Below, one piece after another: positions 1 through 64,000 of a stretch of 64,000 nt of DNA (the stretch's first letter is position 1; every line of letters starts with the position of its first letter). The translations under genes were made by a program, and so were the position numbers. The stretch covers positions 1 to 64,000 of the forward strand of contig WTXG01000079.1 in NCBI GenBank assembly GCA_022496185.1, written 5' to 3'. Below the pieces are notes generated by a model. The model was given only the letters and a program-made list of their open reading frames with translations, ran no database searches and was not told where the DNA came from. The stretch comes from Multifurca ochricompacta (taxonomy: Eukaryota; Basidiomycota; Agaricomycetes; Russulales; Russulaceae).

Positions 1-162
1 TGGGATGGCCTGGGCTGGATATCTGAAATGCATGATGCAAGTAAAAAACTTGCATGTGTTTAACACACACAACCCGTGGGTTACCTGTACCTGTAGCGAT
101 GGGTATGGGTACAGGTACAGGTACCAATGAAGATACCCGGGGGTTACCCCTGCTATTCACTA
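1..162 (-). mobile_element. End of a non-autonomous hAT element, cut by window start
   Basis: This is the terminal part of the same family as 1979-3414 and 24446-25873. It has the GCAAGTAAAAAACTTGC near-palindrome, clustered GGTACAGGTAC/GGTAACC subterminal motifs, and the terminus CTATTCACTA at 162. The flank from 163 on is gypsy RNase H sequence, so the element is inserted in gypsy L0. The expected 8-bp TSD (TCTTCACC, 163-170) cannot be confirmed because the other end is outside the window. No coding capacity is seen. Confidence 0.8.
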
Positions 163-475
163 TCTTCACCCAGTTGCATTTTATTCAGAGACCTTTTCAC
201 TGGCAGAATGCAACTACAATATCTGGGACAGGGAACTACTGGCTATTGTGAAAGCACTATGACACTGGCAACCTTATCTAGCTGGATCCCCACATAAAAC
301 CATCATCTACACTGATCACTCTAACCTTCTCTATTGGTGGGAACCCCACAAGATAAGTCAACATGTAGCATGAGAAGTGCTGGAACTCAAGGAATATAAC
401 TTCATATTGAAACATGTACCTGGAAGTTGAAATGCTTGTGCTGATGCCCTGTCTAGACCTGTCAATATGGATGAA
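163..475 (+). pseudogene. Gypsy L0 pol fragment: RNase H C-terminal part
   Basis: Translation gives [36 protein letters not shown]-like and ADALSRP-like motifs, the RNase H end of a Ty3/gypsy polyprotein. It has in-frame stops and is close to the same region of E1, E2 and E3. The reading continues at 1104-1182, at 11990-12767 and at 23875-24116, after the intervening insertions are removed. L0 is thus the oldest layer of the left half of the window. It is non-functional. Confidence 0.88.
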
Positions 476-1103
476 TGTGATGGTTCTTGTCACTGACACC
501 AGGGTGAAGGGTCATATGGACAATAACTTATTTTCTTTCTTTTTTTTGCTTTAACACTCCACATGACACATTAACTATCACATGACTTGCTTATGAAGGA
601 CTTATTATTCATCTGCTGACTGATTTGCTTACTGAGCCTACTTAGTTGCTTACAGATCAGTATTAGAGGGTGCAACCCCTCTCCTTTCTTTATCTTTCTG
701 GGGTATTCTACTGTACAACCATTAGACTACCTAGTGAACATTCTAGTAACTACCAGAAACAACCTTCATAGCACAGAATGTGTATATAAACCCCTAGTAG
801 ATCAGAGCAGGACTTTAAGTCTGTTCTTCTGTATTCAATACAGGTGCTTAGGACTCACTTCACTGAACTGAAAACCCCACTTGAACCTTCTAAGTTTGCA
901 CCTTAGAAGGACTTCAACCCCAGAGACTTGTGGCAGGACTTAGCATCACTGCTTGCCTTCACCTCACACGCATGCCCTTTGACTGGCACAACTTGACTTA
1001 GGTTGACTTGACCTAACTTGACTTTGACTTGATAGAGGCTCTTGAGCCTTGCCAGATGACTTGAACCTTGAACCTAGACACAGCAGCACACCTTGCTGTG
1101 ACA
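476..1103 (+). mobile_element. Solo LTR, family C
   Basis: This 628-bp sequence starts TGTGATGG and ends GCTGTGACA. It is flanked by the 5-bp TSD ATGAA (471-475 and 1104-1108). A TATATAAA-type box near 783 gives the orientation. The internal region of this family is not in the window; a second copy lies at 27214-28237. It interrupts gypsy L0 between RNase H and integrase. Confidence 0.85.
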
Positions 1104-1182
1104 ATGAAGGTGACAATGACAATGACAACATCACAGTACTACCTGAAGATGTTTTCACACACACTGTGGTTGTCAGCCTCCA
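1104..1182 (+). pseudogene. Gypsy L0 pol fragment: RNase H-integrase linker
   Basis: A short stretch encodes the NIVVLPEDVF-like linker seen in E1-E3, ending in VSLHD-like codons at CAGCCTCCA. It is bounded by solo LTR-C on the left and solo LTR-A on the right. The CTCCA at 1178-1182 is repeated at 11990-11994, where L0 resumes. Confidence 0.8.
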
Positions 1183-1372
1183 TGTTACAACCCTTGCATC
1201 TGCCCAGTCATCCAATTTTCTTTAATCTTCACAATGCAGACCCTTCTGTTCCACCTAGCTTGTCCTTTTTCATTGAATCCCCTTTGTACATTTATCCCCA
1301 AGGCCAATCCCTGTGACCTTTGTTGATGTCTGCTTACTCCATGTTTACTGCTGCTTGATCACCTCTTATCTC

Positions 1373-1883
1373 TGTTGTCACAGGATGTGTTTGGAGATGC
1401 TTCAGGCATCTAAGGTTCGCTTCAGCTGTAGATTAGATTAGATTAGATTCCGGAGTATCAGACTTTTTATGTTATCTTTATTACATTTTTTCTCACCTTA
1501 CTCAGCTGATTAGTGATGGACTTAGTAATGTGCAGTATAGCACATGATTCTCCTTTGGCCAATGGCCTTTATCCCTCTTGTTTATTGACCAGCACTTGTG
1601 GACTTATTCCCAGTGCACACAGACCATTTCCCCTGGCCCCCATGGGTATATAAGGGTGTCTGTTTCGTCTCTTACACTTCAGAGTTCCTTCTACCTCTGA
1701 AGTGTAAGTCCCATTTACTCTACTCTCTACTTCCTTTAGACTAATGCTTCTTATAGTACTTGTCTTTTCTAGGTCAGTAGTGTAGTAATATAGAGTTCCT
1801 TCTACCTCTGAAGTTACTTGTCTTTTCTAGCCTAACACGCTACTAACCACAGTCAGTATAACCAGCAGCATGATTGTTTGACA
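1373..1883 (+). mobile_element. Solo LTR, family E (LTR of copia-1)
   Basis: 511 bp, TGTTGTCACAGG to GATTGTTTGACA, with TSD ATCTC (1368-1372, 1884-1888). It carries a (GATTA)n-like tract, a TATATAAGGGTGTC box near 1647, and just downstream an ACACTTCAGAG...CTCTGAAGTGT stem-loop (1674-1705), repeated in shorter form at about 1792-1814. The same LTR is at 26374-26883 and, truncated, at 34140-34412 as the 3' LTR of copia-1. Confidence 0.9.
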
Positions 1884-1978
1884 ATCTCTTATCCCTTATC
1901 TCTAAGACCAGACACTTACTTAATCCCCTATCAGAAGCCAGGCTTTACACCATCTGCTTTTGTATATTTGGGCCCACT

Positions 1979-3414
1979 TAGTGAATAGCAGGGGTAACCC
2001 CCGGGTATCTTCATTGGTACCCATACCCATACCCATACCCATCGCTACGGGTACAGGTAACCTGCAGGTAACCCGCAGGTTACCTGTGTAAATGCGTGCA
2101 AGTTTTTTGCTTGCATCGCGCATTTCAGATAACCAGCCCAGGCCATCCCGGTCAAGGAGATACACAACGCATTCATTTGTGGCTACTCAGGATCCTTCAA
2201 AGATTCCTGTTTTATATTCATAAGATTAAGATAATTCATTATTCTATTGTTGTTTTATTATTCTGGTTTCAATTTTATACAAGCGCAACTAAAATCCACC
2301 CCAATATACAAAGATGATTAGATAGATGTTATAGAACATTGATGAAAAGCCTGTCAGATAACCACATAGAATGCAAAAATAATTGACAAATGCATAGTGA
2401 TTGGCAGGGGTAACCCCTGGATATTTGTTTTGATACCCAGGTTACCCATAAAATGAAACGCGTGCAAGTTCTTTACTTGCATCGCGCATTTCGGACACCC
2501 AGCCCGGTCCATCCCGGTCAAGGAGATACGCACTTGGATACAACGCGTTCATTTGTGGCTACTCAGGATCCCTCAATAATTGATGATTTATGTTCAGAAG
2601 ATTAAGTTTATTCTTTATTTACATTATTATTTTATTTCATTTTGTGGAACAGGCATGGCACAGGCTTGTACTTTAGATGTACTATATCAGCTACTAGATT
2701 AAATGAACGCGTTATCTCGTTATCTCGTTTAATGATGTAATTTGATCATATGTCAGATCTTAGATGTATATTCTATGTATCTAATTAATTTGTGAACGCG
2801 TTTCTGTTGTGTTATCTATGTGTGATCACAATCTTGTCAGACCAATGGAAAATCAAAGCCATGATTGTTAAGTCAACCTTCCTTAATAGGAAGGAGATCA
2901 GACCAATATGCTGGTCCATGCAATGCAATGTAGTCGCTGCTCTATGCAGCCTGTGGATACATGTGGGCCTTGTTTCAGTAAAATAAATTGATAATTAGAT
3001 TATAGAATAGTCTAAAGTAGTCTAGAGTGTATTTTAGATAGTGCCAGACTGGCAGAATTGATCGTGCATTAATAAAACAGTTGCATCATGATTTTCAAGA
3101 GAGTGGATCACTGATAACACTTTTATTTTACATCGCACTGTTGATCTGCTTGATATTTCATAGGATAACACTAGAATATATTTACAGAAACCCTGTAGCA
3201 TACATCAAATTTAATCTTGTCATTTGTTTGCTACAGATGTATTTTATCATTACATTTCTGCTGATCTTGTCAATGACTGATGACCACTTATACCCGCCAA
3301 ACCCGCTGTGCAGGTACAGGTTTCTGGCAGGTTGGGAGTTGTATACCTGTACCCATACCTGTCAAAACCCGCGGTGCTTACCCGCATGGGTATGAAAACC
3401 CTTGCTGATCCCTA
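1979..3414. mobile_element. Non-autonomous hAT element, 1436 bp, copy 1
   Basis: Ends are TAGTGAATAGCAGGGG and ...GCTGATCCCTA, with 8-bp TSD GGCCCACT (1971-1978, 3415-3422). The interrupted site is seen intact in a homologous LTR-A near 63295. Subterminal regions are dense in GGTACC/GGGTAACC motifs. The left-end module (about 230 bp, with an AAGTnnTTnnCTTGCAT near-palindrome) recurs inside at about 2395-2570, so the element has a duplicated head. No transposase is present. The twin copy is 24446-25873, inverted. Confidence 0.92.
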
Positions 3415-3470
3415 GGCCCACTTGACTCTGTGATTCTTATCTTATAGATGCTTGCTAGATTACATATATA

Positions 3471-4386
3471 CAGTAACCCACAAAACTGTTCCAATGTTTG
3501 GCCATCCTGAAGAGATTGACCCACCATACAATGAGAATAATTTCCAAAATTAGTAGAAATTAATAGATGATAGTATAGCATCTAAGCTTCAATTAGAGCC
3601 TATCCTGATGTCAATTGAGTCAGTGGTGCATGATATATAAAATGGTTTTTGTAGCAATGTCATTAGAATGGTTTTGTGGCCTATTGCACTTATGATGGAA
3701 CAGGGGTGTATGATATGGGAGGGGCCAGGTATGGCTTGAAAATTTGATGGGAGGATGGACAGGCATTGTATGTTGATAGAGGAACCCATTAACAACTTCT
3801 GAAGTGCTCCAGTCACTTCCACATCTGTGTCTGCCCTGCCAGAGGAGATAAGGCAACCAGCATGCTGAGCATTTCTCTCTGTCAGCCTCCTTGGTCTCCC
3901 TCCATTTGACTTGGGATGGTAAGGGCAGTATTTATGACACATCTGGAGATGATAACAGTGCCATGGCCAGTCATTGTTGACACTTCACAGGCAGATTTGC
4001 CTGAAGTGAGGAGGGAGATGATGTGAGTCCTTTTAGGCAGCAGAGAGGGCATGCATGGTAAGAAGCAAGTGTTGTTGATGATTATTTGGTGTATGTTTAA
4101 CTTATTAAACATTGTCACATGACTGTCAATGCATTTGCATGACCACCAGATACTGGTTTTGTCATCTCACATGTTGGCCACAAAACTGTTCCAATGATAA
4201 TGCCTCACAAAACATTTTATATATCATGAACCACTGATCCAATTGACATTATTATAGGCTCTACTTGATGCTTAGATGCTACACTATCCTCTACCAATTT
4301 CTACTAATTTTGGAAAGTATTCTCATTGTGTGGTAGGTCAATCTCTTCAGGATGGCCAAACATTGGAACAGTTTTGTGGGTTACTG
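3471..4386 (-). mobile_element. Tc1-like element T1, internally deleted, copy A
   Basis: 916 bp with terminal inverted repeats starting CAGTAACCCACAAAACTG and flanking TA dinucleotides (3469-3470, 4387-4388). It is nearly identical to 51384-52298. It keeps only the N-terminal transposase part and has no DDE domain. The insertion is in the TATATAAGTC promoter motif of LTR-A. Confidence 0.9.
3589..4118 (-). pseudogene. Tc1-like transposase N-terminal remnant (paired-type HTH)
   Basis: Two overlapping frames. The upstream one contains KRTHIISLLTSGKSACEVS, the helix-turn-helix start of Tc1 transposases. The downstream one contains GRPRRLTERNAQHA and LISSGRADTDVEVT, the GRPRxLT linker and second HTH. 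The frames do not join, so either a frameshift or a lost intron separates them. Downstream the reading loses similarity before any DDE motif. The same structure occurs in the second copy (about 51502-51980), so the deletion predates amplification. It would be mobilised only in trans. Confidence 0.75.
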
Positions 4387-6054
4387 TAAGTCTGCTGTAT
4401 CTACACTGTAGACCTCAGACTTGACTTATTGAATACATTGGTGTTTGTCTTTTGGACAGTCCCCTTGGACCTTGACTTAGTTGTCTCAGTGCTTTTGGCA
4501 CTTTCCACTTAACATTGTCTTTGTCATGAACTGACACCCTAGAGACCTCCTGACCCCCTAGAAATCTCTGGACACTCCCAGAAACCCTGCAGAACCCTCA
4601 TAAATGAAGATAACCCTAGATTAAGACCAGAAGGAGGCTGGTCCAGACCAGGGCTGGACTCCTGCCAAATTGGAGAGGTGTGGGAAGAGTACTAACAAGC
4701 CCCCACAAACACCTAAACAGCAGTCCACAAACTGCAGACTGTGGACTGTGGATTTCTTAGCCCAAAAGTGGGGCTATTCTCATTGGTGGATAGTGGGGAG
4801 TTAGAGCGAAATTAACCTCCCCTAAAGTAGTGCACAGACCAAAGTCCCAGTTGTAATTATGTATATAAACCCTTTTGGAATAGAATGGACAGCTCCAGAT
4901 AGGGTTTAAAGGTTCAGTTAACTTAACTGAAAAAAGACTGGGACCAAACCAGACTGAACTGAAAAAAGACCAAAAAATGGTCCTGGTTAAGGCATTTTCA
5001 CTTCATGCAGTTAACCAGTCTTACATCTTCAAGCATCCCAAAAGACTGATAAAAACCCAGTCTTAACCGGTCTTAACTGGTCTTTTTATGTCATTTTATT
5101 CATAATGCCTTTGCTGTAATATAATGCTGTCATATAATGTAGATAACATGAAAGAAGCCTGTTGAAAACTGCACAGAATGTGGATATTGATTCATTTTTG
5201 CATTTTTAAGACTTGAGGCAATCAGATGCATTCAAAATTGCTTATACAGAAATAATATTCATATAACTAGTATCCTACAAAATTTCAAGTCAGATCATGT
5301 GTCTGATCTTAAATGAGACAAGAATCAGTTGTGTTATCTATGCAAACACAAAAAAATGCAAAAAAAATGCAAAATGCAGGGCATGCTGATTGGACTGTGC
5401 ATTACCTTCCTATCTAGGAAGGTAGGCTTAAGAATGCATGCATGCATGTCATCAGTACAGAGATGCCGGAATCGGTCCAGCATAATTTAGATCATGTGTT
5501 CACAATTACAATTATTTAATTAGTACATCTCAGATCAAATCACATCATCTGCTCATTTAATTTAATAGCTGATATAGCACATCAAATGTATATAGCTTCT
5601 ATAATAAAGTAGTTGCTATCACTCTATTGAAAGCATCTAACAAGGTGAGATAGTTAGTAGTATTGTAGTATCTAAATACAAGCCTGCACCATGCTGGTTC
5701 CACAACACACACATTCAGGGCAGCTCTAATGGCTCAAATGTGCATCTGGAACACCTATGACTTCAATAAACTATGACTTCATGACTATAGCACTCTATAT
5801 TTTTGACATAGTTACAAATCTTTGTGCTTAAGGACTCCTAAACACTCAGGACAGACATGTTTCAAGTCACACACACGCATTGTTAAGCCTACCTTCCTAT
5901 TTAGGAAGGTGATGCATCAATTTGCTTTTTTTCGCATTTTTTCACATCTCTATAGATTCCTTGAATGTCATCTCCATGGGACAGCTAGTATGATCATATT
6001 TGTTGTTACTATGTGGCAATGATTGTAGAACAAAATATATTATATATGCCTAAC

Positions 6055-9000
6055 TCAGAAACATGTTACAAACTCATCTGCGGCTGTTTCCCACTCCTGA
6101 TGCTCCCTATCTAAAATCAACAGATCTTTGAATTCCTTCATTTTGTGGTCAAATACTTCTTCCACCTGAGCTGAGTTCCAAGCAGCAAGGTCTCCAATAT
6201 TATTCCTCCAGGTAAATTTCATGACTTGAAGCTCTTCAAAATGCGCAGCACCTAATTGAGCATGGCACTTTGTGGCAATTTCACCACCAGCAGAGAAAAG
6301 GCGCTTGCATGGGACAGATGATGCCTGACAAGCAAGGTAATCAATAGCAATCTGTTGAAGAGTGGGGTAAGTGTGCCTGTTGTTCTGTAAACAGTATTTA
6401 TGTCTGATTTATAGGACATCATAGAATAACATACCTGCCACCATTCGACAATGTCAGTGTCCTTGGTTACATCAGAGGGCAAGTCCTTGAGATATTGCTC
6501 TAACTCTGCCTGCCATTCATGGTTCAAGTCCTGACTAGCTATCAATGCTAGGTGATGGCAGTCATATTCCAACAAGAGTGAGTCATTGCTTTCTAGGAGT
6601 TCAATATTTGCTGCTGGCTTGTGAGTTGACACTTTTCTTTGACTCTTCCAGTATTGCTCCATCTATCATATCAAAGCATGTCAGTAGAGCAGAGCAGTGT
6701 GAAAGTATATAACATACTGTATTCTCAAGTATCTGATGCGCCTCATCTTGCCAATTCTTTGTGTGCTGATTTCCAGCCCTATGTTCTGCTTCTTGTTCTT
6801 CAGCACCACCCCATGTGAGCTTGATGTATGCAAGTTTGAAGTATGGATGCAATACTAGATAGAGAAGATTAGCTTAAGAGATAATTTGAACATATCCTAC
6901 TCACCAAGTGCCAAAATGTATGCAGGTTTCCTGTCAAACCATGAGTAATACTTGTTTAGCTTTTCCAGTCCATCATTGATTGCAGTTTGATATTTTTTGA
7001 ACTGAGGGTTGTCACATTTTGCTTCCCAAGCTGTCTGAAGTTCTTCAATTGCAAGAAGTGCTCACCACAGGGTCAGATGCTTTTCAGCAGAGAAGTATTG
7101 CTGTATTCTATTAGAATCCTGTCAAGTGAGAAGATCAGTAACAATGAGAATGATCAGTTACAATTATGTACTGCAATAATTTCCACTGCTTTCATAACGC
7201 ATTCCCAGTCTTGTTCAGTAAACATGAAGGCAGACCATGGGATGTGTTTTACAACCCAGCCATCACATCAAATGGTGGTGATAGGACCATAGCGATGGTC
7301 GGCACTTGCAACAAAGAGATTGATAGGCTATATAAGAGGGTAAGTTAGTTGAGAAAGGGTAATGGCAATATGATGCACTGTACCTGGTGAAGTTTGTGAG
7401 ACCTACTCAGCATGTGATAAGCAGTGCCCCATCTGACATTGCTGTGAAGTGGAATGTTGAGGGGATTTGGAATGCTGCATTCAATCTGAAGCTTGTCAAA
7501 GGCTTCAATGCGTTGCCCTGATGACTGAATCTGATGTGATATGTTAGAAGTGTGTTGACCAGGAGACAGATGGCATGAAGGACAAACCTTGATTGCCAGG
7601 GTTCGAATAGATGCAATAATGTCCAGTGATCCACTAAGCACACAGTTATTGGACAGGGATGGGTCATATTCCCAAATTGCAGTGGCTGTTTCTATGGCTG
7701 CGATCCTAGTGATATGGTCCATGACATCAATGTTTGTGAGATTGACAACATGAGATAAGCAACTGATGATTTGCAGCATTAATGATAACAGTATGTTGAG
7801 GAAGCAGGTACTTATGGCAACTGATTCTCATCTGCAGACCAGATGGGCAGCTTGCATTGCTTGTGGATGGCTTCGATAGTTTCACACTTGCTTGTATTGT
7901 TTGACGCGTTGTCGAGGGTGACAGTGAGGAGCTAGTTAGATGATCAGATAAGGTGTTGAATTGACTCAGATATCAGCTCACCTTTGATCATTTGCCATTA
8001 ATTATCCCAATATGATTGCATACACCCACAAAGTACCATCCCAAGTTCTCTCCACTATGTCCACCTGATATCATTTGGAACCCAATAACTTCAGAGTGCA
8101 TGTTCCATTTTTCACCATCCACCTCGATCCAGTGCACAGTCACCCCAAGAAAACCCGCTTTGGTTGTGTTGACTGTCCATCCATCTGCAGTGGCAGAGAT
8201 CAAGCCTGGGGCTTTCTGTAACGCAATGGCAGTAAGTCTAACTTGCTCTTATCTAACAAACTGTTAATCACCTCAATATCTGCCTTCAGTTCCCTCAACT
8301 GTTGGACAAACTTGTTATGCAAGTGCTTTACAACATCATTAGTTGTTGGAAGGTCATATGAAATGGTTTGGGGCCTCATTGCAACTAGACAGTTTTGGAA
8401 TGCTGTTTTGCTCACCACAGCCAGAGACTATGCACAATATTCAGTAGTGTCAAACCAGATTGGCTACATACTCACCTGATCATCAATAGCAATGAATTTA
8501 GTCATGGCATGCAGTAGATTCTCACATGTAAATGAAACTGGAGTGCTACCTTTGACAATGAAGTCTAGCATTCTCTGCTTTGGGCTGGGCTTCTTTCCTT
8601 TCTGTGACTCTTCCATCTCTTTCCAGATCAAACATGGGATTGCCCAGTGCTGCTCAGTTATATTTGCTTCCTTACATAGAGTTTTATACAGATCATAATG
8701 CTTTCGAATGTGGGCACAACATGAGGAGTTCCCACCTGTGTGGAATGCCTTTCACTTTCCCTCCATGGCAATGAACTCTGTATCATTTCTTATCACAGGT
8801 GAGTTTATGTCATTAACAATTAGAAAATCAATAACATACCTGCATGGATTACACCATCATCCCAGCACTGTGCTAACCTCCCCATCTTTCAAAGTGAATT
8901 GAACCCTTACTCTGTCAGAGAATATAAGTAGAAGGTCTCTTGTTTTTTCCTTTTGTGTATTGACTTGTGCAGGAATGGATATATTGTGATGTTCATCCAT

Positions 9001-9092
9001 TCCATCAGACTCCTTGCATACATTAATTAATATTATTCACCAGTCAAACACAAAGCTACATACCTCATTCTTGCTTTGCAGATCACCATGTG

Positions 9093-9133
<41 letters not shown>

Positions 9134-9528
9134 AGGACATTGACATCCATGTCACTGTCATCATCCTGTACTTCTTGTTGCAAGTGCTTCTGTTGCTTTT
9201 GAGTGCGCTCCTTATCTGATTCATCTGATGATGATAACTCTATGGGCTGTTTGGATCGAGCTCCTGGAACCTTTTTCTCTTGTTGCTTTTGTGTGAGTGC
9301 CTTAGACTGTGATGCTTGCTTGGATCTCATTGCAGATTTCATCCTAGTTGCTATGCTAGTAGATACAAGAATTGATGTATTACTGTAAGACAGACAGTGT
9401 TTGGTGTTTGGTAGTTTGTTTGTGCTTGGTAACCATTTGTCCACCTGTGATACTTTTGCTCTTGCTCCAACACTCAGACTTTTCATTTTGTTGCAATTCA
9501 AATTACCACTACCATCCACTCCAAACAT
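6055..9528 (-). pseudogene. hAT1 transposase, multi-exon, lightly degraded
   Basis: In order: an N-terminal low-complexity part with Ser-rich and poly-Asp segments (exon 9528 to about 9064); a BED-type zinc-finger region after WCNPCR and AHIRKHYDLY (about 8900-8700); IWKEMEE and DNQNFQNCL-like sequence; the RNase H-like core around SATADGWTVNTTKAGFLGVT (about 8190); LDNASNN (about 7910); CLSHVVNLTNIDVM (about 7760); HSNVRWGTAYHML (about 7440); KLAYIKLTWGGAEEQEAE (about 6830); and the C-terminal dimerisation domain YPTLQQIAIDYLA...CKRLFSAGGE (about 6370). Short introns with GTATGT donors follow 9064, 8840 and 6435. At least two TGA codons (after STVLG; after INGK) break the exons. The last exon runs open to TGA at 6055-6057. 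Exon ends are my estimates. Confidence 0.82.
9092..9133. repeat. (CAT/ATG)n microsatellite
   Basis: Fourteen or so ATC/TCA units in a row. On the minus strand they are GAT codons forming a run of about 13 Asp in the N-terminal part of the hAT1 transposase. Confidence 0.9.
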
Positions 9529-9545
9529 GGTCTATATGTCTCACA

Positions 9546-9650
9546 CACACCGATAAATTCAACAGGGCACTTGTTGAGACCTGGAAAGGTGACATGGACG
9601 ACCTTATCATATTTGTATGTTTCAGTCTTGTCACAGCCATTATCAGCACT
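9546..9650 (+). pseudogene. Captured DUF6535-like fragment in hAT1
   Basis: The plus-strand reading DKFNRALVETWKGDMDDLII followed by FVCFSLVTAI resembles the start of DUF6535 membrane proteins of basidiomycetes (Asp-Met-Asp then a hydrophobic segment). Only about 30 residues are present, and the sequence then runs into the RRB1-like fragment. It lies inside hAT1, upstream of and antisense to the transposase. The identification rests on recall of the family pattern; other membrane proteins are possible. Confidence 0.5.
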
Positions 9651-9675
9651 AATAATCCTGCTCCAGCCCAACCAC

Positions 9676-10848
9676 CAGGTCAGCTGAAGAGATGCAGGCT
9701 GATGCTGCAAAGAACAAGAAGCTGACAGTCTTCAAGATGACACAGCTGCACAAAACACAAAAAGATGGAGGTGCACTGTCCATGTCTCACCATTGACTAT
9801 GCTTTGGTAGGTGTTGCCCACATTGTCAGAGTGATGACAATGATAGCAATGATGACAATGATGATGATGATGACAATTACAACCTGGAAGAAGACTCCAT
9901 TCTCCATTATGTTGTGAGCTGGGCTGAGACTGGCTCAACAGCACCACCGCCAACCTCTGTCACACCAACAAATTGACCAACCTCCTCCTCACCTCCACCC
10001 TCTTCAACCATCTCTACCTCAAGCCCTTTTCCCAAACAGTCTACCTCATCAACACAGCAGCTGAATACCCCAGTGCCAGGCTCATCATTGACTGGACAAA
10101 CTGCAACTTTGCTTTCAACCAAGGAACGTGGGGTCTATGTCAGTGTGGACAGGGTGGGCTTGGGCTTGCAAGTGCATCAGAGGAAGACAATTAAGAGGTC
10201 AATCAACACCTGGATGGAGGATGGATTCCCAAGGTGTGTCCACCCATGCATGTGCTCAACACTCCCGAACATGGGGTCTACGTCAGCATGGACAGGGTGG
10301 GCTTGGGCTTGCAAGTGCATTGGAGGAAGACGATTAAGAGGTCAATCAACACTTGGATGGAGGATGGATTCCTGAGGTGCATCCACCCATGCATGCACTT
10401 GACACTCCCGAACGTGGGGTCTACATCAGCATGGACAGGGTGGGCTTGGGCTTGCAAGTGCGTCGGAGGAAGACAATTAAGAGGTCAATCAACACCTGGA
10501 TGGAGGACAGATTCCCAAGGTGCATCCACCCATGCATGCACTTGACACTCCCAGTGCATGATAGACCATCGATACTCATAGATGTGCTGAGGGCTTTGCA
10601 ATGGACTGGGCTGCTATCAAGGTATGGGATTTGTGAAGCATAAATAAGCATGGGTGAGTAACAGGGCATGACTTGGCTTTGTGTGACTAATGCTTGCTTC
10701 AACCAGGACCACTGCACCAGGTCTCAAACCTGTTGCATCCTTCACATGGCATCACACGCCCATCACATCCATCAAATGGCACCCTACAGAGGATTCAATC
10801 CTTGCAACATCTGGAGCAGAAAGTCAAGTCAAGGTTTGGGTACACTAG
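9676..10848 (+). pseudogene. Captured RRB1/GRWD1-like WD40 gene fragments in hAT1
   Basis: Pieces match ribosome-assembly WD40 protein Rrb1/GRWD1 in the right order. They are QADAAKNKKLTVFKMTQLHK (about 9690), an acidic stretch then NLEEDSIL (about 9880), VVSWAETG (about 9915), EGFAMDW fused to IKVWDL (about 10590), and GLKPVASFTWHHTPITSIKW plus HPTEDSILATSGA (about 10710-10830), ending at TAG 10846-10848. The second and last pieces correspond to the GTQAE...LH and ASGADxQ segments of the family. A 143-bp tandem repeat interrupts the middle. Frames change and large parts are missing, so no functional protein is expected. It is a host gene copy carried by the hAT, not a resident gene. Confidence 0.72.
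10124..10552. repeat. Tandem repeat, 143-bp period, three units
   Basis: Recognisable by GGACAGGGTGGGCTTGGG at 10147, 10290 and 10433, an exact 143-bp spacing. Because 143 is not a multiple of three, each unit presents the same peptides in a different frame, so the expansion happened after any coding use. It lies inside the captured RRB1-like sequence in hAT1. I do not recognise the unit. Confidence 0.92.
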
Positions 10849-11989
10849 GGCAACATGGCATGTGCGCGATGCAGGATTTGGTAGCAAGGCAATTAGCATC
10901 GCTGGGCTTACTGGGGCAAATTGTGGGTTCTAAGAGTTGTAATAGCCTGTATTAAGTACAAGAGTTTGGTTCTGATATTAATGCTACTATGACTGTTCTG
11001 AAAGTAACCTTATCCCTGGTCAACTAAGTCTGAAATGTGAGTGTGGAGTGATGTCTTAGTCTCCATCTCACTGGAAGGGGGTTAGGCCCCATCCAGTGTC
11101 CATACAGGAGTGCAATGCAACAAATTTAGGAGTCCTTGTGAAGTAAAAGTGAGAAATAATGTTACAGTGCTGTGTATGGGAGTCTTTTTTGGTGTGGTGC
11201 AAAAACTGGTAATGTGTCACTTTGCGTTTTCTCGCGTTTTTTTGCATTTGTATAGATTTCATAACTGATTCTTGTCTCATTTTAGATCGGACACATGATC
11301 TGACCTGAAACTTTGTAGGATAGTAGTAATAGTAATATACTTTTTGTATAAGCAATGCTAAGTGTATCTGATTCCCTCAAGTCTTAAAAATGCACAATCT
11401 CCACATTCTGTGCAGCTGCAAAAACCAGTCTAGACCAGGACCAGAACCGCCCGAGACCAGTTTTAACCAGTCATATTGAGACTGGTTTTAACTGGTCCAT
11501 AGACTGGAATTTAACCAATGTTAACTGGTTAGTGATTTTTGGCAGGTTTTGGTTAAGGTTAAGGTCAAAATGAGACTCACCAAGACCAGTTCTGGTTCTG
11601 GTTATGGCCAAAAAAGGAAAAAAACCAGACCAAACCAGACCTTTAAACCCTAGCTCCAGACTGTCCACTTGTGATCTGGTACCTTATTGCCTAGGAGATT
11701 AGCCCCACCTTGTGGAAGGCTTCTCACCCCTTGTCCTTGAGCTGTTTGCTTTGTCTCCCTGCACTTTCACCCTCACTCTCATCCCTTGCCCCACTTCCAA
11801 ATCATCCCCTTCACATACAACCCACTGTCCAGGCAGTTGACAGTGAGTTGTAACAGTCTTAGGGAACAGCCCCTTTGACTTTGACTCATCCTGTCTAAAA
11901 CTCCAAGAGATCCTATTGACCTCTTACCTGAAAACCTCAAACAAAGCTGTCACACAAGTTGTGTGGAATGTCTTGCACTGGATGTAACA

Positions 11990-12767
11990 CTCCATGACAT
12001 GGATCTATGGGCTCAGGTTATGCAGAATATGAATCAGGAGTTGTGCAAATCATGGGCAGAGGCACATAACTTGAAGCAAATTCATGGACTTTGGTGGAAG
12101 GACAACAATTGACTGGTTGTCACTGGTGGTGACAACATTAAGAGGGGGGTGATTCATTTTCATCTCAACCTCCCCTCTGCAGGACATCCAGGAATTGCAA
12201 ACACCTATACCCTTGCCAAATGAGATTATTGGTGGCTGAACATGAAAAAGGACATGGAAAACTATGTCAAAGGATGTGTGGACTGTCAGGCAAATAAAGT
12301 GAATATGCACCCAAAACCACCTGCACTCTCACCAATCATGCCAATTACAATGACACCATTTCAGACAATCACTATGGATTTCATCATCAAACTGCCACTC
12401 TCCCAGGGTTATGACTCTATTCTAACCATCACAGACCATGATTGCTCAAAAGTGGCACTCTTCATCCCCTGCAACAAAATGATATCAGCTGAAGGTGTAG
12501 CAGACCTCTACTTGAACCATGTATATCAACACTATGGACTCCCCCAGAAAGTCATCTCTGACCAAGACCTGTGATTTACCTCTATGTTTGCAAGAGCCCT
12601 GTGCAAACAACTCAACATTCAACAGAACATCTCTACTGCTTACCACCCCCAGACTGATGGTCAGTCAGAAAGAACAAATCAATGGCTGGAACAGTACCTC
12701 TGCTTCTGGTGCAATGAACAACAAGATGACTGGGCAAAATGGTTGGCAATGGCTGAGTTTGCACATA
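11990..12767 (+). pseudogene. Gypsy L0 integrase, N-terminal and core
   Basis: Resumes L0 after the nest: LHDMDLWAQVMQNMNQELCK, IKRGVIHFH and HPGIANTYTLAK (HHCC His region), CVDCQANK (Cys pair), MDFIIKLP (first Asp), SDQDL-stop-F (second Asp region), TAYHPQTDGQSERTNQWLEQ (catalytic Glu), AEFAHT. In-frame TGA codons occur, e.g. at the Arg of DPRF. It ends at GCACATA, where Tc1-like T2 is inserted; L0 resumes at 23875. Confidence 0.88.
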
Positions 12768-13161
12768 CAGTGGGTCAAAAAACTGTCCCAATGTTTGCAC
12801 CATTTCTAGTATTCACTCTATAGCACCTCAGCAATTAGGAATCTGGTTATGGTGTGGCTGTATGTCTGAAATCCCTGCTTCCTGGCTACCATTTGCAATT
12901 TAGATCAAATCAAATCAATCAATCATCAGGACAGTTTTTTGACCTGCATTTTAAATCCACTATCTGCCCAATTACTACTTTATTTCACCCCTTTTTGCCT
13001 TGCTAACTCCTTGAATCCTTTTAGTCATCATTTCTATAACCTTTTACCATCATTCTGGTGCATTTTTATTCCACTCCTCCACCACCCTCTCCCACAACTC
13101 AGGTACCCCCTTGACTGGTTAAGAACCTTCTTCAGATCCACCCAGAGGAGTCCAATGGGGC

Positions 13162-13647
13162 TAGTGATGTTCCGGCCCGGCTTGGCCCAAAAGCCGTGGC
13201 TTTGGCTTGGCCTGAGGCGGCTCCAGCTTTCCTAAAGTCTGGGCCAAGCCAAAGCCACCACAGACAGCTTGGCCCAAGCCGCGGCTTTTGGTAGAGAAAA
13301 TTTTATGACATATAACTAGTAGTTATAGTTCAGCTAATCCAAATATGACTTAGTGTGTTACATATTGCAAAGTTATATCAAAGAAAAAGTTTGAAATGCT
13401 GCAATAAACATGATCACGTGACCCAAATCAACCACTTTGTGATCAGATTTCTACTGATTTTGACGATTGCTATTGCACTTGTATGTGCTGTTGAAAGCCA
13501 CGGCCTGAGCCGGCAGCTTTGGCTTTTAGCTTCTCTGAGCCAGGCCAAAGCCCTTGCTGGGCCATCACAACGGCCTGGCTTGGCCTGGCCCAAACAGGCC
13601 CGGCTTGGCCTGGCTTCCGGCTTTGAGCTGGGCCAGGCACATCACTA
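13162..13647. mobile_element. GC-rich hAT-type MITE, 486 bp
   Basis: Ends TAGTGATGTTCCGGCC and GGCACATCACTA are inverted repeats, and the 8-bp TSD AATGGGGC (13154-13161, 13648-13655) is exact. The empty site is visible in the other T2 arms (e.g. near 38920 and 14390). The terminal 100 bp or so on both sides are rich in GGCTTGGCC/GGCCAAGCC repeats; the centre is AT-rich. No coding capacity. Confidence 0.9.
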
Positions 13648-13958
13648 AATGGGGCTAATATCTCAAGGGATTGGGCTGTCCATACCAGGCTTCAATATTC
13701 TTGTCTTTAAACCACTGGTTTGCCTTCTTGGAATTGTGTTTTGGGTCATTGTCCTGCTGAAACATGCTTTCACCCTCCACCATTTCCAACTTTTCAGACC
13801 TTTCTACCACTCTGCCATCCAAAATATCATAGTACTGGCATGGATTCATGATCCCCTGAACCCCTGTAAGCATTCCTAGTCCATTTCACCCCATACAAGA
13901 CCAATACCATAAGTTCTTCCTCCTCCATGCTTGACTGTTGGAGTGGTGGTTCTGTCAG

Positions 13959-14567
13959 AGAGTGGTTACCATGAAAATTGGACAGTGGATGACTGGAAAA
14001 GGATCTTGTGGTCAGGTGAGACTATAATGAACAGAATTGGTTCAGACAGAAGGAGCTACACTTGGAAAAATAAGGGAGAACCACCCTCTGACAGAACCAC
14101 CACTCCAACAGTCAAGCATGGAGGAGGAAGAACTTATGGTATTGGTCTTGTATGGGGTGGAATGGACTAGGAATGCTTACAGGGGTTCAGGGGATCATGA
14201 ATCCATGCCAGTACTATGATATTTTGGATGGCAGAGTGGTAGAAAGGTCTGAAAAGTTGGAAATGGTGGAGGGTGAAAGCATGTTTCAGCAGGACAATGA
14301 CCCAAAACACAATTCCAAGAAGGCAAGCCAGCCATTTTAAGACAGGAATATTGAAGCCTGGTATGGATAGCCCAATCCCTTGAAATATTAGCCCCATTGG
14401 ACACCTCTGGGTGGATCTGAAGAAGGTTCTTAACCAGTCAAGGGGGTACTTGAGTTGTGGGAGAGGGTGGTGGAGGAGTGGAATAAAAATGCACCAGAAT
14501 GATGGCGAAAGGTTATAGAAAGGATGACTAAAAGGATTCAAGGAGTTACCAAGGCAAAAAGGGGTTA
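13959..14567 (+). pseudogene. Tc1-like transposase C-terminal half (DDE domain), degraded
   Basis: Contains NWTVDDWKRILWSGETIMN (usual first catalytic Asp position, WSDE, here WSGE), VKHGGG, GIMNPCQYYDILDG, the second Asp region MFQQDNDPKHNSKKA, and in the shifted continuation SPIGHLWVDLKKVLNQSRG, where the usual NPIEHLW Glu is Gly. Stops and frame changes break it. Equivalent copies lie at about 23050-23690 (+) and, in mirror orientation, in the arms at 38499-40092. The first and third catalytic residues are lost in all copies I read. Confidence 0.75.
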
Positions 14568-14821
14568 AATAAAGTAGTAATTGGGCAGATAGTGGATTTA
14601 AAATGCAGGTCAAAATACTGTCCCAATGATTGATTGATTTGATTTGATCATAAAATGCTTATATCATGGCCAATTGATTTGATCCAAATTGGGCATGGTA
14701 GCCAGGAAGCAGGGCATTCAGACATACAGCCACACCATAACCAGATTCCTAAATGCTGAGGTGCTATAGAGTGAATACTAGAAATGGTGCAAACATTGGG
14801 ACAGTTTTTTGACCCACTGTA

Positions 14822-15142
14822 TGTAATAGAGGTTGGGGTCTGAATTGGAGCTAAGTACGTGGCATATCAACAAAGTTGTAATGTAACTAAAAGGGGAATG
14901 GAGTGGAAGTGGGTCAGATGAGAATATACCTAGACATATTTGGTATAGTCGTGATTCTGGTGGGAAAATATGTAAGAGTCCTGATGTAAAGTACAAGTCA
15001 TAGATAAGAAAGAAGCATGTCAAAGATAAGGAACAAATATGTACAATGGGGGCGCAACTGCAGTCAACAAGCATCCAACACAGCCAAACAACAGGTCACA
15101 TGGCAAAAGAGGAGAAAAGACGACATAGCAGGGTTTGTAACA
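14822..15142 (-). repeat. 3' LTR-F of E1, truncated
   Basis: Nearly identical to the corresponding part of the E1 5' LTR (22665-22983), ending GTTTGTAACA. Its left part, including the 3' terminus of the LTR, is missing: the sequence begins at the TA next to T2-1, i.e. at the LTR TATA motif. Confidence 0.88.
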
Positions 15143-15173
15143 TTACCCCCTTTCTAAGTCCTAGCAGAGCCAG

Positions 15174-16364
15174 CTAGATTGGCACACCATCATCATCCTG
15201 GACCAGGGAGAGGTAGTCATCAGCTATGGCATAGTGGTCAGTGTCATAATTCTCCTTGTCTTCATCTGTGGGGCAAATGTGTGTTCATAGAAAACCATAG
15301 GGCCCTTGCCTCCCACATCAAAAGCAGCCATTGTAAACATGACAGTTGATCTCTTGGTGCCTGGCATTGTGCAAGAGACACTTGCTGCACCACCCACTAG
15401 GGTTGAGGATTGTGGGTGCCTGTGTGAGTTGACAGAACAGACATTGATGACTCCAATGGGAGGTACTCTGGCAGTATCGACATTGCTTCTTGGTGGTAGG
15501 GCAGCTCCAGCTGAGGTGGTACTTGCTACTACAGCACCAGCAAACCTGTCCTCATGGATTTTCATGCAATTGTGGCATTTCAAGACAGCTTGGGTTAGGA
15601 TGTGGGGCAAGGTCAAGCAGGTGACATGGAAGGGGGCAGGCAAAGATGTTGGTGTACCATTCTGATATAGTCTGGTAAGCCTCTCCCAACTCCAGTCATG
15701 TTTGAATAGACACCAGGTGCTGTTCGACATCAAAAATTCCTCTTGAAATCCATGTCATCTGTTGTGTATAGTCACTGTACTGAATGTTGAGGTTGGCTTT
15801 GAGTGCTTGGAACTTGTGCAGTTGTGTGATCTTGGCAGTGAGCTGTGGCAGGTGCAGGTCACAGAGCACTTCATTGATGGCAAAGGCGCAAGGGTCAGAG
15901 GCCAAGAGATGCTGCAAGTGTTCTGGCCCTAATACATAATGGAGGTGGTCAGTCTGTTTTTCTTCCAAGTAAACTGGGGCTCCATAAACTGGCCCCCCCT
16001 TTTCTAAACAACTGGCAATGTCCATCCCTTCATTGGTATAATAAATGTACTTGGCAATCTCCATCTTGCCATCCCCCCTAGAAGTGGGAATCATAAGTGG
16101 GAAGTAAAATGGGGAGGTTGGGTTATTTGGGAAGAATGGGAAGTCAGGGTTTTTGTTGCCAAAGTCAACATTGATCAGGTCATTGGGATGGGGGTGTTTG
16201 GGGAGATTAAAATCTTCATTGACATTCAGGGTTCTGATCCATTTGGCCACCTTGGCAGCCTCATTGTAGTCAATAGGAGAAAGTGGACAAGAAGGAGGAT
16301 GAGCAGCAGGAAGTAGGGGAAATGCATTGATGGCGGCAGAGGTGTGGATGTTGAAGGAAGACAT
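15174..16364 (-). pseudogene. ORF3 of gypsy E1: zinc-knuckle protein downstream of pol
   Basis: A 397-codon frame (with stop) starts with ATG (MSSFNIHTSAAINAFPLLP) 61 nt after the pol stop and ends QDDDGVPI-TAG. Residues 1-120 are Pro-rich (HPPSCPLSPIDY). About 120-220 is predicted helical (KYIYYTNEGMDIASCLEKGG, ...FEALKANL-like). The C-terminal part holds Cys/His arrays: CWCCSSKYHLSWSC and CRYCQSTSHWSHQC fit CX2CX4HX4C, CSKCLLHNARHQEINC is CX2CX6HX4C, and a GCFxCGRQGPYGF...HxC array follows. Four TGA codons break it, at positions that read as sense codons in one or both of the other copies (E2, E3). It has no signal peptide or membrane segment. The product is unrecognised; a nucleic-acid-binding role is inferred from the knuckles only. 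Confidence 0.75.
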
Positions 16365-19300
16365 GGGGCTGTAGTGAACTTTTTCTGGGAAAGAGTGTAC
16401 TGGGGAATGAGCACAAGAAAACCCTCTATTTATCTGCCTCTGGGTGGCACTTATAGAAGTCTTTGATAAGGTCAGGCACAAAGATGTCCACAGCTGCTTC
16501 CCACGAGTTGTTGGAGTTGGGGAAGCCCTTCCATTTGATCAAATAATACAGTTTGTGCCCTCTTCCTTTCCACTTTGCGTCAACAATATGTTCCACCTCC
16601 CATTCCAGTTCTCCTTTGATCAATTCAGGGGGTGGTCTTGGGAAGTTCTGCCCATGTAGGGATGTTTCTTTGTACAGTATGAGAAGGTTGGCATGGAAAA
16701 CAGGGTGGATCTTCCATGCAGGTGGTAACATCAATTTGTACATAATGTCTGACAGCTTCTGTTCAATTGTAAAGGGGCTGTGGTGTCTAGGAGCAAGTTT
16801 TGCCATTGGGTGGGATGTGTGAATGTTATGTCCTTCCAACCAAACCTGATCCCTGACCTGGTAGGGCATAAACTTTGTGGGCTTCTTGGTCAGGGTCCTT
16901 TGCGCCTTCTGTAGATTCTTATTGGCTGATTGCCATATTCTTCCCATTGGCCAATATGCTGAGTCACAGATGGTACATTGGTGGGTTTGTCTGTCCAAGT
17001 GGTGTGGGGATTCCATCCCATAATAAGGGAGAATGGGGAGGTTTTCATCATCCCATTTGGCCAAGAGTTATGTGTGAACTCTGCCATTGCCAACCATTCA
17101 GCCCAGTCATCTTGTCACTTGTTGCACCAGAAACAAAGGTACTGTTCCAGCCACTGATTTGTTTGTTCTGATTGACCATCAGTTTGAGGGTGGTAGGCTG
17201 TTGAGATATTCTGTTGGATATCAAGCTGTTTACACAGCACCCTTGCAAACATGGAGGTAAATCATGGGTCTTGGTCAGAAATGATCTTCTGGGGAAGTCT
17301 GTAGTGTTGATAGACGTGGTTCAGGTAAAGTTTCACAACCCCATTGGCTGAGATTGTCTCATTACAAGGGATGAAGAGTGTGGCTTTAGAGCAATCATGG
17401 TCCATGATGGTAAGTATGGAGTCATAACCTTGTGAGTGTGGTAGTTTAATGATGAAATCCATTGAAATTGTCTGGAAAGGTGCCATAGCAGTGGGTACAA
17501 TCAGTGAGAGTGCTGGCAGTTTCAGGTGCATGTTTACTTTGTTTGCTTGACATTCTGTGCATCCTTTGACATATTCCTCTACATCCTTTTTCATATTTGG
17601 CCACCAGTAGTTGCGTTTAGTCAATGCATACATGTTCACGATACCAGGATGTCCTGCAGAGGGAAGATTGTGGTGAAAATGGATCACCCCCCTCTTAATG
17701 TTGTTACCACCAGTGACAACCAAACAATCGCCATCCTTCCACCAGAGGCCATTCATCATTTTCAGGTTATGAGGTTCCGCCCAGGACTTGCACAGTTCCT
17801 GATTCATATTCTGTGTCACCTGGGCCCATAAATCCATGTCATAAAGGCTAACAGCAGTGGTTTTTGCAAAAACATCTTCAGGGAGGACTACAATGTTCTC
17901 ATTGTCATCCTCTAACTCTAGCACTTCTCGTGCTACTCATTGGCTGATCTTGTGAGGTTCATGCCAATAGAGAAGATTGGAGTGGTTGGTGTAGATGATA
18001 GTCTGATGAGGGGATCCCACCAGGTAGGGCTGCCAGTGTCATAGGGCTTTCACAATAGCTAATAGTTCTCTATCCCAGATGTCATAATTTCTTTTGGCTG
18101 AAGAGAAGGTTTCAGAATAGAATGCAATGGGGTGCAGGATCTCTGTCACATCTTGTTGCAAAAGAACAGCTCTGTTGGCATACATGGAAGCATTGACTTT
18201 GAGCTCAAAAGGCTTCTCTAGATCAGGTTGAATAAGGATGGGTTCAGAACTTATGATGGTCTTTATCTGTTCAAATGCCTCTTGTTGGGGTATGCCCCAG
18301 TGCCATGGTACATCCTTCTTGAGGAGGTCATTAAGTGGTCTAGCAATAGCAGAGAATCCTTTTACAAAGTGTCAATAAAAATTACAAAAACCAATGAATG
18401 ATCTGACATCCTTGGTACACAAGGGAGTTGACCATTCCTGAATGCCTTGCACCTTTATGGGGTCCATTTGTACTTAACCACCTTCTAGGATGACACCTAA
18501 GTATTCAATGCTGGTCTGTTCAAAGGAACATTTTGCTGGTTTCAGGTAAAGGTTGTATTTTGTCAGAATGTCGAGTACTTTGTGAACCTGGGCTCAGTGG
18601 TGGTTGAGATTGTTTCCAGTGGCTACCAGGATGTTGTCCATGTATACAACTACTTCTTCTGTAAGGATGAGGTCGCAAAAGATGTGATTCATCATCAATT
18701 GAAAGGTTGCTGGCAAGTTCATTAAGCCAAAGAACATCACATTGGGTTCGAAAAGTCCTTGATTGGTTTTGAAGGCTGCTTTTGGTTGATCACCTTCTTG
18801 AATACAAATGTTGTTATATCCCCAGCAAATGTCCATCTTGGAGAACAATGCCTTGTCACACATTTTATTGATAATTTCAGATATCAAGGGAAGTGGGTAG
18901 TTGTTTTTCACCATCAGTTCATTAATCCATCTGTAGTCTTGCACCAGTCACAGTTTCCCATCTTTCTTTTTGATAAAGAAGAATGGCAAGGTGTAAGGGG
19001 AGTTCAATGGTTGTATATATCCCTTAGCCAAGTGCTCCTCTAGGAAAGTAGAGAGCACCTCTTTCTCAGGTTGGGACAGCAGATAGATTTTGCAATCGAC
19101 TGCTGGCAGGGCACCTGGGATGAAATCTATAGCATGGTCCCATGGTCGAGAAGGGGGGAAATGCTGCAACTCTTCTTCTGAGAAAACTTTACAATGTCAG
19201 TGGTATTCTGCTGGGACTATTTCCTCAAATGTCTTCTCTGGATTTTTCTGTGCTTCTGCCTGAGCCAGTTCTGAAGCCTTCATAACATAACAGTACACCT

Positions 19301-19396
19301 GATCAACAGGTTCTACATCACTCCAGGTGACAGCTGACCCCATAACAATGGCATGGGAAAGAGGGTGTCATGCAGTGTAATCGTATCCCAAGGATG

Positions 19397-19970
19397 TTGT
19401 TACAACTCACTGTCAACTGCCTGGACAGTGGGTTGTATGCGAGGGAAAGGGTTTGGAAGTGGGCAAAAGGATGAGAGCAAGGATGAAAGTGCAGAGAGAC
19501 AAAGTGAACAGCTCAAAGGCAAGGGGTGAGAAGCCTTCCACAAGGTGGGGCTAATCTCCTAGGTAGTCAGGGACCGGATCACAAGTGGACAGTCTGGAGC
19601 TGTCCATTCTATTCCCAAAGGGTTTATATATGTAATTACAACCAGGACTTTGGTCTGTGCACTACTTTAGGGGAGGTTAACTTTGCTTTAACTCCCCACT
19701 GATCCACCAATGAGAATAGCCCCACTTTTGGGCTTAGAAATCCGCAGTCCACAGTCCGCAGTTTGTGGACTGCTGTTTAGGCATTGTGGGCTTCTGTTAG
19801 TACTCTTCCCACAGGTCTCCAATTTGGCAGGAGTCCAGCCCTGGTCCAGACTGGCCCTTCTCTGGTCTTAATCTAGGGTTATCTTTGTCTCTGAGGGTTC
19901 TGCAAGGTCTCTGGGAGTGTCCAGAGATTTCCAGGGGGTCAGGAGGTCTCTAGGGTGTCAGTTCATGACA
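19397..19970 (-). mobile_element. Solo LTR, family B, in E1 pol
   Basis: 574 bp, TGTTACAACTCACTG to CAGTTCATGACA, with TSD GATGT (19392-19396, 19971-19975). Minus orientation relative to the copies at 4522 and 54648. It interrupts the protease-RT linker of E1 at LGYDY. Confidence 0.93.
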
Positions 19971-20409
19971 GATGTGATGAGGACTGGGTAATAATCTTTG
20001 TCCATTGTTGCTTCTGCCCAATTAATTTTTGGCTCAAATGCTGCCAACCAGGGGTATCCCAGGACCATGTCTTCATCTCCCAGATCCGTGATGAGGAAGC
20101 AAAGCTGTTTGGTCTGTTCTCCAACTTGTACTTCTAAATCACAACAATGTGTGATTTTCCCAGCTTTGTTTGCCATCCCATCTATATTCCAAATGTTCTT
20201 TTCCTGAGGAAGCAATTGTGTTCCTAGCCCCAGGGTTCTCTGAAGTCTTTGGCTGATAAAATTGTCTGTTGCTCCAGAGTCAATCAAAATGTCTCAATTG
20301 GCCATCTTCTGTTTGGTTTCAAAGTGTACTGGTATTTTTAGGGACTTGAAACAACTAGTATACACAGAAGTAACATGGAGTGCTCTTGCCCAGGCCAATG
20401 GGGTCAAGC

Positions 20410-21912
20410 CTAACAAAAATCCTTCTGGCCAAAGGCCTTCTCCACAAGTATGGAGTGCACCCCTTCATCCTCATTCATCATACTGTTCCAGAGTGCTTCA
20501 GCCTTCTGTTCCTTGGTCTTTGGGGTGGATACTGGATTCTCTTTGGAGACAGGTGGTAAGGCTGTGGATGGCATAGTAGAAGTGGTAGCCACCATTACTT
20601 CTGTGGTGCAGACCATTTTCTTGGGGCAGAATTGTGACATATGCCCCTGTGCCCAGCAGTGAAAACAATGCCCTTCCTTCAGGAGCATCTTCTTCTCATT
20701 GTCAGTGAGTGCTGTGTGGGCCTTAATTCAGTCTGTGGAGGTATCCATGGTGTTGGGATCTCGTGGCACTGTAGGTTTGACTCCAAATGCCACCTTCCAC
20801 TGTTCTCAGGTTTTACCCTTCTTGGTATCTATGCCAAAGCATGTCTGGAAATCCAGATAATCTTGCTGCTGTCTTCTGGCAGCATTTGTCCACTGGCCCC
20901 ATGACTCAGGATGATGGAATTGAATAATGTTTTTCACCAGGGGGTTGGGTAATCCCTGGGAGAAGAGGTCAAGCATGGCCTCTTCATTCACATTGTATCC
21001 CACTCGTTTGGCCAGATTGTGAAACTTGGCTACATATCCATCCAAGTCACCTCTCTCCATCTTCAATGTCTTTAATTCTCTGGCAGCCTTCTGTTTGGCC
21101 TGCCCATTGGTGAAGGCATCTTTAAATCTTTGTGCCACTATATCACACAGGTCTTCATCTGTGGTTCAAGTTCCAGCCATAATCTGGTCATTCAGCCATT
21201 TGATCTGCTCCATGGTCCAATCATCAACAGCATCCCCTCTAATTAGCAAAAGGAAAAGGTTGGTTTGTTGGAAGGGATTGACAATTTGTGGGATGTCATG
21301 ATTGAAATTTTTGAAGGTTTCAAACTCAAGCATGAACTTTTTGCTCTGAGAATGATCTCCTGTGAAGGTTGTTGGCAGGACTCCTGAAAGGTGTCCTGAT
21401 GGTGGGGGTAGGTTCAGCATAGGAGCAGGGGGGGCAGGGTCAGGTAGCTGTGCAGTGATGGTGGACATAGTCAGGTAAGCAATGGTCAGGGTGTCTGAGG
21501 TTTGTTGTGTGATCTGGGGAGATACCAAAGCAGGTTTTCTGAATGTGGTGATCTCTGGTGCAACTGTTGAAGCCATAAAACCAGTGGCTATGATCTGTGC
21601 ATCTTTGCTGTTTTCTTCAATATATTCTTCTGGTTCTGAATCTGTAATGATGGCTGGAGGATTCTCTCTCCAAGGCCCTAAGCCATATTCTGGTGGGGCA
21701 GGTCCTGTGGTGACCCAGGAACATTGGCTTTGAGAGTAATGGATACAGTACCAAGCCTGCTTCTGTTCATCATATTCAACTGGCTGGTACTGGTTGTCAT
21801 GATAGACATAGTATCCAAACTCAGTTTCAAAGTCTTTCCAGATGGCAGAGCCAAGGACTTGTTGAGAAAGATTATCCTCATCTTGGCAGTTGATGAGTTC
21901 TTCATTGTGCAA
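20410..21912 (-). pseudogene. Gypsy E1 gag
   Basis: A 501-codon frame from MHNEELINCQDEDNLSQQVL to QKDFC-TAG. It contains LGSAIWKDFETEFGYY near the N-terminus, a Pro-rich segment, and a Retrotrans_gag-type capsid region (SKKFMLEFETFKNFNHDIPQ, RGDAVDDWTMEQIKWLN, ARELKTLKMERGDLDGYVAK, LDLFSQGLPNPL). The nucleocapsid knuckle CFHCWAQGHMSQFC (CX2CX4HX4C) is at about 20670-20630. Internal stops are TGA (e.g. after MAGT at 21166). The final codons GAT TTT TGT TAG overlap the frameshift heptamer into pol. The ATG start lies 48 nt inside the LTR, just past the primer-binding complement. Confidence 0.87.
20416..20422 (-). promoter_or_regulatory. Putative -1 ribosomal frameshift site GGATTTT (gag-pol, E1)
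   Basis: In the gag frame the codons read AAG GAT TTT TGT TAG. Shifting -1 at GGATTTT gives GGA TTT TTG TTA GGC, open into the protease. The same heptamer and frame relation occur at 41903-41909 (E2) and 55704-55710 (F2). GGAUUUU is the established -1 slippery heptamer of red clover necrotic mosaic virus. Confidence 0.65.
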
Positions 21913-21947
21913 GGTCTGGCTTCAACTGGATGAAGCCACAGTGAGGG

Positions 21948-21958
21948 AGACTCAACTT
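21948..21958 (-). promoter_or_regulatory. Self-primer-binding site of E1
   Basis: On the minus strand AAGTTGAGTCT, 2 nt inside the 5' LTR. It is perfectly complementary to AGACTCAACTT at 22628-22618 (minus), which lies 35 nt downstream of the TATATAAGG box, i.e. at the expected mRNA 5' end. The usual TGG start of a tRNA primer site is absent. Confidence 0.7.
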
Positions 21959-21960
21959 AA

Positions 21961-22983
21961 TGTGATGCCTGGTGCAGGCATTCAACATGACGTGTGACAA
22001 AGTCATGTAGCATATGATAAGATTATGGGGGCCAGATAGGGGTACATGCATGTAAATAGGAAAAAGAATACAATGCTCTCTTGATTCGCTTTTTCAAGCC
22101 TTTTTTATACAATTTACACTACAGTTAATTTCAATACAAGTATGAGAGTTTTGTAAATAGGGGTTAAGTAAATGAGACATTTTATCTTGTGACTTTTTCA
22201 ATTTGTCGTGCTTGTATCAGTTAGATAAAATAATCAAAATAAAATAAATGTTAATCTTGTAACTGTAAACTTTTAACCATAGAGTCTGTAGAATCAAATG
22301 TGAGACGCAAACAAGATCGAAGTTCATTGCCCCTGAGGGGCACACCAAAAATTAATTGTTCTAGCCAAAGGCTAGAACTTTTGACAACTGTGGTGCGCTT
22401 TTGCGCTCCTCCAGGTCGTCAATGGATCGTAATCCATCAGCATAACTATGAAGTCTTGTGCACACTGTGTTACTAGTATGCAGAGTTGAGTGAGGAGTCA
22501 ATACTAAGGAGCTAATCCCTTAGTACTGGTGAGCAGACAAGTGCCAAAAGCACTGAGACAATTCAAGGATCGGGTCTTTAGAGATCACCCAGAAGGTAAT
22601 GCACCAAGTCAATTAAGAAGTTGAGTCTAAGGCATACAGGCTATCTAGGTGGGCCTTATATATGTAATAGAGGTTGGGGTCTGAATTGGAGCTAAGTACT
22701 TGGCATATCAACAAAGTTGTAATGTAACTAAAAGGGGGAATGGAGTGGAAGTGGGTCAGATGAGAATATACCTAGACATATTTGGTATAGTCGTGATTCT
22801 GGTGGGAAAATATGTAAGAGTCCTGATGTAAAGTACAAGTCATAGATAAGAAAGAAGCATGTCAAAGATAAGGAACAAATATGTACAATGGGGGCGCAAC
22901 TGCAGTCAACAAGCATCCAACACAGCCAAACAACAGGTCACATGGCAAAAGAGGAGAAAAGACGACATAGCAGGGTTTGTAAC
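21961..22983 (-). repeat. 5' LTR-F of E1, interrupted by solo LTR-G
   Basis: Plus-strand ends TGTGATGCCTGG and GGGTTTGTAACA. LTR-F bases are 21961-22014 and 22445-22983, about 590 bp without the insertion, matching the solo copy at 44283-44876. TATA motif (minus) at 22663-22655. The 3 kb-distant T2 remnant begins at 22984. Confidence 0.88.
22015..22439 (-). mobile_element. Solo LTR, family G (relative of copia-2 LTR)
   Basis: 425 bp, TGATAAGATTATGG to GTAATCCATCA, with TSD GCATA (22010-22014, 22440-22444). On the minus strand its first 130 bp align with the copia-2 LTR and keep the same hairpins: GCGCAAAAGCGC, TTCTAGCC/GGCTAGAA and GCCCCTCAGGGGC. The rest is diverged. Confidence 0.87.
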
Positions 22984-23874
22984 AAAGACACATACCATAA
23001 AGTTCTTCCTCCTCCATGCTTGACTGTCAGGGTGGTGGTTCTGTCAGAGAGTGGTTACCATGAAAATTGGACAGTGGATGACTGGAAAAGGATCTTGTGG
23101 TCAGGTGAGACTATAATGAACAGAATTGGTTCAGACAGAAGGAGCTATACTTGGAAAAATAAGGGAGAACCACCCTCTGACAGAACCACCACCATGACAG
23201 TCAAGCATGGAGGAGGAAGAACTTTATGGTATGTGTCTTGTATGGGGTGAAATGGACTAGGAATGCTTACAGGGGTTCAGGGGATCATGAATCCATGCCA
23301 GTACTGTGATATTTTGGATGGCGGAGTGGTAGAAAGGTCTGAAAAGTTGGAAATGGTGGAGGGTGAAAGCATGTTTCAGCAGGACAATGACCCAAAACAC
23401 AATTCCAAGAAGGCAAACCAGTGGTTTAAAGACAAGAATATTGAAGCCTGGTATGGACAGCCCAATCCCTTGAGATATTAGCCCCATTGGACACCTCTGG
23501 GTGGATCTGAAGAAGGTTCTTAACCAGTCAAGGGGGTACCTGAGTTGTGGGAGAGGGTGGTGGAGGAGTGGAATAAAAATGCACCAGAATGATGGTAAAA
23601 GGTTATAGAAAGGATGACTAAAAGGATTCAAGGAGTTAGCAAGGCAAAAAGGGGTTAAATAAAGTAGTAATTGGGCAGATAGTGGATTTAAAATGCAGGT
23701 CAAAAAACTGTCCTGATGATTGATTGATTTGATTTGATCTAAATTGCAAATGGTAGCCAGGAAGCAGGGCATTCAGACATACAGCCACACCATAACCAGA
23801 TTCCTAATTGCTGAGGTGCTATAGAGTGAATACTAGAAATGGTGCAAACATTGGGACAGTTTTTTGACCCACTG
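22984..23874 (+). mobile_element. Tc1-like T2, copy 2: right half of the element in gypsy L0
   Basis: Short left arm (22984-23050), loop, then the full right arm, ending GACCCACTG at 23874 with TA at 23875-23876. The right flank (ACTCCTGGCCAAATGGG) continues gypsy L0 exactly where 12767 stopped. Together with the left part of 12768-14819 it was therefore one T2 insertion, later split by gypsy E1. It carries the DDE remnant NWTVDDWKRILWSGET (about 23060) and QDNDPKHNSKKA (about 23390). Confidence 0.85.
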
Positions 23875-24116
23875 TAACTCCTGGCCAAATGGGATGACAA
23901 AGACCTCCCCCTTCTCCCTTATTATGGGATGGAACCTGCACACAACCTGGACTAATAAGCCTACCAATGTGCCATCAGTGACCCAGCATATCAACCAATG
24001 GGAGGCTGTGTGGAAATCAGCCAACAAGAACCTGCTCAAGGCACAATGGACCCTGGCTGAGAAGCCAACAAGGTTTACACCTTATCAAGTGGGGGACCAG
24101 GTCTGGTTAGAAGGAC
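23875..24116 (+). pseudogene. Gypsy L0 integrase C-terminal fragment
   Basis: TNSWPNGMTKTSPFSLIMGW, TNVPSVTQHINQWE and TPYQVGDQVWLEG are the integrase C-terminal region up to the GPF/GPY-type segment, frame open. At about 24117 it abuts the gag of another gypsy element in opposite orientation, so the L0 chromodomain, ORF3 and 3' LTR are absent. Confidence 0.87.
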
Positions 24117-24445
24117 CTCATTCATCATACTATTCCAAAGCACCTTGGCTTTCTGTTTCTTGGTTTTAGGTGTCTGGGGAGGGTTGTCTTTGGGGGGAAC
24201 TGGGGGTGCCATAGAGGCAGTACTAGTGGTGGCAACAGTGGCTTCAGCAGCCCATGCAGCTTTCTTGGGGCAGAATCATGACATGTGCCCCTGTGCCCTA
24301 CAATGGAAGCAGTGCCCTTCCTTCATAAGCTTCTGCTTTTCATCATCTGTCAGCACTGCTCATGCTTTAGTATGGTCTGCCAACATATCCATTGTGTTGG
24401 GGTTGTGGGGCATAGTAGGCTTGACCCCAAAGGCCACCTTCCACT

Positions 24446-25873
24446 TAGGGATCAGCAAGGGTTTTCATACCCACGCGGGTAAGCACTGCGGGTTTTGATG
24501 GGTACAGGTACAGGTATACAACTCCCAACCCGCCAGAAACCCATACCTGTGCAGCAGGTTTGGCGGGTATAAGTGGTCATTGGTCATTGACAAGATCAGC
24601 AGAAATTTAATGATAAAATACATCTGTAGCAAACAAATGACAAGATTTAATTTGATGTATGCTACAGGGTTTCTGTAAATATATTCTAGTGTTATCCTAT
24701 GAAATATCAAAGCAGATCAATGGTGCGATGTAAAATAAAAGTGTTATCAGTGATCCACTCTCTTGGAAATCATGATGCAACTGTTTTATTAATGCGCGAT
24801 CAATTCTGCCAGTCTGGCACTATCTAAAATACACTCTAGACTACTTTAGACTATTCTATAATCTAATTATCAATTTATTTTACTGAAACAAGGCCTGTGT
24901 GTATCTACAGGCTGCATAGAGCAGCAACTACATTGCATTGCATGGACCAGCATATTGGTCTGATCTCCTTCCTATTAAGGAAGGTTGACTTAACAATCAC
25001 GGCTTTGATTTTCCATTGGTCCAACAAGATTGTGATCACACATAGATAACACAACAGAAACGTGTTCACAAATTAATTAGATACACAGAATATACATCTA
25101 AGATCTGACATATGATCAAATCACATCATTAAACGAGATAACGAGATAACGCGTTCATTTAATCTAGTAGCTGATATAGTACATCTAAAGTACAAGCCTG
25201 TACCATGCCTGTTCCACAAAATGAAATAAAATAATAATGTAAATAAGGAATAAACTTAATCTTCTGAACATAAATCAGCAATTATTGAGGGATCCTGAGT
25301 AGCCACAAATGAACATGTTGTATCCAAGTGCATATCTCCTTGACCAGGATGGACCAGGCTGAGTGTCCAAAATGCGCGAAGCAAGTAAAGAACTTGCATG
25401 TGTTTCATTTTATGGGTAACCTGGGTATCAAAACAAATATCCAGGGGTTACCCCTGCCAATCACTATGCATTTGTCAATTATTTTTGCATTCTATGTGGT
25501 TATCTGACAGGCTTTTCATCAATGTTCTATAACATCAATCTAATCATCTTTGTATATTGGGGTGGATTTTAGTTGTGCTTGTATAAAATTGAAACCAGAA
25601 TAATAAAACAACAATAGAATAATGAATTATCTTAATCTTATGAATATAAAACAGGAATCTTTGAAGGATCCTGAGTAGCCACAAATGAACGTGTTGTGTA
25701 TCTCCTTGACCGGGATGTCCTGGGCCAGTTATCTGAAATGTGTGATGCAAGCAAAGAACTTGCACATGTTTACACACAGGTAACCCACAGGTTACCCGTA
25801 CCCGTAGCGACAGGTACGGGTATGGGTACAGGTACCAATGAAGATACCTGGGGGTTACCCCTGCTATTCACTA
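24446..25873. mobile_element. Non-autonomous hAT element, 1428 bp, copy 2
   Basis: Inverted twin of 1979-3414. Ends TAGGGATCAGCAAGGG and GCTATTCACTA, with 8-bp TSD CTTCCACT (24438-24445, 25874-25881), inside gypsy E4 gag. It has the same internal duplication of the head module and the same GGTACAGGT-rich termini. No coding capacity. Confidence 0.93.
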
Positions 25874-26373
25874 CTTCCACTGCTCCCAAGTCCTTCCCTT
25901 CTTTGTATCCACACCAAAGCACATCTGGAAATCTAAATAGTCTTGCTGCTGTCATCTGGCAGCATTTGTCCACTGACTCCATGTCTCAGGGTGGTGAAAT
26001 TGAATGATATTTCTAACCAGGGGGTTAGGCAATCCCTGGGAGAAGAGGTTGAGCATGGCCTCCTCTTTGACATCATATCCTGCCTGTTTTGCCAGGTTGT
26101 GAAATCTGGCCACATAGCTATCCAAATCACCCCTCTCCATTTTCAGGGTCTTCAGCTCTCTGGCCACCTTCTGTTTGGCTTGCCCATCTGTAAAGGTGTC
26201 CTTGAAATGCTGCACCACCATGTCCCACAGACCTTCATCTGTTGTCCACCTTCTGGCTGTGATCCTGTCATTAAGCCATTCCAATTGTTCCATGGTCCAA
26301 TCATTGACCACCTCCCCCCAGATCAGGGAAAGGAATAGATTGGTCCTTTGGAATGGATTGATGATCTGTGGTA

Positions 26374-26883
26374 TGTTGACACAGGATGTGTCTGGAGATG
26401 CTTCAGGCATCTAAGGTTCGCTTCAGCTGTAGATTAGATTAGATTAGATTCCGGAGTATCGGACTTTTTATGTTATCTTTATTACACTTCTTTCTCACCT
26501 TACTCAGCTGATTAGTGATGGACTTAGTAATGCGCAGTAAGCATGTGATATCTCTTTGGCCAATGGCCTTTATCCCTCTCTGTTCATTGTCCAGCACTTG
26601 TGGACTTATTCCCAGTGCGCACAGACCATTTCCCCTGGCCCCCATGGGTATATAAGGGTGTCTGTTTCGTCTCTTTCACTTCAGAGTTTCTTCAACCTCT
26701 GAAGTGTAAGTTCTACTATACTTTCTACCATACCTTTGACTAACCGTCTCTTGTAGATACTTGTCTTTCTAGGTCAGTAGAATAGTAATATAGAGTTTCT
26801 TCAACCTCTGAAGTATACTTGTCTTTCTAGCCTAACCCGCTACTAACCACAGTCAGTATAACCAGCAGCATGATTGTTTGACA
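26374..26883 (+). mobile_element. Solo LTR, family E
   Basis: 510 bp, TGTTGACACAGG to GATTGTTTGACA, with TSD TGGTA (26369-26373, 26884-26888). TATATAAGGGTGTC near 26649 and stem-loop CACTTCAGAG...CTCTGAAGTG at about 26678-26706. Inserted in gypsy E4 gag. Confidence 0.92.
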
Positions 26884-27213
26884 TGGTACATCATGGTTGA
26901 AATTTTTAAATGTTTTGAACTTGAGCATGAACTTCTTGCTCTGGGAGCAGTCCCTGGTGAACATTGTGGGGAGCACACTGGAAAGACAGCCTGATGGGGG
27001 TGGTACATTGGGCAAGGGCCCTACCAGAGTTGGGAGAGGAGGAGGAGGATTCAGGTCAGGTAGTTGGGCAGCAATGGTGGACATGGTGGGGTATGTGATG
27101 GTTAAGGTTTCTGAGGTTTGTTGTTTGATTTGTGGGGATTCCAATGCAGGTACTCTGATCATGGAAATCTCCAGTGCAACCAATGGAGCTGTAAAACCTG
27201 TGGCTATATATGG

Positions 27214-28237
27214 TGTAACGGTTTGTGATGGGTCATGACATGGTTTGTGACAAAATGTGATGTTTTTCAAGTCATGCACACATGCACATTCTGTTTCAAC
27301 TTTGCTGTAATCTCTAGCTCTGAGTCATATGACTGGAGCTAGTACTTCTTTTATCTGATCACTTAGCTGCACACAATAGAGGGCACAACCCCTCCTACTT
27401 ATTCTCATCTCAGTTCAGGGCATAACCCCTGGAGCATATGACTACCTGGATACTTACTACAGCCTTCTTGTTAGCTTATATTCATTGATTGTACCTCACT
27501 CAAGATGTATTTAAGCTGCTAGGTTACTGAGACAGACCTTAAGTCTGTTCTCTTGTATCTAATACAGGTGTATTCAACTTCATAGTGTTGAACATTAGAC
27601 ATGTTCAGTGATGCTTCAGGCATCAGGAGATTAGATTAGCTACTTTGTGGACTAGATTAGATATCAGAGTTTTGGACTCTTTACTATATCATTATTACTT
27701 TCTTTCTCACATTCTGCAGTAGCTGACTGATGTACCTTAGTAATGATGTACAAGCATGTGATTCCTTACTGGCCAATGGCCTTATTCCCTCTTGTTTATT
27801 GTTTGGACTTTGTCTGGCACCTGGGACTTACTCCCAGTGTGCACAGACCATCCTTTGAGAAGTATATAAGGGTGTCTGTTTCATCTTCTACACTTCAGAG
27901 TTCTTCTAACATCTGAAGTAACTTTCTTTGTCTAGCCTAACCTGCTAACATCTACAGTCAGTATGCTGTGCACTATGCCTGTTCAACACATAGAACTCCA
28001 CTTGAACTCCCTAAGTAGCAGCTTAAGGAGTCTTCTCCCCAGTAGCTCAGCAGGGCATATTGCACTGCTTTTGACTTTGTTTCCTGCACATGCCCCCTCC
28101 ATATTGTCATGGGCACTTGAAACTTTGACCCAGATTAGATCTTCTCTGCTAGAATTTGAATCTTGAGTGCACCCATATCTTGAGGGCCTTCAGACACCAA
28201 AAACGAGACTGGACACAGCAGGCACCTGGCTGTGACA
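27214..28237 (+). mobile_element. Solo LTR, family C, interrupted by solo LTR-D
   Basis: Ends TGTAACGGTTTG and GGCTGTGACA, with TSD TATGG (27209-27213, 28238-28242). About 616 bp without the LTR-D at 27586-27988. Diverged from the copy at 476-1103 but with the same ends and the shared AAGTCTGTTC...CAGG region. Inserted in gypsy E4 gag. Confidence 0.87.
27586..27988 (+). mobile_element. Solo LTR, family D
   Basis: 403 bp, TGTTGAACATTAG to CCTGTTCAACA, with TSD CATAG (27581-27585, 27989-27993). It shares the GATGCTTCAGGCATC motif, the TATATAAGGGTGTC box and the CTTCAGAG...CTGAAGT stem-loop with LTR-E, so D and E are related copia-type LTRs. It is about 100 bp shorter than the other LTR-D copies (52834-53338, 53816-54320). 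Confidence 0.88.
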
Positions 28238-28498
28238 TATGGTGCATCTTCACTATGTTCTTCAATAAACTCTTCAGGCTCAGAGTTGGTGATGATGGCA
28301 GGAGGGTTTTCTCTCCAAGGTCCTAAGCCATATTCTGGGGGGGCATCCTGTAGTGACCCAGGAATTCTTGCTTCTAGAGTAACAGATATGGTACCAGGCC
28401 TGTCACTCATTGTTGTATTCAACTGGCTGGTACTGGTCATCATGATAGACATAGTATCCAAACTCAGTTTCAAAGTCCTTCCAGATGGCAGAACCAAG

Positions 28499-28565
28499 TG
28501 TCAAACAATCATGCTGCTGGTTGTACTGACTGCAGTTAGTACAACCAGCAGCATGATTGTTTGAC
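28499..28565. repeat. Palindrome made of two copies of the LTR-E 3' end
   Basis: TGTCAAACAATCATGC... is followed at the centre (CTGCAG) by the reverse complement ending GCATGATTGTTTGACA, arms of about 33 bp with one mismatch near the centre. The right arm is the proper 3' end of the copia-1 5' LTR and the left arm is an inverted duplicate. Left of it is gypsy gag. Confidence 0.88.
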
Positions 28566-28577
28566 AGGTTATGGGCC
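28566..28577 (+). promoter_or_regulatory. Copia-1 primer-binding site (half-tRNA iMet)
   Basis: GGTTATGGGCCC directly after the LTR is complementary to GGGCCCATAACC of the anticodon arm of eukaryotic initiator Met-tRNA, the priming mode known for Drosophila copia. The same 12-mer follows the copia-2 LTR at 57925. Confidence 0.75.
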
Positions 28578-29515
28578 CTGCTGCTCATACTGACTGATTG
28601 ATTCCCCTTTGTTCATCAAACAGCCCAACTTGCTCTTGCACATCAAGCTCACAAAAAGCTTCAAAAGTCTTTCCCACTAGCTTCTTCCAGTGAGCTTCTT
28701 TATCTACTGTCTGTGCACCTTAACACCCCACAGGATGATGCAGTCTACTGCTCATCCTGAACTGTTTGGCTAGCCCTTCGGGGTTCTTGCAAAAGGTGAT
28801 GAGGGACCCTAAGCAGGTGAAACACCTTGAGCTCCTTGAGTGCGCACTAGGTATTAGTAATTTCATAGTTGTAGCTGGGTCTTCGTCCCATAGATAGTCT
28901 TAGTAGGCCTATAGCCAGAAGCTTGTGGCTTTAAGTCCAGTCAATGCTTGGCTCTGTCTGTAAGCTGGGTTTAGCAACCCGCATGTGGAGTTTAGGGTCT
29001 AGAACAAGGCATGGGTAGTCACTCCCATGACACTTGGGCTCGATACAAGTAGGCTGCACTACTATAGTCTATACATAGTAGATATAGTCTTCATCTCTGG
29101 GCATAAGTATTCATTGCCTTTGTAGGGTAACCATGCCCTACCAGAGACAGACTAGACATCTACTTAGTCATGGCCCCAATCATCTAGGGCTTAATCATGG
29201 ACTCCACCACCAGCATTAGAGGAAGGGCTATACACCCTTTGTCTCTAATGGAACTTGCGGTTGGCTCCTCCATGACATGACTCCCAGTCCTGTTTACACT
29301 AGACACTCTGGCTAGTCTACCAGAGCTTATGTCTAGTTGCAGGATTGCACTAGACAGCTTTACTATACCTAGAAAGTTGCACAACAAAGGTGGGACCTTC
29401 TTAGGTTCTGAAGCATAGTGCCACAGTGTGGGGTGGCACTCTTAAGCGAGACCTGGGCACTGGTTCTAACTGCTCCTTGGAACCAGGAACATCTTTTTAA
29501 AAAAAACATCTCAAA
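28578..29515 (+). other. Copia-1 leader, no gene seen
   Basis: Non-coding stretch between primer site and gag. It contains GGTTCTAACTGCTCCTTGGAACC (a short inverted repeat, about 29463-29485) and an A-run just before the gag ATG. No long frame or other element boundary is visible. Confidence 0.6.
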
Positions 29516-30388
29516 ATGCCATCCTCAATCATCTTCCCTCCCTCCTCCAAGATGGAGCGCCTTGATGGCTCCAACTGGCAGATTTGGTCTGCCAACTTTA
29601 ACGCCCTCTTGAGGATGAATGGGCTTAGGAGACACATTATCACTGCCTACCCTGATATGCCCCTTCTCCCAGAGGACAAGGAGGAAAAAGAAAAAATGCA
29701 AAAGGAGGTTCTTGATCCCATCCTCAGGGAATGGATGGGAGAGGAGGAAATGTTGATTGGGCTCCTCTACCTTAATGTAACCCAGGAGGTCTACTCTCAA
29801 GTAACCTCCAATGCCAACTATCCTTCTCTTTTTGAGAAGTATAGTAAGCTAGAGTGTCTTTATGGTGCTGTAGGGAGCATGGCCACATATAATTTGTGGC
29901 TTGCCCTGGTGTCCTTCCATTTGGATGAAGGACAGTCTTTCAGGACCCAATTACAAAAGGTCCTGGATGCCAGGAGTACCCTTAGGGAGAATGGGATGGA
30001 GGTCAATAACCTCCAGATGAGCTTTATTCTATTAAAAGCTCTCCCTGACTCCTACAGCACCATTGCTGGCTCTATACTGGCCTCTGGCGATCCAGAGTGT
30101 CTTTCTCCTCAAGACCTTGTGCAGAGGTTCTTGAATGAGGAAAGTTGCCTGGCAGGTCCCTCAGGAAGTGGTAGTGCAGTCCTATCTAAGGCTGCACCTG
30201 TCAAATCAAAACCCAAATCAAATTTATCACCACTTCCCACTGCTGCCCCTGGTTCACAAGGGGTGGTCTGCTTCTATTGCCAAAAGCCTGGACACAAGTC
30301 CAATGCTTGCACAAAGAAGAAGAAGGACCTGGAGAATGCCAAAAGGGCAAGGCAGGGAACAAGAAGAGGGCTGAGGCCCAACATGTAA
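29516..30388 (+). CDS. Copia-1 gag
   Basis: 290-codon open frame. It begins MPSSIIFPPSSKMERLDGSN, then W-x-IW type capsid sequence typical of copia gag (UBN2/PF14223 class): NWQIWSANFNALLRMNGLR, SLFEKYSKLECLYG, LQKVLDARSTLRENG. The C-terminal zinc knuckle CFYCQKPGHKSNAC (CX2CX4HX4C) is at about 30270-30310. The last 110 nt overlap the pol frame, which is -1 relative to gag. I see no good slippery site, so a one-base indel in the AG-rich tract at about 30315-30365 is the more likely cause. Structural protein of the virus-like particle; this copy is intact as a frame. Confidence 0.85.
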   Translation: MPSSIIFPPSSKMERLDGSNWQIWSANFNALLRMNGLRRHIITAYPDMPLLPEDKEEKEKMQKEVLDPILREWMGEEEMLIGLLYLNVTQEVYSQVTSNANYPSLFEKYSKLECLYGAVGSMATYNLWLALVSFHLDEGQSFRTQLQKVLDARSTLRENGMEVNNLQMSFILLKALPDSYSTIAGSILASGDPECLSPQDLVQRFLNEESCLAGPSGSGSAVLSKAAPVKSKPKSNLSPLPTAAPGSQGVVCFYCQKPGHKSNACTKKKKDLENAKRARQGTRRGLRPNM

Positions 30389-33300
30389 ACACTATAGCCA
30401 CCATAGTTAATGGTAGTGGCAAAATAGAGGAGGTGCATGAAGCACCTTGCATTTGCCTTTATGTTCACACCTATAATCTGGATATCAATTCAGATTATTG
30501 GATGCTTGATAGTGGAGCAATGGCCCATTTCAGTCCAAACCTTGAAGACTTTGATACATATAAAGTCGACACCACCCATGAAGTATCACTAGGTGACAAC
30601 TCCATAGTCAAAACAAATGGAGTTGGCACTGTGATCATCAGGACTGATCAAGGTTTTGACCTGGAATTGAGCAATGTGCTCCACATGCCTGGAGGACATA
30701 AAATACTCTCCGCCAGTGCCCTAGTAGAAAAAGGGGCAACTGTGTTCTTTGATAATAAGAAGGCAACAATTAAATATGGCAACAATATTATAGTGGAAGC
30801 TTGGAAGTTTGGCAAATTGTATTGGGTACTAGGCAAACATGTCCTAAATAGTATCCATGCATCTGCATCTGCCTCACTAGAAATCTGGCATCAAAGGATG
30901 GGCCACATGTCTAAAGAAGCCCTGAAAAGATATGCTCCTGAGGTGGTCAAAGGCCTCAGAATTAATAATAGCCAAGTGGAAGACAAGCCATGCTATGGCT
31001 GTGAAATGGGCAAGTCCCATTGTCTTCCATTTCCCCCATCTTCAAAACATGCATCAGCTCCCCTTGAGATCCTTCATAGTGATCTTGTAGGCCCCTTGCA
31101 GTGCAGTTCAATACAAGGGAATCTGTACTTTGCCACCTTCTTGGATGACTTTAGCAGATACACTCTAATTGTTCCAATGAAGTCTAAAGATCTGTTCACA
31201 CCAGTTTTTAGTAAACTGAAGACACTGCTTGAAAACAAATTTAATCATAAAATCAAGTGTCTTCATACAGATCGTGGTGGCGAGTATGTGAACAAGGCAC
31301 TGAAAGCAACACTTGAAGATTTTGGCATAGAGCATAAACTCATGATGCCATATAGTCCACAACAGAATGGAAGGGCTGAGAGATTTAATAGAACCATTAT
31401 GGAAAAAGGCACTAGCATGTTGCACGATGCTGGCCTGTCTCTTGGTTTTTGGGAGTGTGCTGTAGAAACAGCATGTCATATCTATAATAGAACTCCCATC
31501 CATTCTAATAAGTGGAAAACTCCACTTGAGCTTCTGGTTGGGAACAAACCAGATGTCTCATACTTTAAGGTCTTTGGTTGCAAAGCCTATTACCATGTTC
31601 CAGAAGGCAAGCGGCATAAATTAGATCCCAAAGCCAGGGAAGCCGTCTTTGTCGGGTATGAGCCCACTTCTAAGGGGTATACACTTTGGGATAGTCATAC
31701 CCGGTCTCTCATCTTTTCACGAGATGTTACATTTGATGAGAGATCCTTCCCTTCCCGCTCTGTAAAGGACAGCAGAGCAGATAAACCAATAGAGCAACCT
31801 AGTGAAGGCAGCTCATTCACAATACCTGGTGGCAATGTCCAGCCACCACCAGCAACTGCTACACATGTTCCTGAGGCTCCTCAAGATGAGGAAGACCTAG
31901 AAGAGGAACAGGAGGACATTGTACCTCCTCAACTACCACCTCAGCCTACCACACCCACACATAATGTAGACACCACACAACCTCAGACTATATATCAGAC
32001 TCCTCCATCACAAGTCATGGAACCATCCTCCCCTCCCAAAAGAACCTGTGCAATCAGAAAATCAGAAAGGATTGCAGGCAGACTTCCTCAACCTAATTTT
32101 CAGAGGACAAGTCCATGCTCTGAATGACGAGATAGGGCAATCCAAGAAGACTTAGACTTGGATACTGCATGTCCCAATAGAAATTGTCATCTGAATCCTC
32201 ACTTCTACAACAAGGATAATGCAGAGTTCATGCAGGGTTCTTCCAGACTTGGTCAGATGGATCTACTCAATGCTGCAGGATCCCCTTATAGGGATCCTCT
32301 CACTTTTAAAGAAGCAATGGAGTCTGAAAATGCCAGTGATTGGCTGGAGGCATGTCAATATGAAATTGATGCCTTAGAAAAACTTAAAATGTGGCACCTT
32401 GAAGACCTTCCTGAAGGTAGAAAGGCTGTAAAGTCAAAGTGGGTCTTTAAATTGAAAGCAGATGGACACTTTCGTGCTAGGCTTGTAGCAAAAGGGTTCA
32501 CCCAAATAGAGGGGGTGGACTTCAATGAAACATTCTCCCCAGTTGCCAGATTTGAGTCTCTAAGACTGTTATTAGTGTTGGCCACACTTGAGGATTGGGA
32601 AATCCATCAGATGGATGTCAAATCAGCATTCCTACATGGCAATCTGGATGAGGAGATCTATATGGAGCAACCAGTTGGTTTCATTGTTGCTGGACAAGAG
32701 TCCAAAGTTTGTAGGCTACAGAAGGCTCTGTATGGCCTCAAACAAGCTTCCTGAGCATGGAACTTGCAATTCCATGCAGTTCTCAATGAACTGAGCTTTA
32801 CTCAGATGTACTCTGATGCAGGAGTATATGTGTATCATCACCAAGAGGGGGATGGTTCACTTTTCATCATTCTATATGTTGATGACATCACTATACTTGG
32901 GTCCTCCACTAAAAAGATTCAATGGCTGAAGGACTCTCTATCTAGCCGATATGAGATGACCAATCTTGGTGAAATCCAGTCTTACCTTGGAGTTAACATT
33001 GCCAGGGATCATCCTAACAAGACACTGGATATTGATCAGACAGCCTATGTATCCTCCATAGTTGAGAGGTTTGGAATGGGGGATTCCAACCCAGTATATA
33101 CTCCTCTACCCTCTGGCATGGATGTTCATTTGGTCAAGTTTGAAGACCAGGCATCTACCTCTGACATCAAGAGGTATCAGCAGTTAATGGGGTCTCTGCT
33201 TTGGGTGCAGATTGGAAGCAGACCTGACATTAGTTTCACTGTTGCACACCTTAGCCAATTCACTTCCAACCCTTCCCAGCAGCACATGCAACTAGCAAAG

Positions 33301-33837
33301 TATGTCTTAGCCTATCTAAATGCTACAAAAGACTACAAGTTGCGCTATTCTGGAGGGAATGGTGAAGTTGGCCTTCATGGCTATGCAGATTCCTCATGGG
33401 GAGATCAAGAGGACTGCCACTCCACCTTGGGCTATGTCTTTTTCCTAGCCAATGGAGCCATTAGCTGGTGTTCCAGAAAGCAGAAGATGGTAGCACAGTC
33501 CACCACAGAAGCCGAGTATATGAGCCTCACTGAGGCTTCAAATCAGGCTGTGTGGTATAGGACTTTCATGCAGGAACTAGGGTATGAAGTTAGTTCACCC
33601 ATACAACTGCATTGTGACAACAAGGGTGCAGTAGATCTTGCATTAAACCCTGTCACAGGAAGGCGACCAAAGCACATACCAATAAAGTACCATGCCATTA
33701 GGGAGTATGTAGAATCACACCAGATTGACTTGGTGTGAACTCCCACTGGAGAGATGCTGGCAGATGGCCTTACAAAGTCTCTGCCAAGATCATCTTTTGA
33801 TCTCATGGTAACTGGATTTGGACTAGTGCTGGAATGA
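30277..33837 (+). pseudogene. Copia-1 pol: protease, integrase, RT, RNase H
   Basis: One frame of 1187 codons with three TGA stops (32125, 32752 and 33736). Protease MLDSGAMAHFSP; pre-integrase LEIWHQRMGHMS...CYGCEMGK; integrase DLVGPL, TDRGGEYVN and QQNGRAERFNRTIME; a Pro/Thr-rich linker. RT has VDFNETFSPVARFESLR, QMDVKSAFLHGNLDEEIY, YGLKQAS-stop-AWN and LYVDDITI (canonical YVDD). RNase H has ADSSWG, KMVAQSTTEAEY, HCDNKGAVDLALNP and LADGLTKSLP. The first two stops occupy positions where Arg CGA or Arg/Trp is expected. Order protease-integrase-RT-RNase H is diagnostic of Ty1/copia. Without the stops and the upstream frame change it would be complete. Confidence 0.9.
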
Positions 33838-34139
33838 GAGAGCTGGAATCTGGAGACTTTGTATACCAGTCTCACTGTCCCACCAATGCAACATGAGCAC
33901 ATTCTCGACCTCGAGAGTGATGCAAGTGGTGTGAGTGCTAGAGAAGTAGGCATTCAAATACATCAGGCATTCAGCCTGCATAAGCGAATCTACAACTCAT
34001 ATGCAAAACTTACAACCCCACACTTCTCGTCAACTCATTCTCAACCTTGTTGGCTGGTGATATGCCCATTCAATTGTAATGGCAGTGTGCTCATTCAACT
34101 CATTTCCCATCTATGATCGATGCCTTCACCATGGAGGGA
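33838..34139 (+). other. Copia-1 3' untranslated region and polypurine tract
   Basis: About 300 bp without convincing coding sequence between the pol stop and the 3' LTR, ending in the purine run ATGGAGGGA directly before TGTTGACACAGG. Confidence 0.7.
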
Positions 34140-34412
34140 TGTTGACACAGGATGTGTCTAGAGATGCTTCAGGCATCTAAGGATCGCTTTAGCTGTAGAT
34201 AAGATTAGATTAGGTTCCGGAGTTTTGGACTTTTTACGATATCTTTATTACATTTCTTTTTCACCTTACTCAGCTGATTAGTGATGGACTTAGTAATGTG
34301 CAGTAAGCATGTGATATCTCTTTGGCCAATGGCCTTTATCCCTCATTGTTTATTGTCTGGCACTTGTGGACTTATTCCCAGTGCGCACAGACCATTTCCC
34401 CTGGCCCCCATG
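34140..34412 (+). repeat. Copia-1 3' LTR-E, truncated
   Basis: Matches the first 273 bp of LTR-E (26374 onwards) and stops at CTGGCCCCCATG, just before the TATA motif. No terminal CA and no TSD, so it was cut by a later rearrangement. Confidence 0.88.
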
Positions 34413-34989
34413 CAGTCAATATGGGTTGATGCAATGAGTCTGGACATTGTGTGTGAGGTCTGGGTATTCTGGTAGCAAGGCAAGGGCCTCTGCTGGAGTT
34501 ACTGGTGAGCCAAACTGACTTGAGTCTGAACCATAACAGCTTATCCCACCAAACCTCACTAATTATCACTTTTGATGGTCCCCTACATATGTAGTGACTT
34601 AACTTATTCAACTTTCTTTATGGCTCACCCAAATGTATTTACTGAGGCACCTAAAGTAGATATGACTGTTCTTGTTTTAGGAAGCTGCACATGGAATAAA
34701 AATTGGATTTAAAAAAAATACTGTCTCAAGTCACATACTTGAAGAGGGCTGAAGGAAGTTCTTAAAGACATTTGATTGGTACAAGGAGAACAGACTTAAA
34801 GTCTGTTCACTGGATTGATAGTGGCTTAAATACAATGTAACTACTATGAAGTCATGGTCTAGAGTCTTGTATAAATGATATCATACTAAGTCACAATGGT
34901 CATGACATCAACTATGAGACCATCTAGCAAGCAGCATGGTACACACATATTCAAAGACAGTACTGAACACCAAAAATGCGAACTAAGAC
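34413..34989. other. Unassigned stretch
   Basis: Begins CAGTCAATATGGG. On the minus strand about 34413-34500 has a short open reading (TPAEALALLPEYPDLTHNVQ) that I do not recognise. The rest is AT-rich, without clear frames, terminal repeats or similarity to other parts of the window. Confidence 0.4.
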
Positions 34990-35129
34990 AGAACTCATCA
35001 TGTTTTATCACTTGTATCTAATTAATTGTGAACACATTTTTGATCTTATCACTTATGTTATCTATGTGTGATCACAATTATGTCAGACTGCTATCCTGGA
35101 ACATCTGTACCAGTATCTTTGTTTTAGAT

Positions 35130-35600
35130 AATAGAACTGATAAGATCAAAAATGTGTTCACAATTAATTATATACATCTAATAGAAGTGATAAGATCAAA
35201 AATGCGTTCATAATTAATTAGATACTTAGGACATAGATCTAAGTGATAAGATCAAAAATGCATTCACAATTAATTAGATACTTAGGATATACATCTTAGT
35301 GATAAGATCAAAAATGTGTTCATAATTAATTAGATACTTAGGATATATACATCTAAGATAATACAAGTGATAAGATCAAAACACATTCACAGTTAATTAG
35401 ATAATACAAGTGATAAAAAATGCGTTCACAATTAATTAGATACTTAGGATATACATCTGACTGATAAGATCAAAAATGTGTTCACAGTTAATTAGATAAT
35501 ATAAGTGATAAAAAACACATTCACAATTAATTGGATGCTTAGGATATACACCTAAGTGATAAGATCAAAAATGCATTCACAATTAATCAAGTGATAAAAT
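35130..35600. repeat. Irregular minisatellite, about 50-bp units
   Basis: Around ten imperfect copies of TGATAAGATCAAAAATGCGTTCACAATTAATTAGATA followed by variable ACTTAGGATATACATCTAAG. Unit starts are near 35138, 35188, 35244, 35300, 35368, 35411, 35462, 35506, 35558 and 35592, so spacing is 34-68 bp. The core AATTAATTGTGAACACATTTTTGATC also occurs once inverted at about 35018. Confidence 0.88.
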
Positions 35601-35647
35601 CAACTTTGCATAACCCTATATATAATATATTGTGTGATTTTACTAGT

Positions 35648-35730
35648 GAGGCTGGGTGGCACAATGGTTAGAGCACTGGACTGAGCTTGTACCTGGAGGT
35701 CTTGGGTTCAATCACAGATGTTGCCATTTA
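35648..35730 (+). repeat. tRNA-like sequence (SINE head or tRNA pseudogene)
   Basis: A-box-like TGGCACAATGG (35657-35667) and B-box-like GGTTCAATC (35705-35713), 48 nt apart as in tRNA-type pol III promoters. The acceptor stem does not pair, so it is not a functional tRNA. No poly(A) or clear TSD seen. Confidence 0.5.
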
Positions 35731-35998
35731 TTTTCTGGCATGCTCTTTGATAAATGTCATCCTCATTATAATATGATTATTACTACACTACTATACCCCT
35801 ATTACATAATTTTCATATTGTAGGACCAGTTCAGACTGGTTGCGGACCAGCAACTGGACTGAAAAGGACTGTTTTTCAGTCTTTAGGTGGTCTGGTCCAG
35901 TTATCTGGACATAAGGTGCAACTGGCAACTGCAACTGGTTGCCAGTTGTGTCCCATTATGGTCAAAAAACCAGACTGGACTGGACCTTTAAACACTAG

Positions 35999-36728
35999 TC
36001 ATGATGCCATTGAAGGATCTTGCAGTGTTCAGCTAGTGCCTTGGGGAATGGAAGTTTTGCATTGGAAATTGCATTGATAAATAGATTGGCTGGTAAAACA
36101 GTGACTTCATCATTGTTGTCTTCACCCTGGTTGGCATCAGGTCAGTGCAAGAGCATATCTGCAACAGTATGTAATTTTCCTGGGACATGTTCCAATGAAA
36201 AGTCAAAGTTGGCGAGCTCTTGGAGCCATTGGGCCTGTTGTCAGTTAAGTTTCTGGGGCTCCTTAAAATATTGCAAATTATTGTGATCCATATGGACTTG
36301 GACTTTATGTCTTGCTCCCAAAAGATACTGACACCAGGATCAGAGAGCGACTATAACAGCAAACAGTTCTCAATTGTAAATGTCCCAGTTCCTTTGAGTT
36401 GTGTCTAGGGTTTTCGACAAGTAGGCCACAGGATGGAGGTGGCCTTTGTGATCCTTTTGGCTGAGGGTGGTGCCTAGAGCATATCCAGATGTGTCTGTAT
36501 CTACAATGAAGGGTCTGTCAAAGTCAGGTTGGGCAAGGACCAGTTGTGAGGTGACTCATTGTTTCAGCATATCAAAGGCATTCTGCTCATGGCTCATCCA
36601 TTGCCATGGATTCTTTGTGCTAGTAAGCATGTTTAGGGGTGCTGCAATCTTACTAAACCCCTGAATGAAGCAACAATAGAACTGGCAGAATCCAAGGAAT
36701 GAATGGACTTCCTTGATGGTGGTAGGCA
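35999..36728 (-). pseudogene. Gypsy F4 pol fragment: RT end and RNase H
   Basis: Minus strand: TTIKEVHSFLGFCQFYCCFI, WQWMSHEQNAFDMLKQ, LVLAQPDFDRPFIVDTDTSG, YALGTTLSQKDHKGHLHPVA, HMDHNNLQYF and ADMLL are the RT thumb and RNase H of a Ty3/gypsy element of a clade different from F1/F2. Several stops are present. It is bounded by a hAT end at 35998 and by hAT2 at 36729. Confidence 0.82.
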
Positions 36729-38162
36729 TAGGGATCTGCATGGGTAACCCATGGGTACACAGGACACAACCCATACCTGTACCTGCAGATACCTGTACCC
36801 ATGGGTATTCTTACCCACAGACCCATGTGTTGATGGGTCACCTGTGCCATTCACTGTCTCATTTTTCTTGCTTTGCATTCCATAACTGTTATATTACTTT
36901 TATTATTGTGTCCTTAGTCCTTTCATCCAATCAAAGGATGTCCTGTCTCAATACAATCTCTTTCACACTGAGCACTGGAGTGGGAGATACATTCATTTTT
37001 ATTCTGCATGCACTCTACAAGTCAATACAGTCCCACCCCTCCTCAAGCTCAAGCTCTTCATCTCCATCTACATCTGCCAATCTACCTACTGCCAAAACAT
37101 CTGAGTCCATCACCAAACCCTTCAAACTCCAAGATCCCAAGCAAATCAATGCCTGTGTGGACTGTGCAGAGAGCCAGCTTTGAACATGAGACAAAAGGAG
37201 GCATCTGCGGCTAAATACACATTCAACATCAACAGATGTAGCTTCAGGGAGATAAGTAGACATTAATGAAAGCTTGAAAAGATTGGACTCACCAGGAATA
37301 GTAAGATAGTTGAGTGCCATTCTTGAGAGTTGAGGGTAAATCACAGCGTGCTTGTGCCACCACATCAATACATCATCCACAGCCTCCAGGTCTGCACTGA
37401 GGTAATGGGCCAGTTCATCATGATGTTCTTTTTGCAGGGGGGCTCTGAGTGATGGAAGGTCATCAAAGATATTCCGCAGCTTTGACAATGATAATCTCAT
37501 AGTTTTGGTAGTATTGATGTTGTCACAAGGGTCCTCCTGTTTGTAAGATTGTTCAAATTCATCATGCACCAGTTCCTCTGCAGTGTCAATCCACTCCTGC
37601 TCCCATTTGGCAGACCTGAAGTACAATAGCTTGTGGTGGGGGTGAAGAACTGTCCAAGGAAAGTATTAGAATCCATATGGGAGAAATGAAGGCCCAAAAT
37701 ACACACCCATTGCAATGTGGTAAACCTCAGATGAGTCAGTGAGGGAGTAATACCAGTTCAAAGTCTTTTTCCCAAGGCCCAGAGATGCTTTGATAGCAGG
37801 AGAGTGTGTGGTCATTAGCCTGAGCTGAAAGGCAGTCATTGATATAGTCCATAGCAGGAATTACTGTGGCAAGATTGGGTGTTGAACAAGAAAAAAATTG
37901 GGTCACATCCTTCAGAACCTGCATGCAAGGTGATGACAAAGCAATCTGCAGAATTGTGACTCACGCACCTTGAGGACATCACACAACTGGTTTACAATAA
38001 CCCACTCCCTCTCACACAACTCATAGGCTCAAAGCTCATGGCACCAGTCACCTGTCAAAGTATCAATTGCTCTTCAGTACTCAAGTGCAAAACTTAGCAT
38101 GTCATAGGTTGAATTCCAATGTGTTGCCACATCTCTTGTCACAGCCAGGTGCATGCTGTGTC
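36729..38162 (-). mobile_element. hAT2, right end missing
   Basis: Left terminus TAGGGATCTGCATGGGTAACC is close to the TAGGGATCAGCAAGGG end of the 1.4-kb non-autonomous elements, and the adjacent 110 bp are full of GGTACAGGT/ACCTGTACC motifs as in those elements. The transposase remnant runs on the minus strand. The other end is replaced by the E2 LTR at 38163. Confidence 0.7.
37015..38162 (-). pseudogene. hAT2 transposase C-terminal half
   Basis: Minus strand readings in order: RDVATHWNSTYDML (about 38140), DTLTGDWCHEL, ILKDVTQFFS-like LQVLKDVTQFFSCSTPNL (about 37910), VIPAMDYIND, VYHIAM-like, YFRSAKWEQEWIDTAEELVH (about 37620), DVLMWWHKHAVIYPQLSRMA (about 37350) and the dimerisation domain VECVFSRRCLLLSHVQSWLS...LGSWSL (about 37180). 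This is a hAT transposase distinct from hAT1. Frame changes and stops are present; the N-terminal half and BED finger are absent. Confidence 0.8.
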
Positions 38163-40362
38163 TGTTATGAACCCCACTACATTGTCTTTCTGTCTTTCTT
38201 TCTTTTTCTGCCATGTGACTCATTGTTTGGCCATGTCTGATTGTTGTTGACTTTGGTTGTGACTGCTGTTGTACTTGTTTGTTCCTTATCTATGACTCAA
38301 CTTCTTTGCTTATCTATGACTCATACTTTACATCAGGACTCTTATGTATTTTCCCACCAGAATTGCGACTATACTGAATACATCTTGGTATATTCTCATC
38401 TGACCCACTCTGGCCCTGTTTCCCCTTTTAGTTACATTACAATCTTGTTGATACATCAAGTATGATACTCCAATTTAGGCTCTGACTTCTGTTATGTACA
38501 GTGGGTCAAAAAACTGTCCCAATGTTTGCACCATTTCTAGTATTCACTCTATAGCACCTCAGCATTTAGGAATCTGGTTATGGTGTGGCTGTATGTCTGA
38601 AAGCCCTGCTTCCCAGCTACCATTCCCAATTTGGATCAAAGAGATTGGCCATGATATAAGCATTTTATGATCAAATCAAATCAATCAATCATCGGGACAG
38701 TTTTTTGACCCACATTTTAAATCCACTATCTGCCCAATTACTCCTTTTTTTCACCCCTTTTTGCCTTGGTAACTCCTTGAATCCTTTTAGTCATCCTTTC
38801 TATAACCTTTTGCCATCATTCTGGTGCATTTTTATTCCACTCCTCCACCACCCTCTCCCACAACTCAGGTATCCCCTTGACTGGTTAAGAACCTTCTTCA
38901 GATCCACCCAGAGGTGTCCAATGGGGCTAATATTTCAAGGGATTGGGCTATCCATACCAGGCTTCAATATTCCTGTCTTAAAACTGCTGGCTTGCCTTCT
39001 TGGAATTGTGTTTTGGGTCATTGTCCCACTGAAACATGCTTTCACCCTCCACCATTTCTTACTTTTCAAACCTTTCCACCACTCTGCCATCCAAAATATC
39101 ACAGTACTGGCATGGATTCATGATCCCATAAACCCCTGTAAGCATTCCTAGTCCATTCCACCCCATACAAGACCAATACCATAAGTTCTTCCTCCTCCAT
39201 GCTTGACTGTCAGGGTGGTGGTTCTGTCAGAGGGTGGTTCTCCCTTATTTTTCCCAAGTGTAGCTCCTTCTGTCTGAACCAATTCTGTTCATTATAGTCT
39301 CACCTGACCACAAGATCCTTTTCCAGTCATCCACTGTCCAATTTTCATGGTAACCACTCTCTGACAGAACCACCACCCTGACAGTCAAGCATGGAGGAGG
39401 AAGAACTTATGGTATTGGTCTTGTATGGGGTGGAATGGACTAGGAATGCTTACAGGGGTTTATGGGATCATGAATCCATGCCAGTACTGTGATATTTTGG
39501 ATGGCAGAGTGGTGGAAAGGTTTGAAAAGTAAGAAATGGTGGAGGGTGAAAGCATGTTTCAGTGGGACAATGACCCAAAACACAATTCCAAGAAGGCAAG
39601 CCAGCAGTTTTAAGACAGGAATATTGAAGCCTGGTATGGATAGCCCAATCCCTTGAAATATTAGCCCCATTGGACACCTCTGGGTGGATCTGAAGAAGGT
39701 TCTTAACCAGTCAAGGGGATACCTGAGTTGTGGGAGAGGGTGGTGGAGGAGTGGAATAAAAATGCACCAGAATGATGGCAAAAGGTTATAGAAAGGATGA
39801 CTAAAAGGATTCAAGGAGTTACCAAGGCAAAAAGGGGTGAAAAAAAGGAGTAATTGGGCAGATAGTGGATTTAAAATGTGGGTCAAAAAACTGTCCCGAT
39901 GATTGATTGATTTGATTTGATCATAAAATGCTTATATCATGGCCAATCTCTTTGATCCAAATTGGGAATGGTAGCTGGGAAGCAGGGCTTTCAGACATAC
40001 AGCCACACCATAACCAGATTCCTAAATGCTGAGGTGCTATAGAGTGAATACTAGAAATGGTGCAAACATTGGGACAGTTTTTTGACCCACTGTATATAAG
40101 GCCTGCCTAGATAGCCTGTATGCCTCAGACTCGACTTCTTAATCAACTTGGTGCATTACCTTCTGGGTGATCTCTAAGATCTGACCTCTGAATCATCTCA
40201 GTGCTTCTGGCACTTTTCCACTCACCAGTACTAAGGGATTAGCTCCTTGGTATTGACTCATCACTCAGCTCCGTGCACTAGTAACACAGTGTACAAAGAC
40301 TTCATAGTTCCACTACATGACTTTGTCACACATTGTGCTGAACACCCACACCAGGTGTTACA
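38163..40362 (+). repeat. 5' LTR-F of E2, interrupted by T2-3
   Basis: Starts TGTTATGAACCCC and ends CCAGGTGTTACA. LTR bases are 38163-38498 and 40095-40362. T2-3 sits inside the GTATATAAGGCC promoter motif. The mRNA-start sequence AGACTCGACTT is at 40127-40137. Confidence 0.88.
38499..40092. mobile_element. Tc1-like palindromic element T2, copy 3 (complete)
   Basis: 1594 bp between TA dinucleotides (38497-38498, 40093-40094). Two near-identical inverted arms of roughly 735 bp flank a loop of about 120 bp (about 39238-39358) that holds the NWTVDDWKRILWSGE codons. Each arm ends in a roughly 215-bp cap bounded by the terminal repeat and an inverted internal copy of it (GGGACAGTTTTTTGACCC at about 38693 and 39881). 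The arms carry degraded transposase C-terminal sequence read towards the outside. Confidence 0.92.
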
Positions 40363-40364
40363 TT

Positions 40365-40375
40365 AAGTCAAGTCT
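40365..40375 (+). promoter_or_regulatory. Self-primer-binding site of E2
   Basis: AAGTCAAGTCT, 2 nt after the LTR end (40362), complementary to AGACTCGACTT at 40127-40137 except for one C/T difference at a CpG. That 11-mer begins 34 nt after the TATATAAGG start. Confidence 0.68.
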
Positions 40376-40410
40376 CCCTCATTGTGGCTTCATCTAGCCA
40401 AAGCCAGACC

Positions 40411-41912
40411 TTGCACAACAAAGAACCCATTGACTGCTGAGATGAGGATAATCTTTCACAACAGATCCTTGGCTCTGCCGTCTGGAAAGACTTTGAAACC
40501 GAGTTTGGATACTACATCTATCATGACGGCCAGTACCAGCCAGTTGAATACAACAAACAGAAATGGGTCTGGTACCATATCTGTTACTCTAGAAGCCATC
40601 ATTCCTGGGTCACCACAGGACCTGCCCCACCAGAATATGGCTTAGGGCCTTGGAGAGAGAATCCTCCTGCCATCATCACCAACTCTGAACCTGAAGAATA
40701 CATTGAAGAACATAGTGAAGACACACAAGTCATAGCCACCAGTTTTATGGCTCTGACAGTTGCACCAGAGATTACCACATTCAGTAGACCTGCTTTGATA
40801 TCTCCCCAGATTACATGACAAACCTCTGACACCCCAACTATCGTCTACCTGACCATGTCAACTATTGCCACACAGTTACCCAACCCTGCTCCTCCTGCTC
40901 CAGTCCTGAACCTTCCCTCCCCATCAGGACACCTTTCAGGAGTTCTGCTGACCACATTCATTGGGGATTGTTCTCAGAGCAAGAAGTTTATGCTTGAGTT
41001 TGAAACCTTCAAAAACTTCAACCATGATGTCCCGCAAATTGTCAACCCTTTCCAACACACCAACCTCTTCCTTTTGCTTATCAGAGGAGATGCTGTTGAT
41101 GATTGGACCATGGAGCAGATTGAGTGGCTGAATGACCACGTTACAGCTGGAACCAGGACCACAGACGAAGATCTGTGGGATATAGTGGCACAAAGATTTA
41201 AGGATGCCTTTACAGACAGGCAAGCCAAGCAGAAGGCTGCCAGAGAGTTAAAAACTCTGAAAATGGAGAGGGGTGATTTGGACAGATACATAGCCAAATT
41301 CTGCAACCTGGCCAAGCAAGCAGGGTATGATGTGAATGAGGAGGCCACACTTGACCTCTTCTCCCAAGGGCTGCCCAACCCCTGGTGAAAAATATCATCC
41401 AATTCCATCACCCCAAGTCATGGAACCAGTGGACAAATGCTGCCAGAAGACAGCAGCAGGATTATCTGGATTTCCAGATGCACTTTGGCATAGACACAAA
41501 AAAGGGTAAAACCTGAGAACAGTGGAAGGCAGCATTTGGAGTAAAACCTATGACACCATGAGACCCTAACACCATGGACACCTTGGCAGACCAAACCAGG
41601 GCTCATGCAGCACTTACCGATGATGAGAAAAAGAGCCTCATGAAGGAAGGGCACTGTTTCCACTGCTGAGCACAAGGGCATATGTCGCGATTCTGTCCAA
41701 AGAAAGCAGTTCATGCTGCAGAAGCAACAGTAGCCACTACTTCCACCATGACAATGACAGCCTTGCTGCCTACCCCTGTCAAAGAAAACCCAACAACTGC
41801 TCCAAAGACCAAGGAGCAGAAAGCTGAAGTGCTCTGGAACAGCATGATGAATGAAGATGAGGGGGTACATTCCATATTGGTGGAGAAGGCCTTTGGCCAG
41901 AAGGATTTTTAA
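40411..41912 (+). pseudogene. Gypsy E2 gag
   Basis: Aligns with E1 gag throughout. The start codon is changed (TTGCACAAC for ATGCACAAC), stops are present, and a one-base deletion near 41386 (LPNPW for LPNPLVK) shifts the frame. Recognisable parts are VWKDFETEFGYYIYHDGQYQ, SKKFMLEFETFKNFNHDVPQ, RGDAVDDWTMEQIEWLNDH, LKTLKMERGDLDRYIAKF and the knuckle CFHCxAQGHMSRFC (Arg kept here). It ends GQKDF-TAA overlapping the GGATTTT site. Length 1502 nt against 1503 in E1. Confidence 0.86.
41903..41909 (+). promoter_or_regulatory. Putative -1 frameshift site GGATTTT (gag-pol, E2)
   Basis: Gag codons AAG GAT TTT TAA; the -1 reading GGA TTT TTA ATA GGC TCA continues open to the codons before the protease except for one TGA (42032 region). 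Confidence 0.65.
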
Positions 41913-44282
41913 TAGGCTCAACCCCATCGGCCTGGGCAAGAGCACTCCATGTTACTTCTGTGTACACTAGTCATTTCAAGTCTTTAAAAATACCAGTACA
42001 CTTTGAAACCAAGCAGAAGACAGCTGACAGATGAATATTGATTGACTCAGGAGCAACAGACAATTTCATCAGTCAAAGACTCCAGAGGACGCTAGGACTG
42101 GGGACACAGTTACTTCCCCAGGAAAAGAACATCTGGAACATAGATGGGACAGTGAACAAAGCTGGGAAAATCATGCATTGCTGTGATCTAGAAGTACAAG
42201 TTGGGGAACAAACCAAACAGCTCCACTTCCTCATCACAGATTTAGGGGACAAAAACATGGTTCTGGGGTACCCCTGGTTGGCAGTGTTTGAGCTGAAGAT
42301 TAACTGGGCAGAAGCAACAATGGATAAGGACTATTATCCAGTCCTCATCACTTCCCTAGGATACAATTATGCTGCGTGACACCCCCTTACCCACACCATT
42401 GTTATGGGATCTGCCATCACCTGGAGTGATGTAGAGCCTGTGGATCAGGTGTACTGTTATGTTACAAAGGCATTGGAGCTGGCTCAGGCAGAAGCACAAA
42501 AGAACCCAGAAAAGACATTTGAAGAAGTAGCCCCTGAAGAGTATCATTGACACTGGAAGGTCTTCTCAGAAGAGGAATCACAACACTTCCCTCCTTCCTG
42601 ACCATGGGATCATGCTATTGACCTTGTCCCAGACACCCCACAGGCAGTCAACTGTAAAATTTACCCATTGTCCCAACCTGAGAAGGAGGCACTTTCTGCC
42701 TTTCTAGAAGAGCACCTGGCCAAGGGATATATATGACCATTGAACTCCCCTTACACCTCACCCTTCTTCTTCATTAAAAAGAAAGACAGGAAGTTGTGAC
42801 CAGTACAGGACTACAGATGGATTAATGAATTAACAGTGAAAAACAACTACCTGCTCCCTTTGATATTGGAGATCATCAACAAGATGTGTGACAAGGTCTT
42901 GTTCTCTAAAATGGACATTCATTGGGGTTACAATAATATTTGCATTTGAGAAGGCGACCAGCCCAAAGCCGCCTTCAAGACCAATCAAGGACTCTTCAAA
43001 CCTAATGTTATGTTCCTCGGCTTAACAAACTCCCTGGCGACCTTCCAATCAATGATGAACCACATTTTCCAAGACCTCATCCTTATGGAAGAAGTAGTTG
43101 TGTATATGGACAACATCCTAGTGGCTACAGGAAGTGACCTTAACCACCATCAGGCCCAAGTTCATGAGGTGCTTGATATCCTGACAAAACACAACCTCTA
43201 TTTGAAACCAGCCAAGTGTTCTTTCAAACAGACAAGCATTGAGTATCTAGGTGTCATCTTGGAAGGAGGCCAGGTGTGCATGGATCCCATAAAAGTACAA
43301 GGAATTCAGGATTGGTCAACTCCCCTATGTACCAAAGATGTCAGGTCATTCATTGGCTTTTGCAACTTCTACCGATGATTTGTCAAAGGGTTTTCTGCTA
43401 TTGCCAAACTGCTTAATGAACTCCTTAAGAAAGACATACCTTGGCATTGGGATACACTGCAACAGAAGGCTTTCAAACAGATCAAAGCAGTCATTAGTTC
43501 CAAACCTGTCCTCTTCCAGCCAGACTTAGAAAAACCCTTTGAGCTAGAAGTTGATGCTTCCATGTATGCCAATGGAGCAGTTTTATCACAACAAGACAAC
43601 AAAGGAATTCTCCACCCTGTTGCATTTTACTCTGAAACCTTCTTGTCAGCAGAAAGAAATTACGACATCTGGGATAGAGAACTACTGGCTATTGTAAAGG
43701 CACTACAACACTGGCAGCCCTATTTAGCTGGATCCCCACATAAAACTGTCATCTATACCAACCACTCCAACCTCCTTTACTGGCGAGAACCTCACAAGAT
43801 CAGTCAATGAGTGGCATGAGAAGTGCTAGAACTTGAGGAATATAACTTTGTACTCAAGCATCTTCTGGGAGCACATAATGCACGGGCGGATGCCCTGTCC
43901 AGACCAGCTAATAGTGATGAAGGAGAGAACAATAATGACAACATTGTGGTCTTACCAGAGGACATTTTTGCAAAAACTGCCATCATCAGCCTCCACAACA
44001 TGGATTTATGGGCCCAAGTAATGCAAAATATGAATCAGGAGCTGTGCAGATCCTGGGTGGAGCCACACAATCTAAAGATGAAGAATGGCCTCTGGTGGAA
44101 AGATGGCAATTGGCTGGTTGTCACCAGTGGCGACAATGTTAAGAGGGGGGTGATTCATTTTCATCATGACCTTCCCTCTGCAGGGCACCCTGGCATTGCA
44201 AACACATATGCCCTCACCAAATGAGATTACTGGTGGCTGAACATGAAAAAGGATGTAGAAGCATATGTCAGAGGATGCACAG

Positions 44283-44876
44283 TGTAACGCCTGGTGCGGG
44301 CATTCATCACGACGTGTGATGAAGTCACATAGCAAAACTACAAAGTCAAGTGTGCACTGTCTTTCAAGTACACGGAGGTCAAGTGAAGAGTCAATACCAA
44401 GGAGCTAATCCCTAAGTACTGGTGAGCGGAAGAGTGCCAGAAGCACTGAGACGATTCAAGAGTCGGTCTTTAGAGATCACCCAGAAGGTAATGCGCCAAG
44501 TCGATTAAGAAGTCAAGTCTGAGCTGTACAGGGCTATCTACATAGGTCTTATATATGTAACAGAGTCGGGGCCTGAATCGGAGTATCATACTGGGTGTAT
44601 CAACAAAGTCATAATCTATCTGTATAAAGAACAGAGTCAAGGTGGGCCAGGTGAGAATATATGTAGATGAATCCAGTATAGTTGCGATTCTGGTGGGAAA
44701 ATATGTAAGAGTTCTTGTGTAAAGTATGAGTCAGAGATAAGCACAGCCCGGGTCAAAGATAAGGAACAAATATGTACAAAGGGGTCATAAACATGATCAA
44801 CAAAGGACAAACAGGGCCAAATGGCATGTCATGTGGAAGGAAAAAGAGACAAGACAACGTAGCAGGGTTCATAACA
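44283..44876 (-). mobile_element. Solo LTR, family F, in E2 integrase
   Basis: 594 bp, TGTAACGCCTGG to GTTCATAACA, with TSD CACAG (44278-44282, 44877-44881). This is the cleanest complete LTR-F in the window. On the minus strand it has a TATATAAGACC box and AGACTTGACTT about 35 nt further. Confidence 0.93.
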
Positions 44877-46072
44877 CACAGAATGCCAGGCAAACAAAGT
44901 AAACACACACCCAAGACCACCAGCACTTTCACCCATTATGCCAGTTGCAACAGCCCCTTTCCAGACCATTGCTATGGATTTCATTGTCAAACTGCCGCCA
45001 TCCCAGGGATATGACTCAATACTCACCATCACAGACCATGATTGCTCAAAGGCTGCACTCTTCATCCCCTGTAACAAGACAATCTCAGCTGAGGGAGTTG
45101 CCAGACTTTACCTGAACCATGTGTATTGGCATTACAGACTCCCTCAGAAGATTATCTCTGACCAAGATCCATGATTTGCATCTATGTTTGCACAAGCCCT
45201 ATGCAAATGTCTAGATATTCAGCAAAATATCTCCACAGCCTACCATCCTCAGACAGATGGTCAATCTGAATGGATGAATCAATGGCTGGAACAGTATCTT
45301 CACTTCTGGTGCAATGAGTGACAGGATGACTGGGCAGAATGGCTGGCGACAGCAGAGTTTGCACATAACAGTTGGCCAAATGGAATGATGAAAACTTCCC
45401 CCTTCTCCCTTATAATGGGATGGAACCCTTGCACCACTTGGATGGATAAACCCACTAATGTACTGTCTGTCACCCAACGTATCAACCAATGGGAGGAGAT
45501 ATGGGAATTGGCCAATCAAAACTTGCTTAAGGTGCAAAAAACCCTGACCAAGAAGCCCACAAGGTTTATGCCCTACCAAGTCAGAGATCAAGTCTGGTTG
45601 GAAGGGCATAACATTCACACTTCTCATCCAATGGCAAAATTAGCTCCTAGATGCCACAGCCCATTCACAATTGAACAGAAGCTGTCAGACATTACATACA
45701 AGCTGATGCTGCCAGCCACATGGAAGATCCACCCTGTTTCCATGCCAACCTTCTCACACTGTACAAAGAGACTTCCATTCACAGACAGAATTTCCCAAGA
45801 CCACCCCCTGAATTAGTTGATGGGGAACCAGAATGGGAGGTAGAGCATATTGCTGATGCGAAAAGAAAAGGATGAGGATGCAAACTCTATTATTTGATCA
45901 AATGGAAGGGCTTCCCTGACACTGACAATTTGTGGGAAGCTGCTGTGGATGTGTTTGCACCTGACCTCGTCAAAGACTTCTATAGGCACCATCTGGGGGC
46001 AGATAAATAGGAGACCTCACCATGGTCATTCTTCAGTACACTCTTTCCTAGAAACAGTTCACTACCAACCCC

Positions 46073-47262
46073 ATGTCAACTTTCAACATTCACTCCTCTG
46101 CTGCCATCGATGTGTTCCCCCTACTTCCTTCTGCTCATCCTCCTTCTTGCCCACTTTCTCCTATTGATTACAATGTGGCCACCAAAGTGGCCAAAAGGAT
46201 CAGAACCCCTGATGCTGATCAGGATTTTTATATCCCTGAACACCCACACCCAAACAACCTCATCAATGTTGACTTCAGTGACAAAATCCCTGATTTCCCC
46301 TTCTTCCCAAATGATCCAAAATCCCCCTTCTACTTCCTGCTCATGATTCCCACGTCTTGAGGAGATGGCAAGACCAAAATTGCCAAGTATATCTACTACA
46401 TGAATGAAGGTATGGATGTAGCAGGATGCCTGGAGAAGGGAGGGCCTGTGTACGGGGCCCCTGTCTACCTTGAAGAAAAACAGATTGACCATCTCCACTA
46501 TGTTTTGGGGCCTGAACACTTAGAACACCTTTTGAGTACCAACCCCCATGCCTTTGCCATCAACAAAGTTCTTTGTGACTTGCATATGCCATGACTTACT
46601 GCTGAAGTTGTGTGGCTGCACAAGTTCCAGGTGCTCAAAGCCAACCTCAATATGCAGTACAATGACTACACCAGGCAAATGATGTGAATTTCAAGGGGCA
46701 TCTTCGACATCAAGCAACATTTGGCATCCATTAGGATGTGGCTGGAGTTAGGAGAGGCATATGTGACCATATCAGAATGGTACACCAACATTTTTGCCTG
46801 GCCTCTCCCTCACTGCCCCTTGAACTTGCACCCTGGCTCAACCCAAGCTGCCTTGAAATGCCACACTTGCATGAAAATCCCAGAGGTCAGGTTTGCTGGT
46901 GTTGCAGTAGCAAATACCACCTCAGCTGGAGCTGTCCCACTGCCAAGAAGCACTGCCAACACTGTCAGAGCACCTTGCACTGGAGTTGCCAATGCTTATT
47001 CCACCAACTCATGCAGGCCCCCACCATCATCAACCCATCTGGATGGTGTGGCAAGTGTCTCTCCCACAATGCTGGACATTGAGAAATTGACTGTCACATT
47101 TACAATGGCTGCTTTTGATGTGGGAGGCAGGGGCCCTACAGTTTTCTACGAACACACATTTGCCCCATGAACAAAGACAAGGAGAATTATGATGCTGACC
47201 ACTACACCATAGCTGATGACTATCTCTCCTTGGTCCAGGATGATGATGGTATGCCAATCTAG
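46073..47262 (+). pseudogene. ORF3 of gypsy E2: zinc-knuckle protein
   Basis: Starts MSTFNIHSSAAIDVFPLLPS, 62 nt after the pol stop, and ends QDDDGMPI-TAG. It is 1190 nt long, one less than the 1191 of E1 and E3. The N-terminal two thirds (KYIYYMNEGMDVAGCLEKGG, EEKQIDHLHYVLGPEHLEHL) are in one frame. After about 46800 the zinc part (CWCCSSKYHLSWSC, HCQHCQSTLHWSCQC, CGKCLSHNAGH) is in the next frame, showing a one-base deletion. TGA stops as in E1 but at partly different positions. Confidence 0.75.
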
Positions 47263-47277
47263 CTGGCTCTGCTAGGA

Positions 47278-47871
47278 TGTAATGCCTGGTGCAGGTGTTC
47301 AGCATGATGTGTGACTAAGTCATGTAGTGGAACTATGAAATCAGTGTACACTGCATTACTAGTGTATGAAGTTGAGTGATGAGTCAATACTAAGGAGCTA
47401 ATCCCCTAGTACTGGTGAGCAGAAGAGTGCCAGAAGCACTGAGATGCTTCAGAGGTCAGGTCTTAGAGATCACCCAGAAGGTAATGCACCAAGTTGATTA
47501 AGAAGTCAAGTCTAAGGCATACAGGCTATCTAGGTGGGCCTTATATACATAATAGAAGTTGGAGTCTGAATTGGAGTACAGTACTTGGCATGTCAACAAA
47601 GTCATAATATATCTACAAAGGGAAACAGAGCAGAGGTGGGCCAGGTGTGAATATTTGTAGACAGATCTGGTATAGTTGCAATTCCGGTGGGAAAATATGT
47701 AAGAGTCCATGTGTAATATATGAGTCATAGATAAGCAAGAAGTTGAGTCATAGATAAGAAACAAACATGTACAAAGGAAGGCACAAACACAATCAACAGC
47801 AGTCAAACACAGTCAAACAATGAGTCATGTGACAAGAAAAAGAGCAAGATGACACAGCGGGGTTTGTAACA
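47278..47871 (-). repeat. 3' LTR-F of E3
   Basis: 594 bp, TGTAATGCCTGG to GGTTTGTAACA, followed by TTACCCCCTCTC, the complement of the polypurine tract. Confidence 0.88.
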
Positions 47872-47902
47872 TTACCCCCTCTCTAAGTCCTAGCAGAGCC
47901 AG

Positions 47903-49093
47903 CTAGATTGGCATACCATCATCATCCTGTACCAGTGAGAGGTAGTTGTCTGCTACAGTGTAGTGGTCAGCATTGTAGTTCTCCTTGTCATCGTCCATGG
48001 GGCAAACATGTGTTTGTAGAAAACCATAGGGCCCTTGCCTCCCACAGTGAAAGCAGCCATTGTAAACATGACAATCAATTTCTCAATGTCTGGCATTGTG
48101 GGAGAGACACTTGCCACACCATCCTGATGGGTTGAGGATGGTGGGGGCTTCAGTAAGTTGATGGAACAGACACTGGTGGCTCCAGTGCGAGGTGCTCTGG
48201 CAATGTCAACAATGCTTCTTGGTGGAGGGGCAACTCCAACTGAGGTGGTACTTGCTACCACAATGCCAGCAAGTCTGACCTCCCAAGTTTTCATGGAGAC
48301 ACAGCATTTTGAGGCAGCTTGGATTGAGTCAGGGTGTGAGATCAAGGTGGCAGTGGGGGAGTGGTTGGGCAAAGATGTTGGTGTACTGTTCTGATATGGT
48401 TTGGTAGGCCTCCCCCAACTCCAGTTGCATCCTAATAGATGCCAAATGCTGCTCAATGTTGAAGATCCCTTGTGAAATTCTTGTCATCTGCTTGGTGTAA
48501 TTGTTGTATTGGATGTCCAGGTTGGCCTTGAGCACCTGGAACTTGCATAGTCATGCAACTTCAGCAGTCAGTTGCAGCATATGCAAGTCATGAAGGACTT
48601 CATTGATGGTGAAGGCGCAGGGGTTAGTACTGGAGAGGTGTTCCAAATGTTCTGGCCCCAAGATGTAATGGAGCCAATCAGTCTGCTTTTCTTCAAGGTA
48701 CACAGGGGCCCCATATACAGGCCCTCCCTTTTCCAAACACCCTGCCACATCCATACCTTCATTCATATAATAAATATACTTTGCTATTTCTGTAGTGCTG
48801 TCTCCTCAGCTTGTGGGAATCATGAGTGGGAAGTAGAAAGGGGAGTCGGGGTTGTTGGGGAAGAAGGGGAATTTGGGGGCTTCGTCGCCAAAGTCAATGT
48901 TGATCAAGTCATTCAGATGGGGGTGTTCAGGCAGATTGAAATCTTCGTCGACATTGGGGGTTCTGATCCCTTCAGCCACTTTGGTGGCTGCATCATAGTC
49001 AATAGGAGAAAGTGGGCAAGAAGGAGGATGAGCAGGAGAAAGTAGGGGAAATGCATTGATGGCAGCAGAGGCATGAATGCTAGAGGGAGACAT
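47903..49093 (-). pseudogene. ORF3 of gypsy E3: zinc-knuckle protein
   Basis: 1191 nt, the same length as E1, from MSPSSIHASAAINAFPLLSP to QDDDGMPI-TAG, 61 nt after the pol stop. The C-terminal knuckles read CWHCGSKYHLSWSC and, with one stop, HCxHCQSTSHWSHQC, then CGKCLSHNARHxEIDC and GCFHCGRQGPYGFLQTHVC. Here the His/Cys positions mutated to stop in E1 are intact (GCFHCGR, FLQTH). Stops present are TGA-type only. The N-terminal domain aligns with E1 and E2 without gaps, which supports a real protein. Confidence 0.78.
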
Positions 49094-49154
49094 GAGGTTT
49101 GTTCTGAGTTGTATCAAGGGATGGGGATACTAGGGGTGAGCATGTCATGGTCCT

Positions 49155-52100
49155 CTATTTATCTGCCTCAGGGTGGCGTCTATAGAAGTCTTTGATCAAC
49201 TTGGGTGCAAAGACATCCGCAGCAGGTTCCCACAAGCTGTCAGCATCAGGGAAGCCCTTCCATTTGATCAGATAATGGAGTTCGCATTTGCACCCTCATC
49301 CTTTCCATTTAGTGTTGGCAATACACTCTACCTCCCATTCTGGTTCTCCATCAATTAGTTCAGGGGGAGGTCTTGGGAAATTCTGTCCATGAATGGAAGT
49401 CTCTTTGTATGGCATAAGAAGGTTGGCATGGAAAATGGGGTGAATCTTCCATGTGACTGGCAACATAAGTTTGTATGTAACATCCAACAGTTTTTGCTCA
49501 ATCATGAATGGACCATGGTGTCTAGGAGCCAATTTTGCCATTGGATGGGAAGTATGGATGTTGCACCCTTCCAGCCAGACTTGATCTCCAACTTGGTAGG
49601 GTGTAAACTTTGTGGGCTTCTTGGCCAGAGTCCTTTGTGCCTTCTGAAGGTTCCTATTAGCCGATTCTCGTATTTCCTCCCATTGGTTGATATGCTGAGT
49701 TACGGATGGCACATTAGTGGGTTTCTCTGTCCAAGTAGTGCAGGGGTTCCATCCCATAATAAGGGAGAATGGGGAGGTCTTAGTCATTCCATTTGGCCAG
49801 CTATTATGTGCAAACTCAGCTGTCACCAACCATTCTGCCCAGTCATTCTGTCGCTCATTGCACCAGAAGTGGAGGTACTGTTCCAACCACTGATTTGTTT
49901 GTTCTGACTGACCATCTGTCTGGGGATGGTACACCATAGAAATATTCTGTTGAATGTCAAGACACTTGCAGAGGGCCTGTGCAAACATGGATGCAAATTG
50001 TGGGTCTCAGTCAGAGATGATTTTCTGGGGGAGTCCGTAGTGCTGATATACATGATTCAAGTAAAGTTTGGCAACTCCCTTGGCTGATATCATCTCATTG
50101 CAGGGGATGAAGAGTGCAGCTTTTGAGTAATCATGGTCTGTGATGGTGAGTATCAAGTTGTACCCCTGTGACAGTGGTAATTTGACAATAAAATCCATAG
50201 AGATGGTCTGGAAAGGGTTTGTAGTGATTGGTGTGATGGGTGAAAGTGCCAGCAGTCTTGGGTGTGTGTTCACTTTATTTGCTTGACATTCTGCACACCC
50301 CTTGACATATGCCTCTATGTCCTTTTTCATATTTGGCCACCAGTAGTCATGCTTGGCAAGGGCATACATATTTGCAATGCCAGGGTGTCCTGCAGAGGGA
50401 AGGTCGTGGTGAAAATGAATCACCCCCCTCTTAATGTTGTCACCACCAGTGACAACCAGTTGATCATTGTCTTTCCACCAAAGGCCATTCTTCATTTTCA
50501 AGTTGTGGGGTTCCACCCAGGATCTGCACAGCTCCTGATTCATATTTTGTGTTACTTGGGCCCACAGGTCCATATCATGGAGGCTAACAACCACTGTTTT
50601 TGCAAAGACATCTTCAGGTAAGACCATGATATTATCATTGTCATCCTCCCCTTTGTCACTATTGGCTGGTCTAGATAGGGTGTCTGCTTGTGTGTTATGG
50701 GCTCCAGGGAGGTGCTTGAGTGTGAAGTTGTACTCTTCAAGCTCTAAAACTTCTTGTGCCACACACTGACTGATTTTATGGGGCTCTCGCCAATAGAGGA
50801 GGTTGGAGTGGTCAGTGTAAATGATAGTCTTATGTGGGGATCTGGCCAAATATGGCTGCCAATGTCATAATGCCTTTACAATAGCTAGTAATTCTCTGTC
50901 CCAAATGTCGTAGTTCCTTTCTGCTGATGAAAAGGTTTCTGAATAAAATGCCACTGGGTGAAGGACTCCCATATTGTCCTGTTGTGATAGAACCGCTCCA
51001 TTGGCATACATGGAGGTGTCGACTTCAAGTTCAAAGGGCTTCTCTAGGTCTGGTTGAATAAGGACAGGCTCGGAGCTGATGATCATTTTTATTTGTTCAA
51101 ACACCTCCTGTTGTGGTGTGTCCCAGTGCCAAAGTACGTCCTTTTTCAAGAGGTCATTGAGCAGCCTGGCAATGGCAGAAAATCCTTTGATGAAACACCA
51201 ATAAAAGTTGCAAAAGCCAATGAATGACCTGACATCCTTGGTACACAGAGGAGTTGACCATTCCTGTATGCCCTGTACTTTCACCAGGTCCATGTGTATG
51301 TGACCACCTTCTAGGATAACACCCAAATATTCAATGCTTGTCTGTTCAAAGGAGCACTTGGCCGGCTTCAGATAAAGGTCATACAGTAACCCACAAAACT
51401 GTTCCAATGTTTGGCCATCCTGAAGAGATTGACCTACCACACAATGAGAATAATTTCCAAAATTAGTAGAAATTGATAGATGATAGTGTAGCATCTACAC
51501 TTCAATTAGAACCTATACTAATGTCAATTGAGTCAGTGGTGCATGATATATAAAATGTTTTGTGTAGCAATGTCATTAGAATGGTTTTGTGGCCTATTGC
51601 ACTTATGATGGAACAGGGGTGTATGATATGGGAGGGGCCAGGTATGGCTTGAAAATTTGATGGGAGGATGGACAGGCATTGTATGTTGATAGAGGAACCC
51701 ATTAACAACCTCTGAAGTGCTCTAGTCACTTCCACATCTGTGTCTGCCCTGCCAGAGGAGATAAGGCAAACAGCATGCTGAGCATTTCTCTCTGTCAGCC
51801 TCCTTGGTCTTCCTCCATTTGACTTGGGATGGTAAGGGCAGTATTTATGACACATCTGGAGATGATAACAGTGCCATGGCCAGTCATAGTTGACACTTCA
51901 CAGGCAGATTTGCCTGAAGTGAGGAGGGAGATGATGTGAGTCCTTTTGGCAGCAGAGAGGGCATGCATGGTAAGAAGCAAGTGTTGTTGATGATTATTTG
52001 GTGTATGTTTAACTTATTAAACATTGTCACATGACTGTCAATGCATTTGCATGACCACCAGATACTGGTTTTGTCATCTCACATGTTGGCCACAAAACTG

Positions 52101-52833
52101 TTCCAATGATAATGCCTCACAAAACATTTTATATATCATGAACCACTGATCCAATTGACATTATTATAGGCTTTAATTGAAGCTTAGATGCTACACTATC
52201 CTCTACCAATCTCTACTAATTTTGGAAATTATTCTCATTGTGTGGTAGGTCAATCTCTTCAGGATGGCCAAATATTGGAACAGTTTTGTGGGTTACTGTA
52301 CTTTGTCAGGATGTCAAGCACCTCATGGACTTGGGCTTGATGGTGATCAAGGTCATCTTTGGTAGCTACCAGGATGTTGTCCATATATACAACTACTTCT
52401 TCTGTGAGGATGAGATTGCAGAAAATGTGGTTCATCATTGACTGAAACATTGCCAGTGAATTCATCAAGCCAAAGAACATAACATTAGGTTCAAAAAGTC
52501 CCTGATTGGTCTTGAAGGCAGCTTTAGGCTGGTCACCTTCTTGGATACAAATGTTATTGTAACCCCAGCAGATGTCCATCTTTGAGAACAGGGCTTTGTC
52601 ACACATTTTATTGATGATTTCCAAGATTAGAGGGAGTGGGTAGTTGTTTTTCACCATTAACTCATTAATTTGTCTGTAGTCCTGTACCAGTTTGCAGTTT
52701 TCCATCCTTTTTTTGATGAAGAAGAATGGCAAGGTGTAAGGGGAATTAGATGGTTGTATATAGCCTTTCACCAAGTGTTCTTCCAGGAAGGCAGAAAGTG
52801 CCTCTTTCTTGGGTTGAGACAATGGGTAGATTT
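49155..52833 (-). pseudogene. Gypsy E3 pol (RT to chromodomain)
   Basis: Begins [49 protein letters not shown] and VVYMDNILVATKDD (about 52380). Tc1-like T1-B (51384-52298) splits it. Then YLKPAKCSFEQTSIEYLGVI, RNase H YANGAVLSQQDNMG and IVKAL, integrase HPGIANMYALAKHDYWWPNM, CAECQANK and MDFIVKLP, SD-stop-DPQF (mirror of the E2 lesion), HPQTDGQSEQTNQWLEQ, and chromodomain LHYLIKWKGFPDADSLWE (about 49260), ending DK-TAG at 49155. Long open stretches remain (e.g. 50849-50007), so it is among the better-preserved F1 pols, but inactive. Confidence 0.87.
51384..52298 (-). mobile_element. Tc1-like element T1, internally deleted, copy B
   Basis: 915 bp, ends CAGTAACCCACAAAACTG / inverse, TA at 51382-51383 and 52299-52300, inserted in E3 RT. 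It carries the same HTH remnants as copy A (KRTHIISLLTSGKSACEVS; GRPRRLTERNAQHA) on the minus strand at about 51980-51502, and no DDE domain. Confidence 0.92.
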
Positions 52834-53338
52834 TGTTGAACACAGAAGATGTTCGGTGATGCTTCAGGCATCAGGTGATTAGATTAGCTACTTTGTAGAT
52901 TAGATTAGATACCGGAGTTTCGGACTATTTACATTATCATTATTACTTTCTTTCTCACATTCCGCAGTAGCTGACTGATACACCATGTAACATGTGATTT
53001 CTGTAATAGCCAATGGCTTTTCTCCTGCATGTTTATTGTTTGGACTTTGTCTGGCACCTGTGGACTTATTCCCAGTGTGCACAGACCATCCCTTGGGATA
53101 TATAAGGGTGTCTGTTTCGTCCTCTACACTTCAGAGTTTTCTTCACCTCTGAAGTGTAAGTCCCAGTCTCTTACTTACTACCTTACCTTTGACTAACTGT
53201 CTCATGTAGATAACTTGTCTTTCTAGGTGTGTAGTATAGTACAATAGAGTTTTCTTCACCTCTGAAGTATAACTTGTCTTTCTAGCTTAACCCACTAACT
53301 CTTACAGTCAGTATGCTGCACACCGTGCCTGTTTCACA
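52834..53338 (+). mobile_element. LTR-D at the junction of two gypsy elements
   Basis: 505 bp, TGTTGAACACAGAAG to CCTGTTTCACA, with the TATATAAGGGTGTC box and stem-loop at 53126-53157. The flanks do not match (GATTT left, TAAGG right) and belong to different gypsy families (E3 and F2), so this LTR is a recombination product, not a simple solo insertion. Confidence 0.82.
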
Positions 53339-53815
53339 TAAGGTACAGGTCATGCTCATGCAGAATGTCCAGTACCTGGTACACTCACTCCCAGTGATGT
53401 GTGAGGTCACTTGTAGTTGCCACTAGTATATTGTCCATATACACCACCACTTTGTCAGTGAGAATGAGACCACAAAAGATATGGTTCATCATGGACTGGA
53501 AAGTGGCTGGCAAGTTTGTGAGACCAAAGAACATGCCATTTGGTTTGAACAGGCCTTGATTGGTCTTGAAGGCCACTTTGCATTGGTCCCCTTCTTTGAT
53601 TCTGATGTTGTTGTAACCCCAACAGATGTCCATCTTTGAGAAGAGTGCCTTATCCCACATGGTATCAATGAGTTTCAAGATGAGGGGCAGTGGGTAGGCA
53701 TTCTTTATGGTGTAGGTGTTTATTTGTCAATAATCCTGGATGGGTCAGAGCTTGCCATCCTTCTTTTTGATGAAGAAGGGTGAGGTGTATTGTGACTTAG
53801 ACAGACAGATGTACC

Positions 53816-54320
53816 TGTCAAACAGGCATGAGGCACAGCATACTGACTGTAGGTTGTTAGTGTGTAAGGCTAGAAGACAAGTTAAACTTCAGAGATGAAG
53901 AAAACTCTATATTACTATACTACACACCTAGAAGACAAGTTAACTACAAGAGATGGTTAGTTATAGGTAAGGTAGTAAGTAGTGAGAGTGGGACTTACAC
54001 TTCAGAGATGAAGAAAACTCTGAAGTGTAAGAGACAAAACAGACACCCTTATATACACTTCAAGGGATGGTCTGTGCACTGGGAATAAGTCCACAAGTGC
54101 CAGACAAAGTCCAAACAATAAACATGAGGGAGAAAGGCCATTGGCCATTACAGAAATCACATGTTACATGGTGCATCAGTCAGCTACTGCGGAATGTGAG
54201 AAGGAAAGTAATAATGATAATGTAAATAGTCCGAAACTCTGGTACCTAATCTAATCTACAAAGTAGCTAATCTAATCACCTGATGCCTGAAGCATCACTG
54301 AACATCTTCTGTGTTCAACA
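53816..54320 (-). mobile_element. Solo LTR, family D, in F2 RT
   Basis: 505 bp, plus-strand ends TGTCAAACAGGC and GTGTTCAACA, with TSD GTACC (53811-53815, 54321-54325). It is inverted relative to 52834-53338, only 0.5 kb away, giving a large inverted-repeat pair. Confidence 0.93.
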
Positions 54321-54647
54321 GTACCCTTTTGCCAAATGTTCTTTGAGGAATGTCATTAGTGCAACCTGTTCTGGTTGTGACAATGGGTAGATTTTGCAGT
54401 CTATTGCTAAAGGTGCATCAGGTACAAAGTCAATGGCATGGTCCCAGGGGCACATGGGTGGAAAGTGCTGCAACCCCTCCTCTGAAAACACCTTCCAATG
54501 CCAATGATAGGCTTTCAGCACTACTTCCTCAAAGGTCCTTTCTGCATGCCCCTGTATTGCCTTCTGGGCCAGCTCTGATGCCTTAGTGACATAGCAATGA
54601 CTGGGGTCTTCAGTTGTCAACTCATCATCCATGCTTGTGTTCCTTAC

Positions 54648-55219
54648 TGTCATGAACTGACACCCTAGAGACCTCCTGACCCCCTAGAAATCTCTGGACA
54701 CTCCCAGAAACCCTGCAGAACCTTCATAAATGAAGATAACCCTAGATTAAGACCAGAAGGAGGCCAGTCCAGACCAGGGCCAGACTCCTGCCAAATTGGA
54801 GAGGTGTGGGAAGAGTACTAACAAGCCCCCACAACACCTAAACAGCAGTCCACAAACTGTGGACTGCAGACTGCAGATTTCTAAGCCCAAAAGTGGGGCT
54901 ATTCTCATTGGTGGATAGTGGGGAGTTAGAGTGAAATTAACCTCCCCTAAAGTAGTGCACAGACCAAAGTCCCGGTTGTAATTATGTATATAAACCCTTT
55001 TGGAATAGAATGGACAGCTCCAGACTGTCCACTTGTGATCTGGTACCTTATTGCCTAGGAGATTAGCCCCACCTTGTGGAAGGCTTCTCACCCCTTGTCC
55101 TTGAGCTGTTTGCTTTGTCTCCCTGCACTTTCACCCTCACTCTCATCCCTTGCCCCACTTCCAAATCATCCCCTTCACATACAACCCACTGTCCAGGCAG
55201 TCGACAGTGAGTTGTAACA
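54648..55219 (+). mobile_element. Solo LTR, family B, in F2 pol
   Basis: 572 bp, TGTCATGAACTGACACC to GAGTTGTAACA, with TSD CTTAC (54643-54647, 55220-55224). Very close in sequence to the LTR-B at 4522-11855. TATATAAACCC at about 54987. Confidence 0.94.
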
Positions 55220-55700
55220 CTTACTGCTGAATGTCAGGCAACATAATCATATCCAAGGGATGTGATTACAACTGGATAGAATTCCTTGTCCATGGTGGCA
55301 TTGGCCCAATTGACTTTTGGCTTGAATGCCACCAACCATGGATACCCCAGAATAAGGTCTTCATCTCCCAGATTGGTGACAAGGAAGTGGATGACCTTCA
55401 TTGCCTCCCCTACTTGGACATTGAGGTTGGTGTAGTGTGTAATCTTCCCAGCATGATTAGCTGTTCCATCAATATTCCAGATATTCTTTTCTTGGGGGAG
55501 TGCCAGCATTCCCAAGCCCATAGTCCTTGCCAGTCATGGGCTGATGAAGTTATTGGTGGCTCCTGAGTCCACCAAGATGTCACAGTCAGCTGTTTTATGT
55601 GTGGTTTCAAAATGTACTGGTATTTTCAAAGATTTGAATTGACTAGTATACACAGATGTCACATGTAATGCTCATGCCCAGGCCAATGGGGGGGAGCCAA

Positions 55701-57212
55701 TCAAAAATCCTTCTTTGTGAATGCCTTTTCAACCAAGATGGCATGCACTCCTTCACTCTCTTTCATCATATTTGCCCATATTTCCTGGGCCTTTTTGTCC
55801 TTGGTGTGTTTATCCACTGTGGGCAGGTTACTAATGGGGGCTGCTGGGGTTGTAGTGGCTTCAGTGACTCATGCCCCCTTCTTTGGACAGTCTCTGGACA
55901 TATGTCCCTGTGCCTTGCAGCAGAAGCACTGTCCTTCTTTCATCAACATCTGCTGCTTGTCTTCTGTGAGTGTGGCCCTGGCCCTAGTTCTGTCTGCAGA
56001 GGTGTCCATAGCATTTGGGTCTCTCTGAGTGTGATGTGCAGGTTTGACTCTGAATGCTGCCTTCCATTGGTCTCTGGTTTTTCCTTTCTTTGTATCAATT
56101 CCAAAACATGTCTGGAAATCAAGATAGTCTTGTTGCTGCCATCGGGTGGCATCAACCCATATGTCCCAATCCTGGGGGTGGTGGAACTGTATGATGCTTT
56201 TGACCAATGGGTTAGGCAATCCTTGGGAGAAGAGGTCCAACATTGCCTCTTCATCTGTATCATATCCTGCTCTGTTGGCCAGGCTTCTGAATTTTGCCAC
56301 ATATGCATCCAAGTCCCCTTTCTCCATTTTCAGGGACTTCAATTCTTGAGCAGCCTTCTGTTTAGCTTGCCCATCTGTGAACACATCCTTGAACTGCTGG
56401 GTGATGGTTTCCCAGAGGCCTTCACTAGTGGTATGACACCCACTCTCAATTTGTTCATTCAGCCACTCAAGCTGTTCCATCATCCAGTCATCCACCACAT
56501 CCCCCTGGATGAGGGAGAGGAATAGGTTGGCATGTTGGAAGGGGTTGATTATTTGGGGGACATCATGGTTAAAGTTTTTAAAAGTTGTAAACTCTAGCAT
56601 AAACTTTTTGCTTTGTGAGTGGTCCCCAGTGAATGTCTGGGGCAACACCCCTGAGAGACGTCCCAAAGGAGGGGGGATGTTTGGTGGTGCAGCCATTGGT
56701 GGGGCCAGGGGAGCAGGGTCTGGGAGCTGAGTGGCAATTGTTGACATACTTTGGAAGAATGGGATGATGGTGTCTGTAGATTGTATTGATATCTGTGGAG
56801 TTGTCAAAGCAGGGGCTCTGATCATGACAACTTCTGGTGCAACCAGGGCTGTAGCAGATGCTAATACTGGTGCATCTTCACTGTGTTCTTTGATATATTC
56901 CTCTGGTTCTGAGTCAGTAACAATTGTGGGTGGATTTTCTCTCCACAGTCCAAGGCCAAAATCTACTGGGGCTGGACCAGTTGTTACCCAAGAGTGTCAG
57001 CTTTCCAAGTATCAGATTTGATACCAAACTCTTTTCTCATAATCATATTCTACCAGTTGGTATCCTCCATTGTGATAGATGTAATATCCAAACTTGGTTT
57101 CAAAGTCTTTCCAGATGGCAGAGCCAAGTGTCTGTTGTGAAAGATTATCCTTGTCTCTGCATTTGATGAGTTCTTCTCTAAACAAGGTCTGGCTCCAACT
57201 GGACAAAGCCAT
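55701..57212 (-). pseudogene. Gypsy F2 gag
   Basis: 504-codon frame from MALSSWSQTLFREELIKCRD to TKKDF-TGA, broken by few TGA codons; the longest open part (56825-55869) covers the whole capsid and knuckle. Segments: LGSAIWKDFETKFGYYIYHN, SKKFMLEFTTFKNFNHDVPQ, QGDVVDDWMMEQLEWLNEQ, LKSLKMEKGDLDAYVAKFRS, LDLFSQGLPNPLVKSIIQFH, DYLDFQTCFGIDTKKGKT, knuckle CFCCKAQGHMSRDC (CX2CX4HX4C). The ATG lies 22 nt inside the LTR, overlapping the region next to the self-primer site. It ends at the GGATTTT frameshift heptamer. Confidence 0.87.
55704..55710 (-). promoter_or_regulatory. Putative -1 frameshift site GGATTTT (gag-pol, F2)
   Basis: Gag codons AAG GAT TTT TGA; the -1 frame GGA TTT TTG ATT GGC TCC continues into protease. 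Third occurrence of the same arrangement, in a different family. Confidence 0.65.
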
Positions 57213-57221
57213 GATGGGATG

Positions 57222-57232
57222 AGACTCAACTT
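57222..57232 (-). promoter_or_regulatory. Self-primer-binding site of F2
   Basis: Minus-strand AAGTTGAGTCT, 2 nt from the LTR end (57235), exact complement of AGACTCAACTT at 57444-57434 (minus), which is 34 nt downstream of the TATATAAG box at 57478. Confidence 0.7.
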
Positions 57233-57547
57233 GATGTTACATCTGGTGTGGGACATTTCACATGACTTGTGCAACAGTGTTCATTCAGGAGTTTCAGATA
57301 GGAAGCCAATTGGACTTCCTGGAGTTTTACAGTTCCCTGAGACAATGTTAAGTGGAGAAGTACCAAAAGCACTGAGACAACTGAGTTGAGGTTCACAGGG
57401 ACTGTCCAGAAGACAAGCACCAATGTATTCAATAAGTTGAGTCTGAAGTCTACAGCATAGATACAACAGACTTATATATGTAAGGAAGGGTGATTATCTA
57501 AGGCATTACCTTGGAGAAGAGTGGGGCCTGAATATCCAGAAGCAGAG

Positions 57548-57924
57548 TGATGGATTGCAATCCATTGACGAGCAGGAGGAGCGCAAAAGCGCACCACACT
57601 CGTCTATGATTCTAGCTTCGGGCTAGAATGACTAATTTTTGGAGCGCCCCTCAGGGGCGATGAACTTCTTATTCATCCTGTTGAAATAAATCTTTCATAT
57701 GATTTTACAGACTATGGCCTCTTGTCTTGATTATTCTATGTTGCTGATTCAAGCACGACCAAAACTTAGCCCCTGTATTACAAAGATCTTGTGTTCATAT
57801 TGAAATAAGCTGTAGTGTAAAATGTATAATAAAGCTCGAAAATCAAGCAAGAAATAAGTAACGAATAAAAATTGTTTTCTTCGTGCGCATCTACAAAGCC
57901 TATCTCATGCTCATAACTATACCA
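57548..57924 (+). repeat. Copia-2 5' LTR
   Basis: TGATGGATTGCAATCC to ACTATACCA. The first 130 bp contain a series of perfect short palindromes: GGATTGCAATCC, GCGCAAAAGCGC, ATTCTAGC-TTCGG-GCTAGAAT, GCGCCCCTCAGGGGCG. The rest is AT-rich. Confidence 0.95.
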
Positions 57925-57936
57925 GGTTATGGGCCC
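57925..57936 (+). promoter_or_regulatory. Copia-2 primer-binding site (half-tRNA iMet)
   Basis: GGTTATGGGCCC immediately after the LTR, same as copia-1, complementary to the anticodon arm of initiator Met-tRNA. Confidence 0.78.
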
Positions 57937-57994
57937 TGCTGCTGCTAAATAAACTCGAAACCTACTTGCGTCATTTGCACTACATTCTTTCATT

Positions 57995-60900
57995 ATGACT
58001 GATGATCTTAAACTCAATGTTATCAAGTTAGCAGCAGATGGATCCAACTGGATCACGTACCGAGATCGCATGAAGTGGATCATGGATATGAGGGGCTTAT
58101 CAGAACTCCTCATGAACGACACTGTCACACAAAAATACATTGATGCCAGAACAGTAGGAGGGATAACTCCTGCACAACGATGGACAGCGGATGGAGCTAT
58201 AGTGAAACAGCTCATTGCCGCGTCCATACCCGATACAGTCTTTAATCGAATTAAGACTGCGACGCATGCGAAGGCAGTATGGGACATCTTGACAACTCTT
58301 TTTGAGGGACGATCGAGTAGTTTGATGGTGGATCTTGGAAGGAAGTTCCAAAACATGAAATGTGGTGAAGACGACAATGTACGTGCTCACCTTGATAGGC
58401 TGGATGAGATGCGAGAGAAGCTCGCATCTATCGGCAGAGTTGTTGACGACCTCGAGTATGTCGCCATCATCTCAGGTTCATTACCACCATCCTACGATGG
58501 TCCCGTCGAATCTCTTATGACATCATATGATGCCAGTAATCAAGTTGTGACCCCTGTCGCTATAAAGCGAGTTGCCATCAATGTATATGAATGTCGACTC
58601 CTCCGAAAAGCGCCTCAGGATGAGGCATTTGTAGCAAGTACCCAGCAGAAGAAGAAAAAGCGCGACATCGAGTGTTTCAATTGCCACAAGAAGGGGCATA
58701 TCAAAGCGGACTGTTGGGCAAAGGGAGGAGGAAAAGAAGGCCAAGGGCCAAAGAGAACCAAGAGCGACAAAGACAATGTTGCTGTTGCAGCAGAAAAGAC
58801 GGACAAGTCCACAGATATTGAGTCTTGGGTCATCGAAGTTACAAGTTATCAAGAGCAAGAGCCAAGTACTTCGTCAGTAGAAGAGACGGCAAGCGCAGCA
58901 AACGCATGTGAAGCCGAGCTTTACGATTCTGGTGCCTCACGGCACATATCCCCTTTTCGTCACCGATTTCTCTCCTATCAGTCTATTCCCCCTCAACCTA
59001 TTAGTGCCGCCGACAAACGCCTGTTCTATGCAATTGGCACTGGTGACCTTCAAATTGAAGTGCCCAATGGCGTATCGACCACTCCGATAATCTTGCGAGA
59101 TATACTGCACGCGCCTGACATTCCACTCACTGTTGTATCAATAGGGCGCATTGCAGGTGCAGGTTATGCCGTATCTTTCGAAGGCAATTATTGCAAGATC
59201 AAAAATCAAACAGGACACCAGATAGGCAGTATAGCGGCAAATTCAAATGGATTATACAAAGTCGAGCACGCAGATCAGGTAGCAATAGCGATAACGGAAG
59301 AAGTTGATCTTCCCACGCTCCATAAACGACTTGGCCACATCTCTGTCGACGCCATTCGTACGTTGATTCGCAGTCATGCAGTCACCGGACTGCGTTTAAT
59401 AGACGACCATTCACCATTCTTTTGCGAATCGTGCGAATATGCCAAGTTAACGCGCAAGACAATCAAAAAGGAGCGTACAGCGCCGCCTGCAAAAGCTTTC
59501 GGAGAAGAAATCCACACTGATTTATGGGGACCGTCCCCAACTTCTACTATTGGAGGACGAAAATACTATGTGACATTCACTGACGATTATTCGAGATTTA
59601 CAAAGATAGAGCTCTTGAGAAGTAAAGACGAGGCACTAAAAGCTTACAAGAGCTTTGCAGCTTGGGCCTTAACACAGCACGGTGTTCGCATTCGACGATT
59701 GCGATCAGACCGTGGAGGTGAATTCACAAGTAATGAATTCACGAAATTTTTGCAAGAACAAGGTACCGAGCGACGTCTTACGACTCACGATACTCCACAA
59801 CATAATGGCGTGGCGGAATCATTGAACCGCCGTCTTTTAGAGCGTGTGCGCGCCATCCTTCACCACGCGCAACTGCCCAAAAACTTATGGGGGGAGGCTA
59901 TTCATTTCGCTGTATGGTTAAAGAACCGTACTTCTACAAAAGCGCTCGGTAATGTAACACCTTTCGAGCGTCTTTACCGAGAAAAACCTAACCTGGAGAG
60001 AGTACCTGAGTGGGGACAGCACATCTGGGTTCACAATCACACAGGCTCAAAACTGGATGCGCGAGGCCTAGAAGCACGATGGGTAGGTTACGATCAAGAC
60101 AGTACACACGCTTCCCGCGTGTATTGGACAGAGAAACGAACTGTTTCTGTAGAACGAAACTTCAAGTTCGTGCCTCCAACTGTCTCTCTTTATTCACCAC
60201 CTCCCAGTTATGCCACTGCGACTTCGCAACCTCAAGTTGCAACACAAGTTCCACCAGCCGCCACTCTCCCAACGCCTCCCGTTTCAACCGTCCAACCAAC
60301 AATTTCCGCACCGCAAACGCCATCAGTTGCGACGCAATCATCAATTGTAACGCCTCAGACACCACTATCTACAGTCAGCGCGCCGATATTACCGCCCGTC
60401 GCTACTGATAGCGGCGAAGAAGAAATGGAAGATGAAGAAGTCGAAGAAGAACTTACCGAGCCAGTTGCGTCAACCTCAAAAGGAAAGGTAGAGCAACTAT
60501 GCAACCACCAGCCGCGCCAAAGAAAAGATTCGAATTCGCTCAATCAATGCGAAAATCAGAACGCATTGCAAGACTTTTAGAGAGGCGCAAAAGCGAAGGC
60601 TCGAACAGCCAACCATCTCGCAAGAGCACTCCCACATCTTCGACAATATCTTCCAGGCTTAAATATCACCATCCAGATACACAAGAAGGCAGTTCGGCAT
60701 CTATTGCTGATTTAGATATAGATTACGCGTACCACACCGAATACGACGACGTCATCGCGGCAGCAATTCAAGACGCCGAAGGCGATCCGAGAACGTTAGC
60801 CGAAGCACAAACGCGCGCGGACTGGCCCCTTTGGAAAGAGGCCATGGACCGCGAAATCAAAACATTGGAAAAAGCTGGAACGTGGATCACAGTGTCACGT

Positions 60901-62429
60901 CCTCAAAATAAGAATATTGTAGGTTCAAAATGGGTTTTTCGTATCAAACGAAAAGCGGACGGTACGATAGACAAGTACAAGGCAAGACTTGTCGCACGAG
61001 GCTTCACTCAAGTTTATGGTGTCAATTATTTTGACACTTTCTCTCCTGTTGCTAAACTCAGCAGTTTTCACACCATCCTGGCTCTGGCAGCGCGATTCGA
61101 TTGGGATATCGAATCTTTGATTTTAATGGTGCTTATCTAAATGGAGAACTAGATAACGATGAAGAAATTTATATGCAAGCGCCGCCTGCATATGAAAACA
61201 AAAATGGTAACACAGTTATGTGACTATGCAAGTCGCTTTATGGATTAAAACAAGCTGGAAGAAAATGGTACGACACACTCTCGTGTGCCTTAGCTGACCT
61301 GGGTTTCTGCGTAAGCTACGCAGATCCAGGAGTTTTTTATATTCGCATGGAAGGGCATTTATTAGTCCTTGCCATTCACGTCGATGACTGTGCCTTTACG
61401 GGCAGTTCGAGCAAACTGATCGCGCAATATAAAGTGAAACTTAACGACCGATATTCTATCACTGATCTAGGACCAATTCATTGGCTCCTAGGTATCAAAA
61501 TCACGCGTGATAGATCAGCACGAACAATTTCACTATCGCAAACGTCATATATTACTTCAATTCTTGCGCGATTCAGATTTAGCGACGTGAAACCCAACAA
61601 CACTTCCATGGCACCCGGAGTTGAGTATTCTAAAAAAGATTCACCGCAAAACCCAGCCGACGCCGCCGAAATGATGAAAATTCCTTATCACGAAGCAATA
61701 GGGAGTTTGATGTATGCGTCAGTTGGTACCCGACCAGACATCGCATTCGCCGTTTCGACTCTGTCGCGCTTCCTCGAAAATCCAGGCCGATTACACTGGG
61801 AAGCCGTTAAACGGATCTTCCGGTATCTTTCCGGCACTAGGAATATCGAGCTGACTTACGGCGGTGAACATCATGATCTCATAGGGTACACAGACGCAGA
61901 TGGAGCCAGTCAAGAGCATAGGCATGCCATCTCTGGCTACATTTTTCTGATCGACGGTGGAGCTGTATCCTGGAGTTTGAGAAAACAAGAACTCGTAACT
62001 CTTTCCACTGCGGAATCGGAATATGTTGCCACGACGCACGCGGCAAAAGAAGCAATATGGCTTCGCAAGCTCATAAATGAGCTTTTCCCATCTTTTATCG
62101 CATCCACCCCGCTCTATTGCGACAATCAGGCTGCGATAAAACTGGCCATCGAGGATAATTACCATGCACGAACAAAACATATCGATATAAGATATCACTT
62201 CATTCGCGATGTGATATCTAATGGCACGCTCAAACTTATCTACTGTCCTACTGACCAGATGACAGCAGATATCTTAACCAAAGCCCTTCCAAAATGGAAG
62301 GTGGATTATCACAACTCCTCCCTAGGCTTGCGTCGTGCTTGTGGGGGGAGTGATGGATTGCAATCCATTGACGAGCAGGAGGAGCGCGAAAGCGCACCAC
62401 ACTCGTCTATGATTCTAGCTTCGGGCTAG
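57995..62429 (+). pseudogene. Copia-2 gag-pol polyprotein, two frameshifts and one stop
   Basis: The first 861 codons are open. Gag: MTDDLKLNVIKLAADGSNWI, then knuckle CFNCHKKGHIKADC (about 58675). Protease LYDSGASRHISP (58918); pre-integrase LHKRLGHISVDAIRTL...CESCEYAK; integrase DLWGPSPTS, SDRGGEFTS and TPQHNGVAESLNRRLLE (59790). A one-base shift lies near 60490-60500, after which RT reads WPLWKEAMDREIKTLEKAGT and SKWVFRIKRKADGTIDKYKA. A one-base deletion lies near 61110 (SLILM for SFDFNGAYLNG) and a TGA at 61222 (VM-stop-LCKSLYGLKQAG). RT active site is IHVDDCAFTG (HVDD). RNase H: GYTDADGA, LVTLSTAESEYVA, YCDNQAAIKLAIEDNYHART and TADILTKALPKW. The frame runs about 79 nt into the 3' LTR and stops at 62427-62429. 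Confidence 0.92.
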
Positions 62430-62727
62430 AATGACTAATTTTTGGAGCGCCCCTCAGGGGCGATGAACTTCTTATTCATCCTGTTGAAATAAATCTTTCA
62501 TATGATTTTACAGACTATGGCCTCTTGTCTTGATTATTCTATGTTGCTGATTCAAGCACGACCAAAACTTAGCCCCTGTATTACAAAGATCTTGTGTTCA
62601 TATTGAAATAAGCTGTAGTGTAAAATGTATAATAAAGCTCGAAAATCAAGCAAGAAATAAGTAACGAATAAAAATTGTTTTCTTTGCGCGCATCTACAAA
62701 GCCTATCTCACGCTCATAACTATACCA
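62351..62727 (+). repeat. Copia-2 3' LTR
   Basis: 377 bp; differs from the 5' LTR at GCGCGAAAGCGC (G for A), CTTTGCGCGC (two changes) and CTCACGCTC (C for T). Confidence 0.95.
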
Positions 62728-62979
62728 CAGAGGGCATAAAGACAAGCTTCTGATAGGGGATTAAGTAAGTGTCTGGTCTTATAGATAAGAGATAAGAGAT
62801 AAGACAGTTGATCAAACAAAGGTAAACATAGGGTAAACAGCATCAAAGGAAGTCATGGGGATTGGCCTTGGGGATAGATGTATGAGGGGGACTTGATGAA
62901 AAAGGATAGGCTAGATGGAACAGAAGGGTCTGCATTGTGAAGATCAAAGAAAAGCAGATGGCTGGGTAAAGACAAGGGT

Positions 62980-63559
62980 TGTTACATCCAGTGTGGGATG
63001 TTCTGCATGATGTGTGCCTTCAGCTTTGTTCAGAGGTTCAGATAAGAAGTCAATGGGACTTCTTGGAGTTTGAGACAGGAGGAGTCAATGTTAAAGGGGC
63101 TGTTCCCTAAAATGATGTTGAGCAGAAAGTGCCGGAAGCACTGAGATAACTAAGTTGAAGTTCAAGGGGACTGTCCAGAAGACAAACACCAATGTACTCA
63201 ATAAGTTGAGTCTGAGGTCTACAGCATAGCTACAGTGGACTTATATACATAATCAAATGGGCATCTAAGAGATAAGGATCACAGAGTCAAGTGGGCCCAA
63301 ATATACAAAAGTGGATGGCATAAAGCCTGGCTTCTGATAGGGAATTAAGTAAGAGTCCAGTCATAAAGATAAAGAGATAAGGGAACAATCATAGGCAAAT
63401 AGAACATCAACAAGTCCAAAGGCAGTCACAGGGATGGAAGCAAAGCATGTGAGGGATCCCAGGAGGGAGACATGATCAGAAAATGTAGCATAGGTGGAAG
63501 AGAAGAGTTCATGTTAGGAAGAGTAAAGAAAAGAGGGCTGCTGGGCAATGGTTGTAACA
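62980..63559 (-). mobile_element. Solo LTR, family A, inside the F2 LTR-A
   Basis: 580 bp, TGTTACATCCAG to TGGTTGTAACA, with TSD AGGGT (62975-62979, 63560-63564). It lies within 12 bp of the end of another LTR-A, and serves as the empty-site reference for the nest at 1183-11989. Confidence 0.92.
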
Positions 63560-63573
63560 AGGGTTGTGACAAA

Positions 63574-64000
63574 AATGAACATCATTGCCAATCTCCTTTC
63601 AAGGTGTCCCAATTACAATGATAGTTGCAGTGACAATGACCAAGTCATACTTCTGCCCAACAACAAATGGTCTCTTAAGGTGATACAACTAGCTGAAGAT
63701 CATGAGACCTACAGAGAGATTGCAAAACAATTTCATGACCACCCATTAGCTGGCCACCCAGGACAACAAAATACATGGGACCTAGTGTCTGAATTTTACA
63801 ATGGTCCCAACCTTCATGAGTTCATTACAGACTATGTCAAAGGCTGCCACACCTGCCAAGCAACAAAACTTCAGTCCAAGACAGTTGTTCCCTTATTGCC
63901 TTTTGACATTCCTGTGCACAAAGACCCTTTCCAATATATCTCCCTTGATCTTATTACTGATCTTCCCCAATCTCAAGGGCATAATGCTATCCTTACCATT
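63574..64000 (+). CDS. Gypsy F5 pol fragment: RNase H end and integrase start, open to window end
   Basis: Open without a stop from MNIIANLLSRCPNYNDSCSD to the last base (142 codons). It contains the LLSR end of RNase H, the integrase zinc-binding region HDHPLAGHPGQ...CHTCQATK (HHCC), and the start of the catalytic core YISLDLITDLPQSQGHNAI with the first Asp. The sequence differs from L0/E1/E2/E3/F2/F4, so this is another family. It is the target into which gypsy F2 inserted; the first Met is only the first in-frame ATG after the LTR, not a true start. Confidence 0.82.

Follow-up and report, generated by a model that had tools for sequence, protein, structure and literature searches.

Three LTR retrotransposons, E1, E2 and F2, in the analysed window (64,000 nt of Multifurca ochricompacta contig WTXG01000079.1) carry an 11-nt word at the presumed start of their RNA and a complement of it just beyond the 5' LTR, and are very probably decayed Ty3/gypsy elements of the chromovirus type that would use their own RNA as the primer for reverse transcription. 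The original prediction had proposed such self-priming, and the comparative evidence supports it as the probable mode, since three deeply diverged lineages within a single genome spell the primer differently and share both the layout and a covarying second duplex.

Layout and coding remains of E1, E2 and F2

The coordinates first given for the 11-mer pairs held in all three elements (Table 1), as did the single CpG-type change reported for E2, where one mismatch was found between the two words. The elements follow a common plan of a TATA box (TATATAAG), an 11-nt word 34 nt further on and a complement 2 nt past the LTR-terminal CA. The distance from the TATA box had been put at 35 nt in E1 and 34 nt in F2; that distance was borne out, with the correction that it is 34 nt from first T to first base of the word in all three. 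The site of pairing had been placed 2 nt inside the 5' LTR, which was wrong, as the putative primer binding site (PBS) lies outside that LTR and starts 2 nt past its 3' end (...CA followed by TT or TC). The LTR end was fixed on leader L143, in which an F-type LTR is joined to unrelated DNA and the PBS is absent.

Word and PBS were 212 nt apart in F2, 229-240 nt apart in 58 relatives and 670 nt apart in E1, the latter because a solo LTR of another family is nested in the E1 LTR; the family spacing would be expected without the insert. This solo LTR is flanked by a 5-bp duplication (TATGC) and its outer part shared 84% identity over 120 nt with the LTR of a copia element at 57548. The two LTRs of E1 (22984 and 15142) were 99.4% identical over 324 comparable nt with one mismatch and one gap, while the rest of the 3' LTR could not be located in the window. 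E1 is therefore probably fairly young, and it may have inserted with the CA/TG pair already in place.

The coding remains of E1 lie in broken frames, and its gag, for which an own Pfam match was absent, was known by similarity to the gag of F2 (64.7% over 187 aa). Reverse transcriptase (RT) and RNase H were located ahead of an H2C2 integrase in E1, class 3, young class 1 and class 2a elements (the classes are described below), class 2b being covered by the RT scan only. A chromodomain followed the integrase in E1 (Chromo, 46 bits) and class 2a (32.4 bits), and none was recognised by eye in class 2b or class 3 in the open frames of stretches that possibly miss its place. A search of 5.8 billion proteins scored no gag homologues. 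An integrase search returned 242 relatives with uninformative names and no clade name among the 120 listed, and the matches of a PDB sequence search were Ty3 Gag-Pol and foamy-virus-type integrases.

Table 1. Features of E1, E2 and F2, associated elements of the window and class 2 leaders with a repeated start word
Feature	Position	Strand	Basis or remark
E1 5' LTR (TGTTAC...CA), solo LTR inside	21961..22984	-	start: 3' LTR repeat and TGTTAC; end: CA before PBS
E1 TATA box TATATAAGG	22654..22662	-	first T (22662) 34 nt ahead of 22628
E1 self-primer word AGACTCAACTT, presumed first 11 nt of RNA	22618..22628	-	
E1 candidate second-duplex R arm CTTGGTGC	22601..22608	-	sequence; covariation in relatives
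E1 candidate second-duplex U5 arm GCACCAGG	21968..21975	-	sequence; covariation in relatives
E1 putative PBS AAGTTGAGTCT	21948..21958	-	2 nt past LTR end
Solo LTR of other family nested in E1 LTR, 425 bp, TG..CA	22015..22439	-	flanking duplications 22010-22014, 22440-22444
E1 coding remains, broken frames: gag, RT, RNase H, integrase zinc domain, SH3_Tf2-1, chromodomain	16426..21921	-	
E2 TATA box	40093..40101	+	first T (40093) 34 nt ahead of 40127
E2 self-primer word AGACTCGACTT, founder spelling	40127..40137	+	
E2 putative PBS AAGTCAAGTCT	40365..40375	+	one CpG-type mismatch
F2 TATA box	57471..57478	-	first T (57478) 34 nt ahead of 57444
F2 self-primer word AGACTCAACTT	57434..57444	-	
F2 putative PBS AAGTTGAGTCT	57222..57232	-	
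Copia element, LTRs about 377 bp, TG..CA	57548-62727		5-bp duplication CAGAG
Two-copy leaders, class 2b	L137-L139, L150, L151, L153-L155, L157-L159		
Two-copy leaders, 13 of class 2a	from L009-L038 with L129-L136 and L162-L167		

Other repeats were seen in the window. The copia element has apparently inserted into the LTR of F2. Related inverted-repeat DNA (95.5% identical over 400 nt) abuts TATATA in the E1 3' LTR (14820) and the E2 5' LTR (40093), which suggests a mobile element that targets TA, and at positions 10124-10552 a 143-nt unit occurs three times in tandem, the copies being 89-90% identical to the first.

Genome-wide occurrence and conservation in the E/F family

The 11-mer pairs are not due to chance. 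In the 53.8 Mb genome AGACTCGACTT occurred at 2459 exact places and its reversed word at 10, while the corresponding counts for AGACTCAACTT were 634 and 19. The founder spelling is AGACTCGACTT, and AGACTCAACTT, the form in the original prediction, is its CpG-changed form. Among 100 listed of the 2459 AGACTCGACTT places, 26 convergent pairs were 232-239 nt apart and one was at 1343 nt, and pairs in the opposite order within 1500 nt numbered three at scattered distances. When the window was scanned blindly for a TATA box with exact 10-mer pairs 150-320 nt apart, F2 and one unrelated inverted repeat emerged, compared to a mean of 0.2 and a maximum of 2 in 30 first-order random sequences; the scan is weak alone because E1 (670 nt) and E2 (mismatch) were outside its reach. 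The unrelated repeat is a perfect one of 25 nt at 35053-35322 with starts 269 nt apart, and perhaps represents the ends of a small DNA transposon.

The word pair was kept in 58 of 59 E/F family (class 1) leaders picked by homology, including 24 of the 25 picked by gag protein similarity alone and all 34 picked by leader DNA similarity, for which the queries contained the words. The sole miss was L127, where the leader is absent, and a 38-nt piece (L123) was dropped. Of 1422 gag candidates 150 were scored, and among these were 20 sampled copies of a subfamily with mostly open gag frames, all of which read AGACTCGACTT/AAGTCGAGTCT with 11 of 11 bases paired.

The original prediction had proposed covariation of the two 11-mers among family members as a test, and this failed inside the E/F family. 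Both words were invariant in the 20 younger rows, and the 38 older rows varied at the CpG only (17 unchanged, thirteen changed on both sides and eight on one side), the change being compatible with pairing in eight of the thirteen rows changed on both sides and incompatible in five. These changes look like independent decay after insertion, and covariation beyond CpG decay was absent.

Three classes with different words and the same layout

A survey of 93 leaders comprised 61 of the E/F type (E1, E2 and F2 included), thirteen each of classes 2a and 2b and six of class 3. The 30 strongest gag matches split into two related clusters, here class 2, whose gag was about 22% identical to that of F2 over the matching part, and RT identity was 46-57% between lineages and 74% between classes 2a and 2b. 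Class 2 carried ATCTTGTCCT 34-35 nt after the TATA box and AGGACAAGAT 2 nt past the LTR end, and a third lineage (class 3) carried AAGTCTGTTCT and AGAACAGACTT in the same layout. The class 2 words were found through 9-mer pairs shared among cluster members, a procedure that also turned up other pairs, of which only ATCTTGTCCT/AGGACAAGAT matched both the TATA distance and the position of the LTR border. Thirteen of fifteen class 2a stretches were used (L165 and L168 are other DNA), thirteen of seventeen from class 2b (L149 is cut off, L152, L156 and L161 are other DNA; the contig-end stretches L029 and L031 were left out) and six of eight from class 3 (the primer of L141 lies outside the stretch and L143 is a class 1 LTR).

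A perfect pair was present in 47 of 61 E/F leaders, in every class 2a and 2b leader (13/13 each) and in five of six class 3 leaders. Ninety of the 93 leaders showed the TATA pattern, in each case 34-36 nt ahead of the word's first base; of the other three, two start too late and L148 carries TATTTAG in its place. ACATT or ACATC directly preceded the PBS in all 93. When the three classes were aligned on the border, eight of ten pair positions differed and all still paired, while words mixed across classes gave three to six matches only. This exchange of words between classes, as read from the sequences, is the covariation that matters, in three cases only.

Second duplex and RNA folding

Next to the primer and PBS a second duplex may form between an R stretch that follows the primer by a few nt and a stretch of U5 immediately ahead of the LTR end. 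Among the 37 scored Y and F rows of class 1, the final base of GGTGN and its partner were T-A in 15, C-G in 14, T-G in four and C-A in four, so that 33 of 37 paired, a level reached by 0.06% of shuffles with kinship uncorrected. Three class 1 rows missed by the scoring pattern were read as two pairing and one not, and the E subtype, which lay outside the scored test, had C-G in 12 rows and C facing A in six (6 of 18 without the C-G pair). The U5 change in the class 1 duplex is itself of the CpG type, and a CpG inside the duplex gave no signal, as three of six rows changed on both sides were compatible. Between classes 2a (GGTGC:GCACC) and 2b (GGTGA:TCACC) a C-G pair is exchanged for A-U, and the class 3 alleles GGTC:GACC, GGTA:TACC, GGTG:CACC and GGTT:GACC all pair, one of them through U-G. 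The energy of this duplex was at best 1.5 sd better than in shuffles (1E, -24.1 vs -19.2, sd 3.2), and class 2a showed no improvement over them. A second duplex of the pretzel type (U5 with R) is thus supported in each class by covariation only.

For a third pretzel duplex, between post-PBS sequence and the LTR, the energies were not clearly better than those of shuffles and were worse in classes 2 and 3. Folding of the leader, which the original prediction had also proposed, was uninformative. The probability of primer:PBS pairing was approximately 0.85 or more in 19 of 20 sampled leaders and 0.40 in one, and it was about equally high with the interior shuffled; RNA folding therefore adds nothing. 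The primer:PBS duplex ended against a mismatch in 93 of 93 leaders, where the base after the primer was C facing T or A facing C. In class 3 (L142, L145, L147 and L148) an R-U5 hairpin formed by CTTCCTAAG..CTTAGGAAG and variants appears, by eye, to covary.

Repeated start word in class 2

The presumed RNA start word from +1 to +23, primer included, was present twice in the 5' LTR of 24 of 26 class 2 leaders at a distance of 58-99 nt. The left boundary of the second copy fell exactly at +1 in 24 of 24 two-copy leaders, with 22 second copies matching 23 of 23 bases, one matching 22 of 23 and one carrying an indel. Genome-wide, the class 2b LTR forms comprised 208 exact two-copy starts and seven exact single ones, and two of the seven single-form places were 7380 nt apart on one contig, as the two LTRs of one element would be. 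The single form was without the R arm of the second duplex (2/2 seen) and may therefore be rare.

An unlikely account is that the second copy comes from the 5' end of the element's RNA and serves first-strand transfer, single-copy LTRs arising from RNA that was spliced or jumped. The second copy may then be a spare landing site for first-strand transfer, or it may be the end of a leader intron (CAG/GTGAGT ... CAG/) that is restored by transfer after splicing. A leader intron was rejected as the main reading of class 2, since the splice-like GGTGAG is the R arm of the second duplex (it faces CTTCACC), whose conservation is therefore explained without splicing. A search of the open-licence literature returned no paper on leader splicing.

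Proposed mechanism and alternative explanations

By analogy with Tf1, transcription would start at the A 34 nt after the TATA box, and the first 11 nt of the RNA would fold onto the site 2 nt past the 5' LTR beside the second R:U5 duplex. The element's RNase H would cleave after nt 11, a primer end that the mismatch closing the duplex in all leaders would fix, and the freed 11-mer would prime minus-strand synthesis. Because priming would begin 2 nt beyond the CA, integrase would trim those 2 nt from beyond the terminal CA as in retroviruses. A 2-nt gap to the CA fits retroviral 3' trimming.

Most LTR elements are usually primed by a tRNA, and a tRNA or cut tRNA fragment could act through the PBS here, with the match to the LTR start incidental. 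For some copia lineages, PMC6317226 reports priming by half-tRNAs. The absence of a TGG-type tRNA site noted in the original prediction was confirmed, however, as the PBS words open with AAGT, AGGA or AGAA and none with TGG, and each of the three words matches the LTR start of its own class only, which, as judged from the elements' own sequences, makes this explanation very unlikely and narrowly the least probable of the three. The copia element, which is an LTR retrotransposon as are E1, E2 and F2, differs from them in that a self-complement was not found; its LTR held no complement of at least 7 nt to sequence that begins 0-3 nt past the LTR. Its post-LTR sequence GGTTATGGGCCCTGC resembles the complement of an initiator-tRNA anticodon arm and may be a half-tRNA primer site. 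The initiator-tRNA anticodon-arm pattern had 0 matches in the genome.

The paired words might instead be a promoter or regulatory element kept at both leader ends by common descent with no role in priming, as the words within each class are shared by descent and the E/F family is without covariation beyond CpG decay. The copies are, however, inverted, with their ends at the presumed RNA start and the LTR end +2, and in other lineages they are replaced in concert beside a neighbouring duplex that covaries, so this explanation appears highly improbable. It is also very unlikely, if slightly less so, that transcription begins upstream and that the word, instead of pairing with the PBS, folds into a local hairpin. 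Arms of this kind were read by eye in class 2 (CCCC..GGGG) and class 3 (ACAGAC..GTCTGT), and because these inverted arms span the presumed start, an RNA start further upstream is conceivable in both classes. Such arms were not noticed in class 1 on reading the sequences, and against the hairpin, complementarity to the PBS in classes 1 and 2 ends at the A that lies 34-35 nt past the TATA box, the same A at which the second word copy of class 2 exactly begins in every two-copy leader. Self-priming is the reading preferred here, and under it a change in the primer word would be tolerated provided that its partner changes with it. The three spellings and the covarying second duplex make the rule general and testable, and the layout (TATA, 34 nt, A, 10-11 nt, LTR end CA+2) predicts RNA starts and PBSs where these are annotated as absent.

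Comparison with known self-priming elements

In Tf1 the first 11 RNA bases pair with the PBS and cleavage by RNase H falls between bases 11 and 12, as described in PMC7175516. Self-priming is described as the common feature of the Tf1/sushi group, and PMC10085805 describes two side duplexes in Tf1 relatives; in the portions of the literature consulted, self-priming is demonstrated for Tf1 and elsewhere proposed or predicted from sequence. The present elements resemble the Tf1/sushi chromoviruses Tf1/Tf2 of Schizosaccharomyces pombe, Tj1, Tosmo and Tcry in a presumed 11-nt RNA start that is complementary to sequence just past the 5' LTR, an LTR ending in CA, a chromodomain and an extra duplex beside primer:PBS (PMC7175516, PMC4600332 and PMC10085805). 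The likeness is one of layout, priming here being read from sequence. Unlike in Tf1/sushi elements, the third duplex was not found here and the class 2 start word occurs twice in the 5' LTR.

Possibly novel priming mechanisms were proposed for Tcn2-5 (PMC7175516), and PMC2864245 reports neither PBS type in a lycophyte Tcn1 element. By description, the present elements are also like Tcn1 of the basidiomycete Cryptococcus neoformans and moss elements of the Tcn1 clade, for which self-priming was proposed or predicted (PMC7175516 and PMC6317226). The priming suggested here would thus be of a kind already known, the Tf1/sushi-type self-priming earlier proposed for Tcn1, and the comparative support for it in these elements is clear.
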